A stretch of 64,000 bases of DNA from Desulfomonilia bacterium. GTDB lineage: Bacteria > Desulfobacterota > Desulfomonilia > UBA1062. The stretch lies in assembly GCA_036567785.1 (NCBI GenBank), contig DATCTV010000060.1:1-64000 (forward strand). Reading direction: 5' to 3'. Under the pieces are notes generated by a model, which ran no database searches, was not told where the DNA came from, and saw nothing but the letters and a program-made list of their open reading frames with translations. Below, piece after piece: positions 1 to 64,000 of this stretch (the stretch's first letter is position 1; every line of letters starts with the position of its first letter). A program made the translations under genes and the position numbers.

Positions 1-78
1 CCCATGGAAACCTTCCTGGAAAATCTGCCCTTGGCAAAAGACAAAATCTTGGATATGAAGTTCGATCTGGCAGCTTAA
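1..78 (+). CDS. C-terminal fragment of an unidentified protein
   Basis: The first frame is open from the window edge to a TAA at 76-78 and gives the last 25 residues of a protein, ending DMKFDLAA. The fragment is too short to place in a family. The AT-rich accessory DNA that follows would be compatible with a transposase or other mobile-element tail, but nothing in these residues shows that. Only the stop codon and the open frame are seen. Confidence 0.35.
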   Translation, partial: PMETFLENLPLAKDKILDMKFDLAA

Positions 79-169
79 ACTTAATCGTACAAACATCCCC
101 TCGGAAAGGAGAGCTGTCAGATCAGGTCGGAGCTACTACATTTTAATCTTTTCCTCAATATTATTTTTC

Positions 170-421
170 TTGGTTTTAACTGCCCATCATCTGCCAGCTT
201 TCTCAGCAGAGAAAACAAAAGCTTTAGAAACTGAACTTTTTCCATTAGGGTTGATAACTCCGCAGGTAGGATTTGATGGAAAAAACAAGGCTGGTCGTAT
301 AAAATATACAAGTAATCTTTTATCATATTTCAAACAAATCAATAATCAAATCCCTAATCTTTCACCATCTCAAAAAGAATGGCTCGTAAATGAACTCGAT
401 GAATGCAGTAGGCAAATGTGA
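170..421 (+). CDS. Small putative exported protein with unclear start
   Basis: The frame gives 83 residues from a TTG at 170. The same frame stays open upstream to about position 59 and encodes a strongly hydrophobic stretch (SYYILIFSSILFFLVL, about 131-178) followed by an AFSA-like cleavage site, which looks like a signal peptide. No ATG or GTG lies in that upstream part, so either the real start is unusual or the gene has lost its start. The mature part is polar, without recognised motifs, and ends DECSRQM. The stop overlaps the ATG of a 33-codon ORF (TGATG). I do not recognise the family, and a decayed gene is possible. Confidence 0.35.
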   Translation: MVLTAHHLPAFSAEKTKALETELFPLGLITPQVGFDGKNKAGRIKYTSNLLSYFKQINNQIPNLSPSQKEWLVNELDECSRQM

Positions 422-522
422 TGAATAAAAGATATAGGCAGGTTTTAGGATCTAAAGAATATTCAACATATACCGTTAAGAAGCAAAAGGTGCCTAGCCT
501 TGAACCATTACAAATCGACTAA
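421..522 (+). CDS. Tiny ORF coupled to the preceding gene
   Basis: This 33-residue ORF starts with ATG at 421, sharing one base with the TGA of the preceding small gene, an arrangement typical of translational coupling. The product is very basic at its N terminus (MNKRYRQVLGSK) with no recognisable domain. It may be a real micro-protein, or a remnant of a longer gene whose parts are now separated. Confidence 0.25.
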   Translation: MNKRYRQVLGSKEYSTYTVKKQKVPSLEPLQID

Positions 523-616
523 TTTATCCCATTCAAGGTTTGTCCATTTATGAAGGGATAAAAAGGAGTTTTTGCAGGCCATGTGGCCCCGGACTTTATT
601 TGTTTATCGTCAGGGT

Positions 617-1045
617 TTATGGATTCTTCAAGGAAAAACACTGATTCGGGTAATCAATTATCAGTCTGAACTGGTTCATGAAATTTTTCACTCCCAGCAG
701 AATTACTCCAAGGTTGGGCATAAAATCTATCGGGGTATCGTTGATTGTATGAACTATAACACTGTTGCTGTTATTAGCGAATATTTCGATTCTGGTAAGA
801 TGAGAGTATGCGATAGTCATTCCATTTCCTGTGCCGATATGCTTGGTCGCTCCTGCCGTCAGGTTATGGCCAAGCTGGTTTGCATAGGCGGCAGGAATTG
901 CACATTCATCGGCGCCAGTATCAATCAATCCCCAGACTCTCAGAGATTGTCCAGTTGCAGGATTTGTTATTCTTATGGGAAGCATCGGCCGGGCAATGCC
1001 TCCCTGCAAATGCGAAATAAAAGGATAATTAACAATAGGCATCAA
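617..1045 (-). CDS. Retropepsin-like aspartyl protease family protein
   Basis: The 142-residue protein has the retropepsin signature LIDTGADECAIP, with Asp42-Thr43-Gly44 as the predicted catalytic triad, and a later hydrophobic VILLGVKNF segment matching the conserved psi-loop/Gly part of single-domain aspartyl proteases. One active-site half per chain means it would have to act as a dimer. There is no signal peptide, so it is probably cytoplasmic. Its ATG overlaps the stop of the upstream DUF5678 gene by four bases (ATGA), so the two are co-translated. Substrate is unknown. A long plus-strand frame over the same DNA (572-1048) is its shadow. Confidence 0.8.
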   Translation of the reverse strand: MMPIVNYPFISHLQGGIARPMLPIRITNPATGQSLRVWGLIDTGADECAIPAAYANQLGHNLTAGATKHIGTGNGMTIAYSHLTRIEIFANNSNSVIVHTINDTPIDFMPNLGVILLGVKNFMNQFRLIIDYPNQCFSLKNP

Positions 1046-1245
1046 TAAATCTGGGTGATATTCCCTTTAGGGATAAATACAATAACAGGCTCGGCAATTC
1101 CTTTTTTGCTTGCGGCTTTCATAACCCTCTCAGGGTCATTTCCCGCAGCAACAACATGCCTGCTTGTAAAGCCTTCCATTGCTACAAACTTTCCTTCGTA
1201 TTTTTTATCCACAATCAATGCATGCTTGCTGTCTTCGGTTTTCAT
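1042..1245 (-). CDS. DUF5678-type small protein
   Basis: The 67-residue protein matches the short DUF5678 pattern: a central K-Y-E-G-K-F-V-A strand, a VVAAGNDPERVMKAA helix and a final EPVIVFIPKG strand. The family has no assigned function. A GAGGT ribosome-binding site lies six bases before the ATG. The gene is directly followed by the retropepsin-like gene with a 4-bp overlap, which suggests a functional pair, perhaps a binding or adaptor partner of the protease; that is inference. A TATAAT-like -10 and a 12-bp palindrome lie upstream. Confidence 0.7.
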   Translation of the reverse strand: MKTEDSKHALIVDKKYEGKFVAMEGFTSRHVVAAGNDPERVMKAASKKGIAEPVIVFIPKGNITQIY

Positions 1246-1572
1246 AATATACCTCGCTCAACTATCAGCTGATAACGATAATACATTATATCAATTAACA
1301 GCTCAAAACAACAATCAAGCTAGGATTGTTCAATCGTACAAATTTAGAAACAGAAGAGGGGTTAGCCCCCAACAATTGACAAAAGTCGTGAAATCGAATC
1401 ACTGTTTTTTCCAGCAAGAGTGTTCTTTTATTTTTATTGGCAACTTGTCATCAGATGGAGATCGTTTTCTTAAACAAATTGTTTTATAATAAAGTTAGAA
1501 GCGATTATAAATACAGGGCGTAAGAACAAGGTGTTGCTGTAAAGCAACGTGATCAGGTGAAAATAATATTTC
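1246..1572. other. Intergenic stretch without a convincing gene
   Basis: Overlapping frames on both strands cover this AT-rich stretch, but none has a ribosome-binding site, codon pattern or motif that supports it. It holds the putative DUF5678 promoter near its left end and a small perfect hairpin (GTTGCT/AGCAAC, 1533-1548) just before the 168-bp inverted-repeat element. Confidence 0.5.
1263..1290 (-). promoter_or_regulatory. Putative promoter -10 and palindrome upstream of the DUF5678 gene
   Basis: On the minus strand TATAAT lies at 1290-1285, about 40 bases before the ATG at 1245, with a weak TTGTTG -35 candidate 18 bases further up. Between the -10 and the start is a perfect 12-bp palindrome, TATCAGCTGATA (1263-1274), placed where a repressor could bind. 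No transcript evidence is available. Confidence 0.3.
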
Positions 1573-1740
1573 CGGTTTATATTCAAGATGATGTCGAGGA
1601 GGCCAGGAGAAAATGGGGTCTCGTGCATCTTGTTTCGCTCCTCGAGCCGAAGGCGGAGAGAAAGCGACGCAGGCATACTTTAACGTATGTCGAGGAGCAT
1701 TCCGACGCAGCCGACAAGACAGGGCTTGAATAGAAACCGG
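1573..1740. repeat. 168-bp element with terminal inverted repeats
   Basis: The ends are 16-bp inverted repeats that match at 15 positions: CCGGTTTATATTCAAG at 1573-1588 and the reverse complement of CCGGTTTCTATTCAAG at 1725-1740. Inside are a perfect 5-bp hairpin (CATAC/GTATG, 1674-1689), two copies of TGTCGAGGAG and two of CGACGCAG. This looks like a non-coding palindromic repeat (a MITE- or REP-like element) rather than a gene. It ends 19 bases before the glutaredoxin-like ATG, so it makes up most of that gene's leader. Only one copy is in the window. Confidence 0.6.
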
Positions 1741-1759
1741 GAGAAAAAGAGGAGGGATT

Positions 1760-2038
1760 ATGTCTGTTAATACCGTCGAAGGAAAAGATAAGGGCAAGGT
1801 AATGCTCTACGCGCTCAGCACATGCGGCTGGTGCAAGAAGACCAAGGGTCTTCTGAACGAACTGGGAGTGGCTTACTCCTACACCGATGTCGATACTCTT
1901 ACAGGCGCCGAAAGGGAAAGCGTCATGGATGAAGTCAGAAAATGGAATTCCGCCTGTTCGTTCCCTACCCTAGTTATCAACGGCAGCAACCGCATAGTCG
2001 GATTCCAGGAAGATGAGATAAGGAACATCCTGAAATGA
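1760..2038 (+). CDS. Glutaredoxin/thioredoxin-fold protein (CGWC)
   Basis: The 92-residue protein has a single thioredoxin-fold domain with a CGWC redox site at residues 22-25, following the LYALSTCGWCKKTK pattern of glutaredoxin-like proteins, and a cis-proline motif SFPTLVI near residue 68. It is expected to carry out cytoplasmic thiol-disulfide exchange. It has a good ribosome-binding site (GAGGAGGG) before ATG. The stop overlaps by four bases with the start of an FTR-rubredoxin fusion, which suggests that enzyme is its electron donor in place of NADPH-thioredoxin reductase or glutathione. Confidence 0.85.
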   Translation: MSVNTVEGKDKGKVMLYALSTCGWCKKTKGLLNELGVAYSYTDVDTLTGAERESVMDEVRKWNSACSFPTLVINGSNRIVGFQEDEIRNILK

Positions 2039-2529
2039 TCAACAGCTCTAAAGCCCAGGCCCTGCTTAATAAACTGAAGGCCGATGCGAAATCTGGCGGC
2101 TACATCATCAATCCCGATGATGAATTCACGCTGTCGCTGGCCGAAGGGCTGCTTACAAACGAGGAGCGCTACGGGTATCAGGCCTGCCCGTGCAGGCTCG
2201 CCTCCGGCAGCATAGAAGATGACAGGGACATGATATGTCCCTGTGATTACAGGGACACGGACCTGAGCGATTACGGGGCCTGCTACTGCGCACTTTATAT
2301 AACCGAAGAAGTTGCAGCAGGGACTAAAAAGCTTTCCTCGATACCGGACAGGAGGCTTTTTGAAAAGGAGAAGATTAAAAAACCGGCTGCATCAGGAGCG
2401 CCAAATAAAGAGCTGCCCTATCCTGTCTGGCGGTGCAAAGTATGCGGATATCTGTGCGCGAGAGACAATCCGCCGGGGGTATGTCCCGTCTGCAAGGCAA
2501 AATCGGACCGCTTCGAGAGGTTCATGTAG
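2035..2529 (+). CDS. Ferredoxin-thioredoxin reductase catalytic chain fused to rubredoxin
   Basis: This 164-residue protein joins two modules. Residues 1-115 resemble the FTR catalytic subunit: the CPC (51-53), CPC (68-70) and CYC (83-85) cysteine pairs bind the [4Fe-4S] cluster and form the redox-active disulfide; the family's usual CHC is CYC here. Residues 130-164 form a rubredoxin-like iron site (CKVC at 134-137, CPVC at 150-153). The likely role is to pass electrons from ferredoxin or rubredoxin to a disulfide protein, most plausibly the glutaredoxin-like protein encoded four bases upstream. There is no separate variable FTR subunit nearby. Such fusions are known in anaerobes. Confidence 0.85.
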   Translation: MINSSKAQALLNKLKADAKSGGYIINPDDEFTLSLAEGLLTNEERYGYQACPCRLASGSIEDDRDMICPCDYRDTDLSDYGACYCALYITEEVAAGTKKLSSIPDRRLFEKEKIKKPAASGAPNKELPYPVWRCKVCGYLCARDNPPGVCPVCKAKSDRFERFM

Positions 2530-2549
2530 CAGGCGCTTTTTCAGGTCCT

Positions 2550-2563
2550 CCGGATCATTCCGG
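2550..2563 (+). terminator. Weak terminator-like hairpin after the redox pair
   Basis: CCGGA/TCCGG forms a 5-bp stem with a TCAT loop just after the FTR-rubredoxin stop, followed by the pyrimidine-rich CTTTATTCCTTTT. The stem is short and overlaps the 3' end of the opposing gene. Confidence 0.25.
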
Positions 2564-3559
2564 CTTTATTCCTTTTAAATTCTTGTCTTCGACAAGGTCC
2601 TGCAGAATCTCCTGCAGATAAGGCCTGTCACGATGGCCTGTGTATTTCGCCGGGAACTTTATCAGACGCACCTCGGCATACTTCGATATGCCGCCGTCCT
2701 TCATGTCCTGATAGTCCTTGAGCAGGCGCCTGTCCAGCTTGCTCCTGAATTTCTCAAGGTCCAGGACATTGAAAAATTTGGTCAGAACAAGCGCTATCCT
2801 CATGTCCTTATCGAGCACGCTGTTGTCTATATACGGCAGGTCATAAAAGGTTATGTAGAAGCTCGGTGCCTTGAACCCCTGATCTGCGGCCTTGCTCTTT
2901 TTATAGTCGAGCGTCAGGTCGATGACACCATCATGCATGACCTCGGGCTTGATCTCGACCGGAAAATCATCTGCCTTGCCAGCGGGCACATCATCCGGAA
3001 TCACCTGTATGGTGCCGTCTTCCATCTGCATTATGACGACGCGTCTTACCTCGCTGCCCGAAAGAGATGCAAGGGCATTAAGCTGCTTGATTGAAAGATT
3101 CTTCCCGATGCGCCTCAGGTCGTTTCTCATGAGAAACATTTCGCCCCTGAGCTCGGCAGGATACTTACCGTCATAAACCTCTTTCGTCATCTCGTTGTCG
3201 AGGTCTTCAAATAAAGGCTTGATGTCTATCGTATCGAAGTTGCGGCTCAACAGATCAAGAAACATGACCTGCTGTTTTACAGCGCGGATACTGGTCGGCT
3301 CTCCCTTAAGTCCGCCCTCTTTCTGGAACATGGCGTTAAAGAGCATGCCGAACATGGTGGCCCTGATGTTGTTGTCAGAGCTTTCGCGCTCGGCCATGAT
3401 CTTCGTATAAACCTCGCGCATTTCGGATGCCTTTGCAATCTGCGCCTGCTGGTGGTTGTACATGGTTCCGACTATGGCGACAGTCGCTGCAATGATGGCA
3501 GGCCCGAGCGCCTGCATGATATCCCAGAGATCCTTTTTCTGCTTTACATTATCGGACAT
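2555..3559 (-). CDS. Membrane-anchored protein of unknown function
   Basis: The 334-residue protein has one N-terminal membrane segment at about residues 17-34 (LGPAIIAATVAIVGTMY), then a long, charged, mostly helical region rich in Asp, Lys and Met. Given the short N terminus, the bulk could be on either side of the inner membrane. There are no catalytic motifs I recognise. It stands alone on the minus strand, 62 bases from the next small secreted protein gene. It is clearly coding, with a consistent codon pattern and length, but no function can be assigned. Confidence 0.75.
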   Translation of the reverse strand: MSDNVKQKKDLWDIMQALGPAIIAATVAIVGTMYNHQQAQIAKASEMREVYTKIMAERESSDNNIRATMFGMLFNAMFQKEGGLKGEPTSIRAVKQQVMFLDLLSRNFDTIDIKPLFEDLDNEMTKEVYDGKYPAELRGEMFLMRNDLRRIGKNLSIKQLNALASLSGSEVRRVVIMQMEDGTIQVIPDDVPAGKADDFPVEIKPEVMHDGVIDLTLDYKKSKAADQGFKAPSFYITFYDLPYIDNSVLDKDMRIALVLTKFFNVLDLEKFRSKLDRRLLKDYQDMKDGGISKYAEVRLIKFPAKYTGHRDRPYLQEILQDLVEDKNLKGIKPE

Positions 3560-3621
3560 GATAAAACCTCATCTGAGATTGCAGGATAATATGAAGATGT
3601 CTGGCGCTTATTATAACACCG

Positions 3622-3921
3622 CTATTTATCGAGCTGGAAGTCTCTGCGAGTGTCGCCCGGGGCCACCTGGACCTTGAATTCCTTTGTACCGATAATCATA
3701 AGATAGCTTCCAAGCTTGATGTCCTTGAATGCATAGTTTCCCTTGCTGTCAGAACTGACGCTTGCAGCAACCTTGCCGTCTTTGGCGTCCTTCAGTTCCA
3801 TCTTGATCTCGACGGGTTTGCCGCTCTTATCCGTTACGATGCCGTAAAGGTCTGCTGCCAGAAGCGTTGTGCTGAACATGATTCCTAACATTACGACTAT
3901 GGCAATTGTAAGCTTTTTCAT
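3622..3921 (-). CDS. Small exported protein with carboxypeptidase-regulatory-like fold
   Basis: The start at 3921 is chosen because GGAGG lies eight bases before that ATG and the protein then begins with a clean signal peptide (MKKLTIAIVVMLGIMFSTTLLA, cleaved before ADLYG). The mature 75 or so residues match a single beta-sandwich repeat of the carboxypeptidase-regulatory or CNA-B type: GIVTDKSGKPVEIKMEL, then SDSKGNYAFKDIKLGSY and a final strand. Such domains are structural or binding modules in the periplasm or on the surface. A longer in-frame extension to 4029 lacks a ribosome-binding site. Confidence 0.75.
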   Translation of the reverse strand: MKKLTIAIVVMLGIMFSTTLLAADLYGIVTDKSGKPVEIKMELKDAKDGKVAASVSSDSKGNYAFKDIKLGSYLMIIGTKEFKVQVAPGDTRRDFQLDK

Positions 3922-4047
3922 TTCTATCCTCCAGAAACAGAATTGTTTTGCCTTAAAAAAGGCAATCGGGAATCTTAAATTCCTATTACACATTTTCATT
4001 AAGATGCACAATCCCTGCCTGAACAACATTATATGCTCAAAAGAGGA

Positions 4048-5049
4048 TCAGGGCTTTATGCCGCCTATATCCGCAAGTAATTTCAGCAGAGCGGGAGATA
4101 CTTTATAATCAGGAAGCTCTTCCCTGAATTCAACAGGTTCGCATTCAAGCATCCGGCTGAAGAATCTGAAAATAAAATTTGTACTGATTGCCAGACCCGC
4201 TTCATCCACCTTGTCGCAGGTATCGACAGGCTTGTTGTAATAGATGTCATAAGCCCAGGGCCAGCACAGGGTAAGTTCATCATCGATCCAGAATTTCGCA
4301 TCGGTCCTGAGCCCATTAGAGAGCAGCGAAGCTGTTTTTGCCGGGATGAAAAATATATTCATAGCCTGCTTGCCTGTTTCTCTTTTTGCCTCGGTGAAAG
4401 CTCTCTGACTTGCCTTGGTGGGTGAGACGACAAACAATATAAAAGGATGCTCGGGGCTTGAAGCATTGCTCTGTACCATATCAAGGTTCAATATCATCAA
4501 CGTATCAAGAAGTTCGCCAGATTGCTTACTTTTCCAATGATTGTACGATGAGCCCAGATAACCCGATTCCTCTCCATTAAATGCGATGAATTTTATTGTA
4601 TAAGGGGCGGGATTAGCCGAAAAATATCGGGCAAACTCAAGCAGGACCGCTATTCCTGTTGCATTATCCACAGCACCGGGAACTCCTTTTTCCGTATCGA
4701 AATGGGCGCAGACGATAATAATAAGGTCGTGATATGCAGTTCCCGGACATATGCCTGCGACATTTCTGTTAAGGTTTCCGTAGCCGTCGGGGAAATACTC
4801 GAAATGAACATTTTCAAGACCATATTCAATCAGTCTGTCCCGGATATACAGTGAAGCAACTATATTGCCTGGTTCATCAATATTCCGCGAGCCTATCTCA
4901 CCTGCCAGCTTCGTCACATGAAAATAAAGCTCCGCAGGATCAAACGGGCCCGTACCGGTGCCGCAGCCCCTCATTGAGCCAAGGCTTAAAAGAGCCGCCA
5001 GTGCGATCATTAAAACAAGACCGTTCCTGCTTACAGATTTAACTCTCAT
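4048..5049 (-). CDS. M28-family zinc peptidase, secreted
   Basis: The protein of about 333 residues starts at 5049, which follows an AGGGGG ribosome-binding site. After a signal sequence (MRVKSVSRNG then a hydrophobic core) comes an M28 aminopeptidase domain. Visible zinc or catalytic residues are CAHFDT (His, Asp), AVDNATG (bridging Asp), NGEESGYLGS (catalytic Glu and Zn Glu) and LNLDMV (Asp). The last zinc ligand, His in the usual YHxxxDTxDKVD motif, is Asn here (IYYNKPVDTCDKVD), so activity or metal binding may be altered. It is probably periplasmic. There is no operon partner. Confidence 0.85.
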   Translation of the reverse strand: MRVKSVSRNGLVLMIALAALLSLGSMRGCGTGTGPFDPAELYFHVTKLAGEIGSRNIDEPGNIVASLYIRDRLIEYGLENVHFEYFPDGYGNLNRNVAGICPGTAYHDLIIIVCAHFDTEKGVPGAVDNATGIAVLLEFARYFSANPAPYTIKFIAFNGEESGYLGSSYNHWKSKQSGELLDTLMILNLDMVQSNASSPEHPFILFVVSPTKASQRAFTEAKRETGKQAMNIFFIPAKTASLLSNGLRTDAKFWIDDELTLCWPWAYDIYYNKPVDTCDKVDEAGLAISTNFIFRFFSRMLECEPVEFREELPDYKVSPALLKLLADIGGIKP

Positions 5050-5138
5050 CAGACACCCCCTGCAGTTCAAAATAGAAAAAGAAATCCTTATAATGTCCGT
5101 TAAGAAAACGGGTTATACAACTCAAGATGCGTCGATAT

Positions 5139-6134
5139 TCATTTTCCTTTAAACCTGAATATCCAGTACACAAAGGCTTGGCTCGCAACAACGACAGGTA
5201 CAAGCACCGCGGCCACGGCAGTCATTATTATGAGCGTGTTCCGGCCTGAAGATGAGTTATGAATACTAAGGCTTGCAGCCTTTTCAAATGAAGACGGAAG
5301 CAGGTCCGGGTAAAGGCCGGCCAGAGCGCTTATTAATAAAAGCATGATTGCAGAAATTGAAAAGAAGAATGAGACACCGGGTCTGCCCTTTACAATAAAT
5401 ATGCGAATGCAAAGAAAGCTGGCAACCATGACAGCCGGGATAATGAAAAGAACCGGATTCGCCAGGTAATTCAGATGCAGGGATGTGAACATAGGGGTTT
5501 CGATAATGAATAAAACCAGAAGAGCAAGTGCAATAAACCACGACATCACCATTGTTCTTTCGGCCCTCTTTTTCAGATCGTCTTCAGAATACATGCTTAT
5601 CCAGATGCTGCCGTGAAGGATGCAGATAACAACCATTACGGTTCCCGTAAGAACGGAAAAGGGATTTATAAGGTCTAAAATACCGCCCCTGTATCCCGCC
5701 CCGTCAAATGCTATTCCCTGAAAGACGTTCCCGAAGATAAGCCCGAAGACAAAAGGAGCGGTAATGCTTCCGATAAAAAATATCATGCCCCATGTTTTGA
5801 CCCATAGGAAACTTTTCCCCTCATATATGAATTCAAGGGATACACCCCTTAGAATGAGAGAGAAAAGAAGGACCGCGAACAGAATGTACATGAAGCTGAA
5901 AAGGCCTGCATAAACAGCAGGGAATGCCGCGAAGGTGGCGCCGCCCGCAGCGACGAGCCACACCTCGTTTCCGTCCCACAAAGGGGCGATTGAACTTATT
6001 ACAGCGGATTTCTCTTTATCGCTCCTGCCTATGAACGGATACAATATGCCTGCACCCAGATCGAACCCGTCGGTTGCAAGCCAGAGCGCCCAGAGTATAC
6101 CCCAGATAAAGAACCAGAGGGATTCAAGGCTCAT
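5139..6134 (-). CDS. cydB: Cytochrome bd ubiquinol oxidase subunit II
   Basis: This 331-residue integral membrane protein begins with the CydB pattern LWFFIWGILWALWLATDGFDLGAGILYP and has about eight hydrophobic segments. It pairs with CydA in the inner-membrane quinol oxidase that reduces oxygen to water at low oxygen tension. Its ATG overlaps the cydA stop by four bases (ATGA). I see no cydX-like micro-ORF after it and no cydDC in the window. In an otherwise anaerobic gene set this enzyme would serve oxygen protection; that is inference. Confidence 0.95.
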   Translation of the reverse strand: MSLESLWFFIWGILWALWLATDGFDLGAGILYPFIGRSDKEKSAVISSIAPLWDGNEVWLVAAGGATFAAFPAVYAGLFSFMYILFAVLLFSLILRGVSLEFIYEGKSFLWVKTWGMIFFIGSITAPFVFGLIFGNVFQGIAFDGAGYRGGILDLINPFSVLTGTVMVVICILHGSIWISMYSEDDLKKRAERTMVMSWFIALALLVLFIIETPMFTSLHLNYLANPVLFIIPAVMVASFLCIRIFIVKGRPGVSFFFSISAIMLLLISALAGLYPDLLPSSFEKAASLSIHNSSSGRNTLIIMTAVAAVLVPVVVASQAFVYWIFRFKGK

Positions 6135-7465
6135 GATGCCGCCCCCTTTGCCGGGGCAATCTCAGGCCCTTTGCGTGCGGACTTTGCAAGAAGGAAGATA
6201 TCAAGCGCTGCGAGCAGTCCGTAAATGAAAACAAAGCTGATGATGGTAAACATTACCTGTCCGGAGCCCACCGACGGCGATACCGCGTCTGTTGTCCGCA
6301 TGACCCGGTAGACAATCCAGGGCTGCCTGCCCATTTCGGCGACAATCCATCCGAGTTCGGCCGCAATGTATGGTAACGGTATTACAAATGGGAGCAGCTT
6401 TAAAAACCAGGACCACCTGCCGGCCCTGCCTGTGAATGCAATGAAAACAGACACGGCGCTTAAGAGCATGAACAGCATGCCGAGACCGACCATCAGCCTG
6501 AACCCTGCGAATACGGGCAGCACCGGCGGCCTGTCCTCTTTCGGCCAGTCGCGAAGTCCCTTGACCTCGGCATTAAAATCTTTGAATGACAGGAAGCTGA
6601 CCATTCCCGGGATCCCGAAGAGTTCGACGACATTTCTGGAATTTTCCTCATCAGGAAAGACAAACAGATAAAAGGGGACATTTCTTGCCGTCTCCCAGTG
6701 AGATTCCATTGCGGCCAGTTTCTCGGGCTGAACCTTTGCAATCTCACCGCCTGCGAAATCTCCCATCACAAATACCAGGAAAGAACTGGCAAGCCCGAAC
6801 ACGGCTGCGATTTTAAACGACGAGGTGAAAACTTCCGTCTCATTTTTTCTGAGGAGGTGCCACGCGGATATGCCTAGGACAAAAAACGATGCAGTAGTAA
6901 AACCTGCCAGCATGGTGTGCAGAAACTTGGACCAGCTGTATGAGTTTGTGAGAAATACCGTGAAGTCAGTCATTATTGCACGGCCGTTTTGTATTTCGTA
7001 ACCCACCGGGTGCTGCATCCAGCCGTTTGCAAACAATATCCAGAAAGCGGAAAGGTTGACGGCAAAGGCCACGATCCAGATAGAGGCGACGTGCAGTTTC
7101 TTCGATATCCTGCCCCGGCCGAATATCCAGAGGCCTATGAAGATGCTCTCCAGGAAAAACGCCGCGAATGCCTCTATCGCGAGCGGGGCGCCGAATATGT
7201 CGCCTACATAAGCGGAGTATCTGGCCCAGTTCATGCCGAACTGGAATTCCATGGTGAGGCCCGTCACCACACCCAGCGCAAAGTTGATGATGAAGAGCTT
7301 GCCCCAGAACTTCGCCATGCGCTCATACATTTCGTTGCCGGTCGTGAGATGTCTTGTTTCCATAAATGCTACAATCGGGGCCAATCCGAGGGTAAGCGGA
7401 ACAAACAGGAAATGAAATATCGCCGTCATAGCAAACTGAAATCTGGCGAGAGAGATTATATCCAT
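6131..7465 (-). CDS. cydA: Cytochrome bd ubiquinol oxidase subunit I
   Basis: The 444-residue protein has the expected haem ligand His18 (FHFLFVPLTLGL), the Q-loop residues of QPEKLAAMESHWET that bind quinol, and the GRQPWIVY motif before the last helices. Its length is that of the short-Q-loop type. It is the haem b558/b595/d-carrying subunit and acts with CydB. There is no clear ribosome-binding site before the ATG. The divergent upstream region holds two near-identical 18-bp direct repeats that could be regulator sites. Confidence 0.95.
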   Translation of the reverse strand: MDIISLARFQFAMTAIFHFLFVPLTLGLAPIVAFMETRHLTTGNEMYERMAKFWGKLFIINFALGVVTGLTMEFQFGMNWARYSAYVGDIFGAPLAIEAFAAFFLESIFIGLWIFGRGRISKKLHVASIWIVAFAVNLSAFWILFANGWMQHPVGYEIQNGRAIMTDFTVFLTNSYSWSKFLHTMLAGFTTASFFVLGISAWHLLRKNETEVFTSSFKIAAVFGLASSFLVFVMGDFAGGEIAKVQPEKLAAMESHWETARNVPFYLFVFPDEENSRNVVELFGIPGMVSFLSFKDFNAEVKGLRDWPKEDRPPVLPVFAGFRLMVGLGMLFMLLSAVSVFIAFTGRAGRWSWFLKLLPFVIPLPYIAAELGWIVAEMGRQPWIVYRVMRTTDAVSPSVGSGQVMFTIISFVFIYGLLAALDIFLLAKSARKGPEIAPAKGAAS

Positions 7466-7511
7466 GAATTATATTGTAATGATTTTGAAACGATATGCCA
7501 GAAGAAAAAAT

Positions 7512-7561
7512 GGTTTTGACTAAAACGCAGCCGATTGCAGTTTGGTCTTGACTAAAACGCA
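7512..7561. promoter_or_regulatory. Paired 18-bp direct repeats between cydA and the divergent gene
   Basis: GGTTTTGACTAAAACGCA (7512-7529) recurs as GGTCTTGACTAAAACGCA (7544-7561), 17 of 18 bases identical and exactly 32 bp apart, or about three helix turns. That phasing places both copies on one face of the DNA, as expected for a dimeric activator or repressor of cydAB and/or the metallo-hydrolase gene. Confidence 0.45.
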
Positions 7562-7620
7562 ATGTCCTTCAAAATAGTCGATAGTAAATTCGTAATTCTT
7601 CCAGCAGGAGAGAAAATCAG

Positions 7621-8457
7621 ATGAGCAGTTCAACCTCTGTTAATGCAGTTTGGCTAGGGACCGCAGGGCTCTTTGTGTCCGACGGCGAGACTGCGTTTTA
7701 TATAGATCCTTATGTAAGCAGGATCTCGGCGTTCAGTGTGTTCGGCGGAAGGAAGATCAGTCCGGATATCAAGAGCATTGATACATGCATAAGCCGTACA
7801 TCAGGGCAGAATGCAGCAGCTGTCATGATTGGACATTCCCACTTCGATCACCTGCTGGATGCGCCTGAATTCGCCCGAAAAACCGGGGCAATGCTTATCG
7901 GGTCAGAAAGCACGGCCAATGTCGGCTATGGAGCAGGCCTGCCTCAAGATAGAATCAGGGTCATAAAAAACGGCGATGCAATTGCTCTCGGCGCATTCAA
8001 CATCAGATTCATCGAAGGCATCCACGGTCCAGCCTTTCTTGGCAGAATACCTTATCCGGGCGTCATTGAAAAACCGTTCGCCCCGCCCGTAAAAGCCTCT
8101 GATTACAGGCTGGGAGGGTTTTATGGTATGGTTGTAAGCCATCCGCTGGGCACATTCATACATCACGGAAGCGCGGGCTGGATACCCGGAATGTACGACG
8201 GGATAAAGGCGCATACCATTTTTCTGTGCCTTGCGGGCAGGAAAAACACCAGGTCATATATTGAAGAAACTGTATTGAAAACAGGGGCAAAAAGAATAAT
8301 CCCCGTACACCACGACTGGTTTTTCTCTCCGTTTGAAAAAGGGGTGCACCTGCTCAAAGGAGTGGGTATCGATGAATTCATATCTGAGGCCATGAAGACT
8401 GTCCCTGAGACAGAGGTAAGGTTTGTGCCTGCACTCATGAGTTTCAGGGTATTCTGA
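7621..8457 (+). CDS. MBL-fold (UlaG-like) metal-dependent hydrolase
   Basis: The 278-residue cytoplasmic protein has the metallo-beta-lactamase motif GHSHFDHLLDAP for two metal ions, a downstream HHGSAGW segment and a terminal VPVHHDW histidine motif. The start follows GGAGAGAAAATC. MBL hydrolases of this form act on varied esters and lactones, and the substrate is not evident. The stop shares a base with the ATG of a small basic protein gene (TGATG). Its promoter region is shared with the divergent cydAB operon. Confidence 0.8.
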   Translation: MSSSTSVNAVWLGTAGLFVSDGETAFYIDPYVSRISAFSVFGGRKISPDIKSIDTCISRTSGQNAAAVMIGHSHFDHLLDAPEFARKTGAMLIGSESTANVGYGAGLPQDRIRVIKNGDAIALGAFNIRFIEGIHGPAFLGRIPYPGVIEKPFAPPVKASDYRLGGFYGMVVSHPLGTFIHHGSAGWIPGMYDGIKAHTIFLCLAGRKNTRSYIEETVLKTGAKRIIPVHHDWFFSPFEKGVHLLKGVGIDEFISEAMKTVPETEVRFVPALMSFRVF

Positions 8458-8657
8458 TGAAAAAACCGGGTTGCAAAAAGAGAAACGTCCACGACGCATT
8501 CTTCATGCAGATGGCTGCCTCATGCGGGTCGGACGAATCAGGCACAAGGGATTTTGAAAAAAAGAATGAGGAACTCTTGGCATCATGGCTCGAATATAAC
8601 GCCAGCCACGGTGAAAAAATGCGAAAAAAATCCTTCTCGCCCAAAAAGAAACAATAG
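8457..8657 (+). CDS. Small basic protein, unknown
   Basis: This 66-residue ORF starts within the stop of the MBL gene (TGATG), so it is likely translated by re-initiation. The product is strongly basic at both ends (MKKPGCKKR and KKSFSPKKKQ) with two cysteines and no domain I know. A minus-strand frame of the same size (8444-8644) is the alternative, but it has no ribosome-binding site and no neighbour to couple with. Confidence 0.5.
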   Translation: MKKPGCKKRNVHDAFFMQMAASCGSDESGTRDFEKKNEELLASWLEYNASHGEKMRKKSFSPKKKQ

Positions 8658-8693
8658 CTTTTTTATCGGAATTTATTTTATAGGCATCTGCTA

Positions 8694-9977
8694 ATGTCCT
8701 TTAATGAAGAAAATCCTGTTTTAATGAAAAAGAGGTGGATCATCGCCGCAGCAGGCGTGATTGTTCAGCTCTGCCTGGGGACCGTATATGCCTGGTCGAT
8801 ATTTAAAAAGCCCATGATGGCCGCACATGGCTGGTCGGAAACCGCGACACAGGCCGCCTTCATGATACAATCCCTTTGCTTTTCCATATCGGTCGCCCTG
8901 GGCGGGGCGCTCATCGACAGGAAAGGGCCCAGGTTTACAGGACTTGCGGGAGGAGTGCTTTTCGGCTCCGGTCTTCTGCTGGCGGCCTATGCAAATCTGA
9001 CAGGTAACATATGGCTCCTTTACATTGCCTATGGAATGATTGTGGGACTTGGCGGAGGACTGGGCTACACCGTCCCCATAACAACCCTTATAAAATGGTT
9101 CCCTGACAGGCGCGGTCTTGTAACGGGGCTTGCAGTAATGGGCTACGGCTTCGGATCGTTTATCATGGGAAATCTGGCACCCAGGGCAATACTTGATTCC
9201 GGCCTGGAAAAGACATTCACCTTATGGGGGCTTATAAGCATCATACTCGTTCCCTCCGGAATTTTGCTGATTAAAAACCCGCCTTCAGGCTGGATGTCTC
9301 AATACGCACCATCCGGAAATCCTCACATACTTGCCGATTCCTCTTCATTCACGTTCGGCGAAGCCATAAGAACCTGGCAATACTGGGCCCTCTGGCTCAT
9401 GCTCTTTCTGAATGTAACAGCCGGACTGGGTCTTATTTCTCAGCTCTCACCCATTGCACAGGACATCATAAGACAGGGTCTGAGCGGAGCCGTCACGGAG
9501 GATAGGCTCAAAGGCATCTATATACTCTCGGGCACCATTGTTGCGGTCGCATCAATCTTCAACGGGCTGGGTAGGTTTGTATGGGCATGGCTTTCCGACC
9601 TGACTGGAAGAAGAGCTGTGTTCGTGATCATCTTTCTGACAGAGGCCGCAGGCTATGCCGTCATCGGCCATTCCACCGGCGGCCTTATGTTCACATGCAT
9701 CGCCTGCTATCTGCTCGCATGCTATGGCGGCATGTTCGCCACATTCCCCGCCTTTGTCGCAGATATGTTCGGCCCCGCCTACATAGGCAGAATCTATGGC
9801 GTGATTTTCACTGCAGTCGGCCTTGCCGGGGTTTGCGGCCCCTATCTCTTTGCCAGGATCAAGATGGTGACCGGCAGCTTCCAGACAGCACTCTACATAG
9901 AATCGGTAATCCTTGCGGCAGGGCTGCTGCTGATAGCGGTTTTCAGAAGGCCGTTACGGAAAATCCAAATCAAATAG
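8694..9977 (+). CDS. MFS transporter, OFA (oxalate:formate antiporter) type
   Basis: The 427-residue protein has 12 predicted membrane segments. The N terminus (KRWIIAAAGVIVQLCLGTVYAWSIF) is the OFA-family signature, and the first-half DRKGPRF loop corresponds to MFS motif A. The family exchanges small organic acids such as oxalate/formate, and uncharacterised members are common in anaerobes, so the substrate here is not fixed. The gene stands 36 bases after the small basic protein gene and may be in the same transcript. Confidence 0.85.
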   Translation: MSFNEENPVLMKKRWIIAAAGVIVQLCLGTVYAWSIFKKPMMAAHGWSETATQAAFMIQSLCFSISVALGGALIDRKGPRFTGLAGGVLFGSGLLLAAYANLTGNIWLLYIAYGMIVGLGGGLGYTVPITTLIKWFPDRRGLVTGLAVMGYGFGSFIMGNLAPRAILDSGLEKTFTLWGLISIILVPSGILLIKNPPSGWMSQYAPSGNPHILADSSSFTFGEAIRTWQYWALWLMLFLNVTAGLGLISQLSPIAQDIIRQGLSGAVTEDRLKGIYILSGTIVAVASIFNGLGRFVWAWLSDLTGRRAVFVIIFLTEAAGYAVIGHSTGGLMFTCIACYLLACYGGMFATFPAFVADMFGPAYIGRIYGVIFTAVGLAGVCGPYLFARIKMVTGSFQTALYIESVILAAGLLLIAVFRRPLRKIQIK

Positions 9978-10017
9978 CTTTATCACCCGGGAAATATTAC
10001 TCGGTCATTAATAAGAA

Positions 10018-10042
10018 GGCGGCATCCGTTTTGGATACCGCC
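10018..10042 (-). terminator. Hairpin ending the RCC1 lipoprotein gene
   Basis: GGCGGCATCC (10018-10027) pairs with GGATACCGCC (10033-10042), with one G-T wobble and a 5-base loop. Read on the minus strand it is followed by TTCTTATT, a weak U-tract. It sits between the convergent MFS and RCC1 genes and may stop both. Confidence 0.5.
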
Positions 10043-10079
10043 CCTGAAGCATATTAGGATCCTGATCCGTTTTGAAATC

Positions 10080-11708
10080 CTACAACCGTACAGGCTCATA
10101 CTTTTCAGAATAGGTCCCGTCTCCCAGTTGGCCGTAGTTGTTATAACCCCAGGCCCACAATGTGTCATCATCCCTGATGGCCTGATTGAAGTAAAGCCCG
10201 GATACGACAATGTTCCAATCGGTGTCTGAACTTATGAGAACAGGCTCATCCCTCTGGATATCAGTCCCGTCACCGACCTGGCCGTAAATGTTGTAACCCC
10301 ATCCCCATAGGGTGCCGTTCTTCTTTATCGCCGCAGTATGATAGTATCCGGCGGAAACGATATCCCAATCGTTGTCCGACCCTATGCGCGTTGGCACGCT
10401 CCTGTCCGTGGTGGTGCCGTCTCCGAGTTCTCCATATCCGTTGTAGCCCCAGGCCCACAGCGAACCATCGGCCTTAACTGCTACCGTATGATATACGTTG
10501 GCTGCCGCGACAGACCAGTCTGTATCCATGCCTATAGGGGTGGGAACTTTTTTGTTTATGGCTGTTCCATCCCCGAGCTGATAACGATTATTGCGCCCCC
10601 AGGCCCACAACGAACCGTCTTTTTTAATCGCAATGGTATGATAATAACCGGCAAATACGGCTGCCCAGTTTGTATCTGTACCTATTCGGACAGGGATGTT
10701 TTTACTATCGGTTGTACCATCACCGAGCTGGCCGAAATTATTGTTTCCCCAGGCCCACAGAGAACCGTCGGTCTTGATCGCAACCGTATGATAACCGCCG
10801 GCAGATACACTTGCCCAATTAGTATTCGTGCCTATTTGAACGGGTATGTTCTTTGAGATATTCGTACCATCCCCGAGCTGGCCATCTGCATTTTTCCCCC
10901 AGGCCCAGAGAGAGCCATTGGTCTTAATAGCCAATGTGTGTAATCCGCCACCCGATACGCTAGCCCAGTTATTGTCTGTTCCTATCCGTGTGGGCAATGG
11001 CTTTCCTATATAAGTTCCGTCTCCAAGCGTACCATCGCCATTGTAACCCCAGGCCCAGAGAGAGCCGTCGGTCTTGATCGCAACCGTATGTTCACCGCCT
11101 GCAGATACGCTTTTCCAGTCAACAGTGACTGTCTCAAGAATGGTTACCGTGCATGTATCAGTCGATGTCAGGCCGTCGGAATCAGTAACCGTAAGCATAA
11201 AAGTCAGCACTGATCCGCGCTCAACACAAGCATTGAACTGCACTGTCATCATATCGGTAAAGCCCAGATTTACCGCTGGTCCGCCCGTCTGCTCCCAATG
11301 ATAGGAAAGCGTGTCATTCTCAGGGTCTGATGAGCCGGAACCGTCAAGGGTTACATCCGAAGCCGCATATACCGACTGGTCAGGGCCTGCATTTGCTACA
11401 GGGGGACTCTTTACGAATATCTTCCATGTCTGGGTATCCGTCCCTAAAAAACTTCTGGCTTTGACTGTAAGCGTATGGTTCCCGACTGTTTCAGCCCGAT
11501 ATATATAAAAGCTCTCCGAGTTCGATATGGCAGTGCCGTCAAGTGTCCATGTATATGTAGCGTTGGACGGGAATACTGTTATTCTGAAAGTTGTTTCATT
11601 ATATAATGCCGTTGTAACATTGTTTGAAACCGGTGTTATGGATTTAATGCACCCGGCAAGCATGGCCGCTAACAGAATAAACATCAGGAATAATGCTGAT
11701 TTCCTCAT
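10080..11708 (-). CDS. Lipoprotein with PKD domain and seven RCC1 repeats
   Basis: The 542-residue protein has a lipoprotein signal (LLAAMLAGC, lipid Cys20), an Ig-like domain at about 21-100 that resembles the lipoprotein encoded at 13860, a PKD-type domain at about 102-190 ([34 protein letters not shown] split over it), and then seven 50-residue RCC1/BNR-type repeats from about residue 198 to the end. Each repeat reads roughly W-x-S-V-x-A-G-x-x-H-T-x-A-I-K-x-D-G-S-L-W, then WGxNxxGQLGDGT. Seven blades make a complete beta-propeller. It is probably outer-membrane or surface anchored and involved in binding. The ligand is unknown. Confidence 0.85.
10083..11117 (-). repeat. Seven tandem 150-bp repeats coding for RCC1 blades
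   Basis: Six full 150-bp units and a 135-bp last unit lie head to tail within the RCC1 lipoprotein gene. Units 2 and 3 are the closest in protein sequence; the last one is the most divergent. Such DNA repeats allow unit gain or loss by recombination. Confidence 0.8.
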
Positions 11709-11813
11709 TGTAGCCCCCTCAATGGTATAAGTTAAGTTGATGCTTTTATTATATTTGATGATTTCTGTTTTATAATATAGTTTGCCAGGCGAATCAATAT
11801 ATTATAAATCTCC

Positions 11814-12392
11814 TTATTTCCCTCTATCAGGTATCCCTGCTTCTTTTCTTATCTTTCCCACATCAAGGTTCCCGGCCCATTCGGGAAGGTTTGACCAGAC
11901 TTCATGGAACCCGAACCCGCCTTCAGTCATTTCCTTCAGGGCCTCTTCCTTTGACCAGCCCTGAACCGCCATGCGATAGACCGCGCACATCGTGCCCGTG
12001 CGGTCGGCACCGTGCTGGCAATGGACCAGGACCGGTGTTTTCTTCGGGTCTGTCACTATCTTCAGAAATTTAACGGCATCCTCGTTCTCCGCATGCCATG
12101 ATTTCATGTAGATATGCTCATATTCGAGGTCTGAGCCCTTCAGCAATGAAGAATCAGTGTGAAATGTCCTCAGGTTTACAACTGTCTTTATGCCCAGCTT
12201 TCTGAGGTTTTTGAAACCTTCGGCCGTAGGCTGCTCGCTTCTGTAAAGAGTATCACTGACCTTGAAGAGATTCTGCACCCCATCAATTTTTACAGGCTGT
12301 GCCCATTTCGAAGGCCTCTGCTCCTGAACTGCGGCAGCAGTAAAAACTAATGAAATCAGAACCGTTAAAATAATAATCCCGGTCTTCTTCAT
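11814..12392 (-). CDS. Secreted dual-specificity (tyrosine) phosphatase-like protein
   Basis: The 192-residue protein has an N-terminal signal peptide (MKKTGIIILTVLISLVFTAAAV) and a cysteine phosphatase domain with the P-loop HCQHGADRTG: nucleophile Cys125, Arg131. An Asp/Glu-containing SWHAENED loop near residue 100 may supply the general acid. The fold resembles DSP/PTP proteins that act on phospho-amino acids, inositol phosphates or polyphosphate. Export points to a periplasmic substrate. It is encoded 12 bases downstream of the DUF1015 gene, so the two are likely co-transcribed. Confidence 0.85.
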   Translation of the reverse strand: MKKTGIIILTVLISLVFTAAAVQEQRPSKWAQPVKIDGVQNLFKVSDTLYRSEQPTAEGFKNLRKLGIKTVVNLRTFHTDSSLLKGSDLEYEHIYMKSWHAENEDAVKFLKIVTDPKKTPVLVHCQHGADRTGTMCAVYRMAVQGWSKEEALKEMTEGGFGFHEVWSNLPEWAGNLDVGKIRKEAGIPDRGK

Positions 12393-12404
12393 TTTTTCCC
12401 TCCA

Positions 12405-13739
12405 TTATTTTATCCTGCGGCATTCCAGATAGAAACGCTTCTCATCGGCATGGCCCATGGAAAAGGTCTTTCTGGGGAGGACGCCGTCGATAATGATGGT
12501 CCTGAAGAATGTATCCTTGGGTATAACCGGCAGGAAAAAGCCCATATTGCCGGGTCTTGTTCCAAGGTCTTCGACAATCTTTTCTCCGTGTACATAATCG
12601 ATCTTTACACCAGGATTATCTTTCAGATAAATATCAAGGAAGGTCTGAAGAGTTGCGTATTCCAGCTGACGAACGGGTTTCTCAACCTTTATGGTTCCGC
12701 ATGCTCCACCCGCCGCAAACGGTATCAGGTGGATATCAGACCGCGATGCCGGCTTCTGGCAGAGTTCCTTCGGTGAGCCTGCTGTTGCTATTGAAACTGT
12801 TGAACCTTCCGATTCACAATAGGCCTTGAATTTTCCGATAAGGTCGTCTTTGTCAACACCGAAAAGCACCCTGTGGATCGGCTCGAATTCAAGCCCCGGG
12901 TCATGGATATTTACAAGCTCTACAAGTGCGTAGCGCGCCGGATGGCTCATCAGTAAAGACTGGTCTTCCGCATCTTTTTTCATGGTTTCCCATATGCTCT
13001 TTGCAGTGGCCAGAGAATGATTGCCGTCACCCATGGCATAGAGCATGACGCTGCCGTCATTGACGCCATATTTTTTCATGTAATTTCCAGGTTCGGCAAG
13101 TTTTGCCAGAGCAGCTGCCACCTGATTCAAGGATTCCTCGTCATCGACCGCCCAGCCTTTTATGTGTCCGCAGTTCATCATGAGTTCAAAATCATACAGC
13201 ATCCTCAGGTTTTTCATGAACAGAGGTTCGATAACGGTCTTATCAGGATCGTCTATCAGCACCATTATATGCGGTGATTCGATTGCGGCATTTTTCCTTA
13301 TCCTGATTCTGGGGGGCAGCCTGTCTATGACCGTACCTTCGGTTGCCCGTATCATGGTTTTCGAGCCCGGGCTGAAATCATACTGTTCAAGGTCCAGAGC
13401 AACAACCAATCCCTTTCTGGAAGGCGTCTGCGAAGTCTTTCTGTCCACCAGGACAAAACCGGGTTTCTGCACCTCAAGGGTCCCGTCTGCAAGGTATTTA
13501 TCCATAAAACTGTTAATGCTTTTGATCCGGTCTTCAGCACCTTCTTCTTCAAGATAGACCTCGGGATAAATAATATTGAGCGTTGACGGACTGTTTCCTG
13601 CCGTTTTCCTGATCTCTTCCCACACCTCGGGTTGTGATGTGTATTGATCACAGGCGACAACCGCCCATTTGGTGAGATCGGTTTCCTTTTTCGGCAAAAG
13701 AATTTCAGGCAGGCTCAAAGCGAATTTTTCCAGGTCCAT
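12405..13739 (-). CDS. DUF1015 family protein
   Basis: The 444-residue cytoplasmic protein belongs to DUF1015, recognised from VVACDQYTSQPEVWEE near the start and the conserved GDGNHSLATAKSIWE segment near residue 240. No reaction is established for the family. An AAGGAG site lies nine bases before the ATG. The upstream region carries a perfect 19-bp palindrome shared with the divergent lipoprotein gene. The secreted phosphatase gene follows closely. Confidence 0.85.
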   Translation of the reverse strand: MDLEKFALSLPEILLPKKETDLTKWAVVACDQYTSQPEVWEEIRKTAGNSPSTLNIIYPEVYLEEEGAEDRIKSINSFMDKYLADGTLEVQKPGFVLVDRKTSQTPSRKGLVVALDLEQYDFSPGSKTMIRATEGTVIDRLPPRIRIRKNAAIESPHIMVLIDDPDKTVIEPLFMKNLRMLYDFELMMNCGHIKGWAVDDEESLNQVAAALAKLAEPGNYMKKYGVNDGSVMLYAMGDGNHSLATAKSIWETMKKDAEDQSLLMSHPARYALVELVNIHDPGLEFEPIHRVLFGVDKDDLIGKFKAYCESEGSTVSIATAGSPKELCQKPASRSDIHLIPFAAGGACGTIKVEKPVRQLEYATLQTFLDIYLKDNPGVKIDYVHGEKIVEDLGTRPGNMGFFLPVIPKDTFFRTIIIDGVLPRKTFSMGHADEKRFYLECRRIK

Positions 13740-13789
13740 GGTCTTGACTCCTTAATATTTTGTATTAAATTTCTATATACACATAAGAA

Positions 13790-13808
13790 CCATATTGGTA
13801 CAATATGG
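13790..13808. promoter_or_regulatory. Perfect palindrome between DUF1015 and lipoprotein genes
   Basis: CCATATTG-GTA-CAATATGG is a perfect 8+8 inverted repeat with a 3-bp spacer, about 50 bases from each divergent start codon. It has the form of a dimeric regulator's operator. Confidence 0.45.
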
Positions 13809-13859
13809 ATGCTTTGGTTTTTTTGATTGAATAAAAAACATAAGATATGAGGAGGAAAT

Positions 13860-14612
13860 ATGAAAAAATTTTTTGGTCTGGTTTTATGTGCTCTTTTCAT
13901 GTTCTCGGGTTGCATCATCTCGATAACCCCGGGCAACAAGTCAACCGTAATCATTAATGCAGGGGATTCACAGACTTTCACCGTGAACAGTTCAAGCACT
14001 ACCATTGCATGGACAATGGATGATGCACTCATCCCGTCGGCAACAGGAACAACATATATCTATTCCCCTGATAATGCCGATGCAGGAGACCACGTTCTTG
14101 TCGTTATGGATGGAACGGGAGACTCCAGGACATGGAACATAACGGTAGTTGCAACCGAACCCGAACGGCAAATTGTCGTTTACAGGGACAATACCGAAAA
14201 CATCCTCAATCTGCCGGTTACTCAGGAAACAAACGTGGTAAGAAACAACGCGTACTCGGTCGGACCGATTAACATTCCCCCGAACAGCCTTGTAGAAGTA
14301 TTCTTCCAGTGCGAACTCACAAACGACCTCGGATACAATGTCGGCGTGGGCAGGCAGATCATAAGGACGACAAGCGCTGCATCCACAAGCGGCACGCCCA
14401 TCAACCGGGCAGTCATGAGCAATTCGACGCCTGCAGAACATCATTATGTCCTTGTCCATTTCGGTACGGAAGTTGTCGGTACAACCGGTCTGACAAATGT
14501 CTATTACAACGTCCCGCTCTGGCTTGTTTCGACCTCGGCAACATCAGGCGCTACCATGAGGCTCGAGCCTGGTTATGGCGAACTGGTGGTGAAAGTTTCT
14601 CCTATGGATTAA
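13860..14612 (+). CDS. Lipoprotein of unknown function
   Basis: This 250-residue protein has a clear lipobox (LFMFSGC, Cys18) and an AGGAGG ribosome-binding site. Residues 18-100 form an Ig-like module starting C-I-I-S-I-T-P and ending TWNITV that parallels the N-terminal module of the RCC1 lipoprotein (C-I-K-S-I-T-P ... TWKIFV). The C-terminal 130 or so residues, rich in Asn, Val and Thr, form a probable beta-sandwich of unknown type. It is expected at the outer membrane. Monocistronic: a strong terminator follows. Confidence 0.75.
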   Translation: MKKFFGLVLCALFMFSGCIISITPGNKSTVIINAGDSQTFTVNSSSTTIAWTMDDALIPSATGTTYIYSPDNADAGDHVLVVMDGTGDSRTWNITVVATEPERQIVVYRDNTENILNLPVTQETNVVRNNAYSVGPINIPPNSLVEVFFQCELTNDLGYNVGVGRQIIRTTSAASTSGTPINRAVMSNSTPAEHHYVLVHFGTEVVGTTGLTNVYYNVPLWLVSTSATSGATMRLEPGYGELVVKVSPMD

Positions 14613-14661
14613 GCGCCTAATTATTACAGTGGGCATTGAACCGCCCGCTGTGCTATCATGC

Positions 14662-14690
14662 AACCCTGCCGGAAGGTTTCCGGCAGGGTT
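14662..14690 (+). terminator. Strong rho-independent terminator
   Basis: AACCCTGCCGGAA (14662-14674) pairs perfectly with TTCCGGCAGGGTT (14678-14690) around a GGT loop, followed by TTTTAT. It ends the lipoprotein transcript just before the GH51 gene. Confidence 0.9.
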
Positions 14691-14714
14691 TTTTATAACT
14701 TCAGGAGGAAAGAT

Positions 14715-16607
14715 ATGGTAATTCCCGAATTTATCTTAAGGAAACTTTTTGTAAAAGGGAGCCTCAAAAAAGAGAACGAAGGTTTCAGCTTCTCTATAAA
14801 CAACACATTCGCACCGGCTACGCTTCTTTCCGTAGGCCTTGATGTCGACGGCACCGCAATTGACAAGAACAGGCTTGCAATGGGCCCCGAAGACGGTGAA
14901 CTTGTGGCGGCGGAAAAAATCACGCCCGATAATCCGCTGCCCCTTTCCGTGGGTGTCATCTATAAGATAACTGCATCCGCATCCTCAGGAAAAGGAAGAC
15001 TGACGATCAGGATAGACACGAAAGAAGCCGGAGAGATAGCTTTCACAGTACAGGCGGGTGGTGAAGAAGTATCCGGTTCGGCGAAAAAACGATTCAAGAC
15101 CCCTTCATTTCTGATACCTTCACTCAAGGCCCAGGTGACAATCGATCTCGACGACGAACTTGGCGAAATCAATCCCTTTGTTTACGGACATTTCATCGAG
15201 CACTTAGAAAGATGCATATATGACGGCATCTGGACCAGGGACGGCTCGGCCGTAAGAAGAGACACTTTCGATCTGATAAACGCATTGAAACCTCCCGTCA
15301 TAAGGTATCCGGGCGGCAATTTCGCAAGCGGCTATCACTGGGAGGACGGCATCGGCCCCAGAGAAAAGCGCCCCGAAAGGTTCGATGAGGCATGGCAGTC
15401 GCATGAAACAAACATGGTAGGTACTGATGAATACATAAGATTCTGCAGGATGGCAGGCGCGGAACCTTTTCTTGTGGTAAACGACGGCAACGGCACACCG
15501 GAGGAAGCGGCCCGATGGGTAGCATACTGTAATGAAAAGGCGAACGGCCAGGAAGGCGGCCGCAGGGCTGCAAACGGCCATACTGAACCCCATAATGTAA
15601 AAATCTGGGGAGCGGGCAACGAAGTCTGGGGACGCTGGCAGATAGGTCATACAGGCCCCGCGGAATACGCGCAAAGACTCAGGAAGTTCGTTTCCGCCAT
15701 GCAGGAGGTCGATCCTGAAATACATATAGTAGCAGTGGGCGACAAGGTCCATACCGATTCACCGGACGACCCTGGTTATATATGGAACAGGACTGTCCTT
15801 GAAGAAGCCGGGGACATAATCGATTCCATATCGTTTCATATATATCAGCCGGAAAACGAAGGGTGGAAGGAGAGCTATGACATGGAAAGCCTCCATAAAA
15901 CGGTATGCGCAGCACCTCTTTCCGCTGAACGCGTCATAAAAAGAATCGCCCGACAGATAAGAAAATATGCGCCCGGGTCAAACATCGGCATCACTTTTGA
16001 CGAGTGGAACCTGTGGCTGCCTCCTGCGCCCGGGGCATCGTCAATGCACAACATAAACTACTGCATGCGTGACGCGGTTTACTGTGCTGGCATGCTGAAT
16101 GCTTTTCAACGCCAGTGCAAAGACCTGTTCATGGCGAATCTCGCTCAACTTGTAAATGTGCTCCCCGCAATTGTTACTGACGAATCAAGAGCCTTTGCCA
16201 CCGCCATCTATTACCCGTTCCTGATGTACACAAGGATGCAGAAACTGTCCGTAGGTTTGAGCATAGAGAGCCCGTTATTCGACTCCGATGCACTGGGTAA
16301 TATCGAGGCCTTCAAAAATGTCCCGTGGCTTGATGCAGTGGCTACACGCTCTTATGACGAGCGGCGTCTCGCAATCGGCCTTGTAAACCGCCACCCCTCA
16401 AGACGGATGAAAATAGGCATAAGCCTCAAAAATACAGGGCCCGGGATTCACCCTGTACGCATAAGCATTCTCTCAGCCGAATCGCCGCTCGTTGAAAACA
16501 GCTTTGCCTCACCACATGCAATAAGACTTGAAGAAAAACCTTTGAATGTTAAGGCGGATTCATTTAGTATCGAGATTCCGGCATGCTCCGTAGCAGTGCT
16601 GGACTAA
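14715..16607 (+). CDS. Alpha-L-arabinofuranosidase, GH51-like
   Basis: The start at 14715 follows AGGAGGA; an in-frame ATG at 14658 lies inside the terminator. The 630-residue protein has no signal peptide. Residues 1-145 form an extra N-terminal beta domain. The GH51 catalytic barrel starts near residue 150 (INPFVYGHFIEHLERCIYDG). Predicted acid/base is Glu303 in WGAGNEVWG and the nucleophile Glu430 in FDEWNLWLP. A C-terminal beta-sandwich ends the protein. It should release arabinose from imported arabino-oligosaccharides in the cytoplasm. With the GH36 enzyme at 31.3 kb it points to plant polysaccharide use. Confidence 0.9.
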   Translation: MVIPEFILRKLFVKGSLKKENEGFSFSINNTFAPATLLSVGLDVDGTAIDKNRLAMGPEDGELVAAEKITPDNPLPLSVGVIYKITASASSGKGRLTIRIDTKEAGEIAFTVQAGGEEVSGSAKKRFKTPSFLIPSLKAQVTIDLDDELGEINPFVYGHFIEHLERCIYDGIWTRDGSAVRRDTFDLINALKPPVIRYPGGNFASGYHWEDGIGPREKRPERFDEAWQSHETNMVGTDEYIRFCRMAGAEPFLVVNDGNGTPEEAARWVAYCNEKANGQEGGRRAANGHTEPHNVKIWGAGNEVWGRWQIGHTGPAEYAQRLRKFVSAMQEVDPEIHIVAVGDKVHTDSPDDPGYIWNRTVLEEAGDIIDSISFHIYQPENEGWKESYDMESLHKTVCAAPLSAERVIKRIARQIRKYAPGSNIGITFDEWNLWLPPAPGASSMHNINYCMRDAVYCAGMLNAFQRQCKDLFMANLAQLVNVLPAIVTDESRAFATAIYYPFLMYTRMQKLSVGLSIESPLFDSDALGNIEAFKNVPWLDAVATRSYDERRLAIGLVNRHPSRRMKIGISLKNTGPGIHPVRISILSAESPLVENSFASPHAIRLEEKPLNVKADSFSIEIPACSVAVLD

Positions 16608-16623
16608 TCATAAGGAGGAATTC

Positions 16624-17070
16624 ATGAAGGTAAGGAAAGGAATAATTGTTGGGCTGCTTTTCGCATTTACGACAAGTCTGGCAGGCTGCATGGGAGGCGT
16701 CGGTACAGCCGCAGTACTGTCGGCTATCGTTTACTATGAGGTGAGCAAAACCCATGACATCGCCGAAGTCGAACTCAAGGCGACACCGGATGCGATCTAT
16801 CAGGCGGCAATCAAAACTGCGGGTAAAAACCCCGACGTCTCCATCGTAAAACAGGACGACAAGGACAAGACCATTGAATTTAAAAAGGGAGACAGGGAGG
16901 CCACCCTTAAAATCAAGGAGAAGAAGGACGGATTCTCTCTGCTGACCATCGAATCAAAGAAAACCAAGAGCGAAGATGTGAGCACGCCCAATCTGGTGCT
17001 TGAATCAGTAAAGAAGATATGTGATGAAATGGGCATAGAATACAAGGTAGAGCCCAAGAAAAAGTTCTAA
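16624..17070 (+). CDS. Small lipoprotein, DUF3568-like
   Basis: The 148-residue protein has a lipobox (FTTSLAGC, Cys22), a short Gly/Ala-rich hydrophobic stretch, then a compact alpha/beta domain of about 110 residues rich in lysine (DATPDAIYQAAIKTAGK-like helices and KTIEFKKGDREATLKI strands). It resembles the DUF3568 lipoproteins, whose role is unknown. GGAGGA precedes the ATG. Its stop at 17070 directly abuts the stop of the convergent DUF4410 gene. Confidence 0.7.
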   Translation: MKVRKGIIVGLLFAFTTSLAGCMGGVGTAAVLSAIVYYEVSKTHDIAEVELKATPDAIYQAAIKTAGKNPDVSIVKQDDKDKTIEFKKGDREATLKIKEKKDGFSLLTIESKKTKSEDVSTPNLVLESVKKICDEMGIEYKVEPKKKF

Positions 17071-17832
17071 TCAATTCCCCGTTTTATCATTGATAAATTG
17101 AAGCAGGGTTTCTGCAATTGCAGAACCCTGCTTCTGAACATCCTTTTCAGTCGCACCCTTCGAAAGGACATATTGGGCCGCCATCGTATACGGGTTTTTT
17201 GTTATCAGCCCTCCGGGGATCTTTTTTGCACCGCTTTCAGAGCCGATATGAAGAAAAGGCCCGCCGGATTTTTCTGAAAGATCATAAACATCAACTTCAA
17301 TCTGGATGCTTTCGGCGCCCTTCCCGAAACCTACCGTAGAGCTGAGCGCCCTGTTACCTTCATCAACCTTTGAGAACCATCCCGCTACAAGCCAGCCATC
17401 GGAAGGCAGATTAAGGTCCTGAGGAACAAAATCCTTTCTGAGACCCGAAGAATTCGGACAATAATCCACATTCTGCCCTGCATCCTTCAAACCCTTGATT
17501 ATGGAACCCGACAGGGCTGCGATCAGTTTTGCAGCCTTCTGAGAAGGGTCATCATCCGGTTTGAGTGCATCAAGTCTCTTTTTCACAATACCATCCCTCT
17601 TGATTATCGATTCTTTCTGCAACTGGTCTGGATCAAGGTGGAAGTCCGTGACATATATGATGGAAGGCCTTGCAATTGCCTTTGTCTTATTATCCCCGTC
17701 CTGCATGAGGGCGGCATCATCCTTACATGTAGAACTCTGGGCAACAGCTGCTTCTGAGGCTGATGCCGGGGTTGTTGACGCCAGAACTCCGCAAATCAAA
17801 GCAAGCAGCACAGTTTTCAAGGTCTTAGACAT
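17071..17832 (-). CDS. DUF4410-type exported protein
   Basis: The 253-residue protein has a signal peptide (cleaved near ASA-SEAAV) and a domain that resembles DUF4410: an IIYVTDFHLDP strand early on, a hydrophilic LxDAGQNVDYCP-type middle, and VAGWFSKVDEGNRALSSTVGFGKGAESIQIEVDVYD split as the central sheet. Function unknown; such proteins are periplasmic or outer-membrane associated. There is no operon partner. Confidence 0.7.
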   Translation of the reverse strand: MSKTLKTVLLALICGVLASTTPASASEAAVAQSSTCKDDAALMQDGDNKTKAIARPSIIYVTDFHLDPDQLQKESIIKRDGIVKKRLDALKPDDDPSQKAAKLIAALSGSIIKGLKDAGQNVDYCPNSSGLRKDFVPQDLNLPSDGWLVAGWFSKVDEGNRALSSTVGFGKGAESIQIEVDVYDLSEKSGGPFLHIGSESGAKKIPGGLITKNPYTMAAQYVLSKGATEKDVQKQGSAIAETLLQFINDKTGN

Positions 17833-17925
17833 ATGAACACGGTCCTTTTTATTTAATTTGTTAGTCTATGCCCATTATCATTGTAACAAAAAACAAAAAA
17901 TAATTTTTATTTGCTCAATAAAAAA

Positions 17926-17953
17926 TTTAAGATTACCGTTTAGTCATTATAAT
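17926..17953 (+). promoter_or_regulatory. Putative promoter of the RND efflux operon
   Basis: A perfect TATAAT at 17948-17953 lies 29 bases before the adaptor ATG, with a poor TTTAAG -35 candidate at 17926-17931 in a very AT-rich stretch. Confidence 0.4.
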
Positions 17954-17981
17954 ATTGGGTGAACAATAATCAGGAGGGATT

Positions 17982-19217
17982 ATGAACCGAATGAAATCAT
18001 TTTTTTCATTAAAAGGGCTGAGACCGGAAACAATCATAAAGATCACTTCAGCGGCGCTTGTTCTGTCCTTATTCCTGGGCGCGGGATGCGAAAAAATTAA
18101 AATGATGAAAGTAAAGAAAATGCTGGGCAACCAGGAAACCGCAGTAAGCGTCATGACAGTCAAGCCGAAGGATACTCCTATTGTTTTCGAGTACATCGGA
18201 GAGACCGAAAGTTCCCATATGGTCGAGATCAGGGCAAGGGTCCAGGGGTTCCTCGATCAGCAGCTTTACGAAGAAGGGCGCATGGTAAAGGCAAACCAGC
18301 CCATGTTCATTATAGACCAGAAGCCTTTCAAGGCTAACCTGCAGGCGGCAAAAGGACAGCTTGCCCAGCAGGAGGCCAGGCATTCGACCGCACTTGCCAA
18401 CCTGAACAGGATAAGGCCTCTGGCTGCAAAGAATGCGGTCAGCCAGAAGGATCTTGATGATGCGGTCGGACAGGAGCAGGAAACAGCAGCCGCTGTCATC
18501 GCAGCAAAAGCCCAAGTGACAGAGGCTGAACTCAACCTGAGCTACACGGTAATAAGCTCACCGATTGACGGCCTGTCTTCAAACGCCAAGAAGCAGACCG
18601 GAAGCTACATATCCGCAGGGCCGGACAGCCTTCTTACATATGTCGCCCAGATTGATCCCATGTGGGTCAACTTCAGCATTTCCGAAAATGAATATCTGAG
18701 CCTTGTTAAGCAGACGCAGACAAAAGAAATGATAATACCGGAGTATGGAGACTTCGATGTCGAGATAGTCCTTGCCGATGGCTCCGTTTACCCCCAGAAA
18801 GGCAAGCTCATGTTCGCAGACCCGTCCTTCAGTCTTGAAACCGGCACATTCCTTGTAAGGGCTCAGGTCAACAATTCGAAAGGAATGCTGAAACCGGGGG
18901 AATTCGTAAGGGTCCGCATGAAGGGAGCAATCAGGCCTAATGCGATTACAGTTGCCAGGAGTTCGGTGCTTCAAGGCGCAAAAGGCAATTTCGTATGGAT
19001 AATCAAAAACGACGGCAAGGCATCGGTCAGACAGATAGTTCTGGGACAATGGGTCGGCAACGATGTCATAGTCAACAGCGGCCTGTTCGCCGGTGACAAG
19101 GTCGTTGTCGACGGTTTCCAGAAGCTTTCGGAAGGCCAGAAAGTCGATAAGATTACCGAGGTCGCCGCTTCCACCGACAACAAACCTCAAAGTGTGTCTG
19201 TGGCAAAAACCAAGTAG
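17982..19217 (+). CDS. RND efflux periplasmic adaptor (MexA/AcrA type)
   Basis: The 411-residue membrane fusion protein has a lipobox (LFLGAGC, Cys36). It then has the first half of a lipoyl-like domain (IGETESSHMVEIRARVQGF), a coiled-coil hairpin at about 105-165 (QAAKGQLAQQEARHSTALANLN split), the second lipoyl half (SSPIDGLSSNAKKQTGSYI), a beta-barrel and a membrane-proximal domain. It bridges the RND pump and the TolC-type channel encoded next. AGGAGGG precedes the ATG. Substrates cannot be read from the sequence. Confidence 0.95.
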   Translation: MNRMKSFFSLKGLRPETIIKITSAALVLSLFLGAGCEKIKMMKVKKMLGNQETAVSVMTVKPKDTPIVFEYIGETESSHMVEIRARVQGFLDQQLYEEGRMVKANQPMFIIDQKPFKANLQAAKGQLAQQEARHSTALANLNRIRPLAAKNAVSQKDLDDAVGQEQETAAAVIAAKAQVTEAELNLSYTVISSPIDGLSSNAKKQTGSYISAGPDSLLTYVAQIDPMWVNFSISENEYLSLVKQTQTKEMIIPEYGDFDVEIVLADGSVYPQKGKLMFADPSFSLETGTFLVRAQVNNSKGMLKPGEFVRVRMKGAIRPNAITVARSSVLQGAKGNFVWIIKNDGKASVRQIVLGQWVGNDVIVNSGLFAGDKVVVDGFQKLSEGQKVDKITEVAASTDNKPQSVSVAKTK

Positions 19218-19232
19218 AAGGGGAGAATAGAC

Positions 19233-22200
19233 ATGTTCTCCAAATTCTTTATCGAAAGACCCATATTCGCATCTGTCATATCCCTGATAATAGTTATCGG
19301 AGGAGGGGTCGCCCTTTTTAACCTTCCCATCGCTCAGTACCCTGATATCACCCCTCCCTGCATAACCGTCTCGACCGTATATCCCGGCGCAAGCGCGGAA
19401 GTCGTATCCGACAATGTCGCAGCCCCGATAGAGCTTCAGGTGAACGGCGCTGACAACATGATCTACATGCAGTCCGCCTCTTCCAGCACGGGCAATATGA
19501 CGCTGAGCGTATATTTTGATATAGGCACCGATCCGGACATGGCGCAGGTCGATGTTCAGAACAGGGTTCAGACCGCCATGCCGCAGCTGCCTGATTCGGT
19601 CCAGCAGCAGGGCGTTCAGGTGCAGAAAAAATCAAGCGCCTTCATGATGATAATCGCGGTATATTCGCCGGGTGGAAGGTATGACCAGAACTATGTCGCC
19701 AATTACGCTAACCTTTACGTGCTCGATGCGATAAAGAGGATCGAAGGCGCAAATCAGAGCGCCATTCTGGGCATGCCGGACTATGCGATGAGGATATGGC
19801 TAAAACCCGATAGGCTGGTGCAGCTCGGCCTTACCGCAACCGACGTGGCAAACGCCATTAAAAACCAGAACCAGCAATTCGCGGTAGGAAAGATAGGACA
19901 GTCTCCGACAAACGGCAGGGTGGAGCAGACTTTCTCCGTGGCGACAAAAGGCAGGCTTACCGAACCCGGCGAGTTTGAAAACATTATTCTGAAGACGCAG
20001 CAGAACGGCGCCATAGTACGGCTGAAGGACGTAGGCAGGGCCGAACTCGGTGCAAAGGACTACTCGGTCAGATGCAGGTACAACCGCCAGACCGCCACCC
20101 TGATCGCCGTATATCAACAGCCGGGCGCAAATGCAATTGAGGTCTCAAAGAAGGTCAAGGCCACCATCGCCGACCTGTCAAAATCATTCCCCGACGGAAT
20201 CGCATGCAAGGTATCGCTGGATACGACATCGTTCATCAATGCATCGATCAAAGAAGTCGAGATAACTTTCCTGATCGCCGTTATACTGGTAATCCTGGTC
20301 GTATTCCTGTTCCTGCAGAGCTTCAGGGCAACGCTCATCCCGATACTGGCGGTTCCCATATCGATCATAGGCACCGCGGCAGGCATGCTGCTCTTTGACT
20401 TTTCAATCAACATGCTGACGCTGTTCGGTATGGTGCTCGCAATCGGTATCGTCGTTGACGACGCCATAGTCGTCGTCGAGAATGTCGAAAGGAACATGAC
20501 GCAGCACAAGCTGCCTCCCAAGGAGGCGGCGATAAGGGCCATGGAGGAGGTGTCCGGTCCTGTCGTGGCGATCGTGCTCGTGCTGTGCGCCGTCTTTGTC
20601 CCGGTCGCCTTTCTTTCGGGAATGACAGGACAGCTCTATAAGCAGTTCGCCATAACCATCGCAATATCCGTCGTGCTGTCCGGGCTCATGGCCTTGACAC
20701 TGTCTCCTGCAATGGCTGCACTCATACTAAAGGAAAGGGGAGAGTCCAAATTCTTTTTCTTCAAATGGTTCAACAACGCATTCGGAAAATTCACAAACAA
20801 ATATGTCAGCGGCGTTAGCAAGATCATAGGAAAAAGAAAGGTTAGCCTGATAGTCTTCGCGGTCATGATCATAATTACTGCAATCATGTTTAAAGAGGTC
20901 CCGACCTCGTTCGTCCCGACCGAGGATCAGGGCTACCTCTTCGGAATCTCTCTGCTGCCCGATGCTGCAAGCCTAGACAGGACGCAGGACGTGGACAGCA
21001 AGGCTGCCGACTTCTTCCTGAAACAACCGGCGGTACAGGATGTAAGCGAATTCGACGGATACTCGCTGATCGACTCCCAGATAAAAACAAATGCCGGTGT
21101 CCTTTTCGTATCGCTCAAGGATTTCGAGGAGAGAAAGGGTATGAAACTTTCCGCCCCCATGCTTCAGCTGGCGGCAATGCTTGAGTTCAGGAAATACAAG
21201 GAAGCCCAGGTGTTTCCCGTCAATCCCCCGTCCATACCGGGGCTTGGAAACATGGGAGGGTTCCAGTTCTGGATACTGAACAAGGGCGAAGGAGACATTA
21301 CAAAACTCCAGGAGGTCACTGACAAATTCGTCGAAGAGGCACAGAAAAGGCCCGAGCTTGCCAGCATATCCTCGACACTGGAAGCCTATTCACAGCAGAT
21401 GTGGGTCGATGTGGACAGGGAAAAAGCGGAGGCCCTGAAGGTCCCTGTTCAGGATGTCTACCAGACGATGCAGATACTCTTCGGCTCCGCATATGTAAGT
21501 CAGTTCACAAAGTTCAGCAGGCTCTGGCAGGTCATCGTGCAGGCCGAATCCCAGTACAGGATTACGCCCGAGTCGCTGGGTATGGCCTATGTCCGGTCCA
21601 ATGACGGTAACATGATACCCCTGAAAGCAGTCATGACTTACAAGTATTCATCCGGCCCCGACATCGTTTCGAGGTTCAACAATTTCCCGGCATCGAGCGT
21701 AACCGGAAACGCCGCATCGGGATACAGCTCGGGCCAGGCGATCGATGCGATGGAAGACGTTGCGGCGAAAGTGCTGCCGCAGGACTTCAGTTTCTCATGG
21801 ATGGGAGAGGCTTTTGAGGAAAAGAAATCGGGTTCCGCCTCTTCAATGGTTTTTGCATTCGGTCTGGTAATGGTATTCCTTATCCTGGCGGCGCAGTATG
21901 AGAAGTGGTCGCTTCCTCTGGGAGTCCTCATGGCCGTGCCGTTCGCTCTGTTCGGCGCCATGCTGGCCATAGTCCTGAGGGGTATCGAGAACGATATCTA
22001 TTTCCAGATCGGACTTCTTACACTGATTGCACTCGCAGCTAAAAATGCCATTCTGATATTCGAGTTTGCAGTCGACATCAAAAAGGAGGGAAAGAGCGCC
22101 GTCGAGGCAGCCGTCGAGGCAGCAAGGCTGAGAATAAGGCCGATCATCATGACATCACTGGCCTTCATACTGGGATGCGTACCTCTCGCGATAGCCACAG

Positions 22201-22379
22201 GCGCATCAGCCAACAGTAGACATTCCATCGGTACAGGAGTTATAGGAGGCATGCTGATGGCATCGCTTGTTGCGATATTCTTTATTCCCATGTTCTTCGT
22301 GCTCCTCTCAAAAGACAAAAAGATGGATAAGCCAAATGCCGAAAATGAAATACAAAAATCATCCGGGGAGGCGGTTTAA
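19233..22379 (+). CDS. RND multidrug efflux permease (HAE1 family)
   Basis: The 1048-residue inner-membrane pump starts with FFIERPIFASVISLIIVIGG, the typical AcrB/MexB N terminus. It has 12 membrane segments, the paired Asp proton-relay motif in TM4 (GIVVDDAIVVVENVER), two large periplasmic loops, and the late GLLTLIALAAKNAILIFEFA motif. It is 15 bases downstream of the adaptor gene and one base upstream of the channel gene. Length equals that of typical HAE1 pumps. Confidence 0.97.
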   Translation: MFSKFFIERPIFASVISLIIVIGGGVALFNLPIAQYPDITPPCITVSTVYPGASAEVVSDNVAAPIELQVNGADNMIYMQSASSSTGNMTLSVYFDIGTDPDMAQVDVQNRVQTAMPQLPDSVQQQGVQVQKKSSAFMMIIAVYSPGGRYDQNYVANYANLYVLDAIKRIEGANQSAILGMPDYAMRIWLKPDRLVQLGLTATDVANAIKNQNQQFAVGKIGQSPTNGRVEQTFSVATKGRLTEPGEFENIILKTQQNGAIVRLKDVGRAELGAKDYSVRCRYNRQTATLIAVYQQPGANAIEVSKKVKATIADLSKSFPDGIACKVSLDTTSFINASIKEVEITFLIAVILVILVVFLFLQSFRATLIPILAVPISIIGTAAGMLLFDFSINMLTLFGMVLAIGIVVDDAIVVVENVERNMTQHKLPPKEAAIRAMEEVSGPVVAIVLVLCAVFVPVAFLSGMTGQLYKQFAITIAISVVLSGLMALTLSPAMAALILKERGESKFFFFKWFNNAFGKFTNKYVSGVSKIIGKRKVSLIVFAVMIIITAIMFKEVPTSFVPTEDQGYLFGISLLPDAASLDRTQDVDSKAADFFLKQPAVQDVSEFDGYSLIDSQIKTNAGVLFVSLKDFEERKGMKLSAPMLQLAAMLEFRKYKEAQVFPVNPPSIPGLGNMGGFQFWILNKGEGDITKLQEVTDKFVEEAQKRPELASISSTLEAYSQQMWVDVDREKAEALKVPVQDVYQTMQILFGSAYVSQFTKFSRLWQVIVQAESQYRITPESLGMAYVRSNDGNMIPLKAVMTYKYSSGPDIVSRFNNFPASSVTGNAASGYSSGQAIDAMEDVAAKVLPQDFSFSWMGEAFEEKKSGSASSMVFAFGLVMVFLILAAQYEKWSLPLGVLMAVPFALFGAMLAIVLRGIENDIYFQIGLLTLIALAAKNAILIFEFAVDIKKEGKSAVEAAVEAARLRIRPIIMTSLAFILGCVPLAIATGASANSRHSIGTGVIGGMLMASLVAIFFIPMFFVLLSKDKKMDKPNAENEIQKSSGEAV

Positions 22380-22380
22380 T

Positions 22381-23820
22381 ATGAAAAGGCTCTCTCTGTA
22401 TCTTTTATCAGCGTTAATTATTTCAGGGTGTGCCATAGGCAAAGACTACAAAAGGCCTGAAATTGACATACCTGAAAAGTTCAGCATCCCGGAAAAGGCC
22501 GCAGAGGAACAGATCGATTCTGCATGGTGGGAAGGCTTCAATGACCCCAAGCTGAATGTTCTGATTGTCGAGTCGATAAAACAGAATCAGGATGTCAGGA
22601 TAGCCGTTGCGCGCATAAACGAATACGCCGGACGCTATCAGGCCACCAGGTCTGAAATGTTCCCTCAGGTCGGCGCGGGCGCACAGGGCGGACGGCAGAA
22701 GATACCGGACTATGACATCCTGTCGCAGATGGGAATGAATCCGACCTACAACACATGGACTGTGAGCGCCAATGCAAACTGGGAGCTTGACATATGGGGA
22801 AAGTTGAGAAGGGCCAACGAGGCGGCCAGGGCTGACCTGCTGTCTCAGGAATACGCAAAAAGGGCCGTACTGTTGAGCCTTGTCACATCGGTGGCGCAGG
22901 GATATCTGAATCTTATAAATCTCGACCTGCAGCTCGTCATCTCTAAGCAGACTGCCGACAGCCGAAAGGGGACACTCAAGATCTTCCAGGACAGGTATGC
23001 GGGAGGTGTCGTATCAGAGGTTGAGCTGAACCAGGTCATTTCAGAATACCAGCTTGCCCTTGCCAAGATACCCCAGATAGAAAAAGCCATATCACAGCAG
23101 GAAAATGCCCTGTGCGTATTGCTCGGCAGGAACCCCGGACACATCGACAGAAATATGGATTTAAACAATCAGAAGATGCCGCCCATACCTTCAGGGCTTC
23201 CATCCGACCTCCTGGAGAGGCGGCCGGATATAATGCAGGCGGAGCAGGCCCTGATCGCGGCCAACGCCAAGATCGGCGTTGCGAAGGCGCAATATTTCCC
23301 GAGCATATCCCTTACAGGCGCATTGGGAACAACCAGCGCGGAGCTGTCGGACCTGTTCACCGGACCCGCACAGGTATGGAATTTTTCAGTCCCGATCACC
23401 ATGCCAATATTTACGGCAGGCGCCATAAGAGGACAAGTAAAGGCCGCCGAAGCGGTCAGGGAGGAAACTCTGGCCAATTACAAAAAGACAATTCAGGCTG
23501 CTTTTGCTGATGTTGATGATTCACTTACGGGCTACCAGAAGATAACCGAACAGGGCGCTGCACAGGAAAAGCAGGTTCAGGCGCTAAGGAACTACCGTGA
23601 CCTTTCATATCTCAGATATGAAAACGGATATACCGATTATCTGGAGGTTCTGGATGCGGACAGCAGGCTTTTCGATACAGAACTTTCCTATGTGCAGACA
23701 AAGAGCAATCAGGCATTTGCTGTTGTAAGCATATACAAAGCAATGGGTGGAGGCTGGAAAACAGCCGAGACCATACTTGATCCGCCAAAGCCGGACGTCA
23801 AGAAAGCGGACAAGAAATAG
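22381..23820 (+). CDS. Outer-membrane efflux channel, NodT/OprM family lipoprotein
   Basis: The start at 22381 is chosen because the protein then begins with a lipoprotein signal (LLSALIISGC, Cys17) and GGGGAGG lies upstream; the frame is open earlier but inside the pump gene. The 479-residue protein shows the NodT pattern: CAIGKDYKRPEIDIP, SAWWEGFNDPKLNVL and the helical repeats with LLERRPDIMQAEQAL. It forms the trimeric exit duct of the pump. Confidence 0.95.
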   Translation: MKRLSLYLLSALIISGCAIGKDYKRPEIDIPEKFSIPEKAAEEQIDSAWWEGFNDPKLNVLIVESIKQNQDVRIAVARINEYAGRYQATRSEMFPQVGAGAQGGRQKIPDYDILSQMGMNPTYNTWTVSANANWELDIWGKLRRANEAARADLLSQEYAKRAVLLSLVTSVAQGYLNLINLDLQLVISKQTADSRKGTLKIFQDRYAGGVVSEVELNQVISEYQLALAKIPQIEKAISQQENALCVLLGRNPGHIDRNMDLNNQKMPPIPSGLPSDLLERRPDIMQAEQALIAANAKIGVAKAQYFPSISLTGALGTTSAELSDLFTGPAQVWNFSVPITMPIFTAGAIRGQVKAAEAVREETLANYKKTIQAAFADVDDSLTGYQKITEQGAAQEKQVQALRNYRDLSYLRYENGYTDYLEVLDADSRLFDTELSYVQTKSNQAFAVVSIYKAMGGGWKTAETILDPPKPDVKKADKK

Positions 23821-23943
23821 CAGCCGTTTATGGATAAGAATGGATAATCTTCAGGAAAGCATCCTTTGTCATCCTGAAAGAGGAGTTTTATGTAAAGAAC
23901 CGGTCTATGAAAAGACCATTTTATATGTCAGGTAGGAGGTAAC

Positions 23944-25281
23944 ATGGCCAGATCGAAAATGCCGGCAAGGGATGTGATAACGCTTGCGCTGATGGTGCTC
24001 ATGTTTGTATTTCTGCAGGCGGATACCAACGTTATGACCGCGATACTCACCGACCTGAAGGCCGAGTACGGGGTAAGCGAAGTGACGCTGGGATTCATCG
24101 GATCTCTCTTCACAATACTGGGCGCTATCGTAAGCATATTCTTCGGGTACTTTTCCGACAAGGGATCCAGAAAATGGCTGCTCGTGCTCATAGTCCTCAT
24201 AGGCGAAATCCCGTGCATATTGACAGGCATACCCGCACTTACGAAAAGTATAGAGATGTTCGCTCTATGGCGCATACTCTCGGGCATTGGACTGGGCGGC
24301 ATATTCCCTCTCACCTTCTCTCTTCTGTCCGACTACTTCCGCGAGGAAGACCGGGCCGTCGCCTCTGCATGGCTTGGTGTGGCATGGGCCATAGGCATTC
24401 TCTTCGGCATGATGGCGGCCGGTTTCCTGACGCCGATGAACCTGTTCGGCCTTGGATGGAGGCTGCCCTTCATAGTGGTCGCAGCACCCAACATACCGAT
24501 AGCGATAATATTCGCTCTTTATGCAAAGGACCCGGAAAGGGGCCGCAGGGAAGCAGCTCTCGAGGAACTCATCGACGCAGGCGCCGAATACAAGCAGAAG
24601 ATCCGCCTGAGCGACTTCAAGTACGTCTTCTCTAACAGGACGAACATCTGGTCTTTCCTCCAGGGGCTTCCCGGCACCGTGCCCTGGGGCATTCTCAGCT
24701 TCTGGATAATATACTTCTTCGAGCAGGTCAGACACATCAGCAAGGAAAAGGCGACATTCGTAATCACAATGCTCGGAGTCGGAGCAACCATAGGCGGCCT
24801 GCTGGCAGGATATATCGGCGAATGGCTCTACAAAAAAGACCCGAGGTTCATGCCCGCCTTCTGCGGCGTTTGCGTCCTTTTGGGGGTGATTCCTGCATTC
24901 ATGCTTGTCAATATTCCGATTGACCCGTCAGGATCCGGCTATCAGGTTTATATAATACTTGCGATAGTGACAGGGTTCTTCGTATCCGCTGCGGGTCCGA
25001 ATGTAAGGGCCATACTCATGAACGTCAACCGCCCTGAGAACAGGGGAACCGTGTTTGCCTGCTTTAATATTACCGACAACATAGGCAAAGGCTTTGGACC
25101 GGCAATCGGCGGGCTTGTGCTACCGCTGCTAGGCTATATCGGCATGATGAACTTCGCCGTTTTCTGGTGGATTCCCTGTGGGCTGATATTCTTCATGATA
25201 ATGCTCTATATAAGAAAGGATCGCGACGCACTCTTAAAGCTTATGGCCGAGCGCGCCGAGGAAATGAAAAAAAGCTCTTAG
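23944..25281 (+). CDS. MFS transporter, unassigned substrate
   Basis: The 445-residue protein has 12 membrane segments and an MFS motif-A-like loop (GYFSDKGSRKW). The beginning (LMVLMFVFLQADTNVMTAI) lacks the residues that would mark a known subfamily; it is closest to the spinster-like or sugar-phosphate-like MFS groups. AGGAGG precedes the ATG. The gene is 123 bases after the efflux operon. A 7-bp stem (TTCAGGA/TCCTGAA) lies in the gap. Confidence 0.8.
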   Translation: MARSKMPARDVITLALMVLMFVFLQADTNVMTAILTDLKAEYGVSEVTLGFIGSLFTILGAIVSIFFGYFSDKGSRKWLLVLIVLIGEIPCILTGIPALTKSIEMFALWRILSGIGLGGIFPLTFSLLSDYFREEDRAVASAWLGVAWAIGILFGMMAAGFLTPMNLFGLGWRLPFIVVAAPNIPIAIIFALYAKDPERGRREAALEELIDAGAEYKQKIRLSDFKYVFSNRTNIWSFLQGLPGTVPWGILSFWIIYFFEQVRHISKEKATFVITMLGVGATIGGLLAGYIGEWLYKKDPRFMPAFCGVCVLLGVIPAFMLVNIPIDPSGSGYQVYIILAIVTGFFVSAAGPNVRAILMNVNRPENRGTVFACFNITDNIGKGFGPAIGGLVLPLLGYIGMMNFAVFWWIPCGLIFFMIMLYIRKDRDALLKLMAERAEEMKKSS

Positions 25282-25283
25282 AT

Positions 25284-25323
25284 AATCAACCTGCCTTGGA
25301 ACGGTTCCCGGGACAGGCTGATT
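25284..25323. other. Hairpin after the MFS gene
   Basis: AATCAACCTGCC (25284-25295) can pair with GACAGGCTGATT (25312-25323) over 12 bp, two of them G-U. There is no U-tract, so it is not a standard terminator; an mRNA 3' stabiliser is possible. Confidence 0.25.
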
Positions 25324-25489
25324 CTAGAAAACAGGGGCGGAATATTTTAATCAGCATACATTTTCTCTTCCTTCCTGTATCGCTTAATGACGGAAATGAC
25401 GCTTCTCCTGCTCAAGAGGGAAACACAATCCTTATAAACAATCATTTCCTGTAAGTTTCTCGAAAATTCTGCCGATAGGTAAAATATGG

Positions 25490-28400
25490 TTGGTCTATCT
25501 GTTCAAAAGGATGAATGAAATTATGCACAGATTGTTTTCCGGACTGCGTTTTCAGCTGGTCCTTCTGATATTGATAATAGTCCTGCCCCTGTCGGGACTT
25601 TTTATATATTCAGCCTTTGAACAACGCCGCATCGATATGGGTCAGATAAACACAGATGTAATTAAATTGACAAAGGTCTCGGCAAACCAGCAGCAGAGAT
25701 TTTTTGAAAACTCGAGGGAGATACTTCTGTTGCTTTCCCTTCTGCCTGCAATCAGGGACAACAACCCGTCAAAATGCAATGAAACATTTTCAAGATTATT
25801 AAGTCTCTATCCTTTCTACTCTAACATAGCCGCCTACAGCCCTTCGGGAGACTGCTTCTCCAGCGCCATACCTCTCAATAAAGCCATCAATTCCTCAGGT
25901 GAGGCATGGTTCAAGCGAGCAGTACTGAGCAGGAACTTCTCGATCGGGAATTATCATACGAAAGGTTCCATTACGGGCAGGAAAGGAATCAGTGCCGCTC
26001 TCCCTGTATATGACGAGGCGGGCGCCTTGAAAGCCGTATTAAGGGTTTCCATCGACCTTTCGATGCTGGGCAATTTGATAACGGAGAACCTTCTTCCTGA
26101 TGGAGCGGTAATCATTGTATCCGACCGCAACGGCACCATACTTGCCCGTAACCCTGATCATGAAAAATATGTGGGGAAGACCTTCAACAACATTCCCATG
26201 ATACGGGGGATGCTGAAAAACGACAGTAATGACCTGATACCAGTCAAGGGTATGGACGGCGTAGAAAGGCTCTGTTCATTTGCCGAGGTCAGGATAGCAC
26301 CTGAGGCGGTTCTTTTTCTGGTCACGGGCATATCCAAATCTGTTGCTGTATCCAGGATAAACAGATCGCTAGCATATAATCTTACAGGGCTGTTACTCTT
26401 TACACTGCTTGCCATAAGCCTCGCCTGGTACGGCGCAGACAAGCTTCTGATAAGCAAGATAAACAATCTGCAAAGGGCAACCGAAAGATTGAGTACGGGC
26501 AGCCTCGAGGAGCGCTCCGGGTTCAGGGACTACAACGGCGAGATAGGCTCTCTTGCGTACTCTTTCGACAACATGGCCGATTCTCTCGAACAGCGCCAGA
26601 AGGAAATAGATGATGCGCATGAGTCCATGATGGTCCTCAATGAAAGGCTTATAGCAACACTTGATGCCATTCCCGATTACCTGTTCGAGGTGGATGAATT
26701 TGGCATTATCTATGACTTCAGGGCGCCTCAGCCGGAGAAAATGCAAGTGATGCCTGAACTTTTTGTAGGCAGGAATGTCCGGGACATACTCAGTGAAACC
26801 TCCACCGCCATAGTCGAAAAAGCGATCAGTGAGGCAAGAGAAACCGGCGTACATTACGGTTCGTCATACTCCTTTGAGACATCGTCCGGCACACGCTGGT
26901 TCGAACTCTCGATCGCTTCCAAGGGCGATACGGCCTCATCCGAACGCAGGTTCATCGCCATAGCCCATGACATAACCACTCAGAAACGCATGGAAGAGGA
27001 ACTCCGCCGGAACGAAACGAAATACCGTGAAATCTTCAACAATGCCTTTTACGGGATATTCCGTTCGTCATTCGGAAAGAAATTCGTCGATATGAACAAG
27101 GCCCTCTCGGACATGTTCGGCTATGACTCTCCAAAGGAGATGATTGACAGTGTATCGGACATAGAGGAGCTTTACGTAAATCCCGTCGAACGGGAGAAAA
27201 TGAAAGCAGAACTCATAAAAAGCGGCTTCGTAAAAAACCTTGTAATTGAATTAAAGCATCGAGACGGTCACCATATCTGGGGAAGGTTCAATGTGCAGGC
27301 CATTCTGGATGAAAACAGAAATGTTATCCTATACGAAGGTTCGGTTGAAGACATAACAAAGATGAAACAGGCCGAGGATGCCCTCAAGCAGAGTGAAGAG
27401 AGATACAGGATGATCATTGAGAACAGCTATGACATAATCTTCAATCTGAACGACAGAGGCGATTTTACTTACCTCTCGCCTTCATTCGAAAAAAATACAG
27501 GATATAAAATATCGGAAACGCTGGGAACCCAATTCTTAGATATACTGCATCCCGACGATATTCAGAAATGCATGGAGGCATTTACCGAAACATGCTCCGG
27601 AAAGCTGGTATCAGGGACCGAATACCGTTTCAGACACAGTGACGGCAGCTGGCACTGGTACAACATAAACGGCTCCATATACCATGACTCCAAAGGCTCT
27701 TTCGTAAGCCTCACCGGAATCGCATGGGATGTCACCAAGCGCAAGCTGGCCGAGGAGGAGCTTCATAAGAAATCCGCTGAGCTGCAGCTTATATTCAATA
27801 ATATGATCAATGCATTCGTCGTCTGGGAGTCTTCGTTCGACCAGGACGGCAATTATGTAAGCTTCCGCTTCGGACAGTTCAACGATGCCTTCACAAAGAT
27901 TACCGGACTCAAGAACGAAAACATCCGGGGAAAGGATGTTTTCGACGTCTGGCCGGAAACCGAACAGAGCTGGGTGGATGCATACGGCAGCGTTGCCCTG
28001 ACAGGCGTCCCCCGAATATTCGACATGTATCACGGACCTACAAAAAAATGGTATCACTGCAATGCCTACCGTCCTTCTGATTCGCAAAACCATATATGCG
28101 TAATATTCGAGGATATTACTGAACTCAAGGAGGTTGAGGAACAGCGCATCAACCTCGAGAGGCAGCTCCAGCAGACGCAGAAGCTTGAAGGTCTGGGCGT
28201 GCTTGCAGGAGGAATAGCCCACGACTTCAACAACATATTGATGGTCATAACCGGCAATGCGGATCTTGCTTTGATGGATATCCCCGAGCAGTCTCCGGCC
28301 GCATCCAAGATCGAGAACATCAAAAAGGCTTCCTTCCGTGCAGCGGACCTGTGCAAGCAGATGCTGGCCTACTCGGGAAAAGGGCGTTTCATGGTCGTTC

Positions 28401-29314
28401 CGATCAACCTGTCGGACCTTATCAACGACATGAAGAACATGCTTGAGATATCTGTCTCCAAAAAGGTCAGCCTCAGATACTATCTCGGCAGAGACCTACC
28501 TTCAATAAATGCCGATGTGGCCCAGATACAGCAGATTATACTCAATCTGGTTATCAATGCCTCGGAAGCGCTCGATGATAAAAAAGGCAATATCGTTATC
28601 TCAACAACAGGACTTGAATACAACAGCAAGGATGATAGCGCAACGCTTTCCTACGGCGAAATCAAGGAGGGGGGCAGCTGCGTCTGTCTCGATATTACCG
28701 ATGACGGATGCGGTATGGATAAAGAGACGGTTGATAAAATCTTTGACCCGTTCTACACCACCAAATTTACCGGAAGGGGACTGGGGCTCGCAGCCGTTCA
28801 AGGCATTGTACGCGGGCACAAAGGGGCAATAAAGATATTCAGCGAAATCGACAAAGGGACGACATTCAGGATATTTTTCCCTGCAATCGAAAAAGCCGCG
28901 GTTGATTTCCGCACACCATCCGGGAAGCAGAAAGATTGGACCGGCAGCGGAGTCGTCCTGATAGCGGACGATGAGGAATATGTATGCAATATCTGCAAGC
29001 AGCTGCTGGAAAACTGGGGGTTCGAGGTTTTAATCGCATCTGACGGGAAAGAGGCGCTGAACGTCTTCAGAGAAAACTCCGATATAATCAGTCTAGTGCT
29101 CCTTGATGTGACAATGCCTGAAATGAACGGTGATGAGGTCTTCAGGGAAATTCGGCTCATCAACCCGGAGATGCCGGTAATAATGAGCAGCGGATATGGC
29201 GAGCAGGAAGTGGTGAGCCGTTTTGAGGAAAACAATCTGTCGGGATTCGTACAGAAACCGTATCATTCCGACACCCTTAAAAGCGTAATAAGAAAGGCCC
29301 TGGCCAAACAATAG
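25490..29314 (+). CDS. Hybrid sensor histidine kinase with Cache, HAMP, four PAS and receiver domains
   Basis: The 1274-residue protein runs TM1 (about 20-43), an extracytoplasmic dCache-like sensor (45-295), TM2 (about 300-320), HAMP (320-372), four PAS domains (about 385-505, 508-625, 630-755, 760-880), HisKA with phospho-acceptor His in GGIAHDFNNILMVI, an HATPase with DDGCGMD and GRGLGLAAVQG boxes, and a C-terminal receiver (LIADDEEYVC; phospho-Asp in LVLLDVTMPEMNG). The output is unknown because no DNA-binding regulator lies beside it. The start is uncertain: TTG 25490 is the longest; ATG 25511 or 25523, the latter with AAAAGG upstream, are alternatives. Confidence 0.9.
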   Translation: MVYLFKRMNEIMHRLFSGLRFQLVLLILIIVLPLSGLFIYSAFEQRRIDMGQINTDVIKLTKVSANQQQRFFENSREILLLLSLLPAIRDNNPSKCNETFSRLLSLYPFYSNIAAYSPSGDCFSSAIPLNKAINSSGEAWFKRAVLSRNFSIGNYHTKGSITGRKGISAALPVYDEAGALKAVLRVSIDLSMLGNLITENLLPDGAVIIVSDRNGTILARNPDHEKYVGKTFNNIPMIRGMLKNDSNDLIPVKGMDGVERLCSFAEVRIAPEAVLFLVTGISKSVAVSRINRSLAYNLTGLLLFTLLAISLAWYGADKLLISKINNLQRATERLSTGSLEERSGFRDYNGEIGSLAYSFDNMADSLEQRQKEIDDAHESMMVLNERLIATLDAIPDYLFEVDEFGIIYDFRAPQPEKMQVMPELFVGRNVRDILSETSTAIVEKAISEARETGVHYGSSYSFETSSGTRWFELSIASKGDTASSERRFIAIAHDITTQKRMEEELRRNETKYREIFNNAFYGIFRSSFGKKFVDMNKALSDMFGYDSPKEMIDSVSDIEELYVNPVEREKMKAELIKSGFVKNLVIELKHRDGHHIWGRFNVQAILDENRNVILYEGSVEDITKMKQAEDALKQSEERYRMIIENSYDIIFNLNDRGDFTYLSPSFEKNTGYKISETLGTQFLDILHPDDIQKCMEAFTETCSGKLVSGTEYRFRHSDGSWHWYNINGSIYHDSKGSFVSLTGIAWDVTKRKLAEEELHKKSAELQLIFNNMINAFVVWESSFDQDGNYVSFRFGQFNDAFTKITGLKNENIRGKDVFDVWPETEQSWVDAYGSVALTGVPRIFDMYHGPTKKWYHCNAYRPSDSQNHICVIFEDITELKEVEEQRINLERQLQQTQKLEGLGVLAGGIAHDFNNILMVITGNADLALMDIPEQSPAASKIENIKKASFRAADLCKQMLAYSGKGRFMVVPINLSDLINDMKNMLEISVSKKVSLRYYLGRDLPSINADVAQIQQIILNLVINASEALDDKKGNIVISTTGLEYNSKDDSATLSYGEIKEGGSCVCLDITDDGCGMDKETVDKIFDPFYTTKFTGRGLGLAAVQGIVRGHKGAIKIFSEIDKGTTFRIFFPAIEKAAVDFRTPSGKQKDWTGSGVVLIADDEEYVCNICKQLLENWGFEVLIASDGKEALNVFRENSDIISLVLLDVTMPEMNGDEVFREIRLINPEMPVIMSSGYGEQEVVSRFEENNLSGFVQKPYHSDTLKSVIRKALAKQ

Positions 29315-29467
29315 ATCCCCCCAGCTATTTAACACTCAGAATTCATTCATTGATTTTGATGCCCAAGGATTCAGGCTGAAATATTATTTCGTACGGTCTA
29401 AAGAAATTGAATATTATATCCGTTATAAACAATAGAATGTTCAATAATTTTGAAGGAGACTCTTGAA

Positions 29468-31318
29468 ATGTCTTCAATATGGTTGATCATTTGTTCCATT
29501 GCGGCGTTCGCTGTTGCTTACAGATATTACGGGGCCTTTATCGCCGCCAAGGTACTGGCTCTTGACCCGGCAAAAATGACCCCGGCATATAAGCTCCGCG
29601 ATGGTGTCGACTACCAGCCCACCAATAAATGGGTGCTTTTCGGGCACCACTTCGCAGCTATATCAGGTGCCGGACCGCTGATCGGACCCGTATTGGCTGC
29701 ACAGTGGGGGTTCCTTCCCGGATACTCGTGGATAATAGTCGGGGCATGCCTGGGCGGCGCCGTACATGACATCACCATCCTCCTTCTCTCGGTAAGGCAT
29801 GACGGAAAGTCGTTCCCCGATATCGTTAAATCCATGCTCGGCCGCAGGGCATGGCTTGCTGCTTCCATCGCGACATTTTTCAGCCTGATAGCGGTGCTGG
29901 CAAGCACATCGGTCGTTGTAGTGAACGCGCTCGCACTAAGCTCATGGAGTGTATTCGTCATATTCATAACCATCATAGCAGCACTCATCACAGGTCTCTG
30001 GATGTACAGGATCCGGCCGGGAAAAATCTTCGAGGCCAGCCTGATCGGCATTATAATAGTTCTTGCAGGCGTATTCATAGGAAACCCTTTTTCGAATTCC
30101 CCTTACGGACACCTGTTCATGTTCAGCAAACACACAATGTCGATAATCCTTCCGTCATACATACTTATCGCCTCCATCCTGCCGGTCTGGGTACTGATGT
30201 GCCCCAGGGACTACCTGAGTTCATACATGAAGATCGGTGTCGTCATCGTGCTGGCGGTCGGGATACTTCTTGCAAACCCGCATCTCAACATGCCCGCACT
30301 CTCACCATTTTTACACAACGGCCCGATAATAAGCGGAGGTGTATGGCCGTTCATGTTCATCACCATCATGTGCGGCGCGGTTTCGGGCTGGCATGCACTG
30401 GTTTCGACGGGCACGACACCCAAGATGCTCATGAATGAAAAGCACGCGCTTCCCATCGGTTTCGGCGCAATGCTTACCGAAGGGTTCGTTGCGGTCATGG
30501 CACTCATCGCCGCATGCGTGCTCCAGCCCGGAGATTATTTCGCAATCAACATGCCCCAGGATACAGATAAACAGAAGGCCGCCTATGTCTCTTTCGTAAA
30601 CGACAGCTCGGCGGGAACTCAGATGAATCTCAACCCTGTCGACCTGAAAACGCTCGAAGACGAAACCGAGGAGAAACTCGCAGGAAGGACAGGCGGCGGG
30701 GTAACACTCGCCGTAGGCATGGCCAAACTCTTCACCCACCTGCCGGGCATGAAAAAACTCGGCTCCTACTGGTATCACTTCATCATCATGTTCGAGGCGC
30801 TCTTCATAATGACGCTGCTGGAGACAGGCACGCGTGTGGGCAGGTACATTCTGCAGGACGTTATAATAAAGGAGTCGAGGGTGAAAACGAACCACTACGA
30901 CTGGAGGCTCAACATCATGACGAGCTTTGCAGTCTGCTTCTGCTGGGGATACCTGCTATATACCGGGACTCTCAATTCCCTGTGGACGCTCTTCGGCATA
31001 TCCAATCAGCTTTTTGCGGCCACAGTGCTGGCCGTCGGCACATGCTGGATTCTTCAGAACTCTGCAAAAAGGAAATACGCTCTCATAACCGCACTGCCCT
31101 GTTTGTTTTTAACCGTTACGGCAACCACCGCCGGAGTAATAAGCATAGGGAGGTGGGGAAAAGCGTTTGCAGGCATCCCTTCAAGTGACATCACCGGCAT
31201 CATCATGCAGATAATACTTATTGGCATGGCCTTTCTTCTGATAATATCGTCGCTGTACATGGTCTACATGTCTTTCATGAGACCGTTAAAGGGAGATTAT
31301 GCAGATAACGTTCGATGA
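29468..31318 (+). CDS. cstA: Carbon starvation protein CstA family transporter
   Basis: The start at ATG 29468 is chosen because GAAGGAG lies at 29451-29457, inside the longer TTG-started frame. The protein of about 616 residues has some 16 membrane segments and the CstA core pattern (HHFAAISGAGPLIGPVLAAQWG, with GACLGGAVHDI after it). CstA-family proteins import peptides or, in some bacteria, pyruvate. Its 3' end overlaps the alpha-galactosidase gene by 20 bases, so both are on one mRNA. Confidence 0.93.
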   Translation: MSSIWLIICSIAAFAVAYRYYGAFIAAKVLALDPAKMTPAYKLRDGVDYQPTNKWVLFGHHFAAISGAGPLIGPVLAAQWGFLPGYSWIIVGACLGGAVHDITILLLSVRHDGKSFPDIVKSMLGRRAWLAASIATFFSLIAVLASTSVVVVNALALSSWSVFVIFITIIAALITGLWMYRIRPGKIFEASLIGIIIVLAGVFIGNPFSNSPYGHLFMFSKHTMSIILPSYILIASILPVWVLMCPRDYLSSYMKIGVVIVLAVGILLANPHLNMPALSPFLHNGPIISGGVWPFMFITIMCGAVSGWHALVSTGTTPKMLMNEKHALPIGFGAMLTEGFVAVMALIAACVLQPGDYFAINMPQDTDKQKAAYVSFVNDSSAGTQMNLNPVDLKTLEDETEEKLAGRTGGGVTLAVGMAKLFTHLPGMKKLGSYWYHFIIMFEALFIMTLLETGTRVGRYILQDVIIKESRVKTNHYDWRLNIMTSFAVCFCWGYLLYTGTLNSLWTLFGISNQLFAATVLAVGTCWILQNSAKRKYALITALPCLFLTVTATTAGVISIGRWGKAFAGIPSSDITGIIMQIILIGMAFLLIISSLYMVYMSFMRPLKGDYADNVR

Positions 31319-33485
31319 AAATAAACAGATATTCCACCTGAGAGCGGGTGGCGCCAGCTATATAATGAAGGCCGCCTATGGTGAACTCCTGCATCTGTAC
31401 TGGGGAAAGGCCCTGAGCGACCCGGACTGCTCGTACCTGCTCAGGCCTGCCATGAGAGCGTTCTCTCCGGATACCCACCCTGACGAGCTTGGCATATCTC
31501 TCGATATCCTTCCTCTTGAATATCCGTCATCAGGCACAGGAGATTTCAGGCAGCCAGCATTCATCGTCGAGACCGCGGACGGAGCAAGACTGGCAGAGCT
31601 CAAATATTCAGGCCATAAAATACTTACCGGCAAACCGGCGCTTCCCGGCCTTCCTTCAACTTATATCGAGATGCTCTACGAGGCGGATACGCTCATCGTC
31701 GAGATGAGGGATGACGTCATCGGGCTTGCGGTGGAACTCACATATACCACCTTCAGAAATTATGACGCCATCGCACGTTCGGCCAGGTTTATCAATAATT
31801 CCGGTTCCGATATAAAAATATTGAACGCCATGAGCGCAAGCGTCGATTTCATGGACGCAAACTACGATATGCTCCAGCTCTCGGGAGCATGGGCGCGCGA
31901 AAGGCATGTCGAAATCAGGCCGCTCGCGCCGGGCACCCAGTCGATTGAAAGCAGGCGCGGTACATCCAGCCACCAGCAGAACCCTTTCATGGCGCTTATC
32001 AGCAAGGGATGCACGGAATTTTCGGGCGAGGCCTACGGGTTCTCCCTCGTCTATTCGGGCAATTTCCTCGCCACGGTCGAGGTCGATCAGTTCTCGACAG
32101 CAAGAGCCTCGGTAGGCATAAACCCATACTGTTTCTCATGGGTACTCAAACCCGGCGAAAGCTTTCAGACGCCCGAGGCAGTTCTGGTCTATTCAGCAGA
32201 AGGGATTTCCGGCATGTCGGACACGTACCACAGGCTCTATCGGAACAACCTGTGCAGGGGCATCCACAGGGACATTCCCCGGCCTGTTCTTATCAATAAT
32301 TGGGAAGCAACCTACTTTGAATTCAACGAGGAGAAGCTTCTCGAAATTGCAAAGGCCGCTTCAGCAATCGGGGTCGAGCTTTTCGTACTCGACGACGGCT
32401 GGTTCGGCGTTCGCAACGAGGACAACTGCTCTCTGGGCGACTGGGTCGTGAACACGGACAAGCTCCCGGGCGGCATAAAAGGGATTGCCGAAAAGGTCAA
32501 CGCGCTCGGCATGAAATTCGGACTCTGGTTCGAACCCGAGATGATATCAAAGGACAGCGATCTCTACAGGGCTCACCCTGACTGGTGCCTTCATGTAAAA
32601 GGAAGAAGACGGACCGACTCGAGAAATCAGCTCGTGCTCGACCTGTCCAGACCCGAGGTGTGCAACTACATCATCAACAGCGTAAGCGCCGTGCTCAAGA
32701 GCGCGCCGATCGCATACGTCAAATGGGACATGAATAGAAGCCTTCTTGAAGTCGCTTCTATTTCGCTGTCTTCAGAAAAGAAACAGGAAACATTCCACCG
32801 ATATATGCTCGGACTATACCGCGTGCTCGAAACCATAACCTCCGCATTTCCCGAAATCCTCTTTGAGAGCTGTTCGGGAGGAGGCGGCAGGTTCGACCCC
32901 GGCATGCTTCACTACATGCCGCAGACATGGACCAGCGACGATACGGACGCGGTCGAGCGCCTCAAGATCCAGCATGGCACCAGTATTGTCTATCCTGTAA
33001 TCTCAATGGGGGCACACGTTTCAGCTGTTCCGAATCACCAGGTGCATCGTTCGACGCCTCTGATAGCACGTATCCACACGGCCATGGCCGGTAATTTAGG
33101 GCTTGAGCTCGACCTGTCGAAACTCTCGCAGGATGAAACAGCCATTCTCAAAACTCATATCGACCTGTACAAAAAAGAAATAAGGGACACAGTTCAGTTC
33201 GGTAGAATGTACAGACTTATAAGCCCGTTCGAAAGTAACATGACGGCCTGGCTTTTTGTAAACGAGGACCAGTCAAAGGCTGTGCTATTCTTTTTCCGTG
33301 TGCTTGCCGAGGCGCAGGAGCCCTTCAGGACAATAAGGCTTACCGGTCTTGACCCTGAAAAAACATACAGGGAAGCCGTATTCGGAGCCCGGTACAAGGG
33401 TGATACCCTGATGAAGGCGGGGCTTCCTTCGCCTATTTTCATTGGAGATTATGGCAGCGCGCTGATAAGGTTTGAGGCTGTTTGA
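31299..33485 (+). CDS. Alpha-galactosidase, GH36
   Basis: The 728-residue protein has the three-part GH36 layout: an N-terminal beta-supersandwich (1 to about 330), a TIM barrel starting at NNWEATYFEFNEEKLLEIA, and a C-terminal beta domain. Nucleophile Asp477 lies in YVKWDMNR; the acid/base Asp is in TSDDTDAVER (547-548). ESCSGGGGRFDPG forms the substrate loop. It has no signal peptide. AGGGAG precedes the ATG inside the end of cstA. It should cut alpha-1,6-galactose from raffinose-type or galactomannan oligosaccharides in the cytoplasm. Confidence 0.95.
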   Translation: MQITFDENKQIFHLRAGGASYIMKAAYGELLHLYWGKALSDPDCSYLLRPAMRAFSPDTHPDELGISLDILPLEYPSSGTGDFRQPAFIVETADGARLAELKYSGHKILTGKPALPGLPSTYIEMLYEADTLIVEMRDDVIGLAVELTYTTFRNYDAIARSARFINNSGSDIKILNAMSASVDFMDANYDMLQLSGAWARERHVEIRPLAPGTQSIESRRGTSSHQQNPFMALISKGCTEFSGEAYGFSLVYSGNFLATVEVDQFSTARASVGINPYCFSWVLKPGESFQTPEAVLVYSAEGISGMSDTYHRLYRNNLCRGIHRDIPRPVLINNWEATYFEFNEEKLLEIAKAASAIGVELFVLDDGWFGVRNEDNCSLGDWVVNTDKLPGGIKGIAEKVNALGMKFGLWFEPEMISKDSDLYRAHPDWCLHVKGRRRTDSRNQLVLDLSRPEVCNYIINSVSAVLKSAPIAYVKWDMNRSLLEVASISLSSEKKQETFHRYMLGLYRVLETITSAFPEILFESCSGGGGRFDPGMLHYMPQTWTSDDTDAVERLKIQHGTSIVYPVISMGAHVSAVPNHQVHRSTPLIARIHTAMAGNLGLELDLSKLSQDETAILKTHIDLYKKEIRDTVQFGRMYRLISPFESNMTAWLFVNEDQSKAVLFFFRVLAEAQEPFRTIRLTGLDPEKTYREAVFGARYKGDTLMKAGLPSPIFIGDYGSALIRFEAV

Positions 33486-33512
33486 CCTTTTCAATTTGAA
33501 AAAAGGAAAAGC

Positions 33513-33532
33513 CCCGGTTTATCATTACCGGG
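33513..33532. terminator. Bidirectional terminator between GH36 and SPFH genes
   Basis: CCCGGT (33513-33518) pairs with ACCGGG (33527-33532). CTTCTTTTT follows on the plus strand and CTTTTCCTTTTTT on the minus strand, so it can serve both convergent genes. Confidence 0.6.
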
Positions 33533-33542
33533 ACCTTCTTTT

Positions 33543-34358
33543 TCATTTATCGCTTCCCAGTATTATCGGCAGGCCTGTTTTGGTGTTGCCTATGACAACC
33601 ACCTTTGTATTCTGGCTGTTGGCGAGTTTCTCGGTCGCCTCGATCCCTTTCCATTCAAGCAGCTGCGGGCTTATGCCCTGGGCCACTATTTTCTGGAAGT
33701 CAGCGATGCCCTGCGCTTCGATTCGTTTGCGCTCGGCCTCCTGCTGCTCCTTCTGAAGCACGAACTTCATCTGCTCGGCCTCCTGTTCGCGTTTGAGTTT
33801 TTCCTGAATGGCGTTTGCCACAACCGTCGGAAGGCCTATCTTCCTGAGCAGCACCTGCTCGGTTATTATGCCTCGGTCTTTTGTTATCTTTGAATACAGT
33901 TCCTTGACCTCTCCCGCAAGCTTGTCCCTTTCAGCCGAATACAGCGTTTTCGCATCATATGAAGCCGTAATTTCCCGGATGGCTGAACGCAGCTGGGGTT
34001 CAACAATAATTTCCTGATAGCTTTTGCCCACTGTTTTATAAATATTCACGGCCCTGGCAGGGTCTATCCTGTAGATAAGAGAGACATCCAGATTTATTAT
34101 AAGTCCTTCCCGCGACGGGGTGTCTGCCTCTTCCATAATCGTCAGGGACCTTGTGGACATCTTGATAACTTTAGTAAAAGGGATGATCAGCCTTATCCCT
34201 GGAGAGAGCGTGTCGCTGGACACATAGCCGAAAAAGTCCTTAACACCGACATATCCGGCAGGAATAACCACTATGGGCCTTGCTGAAAAGAGGATTACCA
34301 GCACCACTACCGCAACCACTATAAGGATCCCTTTTGATCTGAATGCGCCTGTTTCCAT
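33543..34358 (-). CDS. Prohibitin-like SPFH domain protein
   Basis: The start at 34358 follows GGAGGGAG; the 271-residue protein then begins METGAFRSKG and has one membrane segment at about residues 9-27. An SPFH/Band 7 domain follows (VIPAGYVGVKDFFG, SREGLIINLDVSLIYRID) and then a Glu/Gln/Lys-rich helical tail. It is most like prohibitin family members, which form ring-like membrane scaffolds and modulate FtsH-type proteases in other organisms. It is not paired with an NfeD gene. Confidence 0.88.
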   Translation of the reverse strand: METGAFRSKGILIVVAVVVLVILFSARPIVVIPAGYVGVKDFFGYVSSDTLSPGIRLIIPFTKVIKMSTRSLTIMEEADTPSREGLIINLDVSLIYRIDPARAVNIYKTVGKSYQEIIVEPQLRSAIREITASYDAKTLYSAERDKLAGEVKELYSKITKDRGIITEQVLLRKIGLPTVVANAIQEKLKREQEAEQMKFVLQKEQQEAERKRIEAQGIADFQKIVAQGISPQLLEWKGIEATEKLANSQNTKVVVIGNTKTGLPIILGSDK

Positions 34359-34399
34359 TCTACTCCCTCCTTGCAATCAATTTATTCCGGGCAATAAAA

Positions 34400-34420
34400 A
34401 AGGCTGTCTGAGACAGCCTT
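34400..34420 (-). terminator. Rho-independent terminator of the START/GMC cluster
   Basis: AAGGCTGTC and GACAGCCTT form a perfect 9-bp stem with a 3-base loop; on the minus strand it is followed by TTTTTATTG. It lies two bases after the START-like gene's stop codon. Confidence 0.9.
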
Positions 34421-34421
34421 C

Positions 34422-35102
34422 CTATTTCTTATATGTCCCGTTCGATTCAACACGCTTTTTGACGCCTTCCATATAGCCCGGAAGCGTGCTGTTCGTCATG
34501 AACCTTTCCGCAAAACCGGGAACCGGTACCGATGTTTCCACAATCGGCGCATAGTAGTAAACTGTCTTTTTTCCGTTATCATAAGGTTCGATATATTCAA
34601 ATCCTTCGACGTTTTTGAGTCCGCTTGTGGCCCTGGTTATCTTTATCCCCTTCTTCTGGTATTCATCCACAAGATGCTGAGAAACAAGGCTCCAATCCTG
34701 CCTCATGTTTTTCCCGTCGAACTTTACATCCAGAGTATAAATAACGGTGAGAACGGGAAACTTGAGCTTGCCTTCAAAAAGGACCTCTCCCGTCTCGCCG
34801 GGTTCAATGGGTTTGATAACACCGACTGTTTTGTAGTATTCAAGACCGGGTACGAACTCCCCCATGGAATTCCAGTCGCAAAGATATTTCCAGGTATTCT
34901 CTGGTGTAGAGTTGATAAGAAGCACGCCTATGCCCCTTTTCTTCTTGCCTTCTCCCTCAACCTTCATCTCGACTGTGAACGTCTGGAGCTTTCCCGCTTC
35001 CAGCTTTGCCTTGTCTATCTTGAGATTCAGCTTTTCCTGCGCAAACAATGCACCAGGAAGAAAAAAAACAAAACCAATCAAAACTGCAACTATTCTTCTC
35101 AT
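34422..35102 (-). CDS. Exported START/SRPBCC-type lipid-binding protein
   Basis: The 226-residue protein has a signal peptide (MRRIVAVLIGFVFFLPGALFA) and a helix-grip fold typical of START/polyketide-cyclase proteins: INSTPENTWKYLCDWNSMGEFVPGL is the characteristic first part, and a long final helix ends the chain. START-like proteins bind sterols or other hydrophobic ligands in a central cavity. It is the last gene of the minus-strand unit that includes a GMC oxidoreductase, one base after its stop, and could deliver a lipid substrate to it. That role is inferred from context. Confidence 0.75.
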   Translation of the reverse strand: MRRIVAVLIGFVFFLPGALFAQEKLNLKIDKAKLEAGKLQTFTVEMKVEGEGKKKRGIGVLLINSTPENTWKYLCDWNSMGEFVPGLEYYKTVGVIKPIEPGETGEVLFEGKLKFPVLTVIYTLDVKFDGKNMRQDWSLVSQHLVDEYQKKGIKITRATSGLKNVEGFEYIEPYDNGKKTVYYYAPIVETSVPVPGFAERFMTNSTLPGYMEGVKKRVESNGTYKK

Positions 35103-35103
35103 T

Positions 35104-36630
35104 TTATTCCCCTTTGTATTTTTTTATATTCGATGAAATATATTCCGCACATCTTGCGGCAAACGCCATTATTGTTACCTGCTGATTGACGCCTAGCGAA
35201 GTCGGAAACGGACTGCCGTCAGGTATGAACAGGCCTTTTATATCATGAGATTCAAGATTTGTATCGACAACTGATTTTCCGGGATCATTTCCCATACGGC
35301 ATGTCCCCAGCGGATTAAATGCCATGATCTCAAAGTGCCATGGTTTAATTTTGAGGTTTCTGAAGCGGTTAAGCTCCTCCCTGCTGTTGATGACCGGCAT
35401 GGTACTGCAGCAGGTGAATACCCTTTTAGCGCCGGCGGCAAGAAACATCTCCGCAGTTATGCACAATCCCTTGTGAAGCTTCCCCGCATCCTCCCGGTTC
35501 ATTGAATAGTACGCCCGAAAGGCTTGACCGAACATTGCCGGTTTCACACTGCCCCGGGTCGAGTCGCTAATCATGACACCGAAAGCAGCAAGATTTTTAT
35601 AATGCTTCATAAGGTATTTGTGCTCCTCCCCCACACCGGGTAACGCCATTGCCATAACCCCGGGCGGGACAAACATCCCTTCAAGCATTATGCCCTCATC
35701 CATGAAGGCGTCTATATAACAGCCCTGTGAAACCCCGTAATGGCCGTTCACCTCTTCGTCCATCTCGGCCACAACTCTTCCGCACGGGTGGATCGTCAAA
35801 CCTTTTCCGACAAGGCCGGATGTGTTGGCAAGTCTGTTCTTAAGCAGGAATGCTGGAGTTATGAGAGCCCCCATTGCAAGGCAGACCACATCGGCCTTTA
35901 CTTTTACCCTGTAGCGCCTCCTTTTTGTCATCGGGTCGATTATGAGACCTTCAACACCTCTGACGCGACCGTTCTCGACATTAACCTTTGTAGCCCTGCA
36001 ATTGGCGTATATATCAGCACCCGCTGCAGCCGCACCGGGAATATATGTTACGTCCATTGACTGCTTGGCGCCCCTGATACAGCCCCACTGGCAGCTTCCG
36101 GCGCCTTTACAGTCCCTGACGTTATGTTTGAGCGGCTTTGCCTCATACCCCAGAGCGTTTGCCCCTCTCTTCACTATCTGATAGCTATTCCCAAGTATGT
36201 CTTCACTCAGCTCCGTAACATTGATCTCTCTTTCGACTTTATCGAAATATCCGCTCAGCACGTCATAATCGATACCTTCGCAGCCATATTCAGTGATCCA
36301 TTTTTCAACGACACCGCGCGGCGTTCTCATGCATATCGCGGAATTGACAGTCGTCGTACCGCCTACCGTCATGCCCATTGTTATTGACACCGGAGGCAAT
36401 CCAAAAGCGATCGTTGCCCCGCCGTCACGGTACATCATACCCATCATGTTGCCGGGGTCCTGATTGAAATCTTTTTCTGTAAAATATCCGCCCTCTTCCA
36501 GCACTACGACCTTAAGCCCCTTTACGGCAAGCTCCTTTGCAACGACTGCCCCTCCGGCGCCTGAACCGATAATGCATACATCGGCCTTTATATCTACATG
36601 GCCCTTTATATCCTTACATTCCTTAATCAT
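35104..36630 (-). CDS. GMC-family FAD oxidoreductase
   Basis: The 508-residue protein has the N-terminal FAD dinucleotide-binding motif GSGAGGAVVAKELA (22 onward), the GMC signature region (GGTTTVNSAICMRTP) and a C-terminal FNPLGTCRMGNDPG with the histidine/asparagine region of GMC enzymes. It resembles cholesterol/long-chain alcohol oxidase-like members more than glucose dehydrogenases. It has no Tat or Sec signal. The upstream gene resembles gluconate 2-dehydrogenase subunit 3, suggesting a two-subunit membrane-linked dehydrogenase. Substrate is probably a lipid or sterol alcohol; this is inference from the START-like neighbour. Confidence 0.85.
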   Translation of the reverse strand: MIKECKDIKGHVDIKADVCIIGSGAGGAVVAKELAVKGLKVVVLEEGGYFTEKDFNQDPGNMMGMMYRDGGATIAFGLPPVSITMGMTVGGTTTVNSAICMRTPRGVVEKWITEYGCEGIDYDVLSGYFDKVEREINVTELSEDILGNSYQIVKRGANALGYEAKPLKHNVRDCKGAGSCQWGCIRGAKQSMDVTYIPGAAAAGADIYANCRATKVNVENGRVRGVEGLIIDPMTKRRRYRVKVKADVVCLAMGALITPAFLLKNRLANTSGLVGKGLTIHPCGRVVAEMDEEVNGHYGVSQGCYIDAFMDEGIMLEGMFVPPGVMAMALPGVGEEHKYLMKHYKNLAAFGVMISDSTRGSVKPAMFGQAFRAYYSMNREDAGKLHKGLCITAEMFLAAGAKRVFTCCSTMPVINSREELNRFRNLKIKPWHFEIMAFNPLGTCRMGNDPGKSVVDTNLESHDIKGLFIPDGSPFPTSLGVNQQVTIMAFAARCAEYISSNIKKYKGE

Positions 36631-36639
36631 ATTTGACCC

Positions 36640-37077
36640 CTAGCCTCTGACACCTTTATACCCCTGACTGTTATCGAATTTTTCTTTGTATCCTATGGCA
36701 TCCTTCACTTCGATGATTCCGTAAAAAGCGGGAAACACAAGCACTTTGACTATCAGCAATGAAAACGGCCCAGGAAACGCGGAATTCTCGATGAGATGCA
36801 GAAGTTCGGTTCGCTCCTGTTCATCCATATTGACAAGCTGTTTGAATTTTCCCATAAAAATGACAGGCCAGGCATAATTCAGTATATGCACCATCACCCT
36901 GAGCGTAAACCGGGTAACAAAAGGCATTCTTGAAAGTATGAAATCCGTCCTGGGAAGCCACTTGTCTTCAATATCGGCAGCCCCGAGTTCGAAGCTGGCA
37001 CCTCCTCTGGGAATTATTCCGCCTGCCATTGCGGCGATAATCTTCGCATCTTTTTTGCTAAGAACTTTATAAGGCAT
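36640..37077 (-). CDS. Gluconate 2-dehydrogenase subunit 3-like protein
   Basis: The start at 37077 follows AAGGAGAC; the 145-residue protein begins MPYKVLSKKDAKIIAAMAGGIIPRG, the typical opening of the small (gamma) subunit of FAD-dependent gluconate/sorbitol dehydrogenases. These small subunits aid maturation, and some carry a Tat signal; here no twin-arginine is seen. It lies nine bases upstream of the GMC gene and in the same direction, the usual partner arrangement. Confidence 0.75.
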   Translation of the reverse strand: MPYKVLSKKDAKIIAAMAGGIIPRGGASFELGAADIEDKWLPRTDFILSRMPFVTRFTLRVMVHILNYAWPVIFMGKFKQLVNMDEQERTELLHLIENSAFPGPFSLLIVKVLVFPAFYGIIEVKDAIGYKEKFDNSQGYKGVRG

Positions 37078-37107
37078 ACCTGTCTCCTTAGAAGGCATCA
37101 AATAATA

Positions 37108-37578
37108 TCAGGATTTTACCAACCTTAAAGATTTCAGGAAATCATACATTTCTCTCAACGGGAAATACACAATGGAACTGGATATGATTTTTTCTGTTGC
37201 CATATCAGATATAGTTCCATAGCAGGTGACATGCGTCCTGTGAAGATTCCACGGCCATATGTTCACCTTTTCACCCACATATCTGTATCCCCTGTCATCG
37301 TCCCCTTTGAAATCGAGCTCGTAGCGGATCTTACGTTCCGAGAAATACATGAGTTTCAGATATCCTTTGCAGTCGGCCTTGTTTACCAGACCACCCACTG
37401 TAATAAAACCACTGGCGCTGCTCACAAGAAACTCTTTTGAGCGGGGATTCAGGAATTTGAAAAGATCGCCGTTGCCCCATGTCAGGGAAAAATTAATGGG
37501 CAGTTCCCTTCCGCCGTAAGAGCCGTCGGAAAAAGTATGTGTCCCGATCATTATTTCATCCATCTTGAATCCAACCAT
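37108..37578 (-). CDS. Unrecognised protein at the head of the START/GMC cluster
   Basis: The start at 37578 follows GAGGGTATC. The 156-residue protein has no signal peptide and is rich in beta-strand-forming segments (TWGNGDLFKFLNP, YLKLMYFSERKIRYELDF, HVTCYGTISD), suggesting a single beta-barrel or lipocalin-like fold. I do not recognise the family. It lies 30 bases upstream of the GMC small-subunit gene and is likely co-transcribed, so it may handle the same hydrophobic substrate. Confidence 0.6.
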   Translation of the reverse strand: MVGFKMDEIMIGTHTFSDGSYGGRELPINFSLTWGNGDLFKFLNPRSKEFLVSSASGFITVGGLVNKADCKGYLKLMYFSERKIRYELDFKGDDDRGYRYVGEKVNIWPWNLHRTHVTCYGTISDMATEKIISSSIVYFPLREMYDFLKSLRLVKS

Positions 37579-37778
37579 GATACCCTCACAACCCTGCCTG
37601 TTTTTTGATAAGATACGAGGCAAATGAAAAAAGATCAAAGTCGGGGAAACAACCCCATCTCATTAAATTTATTGATGTTTATTAAAGCATCTGCAAAAGT
37701 AGCGTATTGGCCGTTTTTTGTCAAAGAAAAAGATGTTAGTATATCAGCCGGTTGATACATTACAAAGAGGGGTTTCAT

Positions 37779-38450
37779 GTGAGCCATATATCCGAAAACA
37801 TCATAAGGATTCTCAAAGATATTCCTGAGAACGTCAGGGTTGTTGCTGCCGCAAAATCAAGAAACCTGGAAGAGGTCAGAGAAACCATTGAAGCCGGAAT
37901 AACAATGATCGGAGAAAATTATCTGCAGGATGCCAAAGGCATCATCAGCGAGATTGGAGATATGGCATCCTGGCATTTCATAGGACATGTCCAGAAGAAC
38001 AAGGTCAAGCATATCATTCCCATGTTCGATATGGTGGAAACCGTCGATTCGAAGGAACTGGCCCTGCTGATCGACCAGACTTCAGCAAAGCTGGGCAGGA
38101 TCATGCCGGTACTGATAGAGGTAAACAGCGGGCGTGAAGAGCAGAAGGCCGGCGCAATGCCCGAGGAAGTCCCGGCACTGGCTGAATACATGAGCACGCT
38201 CAAGAACATACGGCTAAACGGACTCATGACAATGGGACCCTTTGTCGATGACCCGGAGAAATTAAGACCCTGTTTCAGGCTGACACGGAATCTCTTTGAA
38301 GAACTCAAGACAAAAAGCCTGCCGGATACGGAAATGAAATGGCTTTCAATGGGCATGAGCGATTCGTACAGGATCGCTATCGAAGAAGGCGCAAACCTGG
38401 TCAGGATAGGGACTCTGATATACGGGCCGAGACCGCCTAAAGTTTACTGA
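37779..38450 (+). CDS. YggS-family PLP homeostasis protein
   Basis: The start is GTG 37779, which follows AGAGGGG by six bases; the longer TTG frame includes that site. The 223-residue protein is a fold-type III PLP-binding barrel: Schiff-base Lys26 in VAAAKSRNLEEV, GENYLQDA, WHFIGHVQKNKVK and the phosphate loop SMGMSDSYRIAIEEGA near the end. Its role is pyridoxal phosphate buffering. Its stop overlaps the end of the convergent tatC gene by seven bases. Confidence 0.93.
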   Translation: MSHISENIIRILKDIPENVRVVAAAKSRNLEEVRETIEAGITMIGENYLQDAKGIISEIGDMASWHFIGHVQKNKVKHIIPMFDMVETVDSKELALLIDQTSAKLGRIMPVLIEVNSGREEQKAGAMPEEVPALAEYMSTLKNIRLNGLMTMGPFVDDPEKLRPCFRLTRNLFEELKTKSLPDTEMKWLSMGMSDSYRIAIEEGANLVRIGTLIYGPRPPKVY

Positions 38451-39199
38451 TTTCCGGCCTCTTCTCCGGTTGATGCGGCCGACCTGGGTTTCCAGACAAA
38501 ACTCGCCACACCCACGCTGAATTCATAAAGCACCAGAAGCGGTACCATCATAAGCATCATGCTGACAGGATCGGGCGGGGTGAGAACCGCCGCAACAATG
38601 GCTATGGCCAGTATAGCATATCTCCTCTGTTTCCTGAGGAATTGAGGGGAGACAATGCCTATCTTTGCAAGAAAGAAAATTATGACCGGAAGCTCGAATA
38701 TCGCTCCGAATGCAATCAGCAGCGTTACTGTAAAGCTCAGGTATTCGTTCAGCTTTGGCATTGCGTATATATCGCCTGATGCATATCCTAGAAGGAATTT
38801 GAAGCCGAACGGAAACACCACGAAAAAGGCGAATGAAGCCCCGAGCAGAAAAAAGAACGTGGCCATGAGCACAAACGGTATGACATACCTGCGTTCCTTC
38901 TCATACAGACCCGGCATCACGAATTTCCATATCTGATAAAAGATAACGGGTGCCGCCAGGATCAATCCGGCAAAGAATGATACCTTGAGGTATGTTACAA
39001 ACGCCTCGGGAAGGGCGGTGTAAATCAGATGAGACCCGGGCGGCATAGCGTTTACCAGAGGTTTGATAAGAAATCTGAAAATCTTCTCCGAAAAGCCGTA
39101 GCTCAATGCAAACCCTGCCGCTATGGCCAGAAGACTTTTTATAAGCCTTGATCTCAGCTCGGAGAGATGGTCTGTGATGGGCAGCTTCGGGTCATCCAA
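38444..39199 (-). CDS. tatC: Twin-arginine translocase subunit TatC
   Basis: The 251-residue protein has six membrane segments and the TatC motif DHLSELRSRLIKSLLAI at the cytoplasmic N terminus, which is the twin-arginine signal binding region. It starts directly after the stop of the TatB/TatA-like gene. Together they export folded, cofactor-containing proteins across the inner membrane. Confidence 0.95.
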   Translation of the reverse strand: MDDPKLPITDHLSELRSRLIKSLLAIAAGFALSYGFSEKIFRFLIKPLVNAMPPGSHLIYTALPEAFVTYLKVSFFAGLILAAPVIFYQIWKFVMPGLYEKERRYVIPFVLMATFFFLLGASFAFFVVFPFGFKFLLGYASGDIYAMPKLNEYLSFTVTLLIAFGAIFELPVIIFFLAKIGIVSPQFLRKQRRYAILAIAIVAAVLTPPDPVSMMLMMVPLLVLYEFSVGVASFVWKPRSAASTGEEAGNQ

Positions 39200-39487
39200 T
39201 CAGTCTGCCCCCTGTTTGATATTATCGTCCACATCTTTTGATTCAGATGCGGTTTCAGCCGGAGAATCTTCAGTCTTGCCGTCCTTGTCATCGGACTCCG
39301 GTTTTGCTGAATTGTTCCTGTCTTCTCCGGCTATGTCTATTTCCCGCTTCAGGTCGCTCGTAGCACGCTGGAACTCTCCCATTGCCTTGCCGAGCATCCG
39401 GGCAAGATCGGGCAACTTGTTCGGCCCCAGTACGATAAGGGCTATCAAAAGTATTATAAATAGTTCCGTTCCACCTATGCCGAACAT
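39200..39487 (-). CDS. tatB: Sec-independent translocase protein TatB/TatA
   Basis: The 95-residue protein has the Tat short N-terminal membrane helix ([21 protein letters not shown]), the hinge [14 protein letters not shown], an amphipathic helix, and an acidic, low-complexity C terminus. The Glu at residue 8 in TELF is typical of TatB, as is the tatBC order with no gap. No other TatA is in the window, so a dual role is possible. Confidence 0.85.
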
Positions 39488-39527
39488 GCGAGCCCTTATA
39501 GGATGAACAAATCAGGGTGTCAATTTA

Positions 39528-40583
39528 TTATGCAACCGTAATACCGTCATCGAGATAGACATCCTGGATAGCCTGAAGGAGCTCAATGCCTTCTTTCATG
39601 GGCCTCTGGAAGGCCTTTCTTCCCGAGATCAGACCCATGCCGCCGGCGCGCTTGTTTATGACAGCCGTCCTTACCGCCTCGGCAAGGTCTGTTTCCCCCT
39701 TTGATTCACCGCCTGAATTAATAAGTCCCATCCTGCCCATATAGCAGTTCATCACCTGATAGCGTGTGAGATCTATAGGGTGGTCTGTCGTCAGTCTGGA
39801 ATACACCAGAGGAGAGGTCTTTCCGAAGCCGATTGCCGTATAACCGCCGTTCACTGTGGGCTGTTTCTGCTTTACAATATCCGCCTCGATTGTTACCGAC
39901 AGGTGGTTGGCCTGTCCTGTAAGGTCTGCCGCAGTGTGATAGTCGATACCTCCTTTCTTGAAACCATTGTTTCTGAGGTAAGCCCACAGAATAGTGACAA
40001 GCCCCAGCTCATGCGCATGTGCGAATGCCTCGGATATTTCCATGACCTGTCTCGAACTCTCCTCGGAGCCGAAATAGATGGTTGCGCCGATGGCGGCGGC
40101 ACCCATGTCGAATGCCTGCTGTACATTTGCGAAAAGTATCTGGTCGTGTTTCTCCGGATAAATCAGCAGGTCGTTGTGATTTATTTTAAGTATGAAAGGA
40201 ATCCTGTGTGCATACTTTCTGGCAACTGAGCCCAGCACGCCAAGAGTTGAAGCCACCGCGCTGCAGCCAGCTTCGATCGCAAGTTTGACGATATTCTCAG
40301 GATCGAAATAAAGAGGATTCGGCGCAAAAGAAGCGCCTGCGCTGTGCTCGATGCCCTGATCCACAGGCAGGATGGAAAGATAGCCCGTGCCGCCGAGCCT
40401 TCCGTGGCCGATAATGCTTTGCATGTTTCTGAGCACGTTGGGGCTCCTGTCCGAGAGCATCAGGCTCCTTTCGACATAATCGGGGCCGGGAAGGTTCAGG
40501 TTCCCCTTTGGAACGATGCATTTGTGCTCGAGCAGGTCTTTTGCAGCCTTTTTACCAAGCAACTCAGCTATCTTCTCACGCAT
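39528..40583 (-). CDS. Class I fructose-bisphosphate aldolase (DhnA type)
   Basis: The 351-residue enzyme matches the archaeal/DhnA-type class I aldolases: [32 protein letters not shown] and [32 protein letters not shown] split as the C-terminal Schiff-base and phosphate-binding parts. It splits or forms fructose 1,6-bisphosphate in the cytoplasm. It starts 18 bases after the gpmA stop, so the two glycolytic genes form an operon. Confidence 0.92.
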
Positions 40584-40600
40584 ATCCTTCCTCCTTTGTT

Positions 40601-41320
40601 TTATCTGTATGCCGCATCAATCTTGTCATGTTCACCTAGATAATATATGTCCATGGGCTTCAGGTCATCACTCAGTTCATAGACAAGCGGAATTCCGGTA
40701 GGTATGTCCACGTCTTCAATCTGATCCTCATCAAGGTTCTGCAGATGCTTAACAAGAGAGCGCAGCGAATTGCCATGTGCGCTTATAAGGACATTCCTTC
40801 CCGATTTCAGGCATGGTTTTATATCGCCGTGCCATAGAGGCATAAGCCTTTTGAGCACGTCATCGAGGCATTCGGTAAGCGGAATGTCATCATCGCTTAC
40901 ATCCCTGTACCTAATTTCATGTCCGGGCCAGCGGCTGTCCGACCTGCCAAGCGCAGGCGGTCTGTTGTAGTATCCCCTGCGCCAGTGATGCACCATATTT
41001 TCACCGTATTTTTCAGCTGTTTCGGATTTATTCAGACCTTGAAGCGCCCCGTAATGCCTCTCGTTAAGCCGCCAGTTCTTGACAACAGGTATCCAGTATT
41101 GTCCGCATTCATCGAGGACTATGTTGAGCGTATCAATCGCCCTTTTAAGAAGAGACGTGAATGCAACATCGAAAATATAACCTTCCCTTTTTATCAACAC
41201 TCCCGCTTCATGCGCCTGGGTTATGCCTTTTTCGGACAGGCCGACATCCGTCCAGCCCGTAAAACGGTTTTCGTTGTTCCATACGCTTTCCCCGTGACGT
41301 AGAAGGACCAGTAATTTCAT
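40601..41320 (-). CDS. gpmA: 2,3-bisphosphoglycerate-dependent phosphoglycerate mutase
   Basis: The 239-residue enzyme shows the phosphohistidine motif [20 protein letters not shown] (His9 or 10 is phosphorylated) and the second His in [19 protein letters not shown]. It interconverts 2- and 3-phosphoglycerate. The protein is of usual dPGM length. It is the first gene of a unit with the aldolase. Confidence 0.95.
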
Positions 41321-41416
41321 GACGGCTCCTTATGTCTGTTGTTCATTCATTTATCGAAATTTTTGCCGTGTAATATAAATAAAAAAATCAATATCCGGTG
41401 AAATTATACAAATGAA

Positions 41417-41469
41417 GCGTTAAACATTTTGCTAACGCAGGTTGACTATTGGGATTACCTGCAATAGTC
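41417..41469 (+). promoter_or_regulatory. Chain of mutually exclusive hairpins in the lpxC leader
   Basis: Three stems overlap: GCGTTA/TAACGC (41417-41438), GCAGGT/ACCTGC (41437-41462) and GACTATT/AATAGTC (41444-41469). Adjacent stems cannot coexist. They end eight bases before the lpxC ATG, where no Shine-Dalgarno sequence is evident, so they could control ribosome access. Confidence 0.35.
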
Positions 41470-41476
41470 TTGTTTC

Positions 41477-42286
41477 ATGCTCAGACAAACAGTCGCAGAC
41501 ACCGTAACAATTAAGGGGACCGGCCTTCACAGAGGCAATATGGTCTGTCTGAACATCAAGACCGGAAAAAACGGCATAGTTTTTATCAGGGAAGGCGTAG
41601 AAATCCCTGCAAGACCGGACTTTGTCACGGATACGAGACTCAATACAATGCTCGGCTTCAAGGATGTCTTCATTTCCACTGTGGAACATCTTATGAGTGC
41701 GCTGTATGGACTTGGAATTACCGACTGCGAAGTACATGTGGATGGCGACGAGATGCCCTCCATGGACGGATCGGCCCTGCCTTTCTTCAAGGCCATCTCT
41801 GAAGCGGGAATGCTTGCAATAGGAGAGATTGACCCCATCGTCATCAAATCAAAACTGAGGGTTGGCGATGACATCGCCTATGTTGAAATCGAACCGGGAG
41901 ATTTCTCAATAAGCTATTCAATCGATTTCCCGGAACCGGCAATCGGCAGACAGACATATATATATTCCGGCGGAGATTATAAAGAACTGATCGCACCGGC
42001 GAGGACATTCGGAAGGCTTAAGGATGTTGATATGATGAGGGCAATGGGGCTTGCGCTCGGCGGGAGCCTTGAAAACGCAGTCGTCGTGGACAATGATACC
42101 ATCCTCAATCCCGAGGGCCTTCGTTACAGGGACGAGTTCATAAGGCACAAGATCCTTGACCTTCTGGGCGACCTGTGGCTACTGGGAAGGCCTGTTGCGG
42201 GAATAATCAAAGCATCCAGGGCAAACCACAGACTGCACGTCGAGATGGCAAAGGCTATATTATCGGAATCATCAGACAGGGAATGA
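41477..42286 (+). CDS. lpxC: UDP-3-O-acyl-N-acetylglucosamine deacetylase
   Basis: The 269-residue enzyme shows LpxC hallmarks: KGTGLHRGNMV, the zinc motif VEHLMSALYGLGITD (His71), SMDGSALPF, and the second zinc motif RHKILDLLGDLWLLG. It carries out the committed step of lipid A synthesis in the cytoplasm, so the organism builds lipopolysaccharide. It is shorter than E. coli LpxC by about 35 residues. The stop is one base before the next gene, an NtrY-like kinase, and a stem-rich leader precedes it. Confidence 0.96.
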   Translation: MLRQTVADTVTIKGTGLHRGNMVCLNIKTGKNGIVFIREGVEIPARPDFVTDTRLNTMLGFKDVFISTVEHLMSALYGLGITDCEVHVDGDEMPSMDGSALPFFKAISEAGMLAIGEIDPIVIKSKLRVGDDIAYVEIEPGDFSISYSIDFPEPAIGRQTYIYSGGDYKELIAPARTFGRLKDVDMMRAMGLALGGSLENAVVVDNDTILNPEGLRYRDEFIRHKILDLLGDLWLLGRPVAGIIKASRANHRLHVEMAKAILSESSDRE

Positions 42287-42287
42287 T

Positions 42288-44471
42288 ATGTCAAAAAAGA
42301 CGATAGAGTTCAGCATTGCATTTCTACTGATGGGGCTCATCGTTGTCCTTGTCTGGGTGGAAAAACACCTGCCGCAATTCCAGGCAATGCCGTCAAGTCA
42401 TGTAACATTCCTGGCGCTTCTCAATCTTAACATCGTCCTTTTAATCCTGGTAATCTTCCTTGTTGTAAGAAACGTCGTAAAGCTCATGCTGGAGCGGCGG
42501 AGAGGGATGCTCGGCTCAAAGCTGCGCACCAAGCTTGTTGCATCGTTTGTCACACTCACGATCTTTCCGGCAATGGTTCTGTTCTTCACCAGCGTAATCT
42601 TTATTGACAGGAGCATGGAGGGCTGGCTTTCCGAAGAGGTCAAAAAGGCTATTGCCGAATCTCTTAATGTTGCGAACATTTATTATCAGGAGGCATCGGT
42701 TGATGCCCGGCACTATGCGACATTCATATCGGAGGAGATCACGCAGAGAAGGCTCCTTCGTGAAGGTAACCTCGACATACTGAAAGACCTGCTTGACGAC
42801 AGGATGGAAATGTTCCGGCTGTCCGCAGTTGCAGTTTTTTCTTCCCAGGGAGAGGAACTTGTCAAGATCATATCGCCCAAACTCGGGATTTCGACACTGC
42901 CCGACCCTGAATCAGGTCTTGTCAAGGCAGCAATGAACGGCGACAGCACCAGCAGGATCATCCAGGCGGGAAAGGCTGATATCATAGAAGGCATAGTACC
43001 GATACACTCTTCATTCAATCCGAAAGATATCGTAGGCGTTCTTGCAGTCGACTACTATGTACCGGAAAGTCTCTCGGGAAGGCTCGGGCTTATTGATACC
43101 TCATATAATGATTATATAGAAAGTCTGAGATTGAAGGGCTGGATAAAGACGGAATTCATAATAACCCTTACTTCAGTGACTCTGCTTGTTATCTTCTCTG
43201 CAATCTGGTACGGGCTGAACCTGTCAAAAGGGCTTACTAACCCTATAGAAAAGCTGGTCGAAGGCACCCAGAGGGTATCAAAAGGCGATCTCGGGTTTTC
43301 CGTCGACGTGACTTCGGATGACGAACTGGGAATACTTGTCAAGGACTTCAACCAGATGGTGGGAGACCTGAAGGATTCCAGGACAAACCTTGAGCAGACC
43401 TACAACGAGCTTGCCGCACGCAACATGTATATCCAGACAGTTCTTAAAAACGTATCAACCGGTGTCATATCGGTTGATGCAAACGATAATATATCGATGA
43501 TCAATGCAAGCGCCCAGAAAATGCTTGCAATAAAAATAGACAAGGTCATCGGCCGGAAGTGGCAGGATGTCATGAAGGAAGAGCACCTCCCTATTGTGAC
43601 TGGGCTGTCCGATGCCCTCAACAACAGCAAGGGATCGGTTATCGAGAGGGAAATCGTGCTGAGCATCGAGGGCAGAAGGCTCTCGCTGCTCATTCATGCC
43701 TCCATGCTTTATGACGATAATAACGAATACATTGGTGTTGTTGTCGTCTTTGACGACCTCACCGAACTTCAGCGCATGCAGCGCGTAGCGGCATGGCGCG
43801 AGGTCGCAAGAAGGATCGCACACGAGATCAAGAATCCGCTTACTCCCATACAGCTGTCGGCTCAGAGGCTGAGGCGGCGGTACCTCGACAAGATCAATGA
43901 CGACCCCGAGGTCTTTGACGAATGTACTCGGCTCATCGTGACACAGGTGGAGGAGATGAAACGGCTGGTTGACGAATTCTCGGCATTTGCCAAGATGCCC
44001 TCGTCGATGCCTGTGCCGGACAACCTGAATGAAGTGCTGACTGACGCCGTTGCGCTTTATAAGCAGGCCCATCCCGATATAGAATATATTCTGGAAACCG
44101 ATGAAACCCTCACCGGCGTCGAGATTGACCGTTCCCAGATGAGCAGGGCCATCACCAACCTGCTGGAAAATGCAACGGTCGCATTGAAGGAATCGGATGT
44201 CCCCGTCAAGACAATCACGGCAAAGACCTCCTACAACCGCGATATACGCTTTGCCAGACTTGAGATTATGGATTCCGGCCCCGGCATCCCGGAAAAGGTC
44301 AAGGAAAGAATATTCGAGCCGTATTTTTCCACCAAAAGAACAGGGACAGGCCTTGGACTGGCAATAGTAAAAAGCATTGTTACCGATCACAACGGATTTA
44401 TCCGGGTACGCGACAATAAGCCTAACGGCACAATTATAACAATCGAACTACCCGTTAAGGAGAAGGCATGA
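42288..44471 (+). CDS. NtrY-like sensor histidine kinase
   Basis: The 727-residue protein has three N-terminal membrane helices (about 7-25, 41-62, 82-105), a periplasmic domain (105-285), TM4 (about 286-309), HAMP (to 365), PAS (375-480), HisKA with His in RRIAHEIKNPLTPIQLSA, and an HATPase with DSGPGIPEK and TGTGLGLAIVKSI. This is the NtrY layout. It is encoded one base after lpxC and overlaps its sigma54 response regulator by four bases. In other bacteria NtrYX responds to nitrogen or envelope/redox conditions. The tie to lpxC here suggests an envelope signal, by inference. Confidence 0.92.
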   Translation: MSKKTIEFSIAFLLMGLIVVLVWVEKHLPQFQAMPSSHVTFLALLNLNIVLLILVIFLVVRNVVKLMLERRRGMLGSKLRTKLVASFVTLTIFPAMVLFFTSVIFIDRSMEGWLSEEVKKAIAESLNVANIYYQEASVDARHYATFISEEITQRRLLREGNLDILKDLLDDRMEMFRLSAVAVFSSQGEELVKIISPKLGISTLPDPESGLVKAAMNGDSTSRIIQAGKADIIEGIVPIHSSFNPKDIVGVLAVDYYVPESLSGRLGLIDTSYNDYIESLRLKGWIKTEFIITLTSVTLLVIFSAIWYGLNLSKGLTNPIEKLVEGTQRVSKGDLGFSVDVTSDDELGILVKDFNQMVGDLKDSRTNLEQTYNELAARNMYIQTVLKNVSTGVISVDANDNISMINASAQKMLAIKIDKVIGRKWQDVMKEEHLPIVTGLSDALNNSKGSVIEREIVLSIEGRRLSLLIHASMLYDDNNEYIGVVVVFDDLTELQRMQRVAAWREVARRIAHEIKNPLTPIQLSAQRLRRRYLDKINDDPEVFDECTRLIVTQVEEMKRLVDEFSAFAKMPSSMPVPDNLNEVLTDAVALYKQAHPDIEYILETDETLTGVEIDRSQMSRAITNLLENATVALKESDVPVKTITAKTSYNRDIRFARLEIMDSGPGIPEKVKERIFEPYFSTKRTGTGLGLAIVKSIVTDHNGFIRVRDNKPNGTIITIELPVKEKA

Positions 44472-45817
44472 AATACACGGTACTCATTGTAGACGACGAA
44501 GACAATATCAGACTCTCATTAAAGGGCAGCCTCGAGGATGAGGGCTTCTATGTCATGCAGGCATCCTCAGGAGAGGACGCACTTAAAATTATTGACAAAC
44601 AGGATGTGGACATTGTGCTGCTGGACATATGGATGCCCGGCATTGACGGGATACAGACGCTTCAGGAGATCAAGAAAATTAATCCCGACCTACCCGTGAT
44701 TATAATGACCGGTCACGGTTCTATCGATGCCGCGATAAAGACAACCAGGCTCGGGGCGCTTGATTTTCTTGAAAAGCCGCTGGACCTGAACCGCATTATA
44801 ATCACCATAAATAATGCGCTCCACATGAAGGAACTTTCAGCAGAAAACGCCCTGTTGAAGAAAAAGACAGAAAAAGACAACGAGATGATCGGGACTTCCC
44901 CCGCCATCCTCAAGCTGAAGGAGGAAATTGACAGGGCCGCGCCTTCTGATTCATGGGTTCTCATACTTGGTGAAAACGGTACCGGAAAGGAGCTCGTGGC
45001 CAGAAGTCTGCATAAACAGAGCAGGCGTAGTAATCAGCCTTTTGTCGAAGTCAACTGCGCCGCCATTCCGGGTGAACTCATAGAAAGCGAACTTTTCGGT
45101 CATGAAAAAGGCTCTTTCACAGGGGCGACAGAGCGCAAAAGAGGCAAGTTCGACCTTGCGAACAACGGAACCCTCTTCCTCGATGAGATAGGAGACATGA
45201 GCATGAACACGCAGGCCAAGATACTGCGTATTCTCCAGGAGCAGCGATTCGAGCGTGTAGGAGGCTCCCAGACCATACAGGTGGATGTAAGGGTTCTAAC
45301 GGCGACAAACAAGAATCTCGAGGAAGAGATTGCAAACGGCAATTTCAGACAGGACCTCTATTACAGACTGAACGTCATCCCGCTTTATGTTCCGCCTTTA
45401 AGGGAACGCAAAGAGGACATCCCCCAGCTTATCGAACATTTTCTCACTATGTATGCCGTCCTTAACAACGGCAACAAAAAGATCATAACAGAAGGCGCCA
45501 TAAAAAAGCTCATGCAGCATGACTGGCCGGGAAATGTCAGGGAGCTCAAAAACATACTCGAAAGGCTCGTCATAATGACCCCCGGTAACACCATTACGGC
45601 GGATAATGTCTCGCCACTTACATCAAAGGCCACATCCGAATTCGAGAGGATCTTTGATATTGATCTCTTAAAAGACGCAAGGAACGAGTTCGAGAGGATA
45701 TTCATATCCAAAAAACTCGCACAGTGCGGTTACAACATATCAAAGACCGCAGATATGATAGGGGTTGAGCGAAGCAACCTCCATCGTAAGATCAAAGGGC
45801 TTGAAATAGATGCATGA
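44468..45817 (+). CDS. NtrX/NtrC-type sigma54-dependent response regulator
   Basis: The 449-residue protein has an N-terminal receiver (phospho-Asp53 in VLLDIWMPG), an AAA+ domain with Walker A GENGTGKELVARSLH, the sigma54 contact loop GSFTGATERKRG (GAFTGA variant with Ser), Walker B GTLFLDEIGDM, and a C-terminal Fis-type HTH (NISKTADMIGVERSNLHRKI). It activates sigma54 promoters when phosphorylated by the preceding NtrY-like kinase. No -24/-12 site was located nearby. The downstream radical SAM gene overlaps its last eight bases. Confidence 0.93.
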   Translation: MKYTVLIVDDEDNIRLSLKGSLEDEGFYVMQASSGEDALKIIDKQDVDIVLLDIWMPGIDGIQTLQEIKKINPDLPVIIMTGHGSIDAAIKTTRLGALDFLEKPLDLNRIIITINNALHMKELSAENALLKKKTEKDNEMIGTSPAILKLKEEIDRAAPSDSWVLILGENGTGKELVARSLHKQSRRSNQPFVEVNCAAIPGELIESELFGHEKGSFTGATERKRGKFDLANNGTLFLDEIGDMSMNTQAKILRILQEQRFERVGGSQTIQVDVRVLTATNKNLEEEIANGNFRQDLYYRLNVIPLYVPPLRERKEDIPQLIEHFLTMYAVLNNGNKKIITEGAIKKLMQHDWPGNVRELKNILERLVIMTPGNTITADNVSPLTSKATSEFERIFDIDLLKDARNEFERIFISKKLAQCGYNISKTADMIGVERSNLHRKIKGLEIDA

Positions 45818-47303
45818 AGCAGGTGCTGTCAGAAAAGACCCTGGCGGCAGGCTGAATATAGCCCTTGTATATCCGAATACATATTTTGTCGGCATGTCCA
45901 ATCTCGGCGTTCATGCCATGTACAGGGCATTCAACGATCATCCGGGAATCGTCTGTGAACGGTTCTTTACCGATTATCCCAGATCTGTTGAAAATGCCCG
46001 GCCCATATCTGATTTTCACATAATAGCCTTTTCCGTTTCCTATGAACTCGACTGGATAAATGCAGCAAAGATACTCAAAGATGCAAAGATACCTGTCCTG
46101 GCCTCGAAACGAAGCGGCACACCGGTTGTAATAGCCGGCGGGGCCGCAGTATCAATGAATCCGGAGCCGGCAGCCGACATGCTCGATATCTGCTTTATCG
46201 GTGACGGGGAACCTGCCCCTGATATGATTCATGATGCCTTTATCATGAGTGCGGGCTATGAAGAATTCCTTGACAGGCTCGCGGGCAAACCCGGCATTTA
46301 TATACCGGGCAGGCCGCTTGCCAGGGAATTCTCCGGCAGCACACTTAACCCCATCCCATTACCAGCACATACTGCAGTGATGACGGATTCCACTGCCTTC
46401 AGCGACATGTTCCTTGTCGAGACAGCCAGAGGCTGCCCGTTTTCATGCAGGTTCTGCGCTGCAAGAAATATATATTCACCGTTCAGGGCGGTCAGACTTG
46501 ATAATCTTATACCGGCATTTGAAAAAGCTAAGGAATCAGGGCTTAAACTCGGAATGGTCAGCGCATCACTGAATAACCACCCCCAGACCGAGGACATGTT
46601 CAGGGCTATAAATGACCTTGATTTAAAGATTGCGCCACCGTCACTAAGGCTTGGAATGATCACGCCGGAGTTCATCAGTCTTATTGAACGCTCCGGCACA
46701 AAAGGCGTTACCCTTGCCCCTGAGACCGGCTCCGAGCGATTAAGAAAATCGGTATCGAAAAATATAAAGAACGAAGCCGTTCTCCTTGATATCGAAGCGC
46801 TTGTATCTGCAGGTATCATGGATATCAAGCTGTATTTCATGATCGGACTTCCTGGAGAGAACCTGGAAGATATCGATGCAATCATCGACCTGGTAAAACG
46901 CTGCCGACAGACTTTTATAAAAGTCTCCAGAGGCAATAAAAAGATCGGCAGCATCCAGGTCAGTGTCAACACCTTCGTTCCAAAGCCCAGAACGGATTTC
47001 GAGCGCATGGAAATGATCGACATCAGAGATGCAAAGAAGAGGCTTAAAAGGATTGAAGACGGACTCAGGCGGCAAAGCAATGTCAAGCTCGGCTATGAAG
47101 GCCCTAAATGGGCATACCTTCAGGCTGTCATCGCCCGGGGAGACAGGCATGTCCTTGATTTGATGATCAGACTTGCAGATGTCCCTGAATCACACTGGCA
47201 GGACATTTTGAAATCATGGGAAAGGAATCCCGACTATTATGCACTCAGGAAACGGGGGGAAGAAGAGATACTCCCCTGGGACTTTTTAAATAAGAAAGTC
47301 TGA
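45810..47303 (+). CDS. Radical SAM protein with B12-binding-type N-terminal domain
   Basis: The 497-residue protein has an N-terminal B12-binding-like fold (RLNIALVYPNTYFVGMSNLGVHA; no DxHxxG is visible), then the radical SAM [4Fe-4S] motif CPFSCRFC (Cys209, 213, 216) and the SAM core through about residue 440. It resembles the TIGR03960-type proteins whose substrate is not known. Its start overlaps the end of the ntrX-like gene by eight bases. It may modify a protein, RNA or lipid in the path set by its operon neighbours. Confidence 0.85.
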   Translation: MHEAGAVRKDPGGRLNIALVYPNTYFVGMSNLGVHAMYRAFNDHPGIVCERFFTDYPRSVENARPISDFHIIAFSVSYELDWINAAKILKDAKIPVLASKRSGTPVVIAGGAAVSMNPEPAADMLDICFIGDGEPAPDMIHDAFIMSAGYEEFLDRLAGKPGIYIPGRPLAREFSGSTLNPIPLPAHTAVMTDSTAFSDMFLVETARGCPFSCRFCAARNIYSPFRAVRLDNLIPAFEKAKESGLKLGMVSASLNNHPQTEDMFRAINDLDLKIAPPSLRLGMITPEFISLIERSGTKGVTLAPETGSERLRKSVSKNIKNEAVLLDIEALVSAGIMDIKLYFMIGLPGENLEDIDAIIDLVKRCRQTFIKVSRGNKKIGSIQVSVNTFVPKPRTDFERMEMIDIRDAKKRLKRIEDGLRRQSNVKLGYEGPKWAYLQAVIARGDRHVLDLMIRLADVPESHWQDILKSWERNPDYYALRKRGEEEILPWDFLNKKV

Positions 47304-47426
47304 ATAAATATTTGCCGCTATGAACAGAAACTTTTTTATTGTTACTTGAGACAGCCATGTGTAAAAATATTTTTTAATGCCCTGACAGCAGGCAAAAGAA
47401 AAGGTTTACATAAAGGAGGTTTTTTT

Positions 47427-48650
47427 ATGTCATTCATAGGTGAGGATCTGTTTCACTTTCAGGCATCTTTAATAGAATCAGGCTCTTCTTTTGAAGATTT
47501 CGTGCGCGAAAACTACGTCAACAAATGGATCGGCGATACCATCTATTCGGCAATGGCCATTCGGACCACTATGGTAACTGCAGCTACAAATTTTCTTACG
47601 AATGAAGGGCTTTTCAACCTTGAACGGATTCTGATGAGCCCTATTACCGACCCGCTTGCACATGATGTCGAACATGTACCTTCAATTCATTACAAGGGTA
47701 TGCCTTATGTCACGACTCATTCCATGATCTACCATAAGTTTCTGGCGTGCTTTAACCCGAAGATAAAGGGAATTTTCGTCGATTCTCCGAACATCAGGCT
47801 CGAGATAGAGAGCCCTCAGAGAAAACAGCGCGGCAAATACCTGATCGACTTTTCGCAGATCGATATTGAGGTGAAAAGAAACAGGGGCATTACACTCACC
47901 CAATACAAGAATGAACCTGAAAAGGTGAAAGCCATATTAAATGAAGACATCGAAAGGGCATATGATTTCTTCGAGCGGTTGATTATTGCCATGGTAAGTG
48001 CGGTAGCCTCAAAGAATGAAGACGAACTCAAGGCCCTTGGTGTAATACTGGAAGTGCCCAGGCAACCGTTCCCGAGATTTCGTAATGATGATATTCTAAA
48101 AAGATACGGCAAGGCATGGGGAGAGGTTATGGCCGGCGAGGAAACGAACGAGCAGTTCTTCTGGGTAACAGGGCTGATGCGTGAAAACTATGACCTTATA
48201 TACCCCTACATTCTTCCTGACGGCACCAGGCTCCCGATATCATCATTCACATCAGACATGATCTACAACTACGATATATGCGCAAAGGCCAGACAGCGGG
48301 ATACCGGCAAATTCATGCCCGCACTGGAAATCCTTTCCGGTGCAATCCGGGAATGGCTTTATGAGCCTATTATTGAAAGACTCATCGACAATAAAATTCT
48401 TACTGAAAGGCCTGTATTCGAGAATGGGAATATAAAAAACATCGAACCCCTTGCAGGCTACAGCCCATTCCTGTCAGCCGCCTGCATGACAGATGAGAAC
48501 GGCCGACCTTATTTCCCCGAGACTTTCGGCGGAGGGCTCGGAGTGGAACGGTTTCTTTATTCAGTGCTCAGAGGAAAAGCCGTTGAGAAAATAGACGATA
48601 TTACCTGCTTCGGCAAGAATCCCGATTCTTACCCTATTTTCCTCTTTTGA
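47427..48650 (+). CDS. Class II aminoacyl-tRNA synthetase-like protein without anticodon domain
   Basis: The start at 47427 follows AAAGGAGG. The 407-residue protein is built on the class II synthetase core of the Asp/Asn/Lys group. Motif 2-like SPNIRLEIESPQRKQRGKYL is followed by LIDFSQIDIEV, which mirrors the EF-x-x-x-D-x-E stretch of AspRS/AsnRS, and motif 3 is GGGLGVERFLYSVLRG. No OB-fold anticodon-binding domain precedes it; the extra sequence is a helical insertion at about 160-300. It is related to the archaeal asparagine-synthetase-like or EpmA-like paralogues. It could make an aminoacyl-adenylate for a non-tRNA acceptor. Function not assigned. Confidence 0.8.
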   Translation: MSFIGEDLFHFQASLIESGSSFEDFVRENYVNKWIGDTIYSAMAIRTTMVTAATNFLTNEGLFNLERILMSPITDPLAHDVEHVPSIHYKGMPYVTTHSMIYHKFLACFNPKIKGIFVDSPNIRLEIESPQRKQRGKYLIDFSQIDIEVKRNRGITLTQYKNEPEKVKAILNEDIERAYDFFERLIIAMVSAVASKNEDELKALGVILEVPRQPFPRFRNDDILKRYGKAWGEVMAGEETNEQFFWVTGLMRENYDLIYPYILPDGTRLPISSFTSDMIYNYDICAKARQRDTGKFMPALEILSGAIREWLYEPIIERLIDNKILTERPVFENGNIKNIEPLAGYSPFLSAACMTDENGRPYFPETFGGGLGVERFLYSVLRGKAVEKIDDITCFGKNPDSYPIFLF

Positions 48651-48695
48651 TATATTGTAAGATTTCAATACGGATTCATTATTTGAGAAAACGAT

Positions 48696-49982
48696 ATGCG
48701 TAAACGGACCTTCAATCTGGTGCTTATTACAGCCTGTGTTTTATTCCCGGTAGCGCTTACAGCCGGTGAATCCAACTATCAGCCTTTCATAGTCGGACTA
48801 AGGGCATCGGGAATGGGCGGAGCGGTAAGCGCCGATGCCGAAGGGATGGATGCCTGCTATTATAATCCCGCAGGAATTGCCGATTCCACGACCGGATCAA
48901 TTTCTGCAAGTGCAAACCTTTACGGCGTACAGAATTCTAAAACAGATGACAGCCTTTATCCTGAAGAGGACCTTAAAGCAAACACACTTGCCACCATTCC
49001 AACAGGCATCAGCGTCATATATCCGTATAATGACAATATGAAGCTGGCTTTTTCCGTTTTTGTACCCATGCAGATTTCCGCCAAAGAGATCGAATCATTC
49101 TTCGGAGAGAACAAGGAACACTATTACAATTTTACAAACAGCCTCCAGGTCCTTTATATAGGCCCGTCCATCGGATACAAATTAACGGATAGACTGAACA
49201 TCGGCGCTTCGGCCTATTGCGCATATACAACATCGAGCCAGTTCCAGAACCTGTTCTGGAAAGACTACGAGTTCTCATTCTCAAGCAATTACAAGTATTC
49301 GGTTTATGCTGCACTCATATCTGCCGGTTTGCAATACAGGTTGACGGATATTTTAAATATAGGCCTTTGCGTGACTTCACCCTCGATATGGATTTCAGGC
49401 AGCGGCACATTGCATGAGAGCGCCGTAAGGAACTCGAACAGCGACTATGCCCCTGTCTCGATATATGAGGATAATCTGAAGGCGGACAACGGCATACCCG
49501 CACAGATAAAGATGGGCCTTTCATTGAATGTCCCGAAGGAATACGGGATCGGAATGGATGTCACATATCATTTTGCCCACAGCTATCAATGGCTAGAAGA
49601 AAATGGCGCATGTTTTCCGCCTGACTGCAGCAACAGCATAGACCGAAGTCATAAGGCGGTAACTGATATACAGGTGGGTGGTGAATATTATATAAAGAAA
49701 AAATACCCCATCCGTGCCGGTTTTTTCACAAGTTTTTCATCCGCACCTGATGCAGACCCCAACGAAATAAACGAATTGCCTAAAATTGACCTTTATGGAT
49801 TTACCGTAAGTTTCGGAGTCGAGACCGAACATGTCATAACAACACTTGGCGCCCAGTATGTTTTCGGAAACGGAGAGGCTATAGGCTATAAAATGATCGG
49901 CACTGAATATCTGGAACCTACCGTGGTAAGCGCTTATGAGGACTCATTATATTTCTCTTTAAGCACGGCCTATATTTTTTAA
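48696..49982 (+). CDS. OmpP1/FadL-family outer-membrane channel
   Basis: The 428-residue protein has a signal peptide (cleaved near TAG-ESN), the FadL N-terminal hatch pattern ALRASGMGGAVSADAEGMDACYYNPAGIA-like (here GLRASGMGGAV), a beta-barrel of alternating residues and a terminal Phe. FadL/TodX proteins take up long-chain fatty acids or hydrophobic compounds. It has its own start 46 bases after the previous gene, and its transport of lipids fits the START/GMC cluster, by inference. Confidence 0.85.
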   Translation: MRKRTFNLVLITACVLFPVALTAGESNYQPFIVGLRASGMGGAVSADAEGMDACYYNPAGIADSTTGSISASANLYGVQNSKTDDSLYPEEDLKANTLATIPTGISVIYPYNDNMKLAFSVFVPMQISAKEIESFFGENKEHYYNFTNSLQVLYIGPSIGYKLTDRLNIGASAYCAYTTSSQFQNLFWKDYEFSFSSNYKYSVYAALISAGLQYRLTDILNIGLCVTSPSIWISGSGTLHESAVRNSNSDYAPVSIYEDNLKADNGIPAQIKMGLSLNVPKEYGIGMDVTYHFAHSYQWLEENGACFPPDCSNSIDRSHKAVTDIQVGGEYYIKKKYPIRAGFFTSFSSAPDADPNEINELPKIDLYGFTVSFGVETEHVITTLGAQYVFGNGEAIGYKMIGTEYLEPTVVSAYEDSLYFSLSTAYIF

Positions 49983-50096
49983 CAGATTGCAGACAGCTGA
50001 TTCCCTGCTTGTCACGAAATATAATTTCCGGTATCAAATTGGTGTTTGTTTTTATCATATCTGGACATTCATCCAGCAGGGATTATTAATAATTAA

Positions 50097-51590
50097 ATGA
50101 TAGCCAGCGTAAAATCAGCTGCCCTTCTCGGTACTGAAGCAATCGGCATTACCGTTGAGGCCGACGTAAAGCATGGAATACCCTCTTTTTCAATAGTTGG
50201 ACTGCCTGACAATGCAGTGAAAGAAAGCCGCGACAGGGTTAGATCTGCAATTGCCAATTCCGGTCTTGATTTTCCGCCGCTTAGGATCGTCGTCAATCTT
50301 GCCCCTGCTGACGTAAAGAAAGAGGGCGGCGTATATGATCTGCCGATTGCCATAGCTATACTGGCCGCCATGGGAGTTGTCCCCCGGGAAACAGCCTCGT
50401 CATACCTTTTTGTCGGCGAGCTCGGGTTAACAGGTTCAATAAGGTCAACCAAGGGCGCCATATCTGCCGCGTTCCTTTCGAAATCACTCGGCCTCAAAGG
50501 ACTCATCTGTCCGAGGGCAAACATCAACGAGGCCCTTCTTTCAGGCGCCAGAGTATGGCCCTGCAAAGACATCAAAGAAACTGTCAGGATTCTCAAGGAA
50601 AATCCTGAAGGGATTTTAAGGACTGAAATCCTGCTTCCTGAGAAAACCGATCATGAACCTGACATGTCAGAGATTGCCGGTCAGACTTTACCCAAAAGGG
50701 CCATTATCATTTCCGCACTCGGTGGTCATAACCTTCTCATGATCGGCCCTCCCGGAGCCGGAAAATCCATGCTAGCAAAAAGGCTCCCTTCAATACTTCC
50801 GCCGCTTACCAGGCAGGAAATACTTGAATGTACAAGAATTTATTCCGTAGCTGGCAGACTGCCAAAGAATTCAATAATATTGAAAAGACCTTTAAGATCA
50901 CCCCATGCATCAATATCTGAACCCGGACTTATAGGCGGAGGTGGAAACCCTTCTCCGGGAGAGATCACACTGGCCCATAACGGCGTGCTTTTTCTAGATG
51001 AAATGCCGGAATTCAAAAGGTCGGCACTGGAAGCCATGCGGCAGCCCATGGAAGATGGTGAGGTAACCGTATCGAGGGCTTCCATGTCGGTCACTTTCCC
51101 GTCAAGATTCCAGCTTATTGCTGCAATGAATCCATGCCCATGCGGCTTCAAAGGGCATCCTGCGAAAGAGTGCCGCTGCACACCTGTTCAAATCTCAAAA
51201 TATCTTTCGAAACTTTCAGGACCGCTCCTTGACCGGATTGACCTGCATGTCTGGGTCGACCCGGTGGAAATAGAAAATGTCATGAACTGCCCGCCTGGCA
51301 TACCGTCTGCTCAGATCAAGGACACCATAATGAGAGCCAGACAGATGCAGATTGAGCGCGGACACATAAACGCAAGGATTCCGGATAAGGACATTGACAA
51401 GATTTGCAGCCTCAGCCCTTCATGCCGGTCTCTTCTCATTTCGGCAATGAAGCAGTTCAATCTGAGCATGCGAGCCTATAAACGTGTGATAAAAGTATCG
51501 CGAACGATTGCAGACCTTGACGGAATGGAAAATATTTCTGAAAAGCATCTTGCCGAAGCCCTTCAGTTCAGACCGGAAATAGAAATATAA
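50097..51590 (+). CDS. YifB/ComM-family Mg-chelatase-like AAA+ ATPase
   Basis: The 497-residue protein has an N-terminal Lon-protease-like domain (IPSFSIVGLPDNAVKESRDRV), an Mg-chelatase AAA+ core with Walker A GPPGAGKSMLAKRLP, Walker B GVLFLDEMPEF, a zinc-like MNPCPCGF motif and a C-terminal helical lid. ComM-type members promote DNA branch migration in natural transformation. It has typical length. Confidence 0.93.
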   Translation: MIASVKSAALLGTEAIGITVEADVKHGIPSFSIVGLPDNAVKESRDRVRSAIANSGLDFPPLRIVVNLAPADVKKEGGVYDLPIAIAILAAMGVVPRETASSYLFVGELGLTGSIRSTKGAISAAFLSKSLGLKGLICPRANINEALLSGARVWPCKDIKETVRILKENPEGILRTEILLPEKTDHEPDMSEIAGQTLPKRAIIISALGGHNLLMIGPPGAGKSMLAKRLPSILPPLTRQEILECTRIYSVAGRLPKNSIILKRPLRSPHASISEPGLIGGGGNPSPGEITLAHNGVLFLDEMPEFKRSALEAMRQPMEDGEVTVSRASMSVTFPSRFQLIAAMNPCPCGFKGHPAKECRCTPVQISKYLSKLSGPLLDRIDLHVWVDPVEIENVMNCPPGIPSAQIKDTIMRARQMQIERGHINARIPDKDIDKICSLSPSCRSLLISAMKQFNLSMRAYKRVIKVSRTIADLDGMENISEKHLAEALQFRPEIEI

Positions 51591-51611
51591 ATATCTGATG
51601 ATACCCTATCT

Positions 51612-52553
51612 CTACATGAACAGGGCGCTTACAGAGTCATTTGTATAGATTCTCCGTATGGCTTCGGCCAGGATAGGCGCCACAGAAATTACTTTTATCC
51701 TGCTGTTTCCAGCTGCATTGTCCCTCAATGGCACAGTATCGGTAACAATAAGTTCGTCTATCGGGGAAGCGTTCAGCCTGTCTATTGCAGGGCCTGACAA
51801 AACCCCATGGGTACAGCATGCAGCAACCTTGCTCGCCCCTGCTTCCATAAGCGCTCGGGCTGCATTGGTGAGAGTGCCGGCCGTGTCGACCATGTCATCA
51901 ACAAGCATGCAGGTCTTGCCCTTAACATCGCCTATGATGTTCATTACCTCGCTTTGATTGGCCCTTTCCCTTCTCTTATCTATGATGGCAAGGTCTGCTC
52001 GAAGAGGTTTTGCAAACGCCCTCGCCCTTTCGACGCCCCCTGCATCCGGTGATACGATGATGATGTTTTCCGGATAATTTTCTTTTATATACTCCAGCAT
52101 GACCGGCTTCGAATAAAGGTTGTCCACAGGAATATCGAAGAACCCTTGAATCTGGCCTGCATGAAGGTCAATCGTAAGCACACGGTGAGCACCGGCGGTT
52201 TCCAGAAGATTTGCCACCAGTTTGGCACTTATAGGGGTTCTGCCTGATGATTTCCTGTCCTGCCTGGCATAACCGAAATATGGTATTACAGCGGCTATTC
52301 TGCTTGCCGAAGCCCTTTTAACTGCATCAAGCATGATAAGAAGTTCCATTACATGCTCATTGCTTGGCGGACATGTCGACTGGACTATGAAAATGTCTTT
52401 ACCGCGTATACTTTCGTTAATCTCAACAGCGGTCTCTCCGTCAGAAAAAGTCTGCACCCTGGCTTCGCCAAGTTTAATGCCAAGAATATCACATATACTG
52501 ACAGCAAGCGCACTATTAGAATTCCCGCCAAATACCCGGATATCAGACATCAT
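51612..52553 (-). CDS. prs: Ribose-phosphate pyrophosphokinase
   Basis: The 313-residue enzyme has the PRPP synthetase patterns: RIAAVIPYFGYARQDRKSSGRTPISAK-like flexible loop region (PYFGYARQDR), the pyrophosphate loop and the PRPP-binding VDDMVDTAGTL. It makes PRPP for nucleotide, His and Trp synthesis. AGGAG precedes the first of two ATGs by seven bases. It is the last gene in a minus-strand row after spoVG, with an inverted repeat in its leader. Confidence 0.96.
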   Translation of the reverse strand: MMSDIRVFGGNSNSALAVSICDILGIKLGEARVQTFSDGETAVEINESIRGKDIFIVQSTCPPSNEHVMELLIMLDAVKRASASRIAAVIPYFGYARQDRKSSGRTPISAKLVANLLETAGAHRVLTIDLHAGQIQGFFDIPVDNLYSKPVMLEYIKENYPENIIIVSPDAGGVERARAFAKPLRADLAIIDKRRERANQSEVMNIIGDVKGKTCMLVDDMVDTAGTLTNAARALMEAGASKVAACCTHGVLSGPAIDRLNASPIDELIVTDTVPLRDNAAGNSRIKVISVAPILAEAIRRIYTNDSVSALFM

Positions 52554-52592
52554 GATTCTGCTCCTATTATATTATAAGTGATCGGAAAGATA

Positions 52593-52619
52593 ATATCTCA
52601 ATCACCTATAATGAGATAT
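52593..52619 (-). promoter_or_regulatory. Inverted repeat in the prs leader
   Basis: ATATCTCA (52593-52600) and TGAGATAT (52612-52619) are perfect inverted arms around an 11-base loop, 40-66 bases before the prs start. There is no U-tract, so it is more likely an operator or mRNA hairpin than a terminator. Confidence 0.3.
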
Positions 52620-52683
52620 GTAACTTATGCCCTGGTTTAAGACGACATCCCTACTCGTGATATAAAAAGCAAGTCGGGCAAAT

Positions 52684-52959
52684 TTATTGTTGAACCTCGT
52701 CGTCGGTTAATCTCTCTTCGTATTCGTTCAGGATTGTCTTCTCAATCATGTCCCTCATTTCCATGTTGAGCGGGTGGGCGGTATCACGGAATGTACCGTC
52801 CTTCCTTTTTCGGGACGGCATTGCAACAAAAAGTCCGGTTGCACCATGAATAACCCTTAAATCCCTGACTACGAAGCAGTTGTCAAATACCACTGATGCA
52901 TAAGCTTTCAATTTGTCGTTATTCTGAACCGGAAAAACCTTAACTTCTGTAATCTCCAT
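52684..52959 (-). CDS. spoVG: Septation protein SpoVG family
   Basis: The 91-residue protein is a SpoVG family member: EITEVKVFPVQNNDKLKAYAS, then the characteristic FVVRDLRVIHGATGLFVAMPS, and RDTAHPLN. The family binds DNA/RNA and acts in regulation in non-sporulating bacteria too; it is usual upstream of prs and downstream of ispE in Deltaproteobacteria. Its ATG lies 20 bases before the ispE stop, so the two overlap. Confidence 0.95.
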   Translation of the reverse strand: MEITEVKVFPVQNNDKLKAYASVVFDNCFVVRDLRVIHGATGLFVAMPSRKRKDGTFRDTAHPLNMEMRDMIEKTILNEYEERLTDDEVQQ

Positions 52960-53803
52960 TGACTCCCCCCAGTGTTCTAGTTGTGGGTATATATTTATAC
53001 CCCTCTCGTTTTCTCAACTTAATCATTGCATGCTCGAGATGCCTGGCATCCTCAAACACCCCGAAAACAGTTGAACCGCTTCCCGACATCAGGGCCCCGA
53101 GGGCACCTGCACGGATTAAATCCATTTTAACTGTTTTAAGTTCCGGATGCAACTCAAATGCACTAACTTCAAGATCATTAAATAAATAATTCTCCGGTGC
53201 AATACTTTCTTCAGTTATGTCCTTTATTTTAAACACATCCTTATTATTAGTCAATGACATCTTATACTTAGAAAAAACCTTTGGGGTTGAAATTCCGAAC
53301 GGCGGGATGACAAGAAGATAAACCCTCTCTTCAATCAAAACATCGGACAACAGCATGTCCCCTCTGCCACCCATCAGCGCGGATTTTCCATGTATGAAAA
53401 AAGGGCAATCAGCTCCTATTTCCCGGGCCATTTGACACAGCTGATCCTCTTTCAGACCTGTATCGAATAATTCATTCAGTGCGACAAGAGCATGGGCCGC
53501 ATTACTGCTGCCTCCACCGAGACCCGCGCCAAACGGGACATTCTTATCTATCCTTATCCTTACGCCATTTTTCAATCCCGTTTTAAGCTTGAACAGACCG
53601 GCGGCTTTAAACACAAGGTTGTCAACAGATGAGCATCCGCAATCTGGGGCATCGAGTTCAATGCCCTCTATCTCCTTCTGAAGATACAGGGTATCGAAAA
53701 AATTCACAGGCACCATGAGCGTCAGAAGCTCATGGTACCCATCATTTCTTTTGCCTGTAACCTTCAGCAAAAGATTTATCTTTGCAGGGCTTAAAACCCT
53801 CAC
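52940..53803 (-). CDS. ispE: 4-diphosphocytidyl-2-C-methyl-D-erythritol kinase
   Basis: The 287-residue GHMP kinase shows PAKINLLLKVTGKRNDGYHEL at the start, the ATP loop PFGAGLGGGSSNAAHAL and the C-terminal LMSGSGSTVFGVF. It phosphorylates CDP-ME in the MEP isoprenoid pathway. The ATG overlaps the htrA stop by four bases (ATGA). Confidence 0.96.
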   Translation of the reverse strand: MRVLSPAKINLLLKVTGKRNDGYHELLTLMVPVNFFDTLYLQKEIEGIELDAPDCGCSSVDNLVFKAAGLFKLKTGLKNGVRIRIDKNVPFGAGLGGGSSNAAHALVALNELFDTGLKEDQLCQMAREIGADCPFFIHGKSALMGGRGDMLLSDVLIEERVYLLVIPPFGISTPKVFSKYKMSLTNNKDVFKIKDITEESIAPENYLFNDLEVSAFELHPELKTVKMDLIRAGALGALMSGSGSTVFGVFEDARHLEHAMIKLRKREGYKYIPTTRTLGGVNGDYRS

Positions 53804-55305
53804 TTGATTTCAAACGCGAGATACTGAGACCTTCCCTCCCTGATAATGAGCATCAGGATTGAATCTCCCTTTCTGAGGCCTTTTACGGCAGCAAGATAAT
53901 CATCCACCGTATCTACGGCTTTGTAATTGATCTCTCTTATGACATCGCCTTTCTTGATTATCCCCGATGCAGGACTACTGTCATCAACGTCGACAACAAC
54001 GGCACCTTTAATGTCATCAAGCCTCAGTCTTTTGGCCAGGTCAGGAGTAATATTTTTTACCGTAATACCAAGAGAATCTTTCGACTCCTTGTCCGGTACA
54101 CTTTTGTCCCCGCCCTCTTTGCCAAGTGCTGCAATATGCTCATCAGTCCTTTTTTCCAGCTTGGTCTCTAGCTTAAGTTCCTTCTTTCCGCGCCATACGC
54201 CAATGGTTATTTTAGAGCCTGGCTTGAACGTGCCTATCATCTGGGTGAGAGCCGATGGATCTTTGACTTCAGAACCGTTAACGGAGATTATGACATCACC
54301 TTTTAATACACCCGCTTTGGCCGCAGGGTCACCCGGATAGACCATTGTTACCATTGCGCCTTTAGGCTCTTTAAGCCCCACGGCTTTTGCGATTTCAGGC
54401 GTCACTTCCTGAATTCCTACGCCCAGCCAGCCCCTGGTTACAGAACCCGTCTGTTTTAGTTCCATCAGTATTTCCTTGGCCATGTTAATAGGAATTGCAA
54501 AACCGATACCCTGTCCGGATGCGACGATGGCGGCGTTTATACCTACAACCTGGCCCCTCATGTCTATGAGCGGCCCTCCCGAGTTTCCAGGGTTGATTGC
54601 AGCATCTGTCTGAATGAACTGGTCATATGGGCCAGCACCGATAATCCTGTATTTTGCGCTTACGATTCCTATTGTCACTGTATGGCTCAGGCCGAATGGA
54701 TTTCCTATTGCCATAACCCAGTCGCCGATTTTAAGGATATCGGAGTTCCCGAGCTTCACTGCAGGAAGTTTACCTTCCGGATTGATCTTGATAAGTGCTA
54801 TATCCGTATTCGTATCTTTTCCGATAAGTTTGGCGTCGTATTCCTTTTTGTCATTCAGAGACACGACGATCTTTTCGGCACCGTCAATTACATGCGCATT
54901 TGTAATGATATACCCGTCAGTTGAGATAATGAAACCGGAACCCAGGCTCTTCTGTTCCTGCTTTTCAGGAGTATTCGGCATTCCCTCGAAGAAACGGTTG
55001 AAGAAATCCTCGAAAGGATCATCCGGGCCTCCGCCAAACGGCGAACGGTATTTTTTCATTATGTCTTTCTGCTGGATAACCTTCGTAGTCTTTATATAGA
55101 CAACAGAAGGGGTAAGCTCCTGGGCCAGGGAATTCAGCGAAGGCATAATGACCTTCGGGCTTGTATTCGGATCGCCATCTTCCCAGAAATTTGCAGCCTT
55201 TCCTATTGCAGGAAGCTTGAACGATGTCGCAATCATCATGCCTATTATGGCCGAACAGACCGCAACAATTGCAATGATGCTTAAAGACAGGACCTTTTTC
55301 TTCAT
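53800..55305 (-). CDS. htrA: Periplasmic serine protease of the HtrA/Do family
   Basis: The 501-residue protein has an N-terminal membrane anchor or signal (about 5-25) and a trypsin-like domain with His in TNAHVIDGAEK, Asp in NTDIALIKI and Ser in GNSGGPLIDM. It has two PDZ domains at about 285-375 and 405-495. It degrades or refolds damaged envelope proteins. Its ATG overlaps the stop of the DUF1844 gene by four bases, and it overlaps ispE likewise at its end, so three genes are translationally linked. Confidence 0.95.
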   Translation of the reverse strand: MKKKVLSLSIIAIVAVCSAIIGMMIATSFKLPAIGKAANFWEDGDPNTSPKVIMPSLNSLAQELTPSVVYIKTTKVIQQKDIMKKYRSPFGGGPDDPFEDFFNRFFEGMPNTPEKQEQKSLGSGFIISTDGYIITNAHVIDGAEKIVVSLNDKKEYDAKLIGKDTNTDIALIKINPEGKLPAVKLGNSDILKIGDWVMAIGNPFGLSHTVTIGIVSAKYRIIGAGPYDQFIQTDAAINPGNSGGPLIDMRGQVVGINAAIVASGQGIGFAIPINMAKEILMELKQTGSVTRGWLGVGIQEVTPEIAKAVGLKEPKGAMVTMVYPGDPAAKAGVLKGDVIISVNGSEVKDPSALTQMIGTFKPGSKITIGVWRGKKELKLETKLEKRTDEHIAALGKEGGDKSVPDKESKDSLGITVKNITPDLAKRLRLDDIKGAVVVDVDDSSPASGIIKKGDVIREINYKAVDTVDDYLAAVKGLRKGDSILMLIIREGRSQYLAFEIK

Positions 55306-55721
55306 TTTGTTCCCCCTTTCCTTGCTTCGACGAAAAGCATCCTTAATTCATAAAGAACACCTTCAAAGAGATTGTCTTCTTCGCGCGTCCTGTTTCCTTT
55401 GGTCTTTTCCTCAAGCAAAGCTACGATGTCTATGTTCTGCTGCGCTATGGTAAAATCCTGAAAAACCTGACCGGTATGAGGGTCCGGGGCCTTCCCCATT
55501 GCCACTATAGCGCTTGTAGCAAAACTCATGACAAGGGTTGAGAGGTCAATATTGATATCCTGCTGATTATAGCGTGTTTCGGACTTTTTCTCTGGCGCAG
55601 GACTCTCTTCTGTTTTCTGCGGTTCACTTTTTAATGATTCATCAATCTTTTTTGCCGGTTCCTCCGGCTTGTTCTCACCTCTTTTATCAACAAAGCTGTA
55701 TGTTTTTTTCTGTTCTTCCAT
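55302..55721 (-). CDS. DUF1844 domain protein
   Basis: The 139-residue protein has a disordered Lys/Glu/Pro-rich N-terminal half and a C-terminal DUF1844 domain (IDLSTLVMSFATSAIVAMGK and QQNIDIVALLEEKTKGN) which is helical. No function is assigned to the family. It is the first gene in the DUF1844-htrA-ispE-spoVG-prs row with a GGAGG site before the ATG. Confidence 0.88.
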   Translation of the reverse strand: MEEQKKTYSFVDKRGENKPEEPAKKIDESLKSEPQKTEESPAPEKKSETRYNQQDINIDLSTLVMSFATSAIVAMGKAPDPHTGQVFQDFTIAQQNIDIVALLEEKTKGNRTREEDNLFEGVLYELRMLFVEARKGGTK

Positions 55722-55786
55722 TTAAAACCTCCCTGGTATGGCAGTTTTGCATGATTTAAGGTCAATCGGAGATTATGTCAAGCCTT

Positions 55787-56917
55787 TCACCCGGCACACA
55801 AAATAGGAAATATATTGCTTCTTATAAATTCAAGTTTTGCATTGATAAAATTATTTACGGCTTCTTTAAGCACTGGAGACAGATTATATGGTTCATCATA
55901 CAGGCTTCCCTCATGATGGGCGTGACTGAAATTGCCGCTTATAATACCTTCATACTGATCCTGCGGCTCCAGTCTGTTGAGAACTGACCATGCAAGACTC
56001 CAGCCTCGCACAGAATCTCCTATGTTGTAGCCGCCTCCACCGAGCGCCATGATTTTCGGGCAGGAATCCTTTATTTCCCTGATAATCCGGGTGTAGCCGA
56101 TATTGGTACAGCGCAGATTTGTAAGGGGATCTTTTTTGAGAGTATCCAGACCGATCTGGGCAACAATCAGCTCAGGTCCGTATGACTTGACAAGCGGATG
56201 AAAAACCTCATCGAATACGCGGCCATATGCTTCGTCATCGGTATATTCAGGTAGAGGGACGTTTACGGTATATCCGTATCCTCTACCTGCACCCATTTCA
56301 CTCTCAAAGCCTGTACCCGGATATATAGTATCACCGCTCTGGTGCAGAGAAAGAAACAGTACCTCATCCGTATCATAGAACGCATCCTGCACGCCGTTTC
56401 CGTGATGCGCATCCAGGTCAACATACATGATCCTTTTAAAGCCATGCTTAAGCAGATAATTAATTGCCACAGCAATATCATTCACATAACAGAATCCTTC
56501 AGCATAGGCCGGTTTACCGTGATGAAGTCCGCCGTTGACATTAAACACAATATCAGCCTCGCCCGAGGCCATCATCTCCGCACCCTTCATTGTTGCCCCG
56601 AGCATGGCCATTGCGAGCTCATACACTCCTTTAAATACAGGATTGTCCCCCGACCCCAGACCGTATCCCATCATGCTGAAATCAAAATGGCCGCTGTTGG
56701 CGCTCCTCAGGACATCGATATAATCTTCAGTATGGAATAAACGGGCGATCTCAACGGTCGCTGAACACGGGTCAATCACCTTTATCCACGGTTCATTGAA
56801 AAGGTTGTACCTGTAGCACATCTCATAGACCATCTTGGCCCTGTACGGTTTGAAAGGATGATTTACCCCGAAATCATATTCGTTGAATTTAGGTGTATAC
56901 AGGAAAACTGAATTCAT
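55787..56917 (-). CDS. Histone deacetylase-fold protein (AcuC-like)
   Basis: The 376-residue enzyme shows the deacetylase-fold zinc and catalytic motifs: GGLHHGKPAYAEGFCYVND (the tandem His pair), VDLDAHHGNGVQDAF (zinc Asp and His), and QIGLDTLKKDP and GGGGYN. It is similar to AcuC/arginase-like deacetylases that act on acetyl-lysine, including acetyl-CoA synthetase in Bacillus; polyamine deacetylation is an alternative. It stands alone on the minus strand. Confidence 0.9.
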   Translation of the reverse strand: MNSVFLYTPKFNEYDFGVNHPFKPYRAKMVYEMCYRYNLFNEPWIKVIDPCSATVEIARLFHTEDYIDVLRSANSGHFDFSMMGYGLGSGDNPVFKGVYELAMAMLGATMKGAEMMASGEADIVFNVNGGLHHGKPAYAEGFCYVNDIAVAINYLLKHGFKRIMYVDLDAHHGNGVQDAFYDTDEVLFLSLHQSGDTIYPGTGFESEMGAGRGYGYTVNVPLPEYTDDEAYGRVFDEVFHPLVKSYGPELIVAQIGLDTLKKDPLTNLRCTNIGYTRIIREIKDSCPKIMALGGGGYNIGDSVRGWSLAWSVLNRLEPQDQYEGIISGNFSHAHHEGSLYDEPYNLSPVLKEAVNNFINAKLEFIRSNIFPILCAG

Positions 56918-56979
56918 AAATTCCTCGCTTTAATGAGTATATATTAAATAAATATTATTACAAAACAGAAATGTTCCCT

Positions 56980-58473
56980 TCATGCAAAGTCAATCCTTGC
57001 CCCGCATTTGGCACATTTTGTGTGATCGAGGTTAAACGCCGGGGAAATCTGCATTTCCCTGCCGCACGAGATACATGTAACACTCTGCCAGTTGCCTTTG
57101 TCCCGGCTCACCATCTGAGGTGTGGAAAGTTTGTCCACCGTCCGGTTTATTTCAGACGAAGCTCCCATTGCAGAAGAATAATCAATTACGTTCTCCGGAT
57201 TTCTATCGCCTGAATCAGGTATCTTATGGACCTGCCCGCACCGGGGACAGGCAATCGTGCCAGAACCGGCATCGGGAGGAGTCTTGATTTTCATCCCGCA
57301 GCTGCAGTTTATGAATGCAAACCCGTTAATTGCCCTGATTATGTCACCGGCCTTTTTCCTCATTTCAATCGAGGAAAAGCCGGGTATGTTTTCAGCAGAA
57401 GGCTGCCTTATTTCAACCCTCTCCCCGAGCTGCATATCCTTTTGTGGTATGAGGTTTCTGTGTGTGCCTGTTACACCCCAGTAGGCCTTGACATAATCCT
57501 TATAGCTTGCCCCGGCAGCCATTGACCTTAAAGTTTTTATCCTCTGCCTCAGAGGCGGGTGCGTCGCGAACAGCCCTCCGTCAAGATTCCGCCTGTAAGG
57601 GTTGACGATATAAAACGGGGCAGCCGCTTTAGGCGCCTCGATTATGCCGGAACCTGACAGCATTATCTTTTCGAGTGCCGATGCAAGCCCTTCCGGGTAT
57701 CTGGTAAGCCTTGCGCTTGTTGCATCCGCCAGGAACTCCCTTTTTCTGGATATGGAAAAATACAGAATGCGGGAGAGTATCGGACTCAGCACCATCAGGG
57801 CAAAGGCAATTATAAGAAGCCATGTCTCCACCGGGCTTTTTTTTCCGCTCCCTGATGACCTGTAGCGCCTTACGGGTATATACCTTGTGGACCTGAAGAA
57901 TGTATCGGCGATGAAGGTTATTGCCCCGAGCATTGTTGCGGCAACACCCATATAGAGGACATCCCTGTTTATGATATGTCCCATTTCATGGGCGATTACG
58001 CCCTGAAGCTCATCCCTTCCGCAGATTGCCAGAAGACCCGCAGTAACGCATATTATACCGTCTTCAGGACCCCTTCCCAGGGCAAAAGTATTGGGAGATG
58101 TATCTTCAGTAATAAATATTCTGGGCATTTTTGTTGCAGCCGCTATTTTCATTTCCTCGACGACATTGAAAAGTTGAGGATACATCTCTCGGCTTATTTC
58201 TTTTGCACCCGTAAGCCCGAGAAATATACTTTGTGAACCGAAAAATGCGGCTATCAGAAGCCCAAGCCAGATAATCAGTGCAACCGCAATACCGATGACA
58301 CCAGTATCACTTGAAGGCGCCAGGCTTTCGGGCTCTACGCTGTAAACATAGCCCGCGTGGAAGCTGCAAAACAGAATACCCGCTGCATAGCCGGTAGCGG
58401 CAAGAAGCACGCCCATGAGGATTACGAGGAAAACCGTCTTCCTTTTATTCGCTGCTATTATCTGCCAGAACAT
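56980..58473 (-). CDS. M48 (HtpX-like) membrane metalloprotease with zinc ribbons
   Basis: The 497-residue protein has two N-terminal membrane segments (about 13-36 and 57-78), a zinc site HEMGH at 162-166 with a following Glu, a further pair of membrane segments (about 180 and 225), and then two C-terminal zinc-ribbon-like motifs: NCSCGMKIKTPP with CPRCGQ, and CISCGRE with CAKCGA. It is an inner-membrane protease for misfolded membrane proteins by homology with HtpX. It follows the LemA gene by eight bases, a common pair. Confidence 0.9.
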   Translation of the reverse strand: MFWQIIAANKRKTVFLVILMGVLLAATGYAAGILFCSFHAGYVYSVEPESLAPSSDTGVIGIAVALIIWLGLLIAAFFGSQSIFLGLTGAKEISREMYPQLFNVVEEMKIAAATKMPRIFITEDTSPNTFALGRGPEDGIICVTAGLLAICGRDELQGVIAHEMGHIINRDVLYMGVAATMLGAITFIADTFFRSTRYIPVRRYRSSGSGKKSPVETWLLIIAFALMVLSPILSRILYFSISRKREFLADATSARLTRYPEGLASALEKIMLSGSGIIEAPKAAAPFYIVNPYRRNLDGGLFATHPPLRQRIKTLRSMAAGASYKDYVKAYWGVTGTHRNLIPQKDMQLGERVEIRQPSAENIPGFSSIEMRKKAGDIIRAINGFAFINCSCGMKIKTPPDAGSGTIACPRCGQVHKIPDSGDRNPENVIDYSSAMGASSEINRTVDKLSTPQMVSRDKGNWQSVTCISCGREMQISPAFNLDHTKCAKCGARIDFA

Positions 58474-58481
58474 TTAATAAA

Positions 58482-59048
58482 TCAGAATCCGACTTTAGGC
58501 ACTGCCTTTTCGACGGCATCTTCAATCTCAAAGAAGGACTCCTTCTTGAAAGAAAAAGAACCGGCAATAATATTTGACGGGAACATCTCGACCTTGTTGT
58601 TAAGCATGAGAACGGCATCATTATAGGCCTGCCTTGAAAAGGCTATCCTGTTCTCGGTGGATGACAGCTCTTCCTGAAGGGCCAGGAAATTCTGGTTGGC
58701 CTTGAGGTCGGGATATTGCTCGGCAACCGCCATAAATCTAGAAAGGGCTCCTGTCAGCGCACCTTCCGCTCTGCCTATATCCTCTATTGTCTTCGCGCCT
58801 GCTGCTGCAGACCTAGCTGCTGTAACGGCCTCAAGAGTCTGTCTTTCGTGCTGCATATAGGCTTTTGCCGTCTCAACCAGGTTGGGAATAAGGTCATGTC
58901 GTCTCTTGAGCTGCACATCTATCTGTGACCATGCATTTTTAACCTGGTTACGCAAACTTATCAGGCCGTTATAGATGCCGATTATATAAAGGATCAGAAA
59001 AACTATAACTGCCAGCAGTATAAGCAAGAAAATGGTGAAACCGGTCAT
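58482..59048 (-). CDS. LemA family protein
   Basis: The 188-residue protein has one N-terminal membrane anchor (FTIFLLILLAVIVFLILYII) and the LemA helical domain (NQVKNAWSQIDVQLKRRHDLIPNLVETAKAYM, here as its key stretch starting NQVKNAW). The domain is in the periplasm or cytoplasm by family. LemA genes go with M48 proteases, as here. Function is not settled. Confidence 0.93.
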   Translation of the reverse strand: MTGFTIFLLILLAVIVFLILYIIGIYNGLISLRNQVKNAWSQIDVQLKRRHDLIPNLVETAKAYMQHERQTLEAVTAARSAAAGAKTIEDIGRAEGALTGALSRFMAVAEQYPDLKANQNFLALQEELSSTENRIAFSRQAYNDAVLMLNNKVEMFPSNIIAGSFSFKKESFFEIEDAVEKAVPKVGF

Positions 59049-59066
59049 ATTCCCCTCCCTCTTTTT

Positions 59067-59447
59067 CTATGATTTATCGCCTGAAAGCATTTCCTGAAGC
59101 ATATTGACAAGTATACCCGAGTTATCCGCAGAATTCTCGTTCAGAATTTTTTCCAGTTCTCCCCTGTCAAACCAGATACCGTGACTGCTGCACCTGTCAA
59201 AAATTATATTCTTGAAACCAATGGTCATCTTAGCCATTTTTACCGAGCAAATCGGGCACTTTTTACCCTTCTCGGAGGTAACAGCGGTTTTCATGGTTTT
59301 CACATACTCATTTCCGGTTTCAGCGCCGAGCAGGAATTCAAGTTCCCCTGAATCAAGCCAGATGCCCCGGCATTCAAAACATCTGTCTAGCTCAAACCCT
59401 TCGAACTCAAGTGTTATAAGAACATTCGAACAGCAGGGACATTTCAT
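59067..59447 (-). CDS. Double TFIIB-type zinc finger protein
   Basis: The 126-residue protein holds two zf-TFIIB repeats: CPCCSNVLITLEFEGFELDR then CFECRGIWLDSGEL, and CPICSVKMAKM with DRCSSHGIWFDRGEL. In the second repeat the last Cys of CxxC is His (CSSH). Such proteins are common in bacteria without a known role; they are not real TFIIB. The gene is 19 bases upstream of lemA, in the same direction. Confidence 0.85.
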   Translation of the reverse strand: MKCPCCSNVLITLEFEGFELDRCFECRGIWLDSGELEFLLGAETGNEYVKTMKTAVTSEKGKKCPICSVKMAKMTIGFKNIIFDRCSSHGIWFDRGELEKILNENSADNSGILVNMLQEMLSGDKS

Positions 59448-59463
59448 TCATCTATCACCGGTT

Positions 59464-59901
59464 TTATTTTTTAATGATTTCTTCAAGAATTTCGACTGCA
59501 TCCCTAACAAGCCCCGGACATATTTTAATAAAAGCAAGATTTTCCCTAGCCGCCTCATAGCCTTCAGGCGTACTTAAATCATATCCGAGAAGATCTCTGC
59601 ATATGATGGACCCTCTGATCTTGCTGAAAGCGGCCTGGAACTCTTTTGCAAGCGCATATGTCCTGTCCCGGGCTTCATTGTCTTCAGCCTTTGATTTGCC
59701 GTATTTAAGGCCTATCACCATCAGTGCGCCGGTTACGGCGCCACAAGTATTGCCCAGCCGCATTCCACCGCCAAAGGCGCAGGCAATCTTCAATGCCGTT
59801 TCAACCTCAATATCCATGTCCCCGGCAAAGACAGAAAGCACTGCCTGAGAACAGTTGAACCCGTCTCTGAACAATTTCTCGGCATCATCCAGTCTGCTCA
59901 T
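59464..59901 (-). CDS. C_GCAxxG_C_C family protein
   Basis: The 145-residue protein shows the redox-type cysteine pattern FNCSQAVL, then CAFGGGMRLGNTCGAVTGALMV and a late ICRDLLG. It is likely a cytoplasmic Fe-S or thiol protein. Start 59901 is chosen because GGGGGA lies eight bases upstream; ATG 59907 would leave only two. It lies 16 bases upstream of the TFIIB-type zinc-finger gene. Confidence 0.85.
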   Translation of the reverse strand: MSRLDDAEKLFRDGFNCSQAVLSVFAGDMDIEVETALKIACAFGGGMRLGNTCGAVTGALMVIGLKYGKSKAEDNEARDRTYALAKEFQAAFSKIRGSIICRDLLGYDLSTPEGYEAARENLAFIKICPGLVRDAVEILEEIIKK

Positions 59902-59977
59902 TTCCATTTCCCCCTGTATGTAAAAAGACTTCTGTTTAAACTCGCTCTTAAGCATCTATTATGATACTCCTTTTTTC

Positions 59978-61390
59978 ATGATTGGAAAGATATTGTTCTG
60001 CTCATCCGAGGTGGCGCCATACGCCAAGACCGGCGGACTTGCCGACGTTGCAGGGGCGCTGCCTGCAGCGCTCAGATCAAAAGGCATAGACTGCGAGTCG
60101 GTGATGCCATACTACGGCAGCATAAAAAACATGGGGATTAAAACTGAACATGTAACCGACCTTCTATTCCCGATGGGCTATGGTCTTGCCACCGCCGGCA
60201 TATACAGGCATGAGCATGTTTATTTTATTGAGAACGATGAACATTTCCTAAGAAGCAGCCTGTATACATATCAGAACAACGACTTTCCGGACAATCTTGA
60301 AAGATTTGCCTTCTTTTCAAGGGCCTGTGTGGAACTGGCCTGCCATCTGTCAGCAGACATCATGCATATCAATGACTGGCAGACCGCTCTGGCAAGCGCG
60401 TATCTGAAGGCCCTGGAAATCAAGGGCATATCAACCCTGTTTACGATACACAACCTCGCCTATCAAGGCAATTTCGACACCTCGTTATGGCCCATTTTGC
60501 TTCTTCCCCGCGATTTTTATACACCATCGTGCATGGAATACTTCGGGAGAATCAACATAATGAAGGCAGGCATTGTCCTGTCCGATGCCGTGAGCACGGT
60601 CAGCAGAAGTTATGCCCGGGAAATACAGACTCCTGAATTTGGCGTCGGCCTCGACGGGCTCCTCCGTTCAATAAGCGCAAACCTCTACGGAATAACCAAC
60701 GGGATAGATATCGAGGAATGGAATCCAGAAACCGACAGGCTGCTGCCGGCAAATTTTCATTCAGGGGATATGAGCGGCAAAAAGAAGTGCAAATCCGAGC
60801 TTAAAAAACATTTCGGCCTTGATGATAAATTCGATGCACCGGTTTTCGGCATAGTGAGCAGGCTTGTAAGCCAGAAAGGCATTGATCTTGTTGCTGACAT
60901 TATTCCCGAAATTTCAGGAAATGCACATATTGTCATTCTTGGCAGCGGCGAAGAATGGCTTCAGAACAGGCTTAGAAGTCTGGCTTCCTCATATACCGGC
61001 AGGATAGGCCTTCATATAGGATTCAGCGAATCGCTGGCGCACCTGATCGAGGCGGGAAGCGACTTCTTCCTTATGCCTTCCAGATTTGAGCCTTGCGGGC
61101 TTAACCAGCTGATAAGCCTGAGATACGGTACGATCCCGATTGTAACAAACGTGGGCGGCCTTGCCGACACCGTTACCGCGGCAGGTGAAGGCCCCCTTCC
61201 AAACGGGATCAGGGTGACATTCCCCGACTATGCCTCGCTTCTGGGTGCGGCAAGATACGCAATCGAAATTTATAACAGCAACATGTCCCTCCTTGAAGAG
61301 ATGATTACAAATTCCATGAATACAAATGTCTCATGGGACAATCCGGCAAATGAATATTTTGAGCTTTATAATAAAATCAAAGGTTTTTGA
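59978..61390 (+). CDS. glgA: Glycogen synthase
   Basis: The 470-residue GT5 enzyme has KTGGLADVAGALPAAL near residue 17 (ADP-glucose binding), HINDWQTAL and the C-terminal SRFEPCGLNQLISLRYG with the catalytic Glu. It extends alpha-1,4-glucan from ADP- or UDP-glucose. No Shine-Dalgarno sequence is apparent before ATG. It is divergent from the C_GCAxxG gene by some 76 bases. The GH13-like and DnaA-like genes follow. Confidence 0.95.
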   Translation: MIGKILFCSSEVAPYAKTGGLADVAGALPAALRSKGIDCESVMPYYGSIKNMGIKTEHVTDLLFPMGYGLATAGIYRHEHVYFIENDEHFLRSSLYTYQNNDFPDNLERFAFFSRACVELACHLSADIMHINDWQTALASAYLKALEIKGISTLFTIHNLAYQGNFDTSLWPILLLPRDFYTPSCMEYFGRINIMKAGIVLSDAVSTVSRSYAREIQTPEFGVGLDGLLRSISANLYGITNGIDIEEWNPETDRLLPANFHSGDMSGKKKCKSELKKHFGLDDKFDAPVFGIVSRLVSQKGIDLVADIIPEISGNAHIVILGSGEEWLQNRLRSLASSYTGRIGLHIGFSESLAHLIEAGSDFFLMPSRFEPCGLNQLISLRYGTIPIVTNVGGLADTVTAAGEGPLPNGIRVTFPDYASLLGAARYAIEIYNSNMSLLEEMITNSMNTNVSWDNPANEYFELYNKIKGF

Positions 61391-61686
61391 AGGTTTCATT
61401 AGCATTTCAAAGCTGAAAAGTTATCTACAATTTGTTGAAAAACCCCGAATATATCGCAGCCGTCGTAACCTGACAGTGCATCCGGAACGACTTGAGAAAA
61501 TCTGATTCTGCGCCATCGCGCAATTCATCTTATTGTAATAACTGGCTTTTTTTATTTATGCAATATGTCCTCATAATCAAACATTCCAAGGTTTGATTTT
61601 TATTTTTTCAGATAGCATCATCAACTCACTTTTCTGAAATTGCGGTTCTCGGGGATATTCTGATTATTTATATTTGGAGGAAATAC
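61391..61686. other. AT-rich intergenic region with a DnaA-box-like 9-mer
   Basis: TTATCTACA at 61421-61429 differs at one base from the DnaA box TTATCCACA. An 8-bp perfect AT-rich hairpin (AATCAAAC/GTTTGATT, 61575-61598) is followed by TTTATTTTTTC and may end the glgA transcript. No protein-coding frame is evident. An origin is conceivable but only one near-consensus box was found. Confidence 0.35.
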
Positions 61687-63015
61687 GTGCTTAATGTTGA
61701 TCTTGTAAAGTTGCGTGACTCGATTGCAGAAAGAGCAACGGCACCTGAAAGAGCCCTCATTTCCCAGTTTGAATTAAAGGAAAATGATGATGAGGTGCTG
61801 GTAGTTTGCCCCAGCTCATTTGTGCAGCAGCATGTAAAACGCCATTATCAGGATATTATCTCAAAAAGCCTGAAAGCACAGGCAGGCAAACCGGTAAATA
61901 TTGTATATACCATCTCTGCCGGGACTAACGCCCTGCCCTCACCAAAGCCCGGACCGGTACAGATGATGCTCCCTTCTCCTGATATGCTGCGCTCGACATT
62001 CGGCATCAATCCCAGGTTCACATTCGATTCATTTGTCGTGGGAAAATGCAATTCGTTTGCCTATGAAGTGGCAGTCGCAGTATCGGAAGACGGCATCGGA
62101 AGGTACAACCCGGTGTATTTCAACTCGGATATCGGGCTAGGGAAAAGCCATATCGCACATTCAATAGGCAACAGGATCGCAAAGAACAGACCGAATGCAA
62201 GAATCAAGTTTACATCGGCAAGGGAATTCTCGCAGGAGTATGTCTTTGCAAGCAGAAACGGGTGTATGGACAAGTTCAGACAGGCATACCGCGGGGGGAA
62301 AACTGATATATTTTTCCTTGATGATGTCCACATGCTGGGCTCCAAGGAAAAGACCCAGATGGAACTCTCAGGCCTGATAGATGATATGGCGCATACGGGC
62401 ACCCAGATAATCTTCTCTGGCTACCGGCCGCCTTCCAATATACCCAACCTTGAGAAATCTCTGAAATCCAGATTCGAAGGCGGTCTCCTCATTGATATAA
62501 AGAGGCCTGATATCAAGACAAGAGCGTCAATCGTAAGAGCAAAGGGAATCAGGGAAGGCATGGCATTAACCGATGATGTCGTTGACTTCATAAGCAGTAA
62601 TATAGATACGAATATAAGAGAGCTTGAAAGTGCTGTCCTCACCCTTTGCGCCATGAGCACATTCATGAAGAAAAGCATCTCAATCGAACTTGCCAGGGAG
62701 ATACTTGAAGGAACGCTTGAACGCAAATCAAGGATAGATATACCTTTTCTGCTGCAGTTCGTTTCAAAACATTTCGGGATTACCGTGGAAGCACTGATAT
62801 CTCCATCAAGAAAAAAGGAGCTGGCATACCCCAGACAGGTTGCAATGTATTTCTGCAGAAGATATACAAAGAATACTCTTCAGGAAATCGGAAACGCATT
62901 CAACAGAAAACATACCTCTGTCATGCACAGCCTTGAGGTCATGGAATCCGAATATCAGAACAACCTGAAAACGAGGAAGGAGCTTGATTTTCTTTTTGAA
63001 AAACTCGACGGTTAG
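61687..63015 (+). CDS. Divergent DnaA-family replication initiator
   Basis: The 442-residue protein starts at GTG with GGAGG upstream. It has a shortened domain I (1-75), a linker, an AAA+ domain (about 108-320) and a domain IV helix-turn-helix (about 350-430) with the DnaA signature RKHTSVMHSLEVM. In the AAA+ core, the P-loop reads SDIGLGKS, so the first Gly of GGxGLGKT is lost; Walker B FFLDDVHML is present; the arginine finger in RLKSRF is Ser258 (SLKSRF); sensor 2 Arg311 is kept. It binds DNA by its HTH, but its ATPase cycle or oligomer may differ from that of standard DnaA. dnaN is not next to it. Confidence 0.85.
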   Translation: MLNVDLVKLRDSIAERATAPERALISQFELKENDDEVLVVCPSSFVQQHVKRHYQDIISKSLKAQAGKPVNIVYTISAGTNALPSPKPGPVQMMLPSPDMLRSTFGINPRFTFDSFVVGKCNSFAYEVAVAVSEDGIGRYNPVYFNSDIGLGKSHIAHSIGNRIAKNRPNARIKFTSAREFSQEYVFASRNGCMDKFRQAYRGGKTDIFFLDDVHMLGSKEKTQMELSGLIDDMAHTGTQIIFSGYRPPSNIPNLEKSLKSRFEGGLLIDIKRPDIKTRASIVRAKGIREGMALTDDVVDFISSNIDTNIRELESAVLTLCAMSTFMKKSISIELAREILEGTLERKSRIDIPFLLQFVSKHFGITVEALISPSRKKELAYPRQVAMYFCRRYTKNTLQEIGNAFNRKHTSVMHSLEVMESEYQNNLKTRKELDFLFEKLDG

Positions 63016-63125
63016 TTACCGGATTTTCTATCAGGATTAATCTGTTGACTAAGACAGGGTTTTTTCCATAGATATATTGTGGGTTGTTGTGGCTGATTCT
63101 TTACAGATAGCCCCCGGGAGAGCTT

Positions 63126-64000
63126 ATGTTTGAATTCCACATTTCTAAAGCTGCAAGAGACAAGTTCGAATTTGATGAAACACTCTTTTCCACTTCCGGC
63201 AACGTAATATTCGCAAACATCCAGGGCGTCCGACAGTTTACCGAGAGGATAAACAAGAAAAGAAGGAATGAGGCCAGTAAGCCGCCTTCTTTCAGTACAG
63301 GCGACATTTATGCACTGGGTCTTATCGATGAAGCCCTGCATCATGTAATTGATATCTACAGGCAATCGGTAAACCCTGATTCGATTGAAAAAGCATTCAG
63401 CTGGATAACAAAAAAAGTCGGCAGAAAAAATGTTAATGAATGTCTTGAGGCTTTCACCGCACTTTTCCCGCCGGCAGATGTGTATAAGGGGAATGTCTCT
63501 GTTAAAGATTATCTCAAGCTCTCAACAGATGGTGTACCAAATACGCACATCACCCTGCAGGAAATTCTGCTTCTATCTCTCGCAAACAGCAATCCCGCAT
63601 TCGTCCCTTTCATGGAGTTTTTTGAAGATTCACCGCTCAAAGATACCGCATACGGGAAAATAATCGACGAAATCGAAAAATTCTTCAGGACACAACCCGG
63701 ATTCGGACCGTTTAACAACCCCCTTGTCGAGATGCTGAAAGAACCACAGACCGCGTCACCTTATTCCATCTACGGTCAGCTTGAGTATATAAAAACGCAC
63801 TGGGGAGAACTGCTGAAAGACCTTCTGATAAGGGTACTGGGCGGTATCGACCTGATAAAAGAGGAAAGAAAATCCAGATTTTCAGGTCCCGGACCCACTC
63901 AGATCCTCACTTTCGGAGATGAAGGCTTGTCAGGCCCGGGGCTTAAGACGGCAGGGCTTGATGAAATCGAGAAGTTCACCCCCGATACAGACTGGATGCC
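63126..64000 (+). CDS. N-terminal part of a large GH13-type alpha-amylase-like protein
   Basis: The frame opens at ATG 63126 after GGGAGAG and runs through the window edge (291 codons), so the gene is cut. The start MFEFHISKAARDKFEFDE has a helical domain without signal peptide. The last residues, EKFTPDTDWM, resemble the segment just before the GH13 barrel of long (over 1000-residue) alpha-amylase family proteins found with glycogen genes in Deltaproteobacteria and relatives. The barrel is not in the window, so the name is from memory of this segment and from the glgA context. Confidence 0.55.
   Translation, partial: MFEFHISKAARDKFEFDETLFSTSGNVIFANIQGVRQFTERINKKRRNEASKPPSFSTGDIYALGLIDEALHHVIDIYRQSVNPDSIEKAFSWITKKVGRKNVNECLEAFTALFPPADVYKGNVSVKDYLKLSTDGVPNTHITLQEILLLSLANSNPAFVPFMEFFEDSPLKDTAYGKIIDEIEKFFRTQPGFGPFNNPLVEMLKEPQTASPYSIYGQLEYIKTHWGELLKDLLIRVLGGIDLIKEERKSRFSGPGPTQILTFGDEGLSGPGLKTAGLDEIEKFTPDTDWM

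Follow-up and report, generated by a model that had tools for sequence, protein, structure and literature searches.

A gene of a Desulfomonilia bacterium that resembles a truncated tRNA synthetase probably encodes an ammonia-dependent asparagine synthetase that forms AMP, is related to archaeal asparagine synthetase A (AS-AR), and belongs to a family under sigma-54 nitrogen control. The gene lies in the window, by which we mean the whole 64,000-nucleotide stretch of DNA that was analyzed. A preliminary description of this DNA had left the product and the acceptor open; residues of the amino-acid pocket, the neighbors of related genes, and their promoters now point to aspartate as the substrate and ammonia as the acceptor.

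A class II synthetase core resembling AS-AR

The gene (47427..48650, + strand) is a genuine open frame of 407 amino acids with an ATG start. Since a strong ribosome-binding site (AAGGAGG; 47413..47419, + strand) stands before the ATG at 47427, this start was preferred over the mechanically assigned TTG at 47346. The product has an above-cutoff match to Pfam tRNA-synt_2 (PF00152) at residues 35 to 398. Motif 2 (DSPNIRLE...DFSQIDIE; residues 119 to 148; 47781..47870, + strand) carries Arg124 and Glu126, and motif 3 (GGGLGVER; residues 368 to 375; 48528..48551, + strand) carries Arg375. All three residues were invariant in the alignment, the arginines of both motifs across 38 aligned sequences. 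The PF00152 match and these arginines bear out the class II motifs 2 and 3 of the Asp/Asn/Lys group that had been noted earlier. The reported absence of an anticodon-binding domain held as well, given that structural matches to AspRS and AsnRS chains covered their catalytic domain only.

The predicted fold matched AS-AR over its whole chain (residues 1 to 294), with Z of 23 and an rmsd of 2.6 to 2.7 over 271 to 272 residues. Archaeal-type AspRS and AsnRS (1b8a, 3nel, and 1x54) share the catalytic core (Z of 24 to 25) but were matched only from about residue 100 onward, and their N-terminal OB-fold is absent from the predicted fold. The AsnA structure 11as was matched with Z of 20. The initial structure model was poor around motif 2. 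A wider alignment gave a mean pLDDT of 79, with residues 68 to 99 and 122 to 141 still mostly below 50, so the pocket was argued from sequence alignment alone.

Among curated models, the best match was NF005054 (asparagine synthetase A), at 134 bits against a cutoff of 309. TIGR00458 (AspRS) reached 25 bits against a cutoff of 368, and the asnS/AsnRS model TIGR00457 did not match the protein even at an E value of 1. Pfam AsnA (PF03590) was absent from the protein's Pfam matches at E values of up to 1. The top PDB sequence matches were the AS-AR entries 3p8t and 1nnh. NF005054 scored the window protein and the same genome's AsnRS about alike (128 versus 115 bits), and it was dropped as sole proof of an asparagine synthetase. 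Because this model separates AsnRS from AS-AR poorly, the argument rests on signatures and context. A relative from Methylobacter scored 309.2 bits on the same model, whose cutoff is 309. A rooted tree with AspRS, AsnRS, and LysRS outgroups had end branches saturated at 10 and was unusable for judging kinship.

The window protein is thus a divergent relative of AS-AR that falls below the NF005054 membership cutoff. The best model, the PDB matches, and the full-length fold overlap substantiate the comparison with AS-AR made in the preliminary description. With AS-AR (PDB 3p8t, 3reu, 3rex, 3rl6, and 1nnh; NF005054) it has in common a class II core without an anticodon domain. It differs in length, at about 407 residues a third longer than the 294 of AS-AR; the roughly 110 residues in excess count against the asparagine synthetase reading. 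Segments absent from AS-AR lie at about residues 155 to 213, 257 to 300, and 320 to 365. The window family also differs from AS-AR in being bacterial, in its placement in nitrogen operons, and in its sigma-54 promoters. E. coli asparagine synthetase A (AsnA; PF03590) has the class II fold in common with the window protein and likely catalyzes the same reaction, but the window protein has no Pfam AsnA match, and both proteins co-occur in some genomes. One paper (PMC9437257) contains a description of AS-A and AS-AR as AspRS-like paralogues. No description of the present bacterial family was found in the parts of the open-access literature that were searched.

A class II core with intact motifs would also be expected of a genuine aminoacyl-tRNA synthetase that does without its anticodon domain. 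This reading is barely credible, since the protein lacks a tRNA-binding domain, the family sits among nitrogen genes behind sigma-54 promoters, and the genome has a separate AspRS, AsnRS, and LysRS. A one-to-one match to an AsnRS or LysRS, which the preliminary description had named as evidence against its own view, was not found.

Amino-acid pocket and proposed reaction

In AspRS the aspartate carboxylate is held by a lysine and an arginine, and AsnRS uses a glutamate and an arginine (survey of synthetase structures, PMC7387524). The amino-acid pocket of the window protein, HSMIYHK (residues 98 to 104; 47718..47738, + strand), aligns with HSMILHK in Pyrococcus abyssi AS-AR and ends in K104. 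A second segment, EILSGAIREWLYE (residues 301 to 313; 48327..48365, + strand), contains R308. By sequence alignment, K104 and R308 correspond to the AspRS lysine and arginine that bind the side-chain carboxylate, and both were invariant in the 38 aligned sequences. Because this invariant pair occupies the AspRS Lys/Arg places, aspartate is likely the substrate.

The surrounding signatures are of the AS-AR type. The window protein reads THSMIYHK and SGAIREWLYE against THSMILHK and SGGEREWEYE in P. abyssi AS-AR, whereas the same genome's AspRS and AsnRS read QSPQLFK and TGQLYLE. Judged against P. abyssi, P. furiosus, and Methylobacter sequences, the AS-AR signatures TDPL, THSMIxxK, SPNIRLE, REWxYE, and GIGVER are all present, the last as GLGVER in the window protein.

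In the proposed reaction, the class II site would bind ATP through the arginines of motifs 2 and 3. One carboxylate of L-aspartate would be gripped between K104 and R308, and the other would be activated as the adenylate. For asparagine to form, aspartate would have to lie reversed relative to its orientation in AspRS, so that the beta-carboxylate is the one activated; ammonia would then attack it to give asparagine and AMP. Ammonia is the most likely acceptor and asparagine the most likely product; to judge from the alignment, the Lys/Arg pair would be compatible with activation of either carboxylate of aspartate.

This ambiguity leaves room for the main rival, an aspartate ligase of nitrogen metabolism whose acceptor is a small amine or amino acid produced or consumed in the same neighborhood and not free ammonia. 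Such an enzyme would also keep the aspartate-binding lysine and arginine, from which the activated carboxylate is not readable, and the segments missing from AS-AR could shape its acceptor site. The neighbors of the Methylobacter relative, moreover, are not nitrogen genes but those of a B12-binding protein and an EamA transporter. Against this, the neighbors of the family provide and consume ammonia and glutamine, and among them no conserved gene for amine production was seen. We regard this alternative as possible though rather unlikely.

The Methylobacter gene itself lies on a plasmid (NZ_CP091425.1; L125 3887-8843), where an AS-AR-type asparagine synthetase A is accompanied by the B12-binding protein, two hypotheticals, and the EamA transporter. 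This locus is perhaps a biosynthetic cluster and not part of primary metabolism.

Nitrogen genes and sigma-54 promoters around the family

In the window, the order is lpxC-ntrY-ntrX-radical SAM gene, followed by the synthetase-like gene. The neighbors, all on the + strand and outside the proposed system, are an NtrY-like sensor kinase (42288-44471), an NtrX-like sigma-54 activator (44468-45817), and a TIGR03960-like radical SAM protein (45810..47303). The last is shorter than TIGR03960 (497 versus 605), and its score of 285 bits falls below the cutoff of 462; its gene overlaps ntrX (window 44468-47303). NtrX and the radical SAM protein form a conserved regulator-radical SAM pair, kept in 21 sister genomes of the same family, but in none of the 21 does the synthetase-like gene stand behind it. 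The linkage was seen only in the source genome. The preliminary description was therefore right about adjacency in the window, but the gene order that it proposed to check is not conserved, and a functional link to the radical SAM protein or NtrYX was rejected. Downstream, at 48696-49982 of the window, is a gene for an outer-membrane protein with a weak BamG-family match (47.7 bits; cutoff of 250).

The visible neighbors mislead; the informative context is the one conserved among the relatives. One genome scan yielded 32 loci, and whole-genome searches added more. After removal of exact duplicates, 37 of 55 loci by our own count had at least one core nitrogen gene (type I or III glutamine synthetase, GltB, GltD, PII, AmtB, GlnD, or AsnB). 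Desulfobacteraceae-type loci have the order glnA-gene-gltB-gltD-hisH-hisF-carA, in which glnA touches or overlaps the gene, and the adjoining glutamine synthetase is a true type I enzyme (545 bits; cutoff of 429). Nearer relatives have purF-gene, with glnD, PII, and amtB. A locus labeled Bacteroidetes (L033) reads PII-amtB-glnD-nadE-like-gene-gltBD, and in a Neomarinimicrobiota record (L034) the gene directly follows a type III glutamine synthetase, which is unrelated to type I. The source genome's second copy (L065) is divergent from an amtB-PII-asnB cluster whose asnB encodes a true AsnB (958 bits; cutoff of 499). In one subgroup (L010 9371-10666; also L012, L015, L016, and L017), a gene directly downstream on the opposite strand encodes a fibronectin-type-III-like secreted protein of about 400 to 430 amino acids, named by eye, with no Pfam match at 1e-10.

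The family is also associated with -24/-12 promoters. A site (TGGCAC-N5-TTGC[AT], 10 or 11 of 11 matches, 50 to 140 bp upstream) preceded 22 of 56 gene copies and 3 of 280 other genes of the same loci (Fisher P = 2e-16, only a guide because related loci are not independent). Random 300-bp windows contained one in 24 of 2,440 cases at a slightly stricter score. The family's site matches the Desulfovibrio sigma-54 consensus tGGcacg/tTGCt (PMC4641369). Several loci that begin with glnA have the site before glnA, and such sites are likewise found at amtB and at the gene for the type III synthetase. In the L065 copy, the site TGGCACATGAATTGCT lies at -99. The window copy had no -24/-12 site in the 300 bp upstream, and no site scoring at least 10 occurred anywhere in the window; it is an extra copy outside the sigma-54 promoter context. 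In most hosts, an asparagine synthetase of this kind would have a sigma-54 promoter, either to itself or shared with a preceding glnA, and would be expressed along with ammonia-assimilation genes.

The tight association with the genes for glutamine synthetase and PII could instead indicate a ligase that, like EpmA, modifies a protein, in this case by placing aspartate on a lysine in PII, glutamine synthetase, or another nitrogen protein. EpmA, the EF-P beta-lysine ligase, is likewise a stand-alone class IIb core, although the window family differs from it in adjoining nitrogen genes. The EpmA-like comparison of the preliminary description fell away, however: the EpmA models TIGR00462 and NF006828 gave no match to the protein at E values of up to 1, and the signatures are of the AS-AR type. 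With partners that vary by genome (type I or type III glutamine synthetase, PII, PurF), there is no constant protein acceptor, and a protein-modifying role is improbable. Quite improbable, too, is a HisZ-like regulatory subunit that would act on glutamine synthetase after sensing aspartate, asparagine, or AMP. The gene does adjoin or overlap glnA in many loci, but the family also adjoins an unrelated type of glutamine synthetase, and the ATP- and aspartate-binding residues invariant in 38 sequences would be needless in a mere sensor.

Distribution, redundancy, and significance

Of 24 genomes in the same family, 23 had the gene, against none of 18 in the sister family; across the phylum it occurred in 24 of 395 genomes, scattered across six families. 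The hosts are mainly Desulfobacterota, with single metagenome-assembled genome (MAG) records labeled Bacteroidetes, Neomarinimicrobiota, and Wallbacteria. Homologues were 58 to 77% identical to the window protein, and more than 100 of 407 columns were invariant. A distribution this patchy, combined with such strong conservation, suggests that a catalytically constrained enzyme was transferred horizontally. Searches of phages and viral contigs gave no match to the family, and a phage or viral origin was rejected. Two copies with 76% identity lie on separate contigs of the source genome, and some relatives also have two. In one genome (G376), the second copy (L113/L122; G376:C2:2729-3649) contains a single in-frame TGA, and its match is limited to residues 1 to 309; it is possibly a decaying duplicate.

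The chief doubt about the asparagine synthetase reading is redundancy, as a true AsnB is encoded in the same genome. AsnB-family genes co-occurred with the gene in 40 of 42 gene-bearing genomes of the class and in 17 of 21 in another count, and AsnA co-occurred with it in some genomes. A complementary distribution with AsnB and AsnA therefore failed as proof, because most genomes have both. A second asparagine source beside the true AsnB of the same locus would be redundant, which favors an acceptor other than ammonia. E. coli, though, also has both AsnA and AsnB. Judging by enteric AsnA, nitrogen-limitation control would not be expected of an ammonia-dependent enzyme. Three genomes (G021, 94% complete; G195, 90% complete; and that of L034) have the gene with neither AsnA nor AsnB above the thresholds used, so the synthetase-like gene is the only candidate there, although MAGs are incomplete and tRNA-Asn could be provided for by GatCAB. 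GatB was found in most gene-bearing genomes; none was found in the source genome. Among PF03590 matches, frames of about 377 to 402 amino acids (G169, G224, G264, G394, G420, G421, and G422), compared with about 340 for the strongest matches, may represent a long-form AsnA subfamily.

Some chance, though a small one, attaches to a different product, not free asparagine but, for instance, a new aspartate-derived amide or dipeptide serving as a nitrogen store or signal. The proteins would then be a distinct family of bacterial aspartate ligases under nitrogen regulation, coexpressed with AsnB and glutamine synthetase. If the asparagine synthetase reading is true, these bacteria would have a synthetase-derived asparagine-making enzyme within the ammonia-assimilation regulon, a combination not found in the portions of the open-access literature searched. 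What looks like a truncated tRNA synthetase would then become a metabolic enzyme that can be tested, and the prediction for dozens of uncultured bacteria would be clear.
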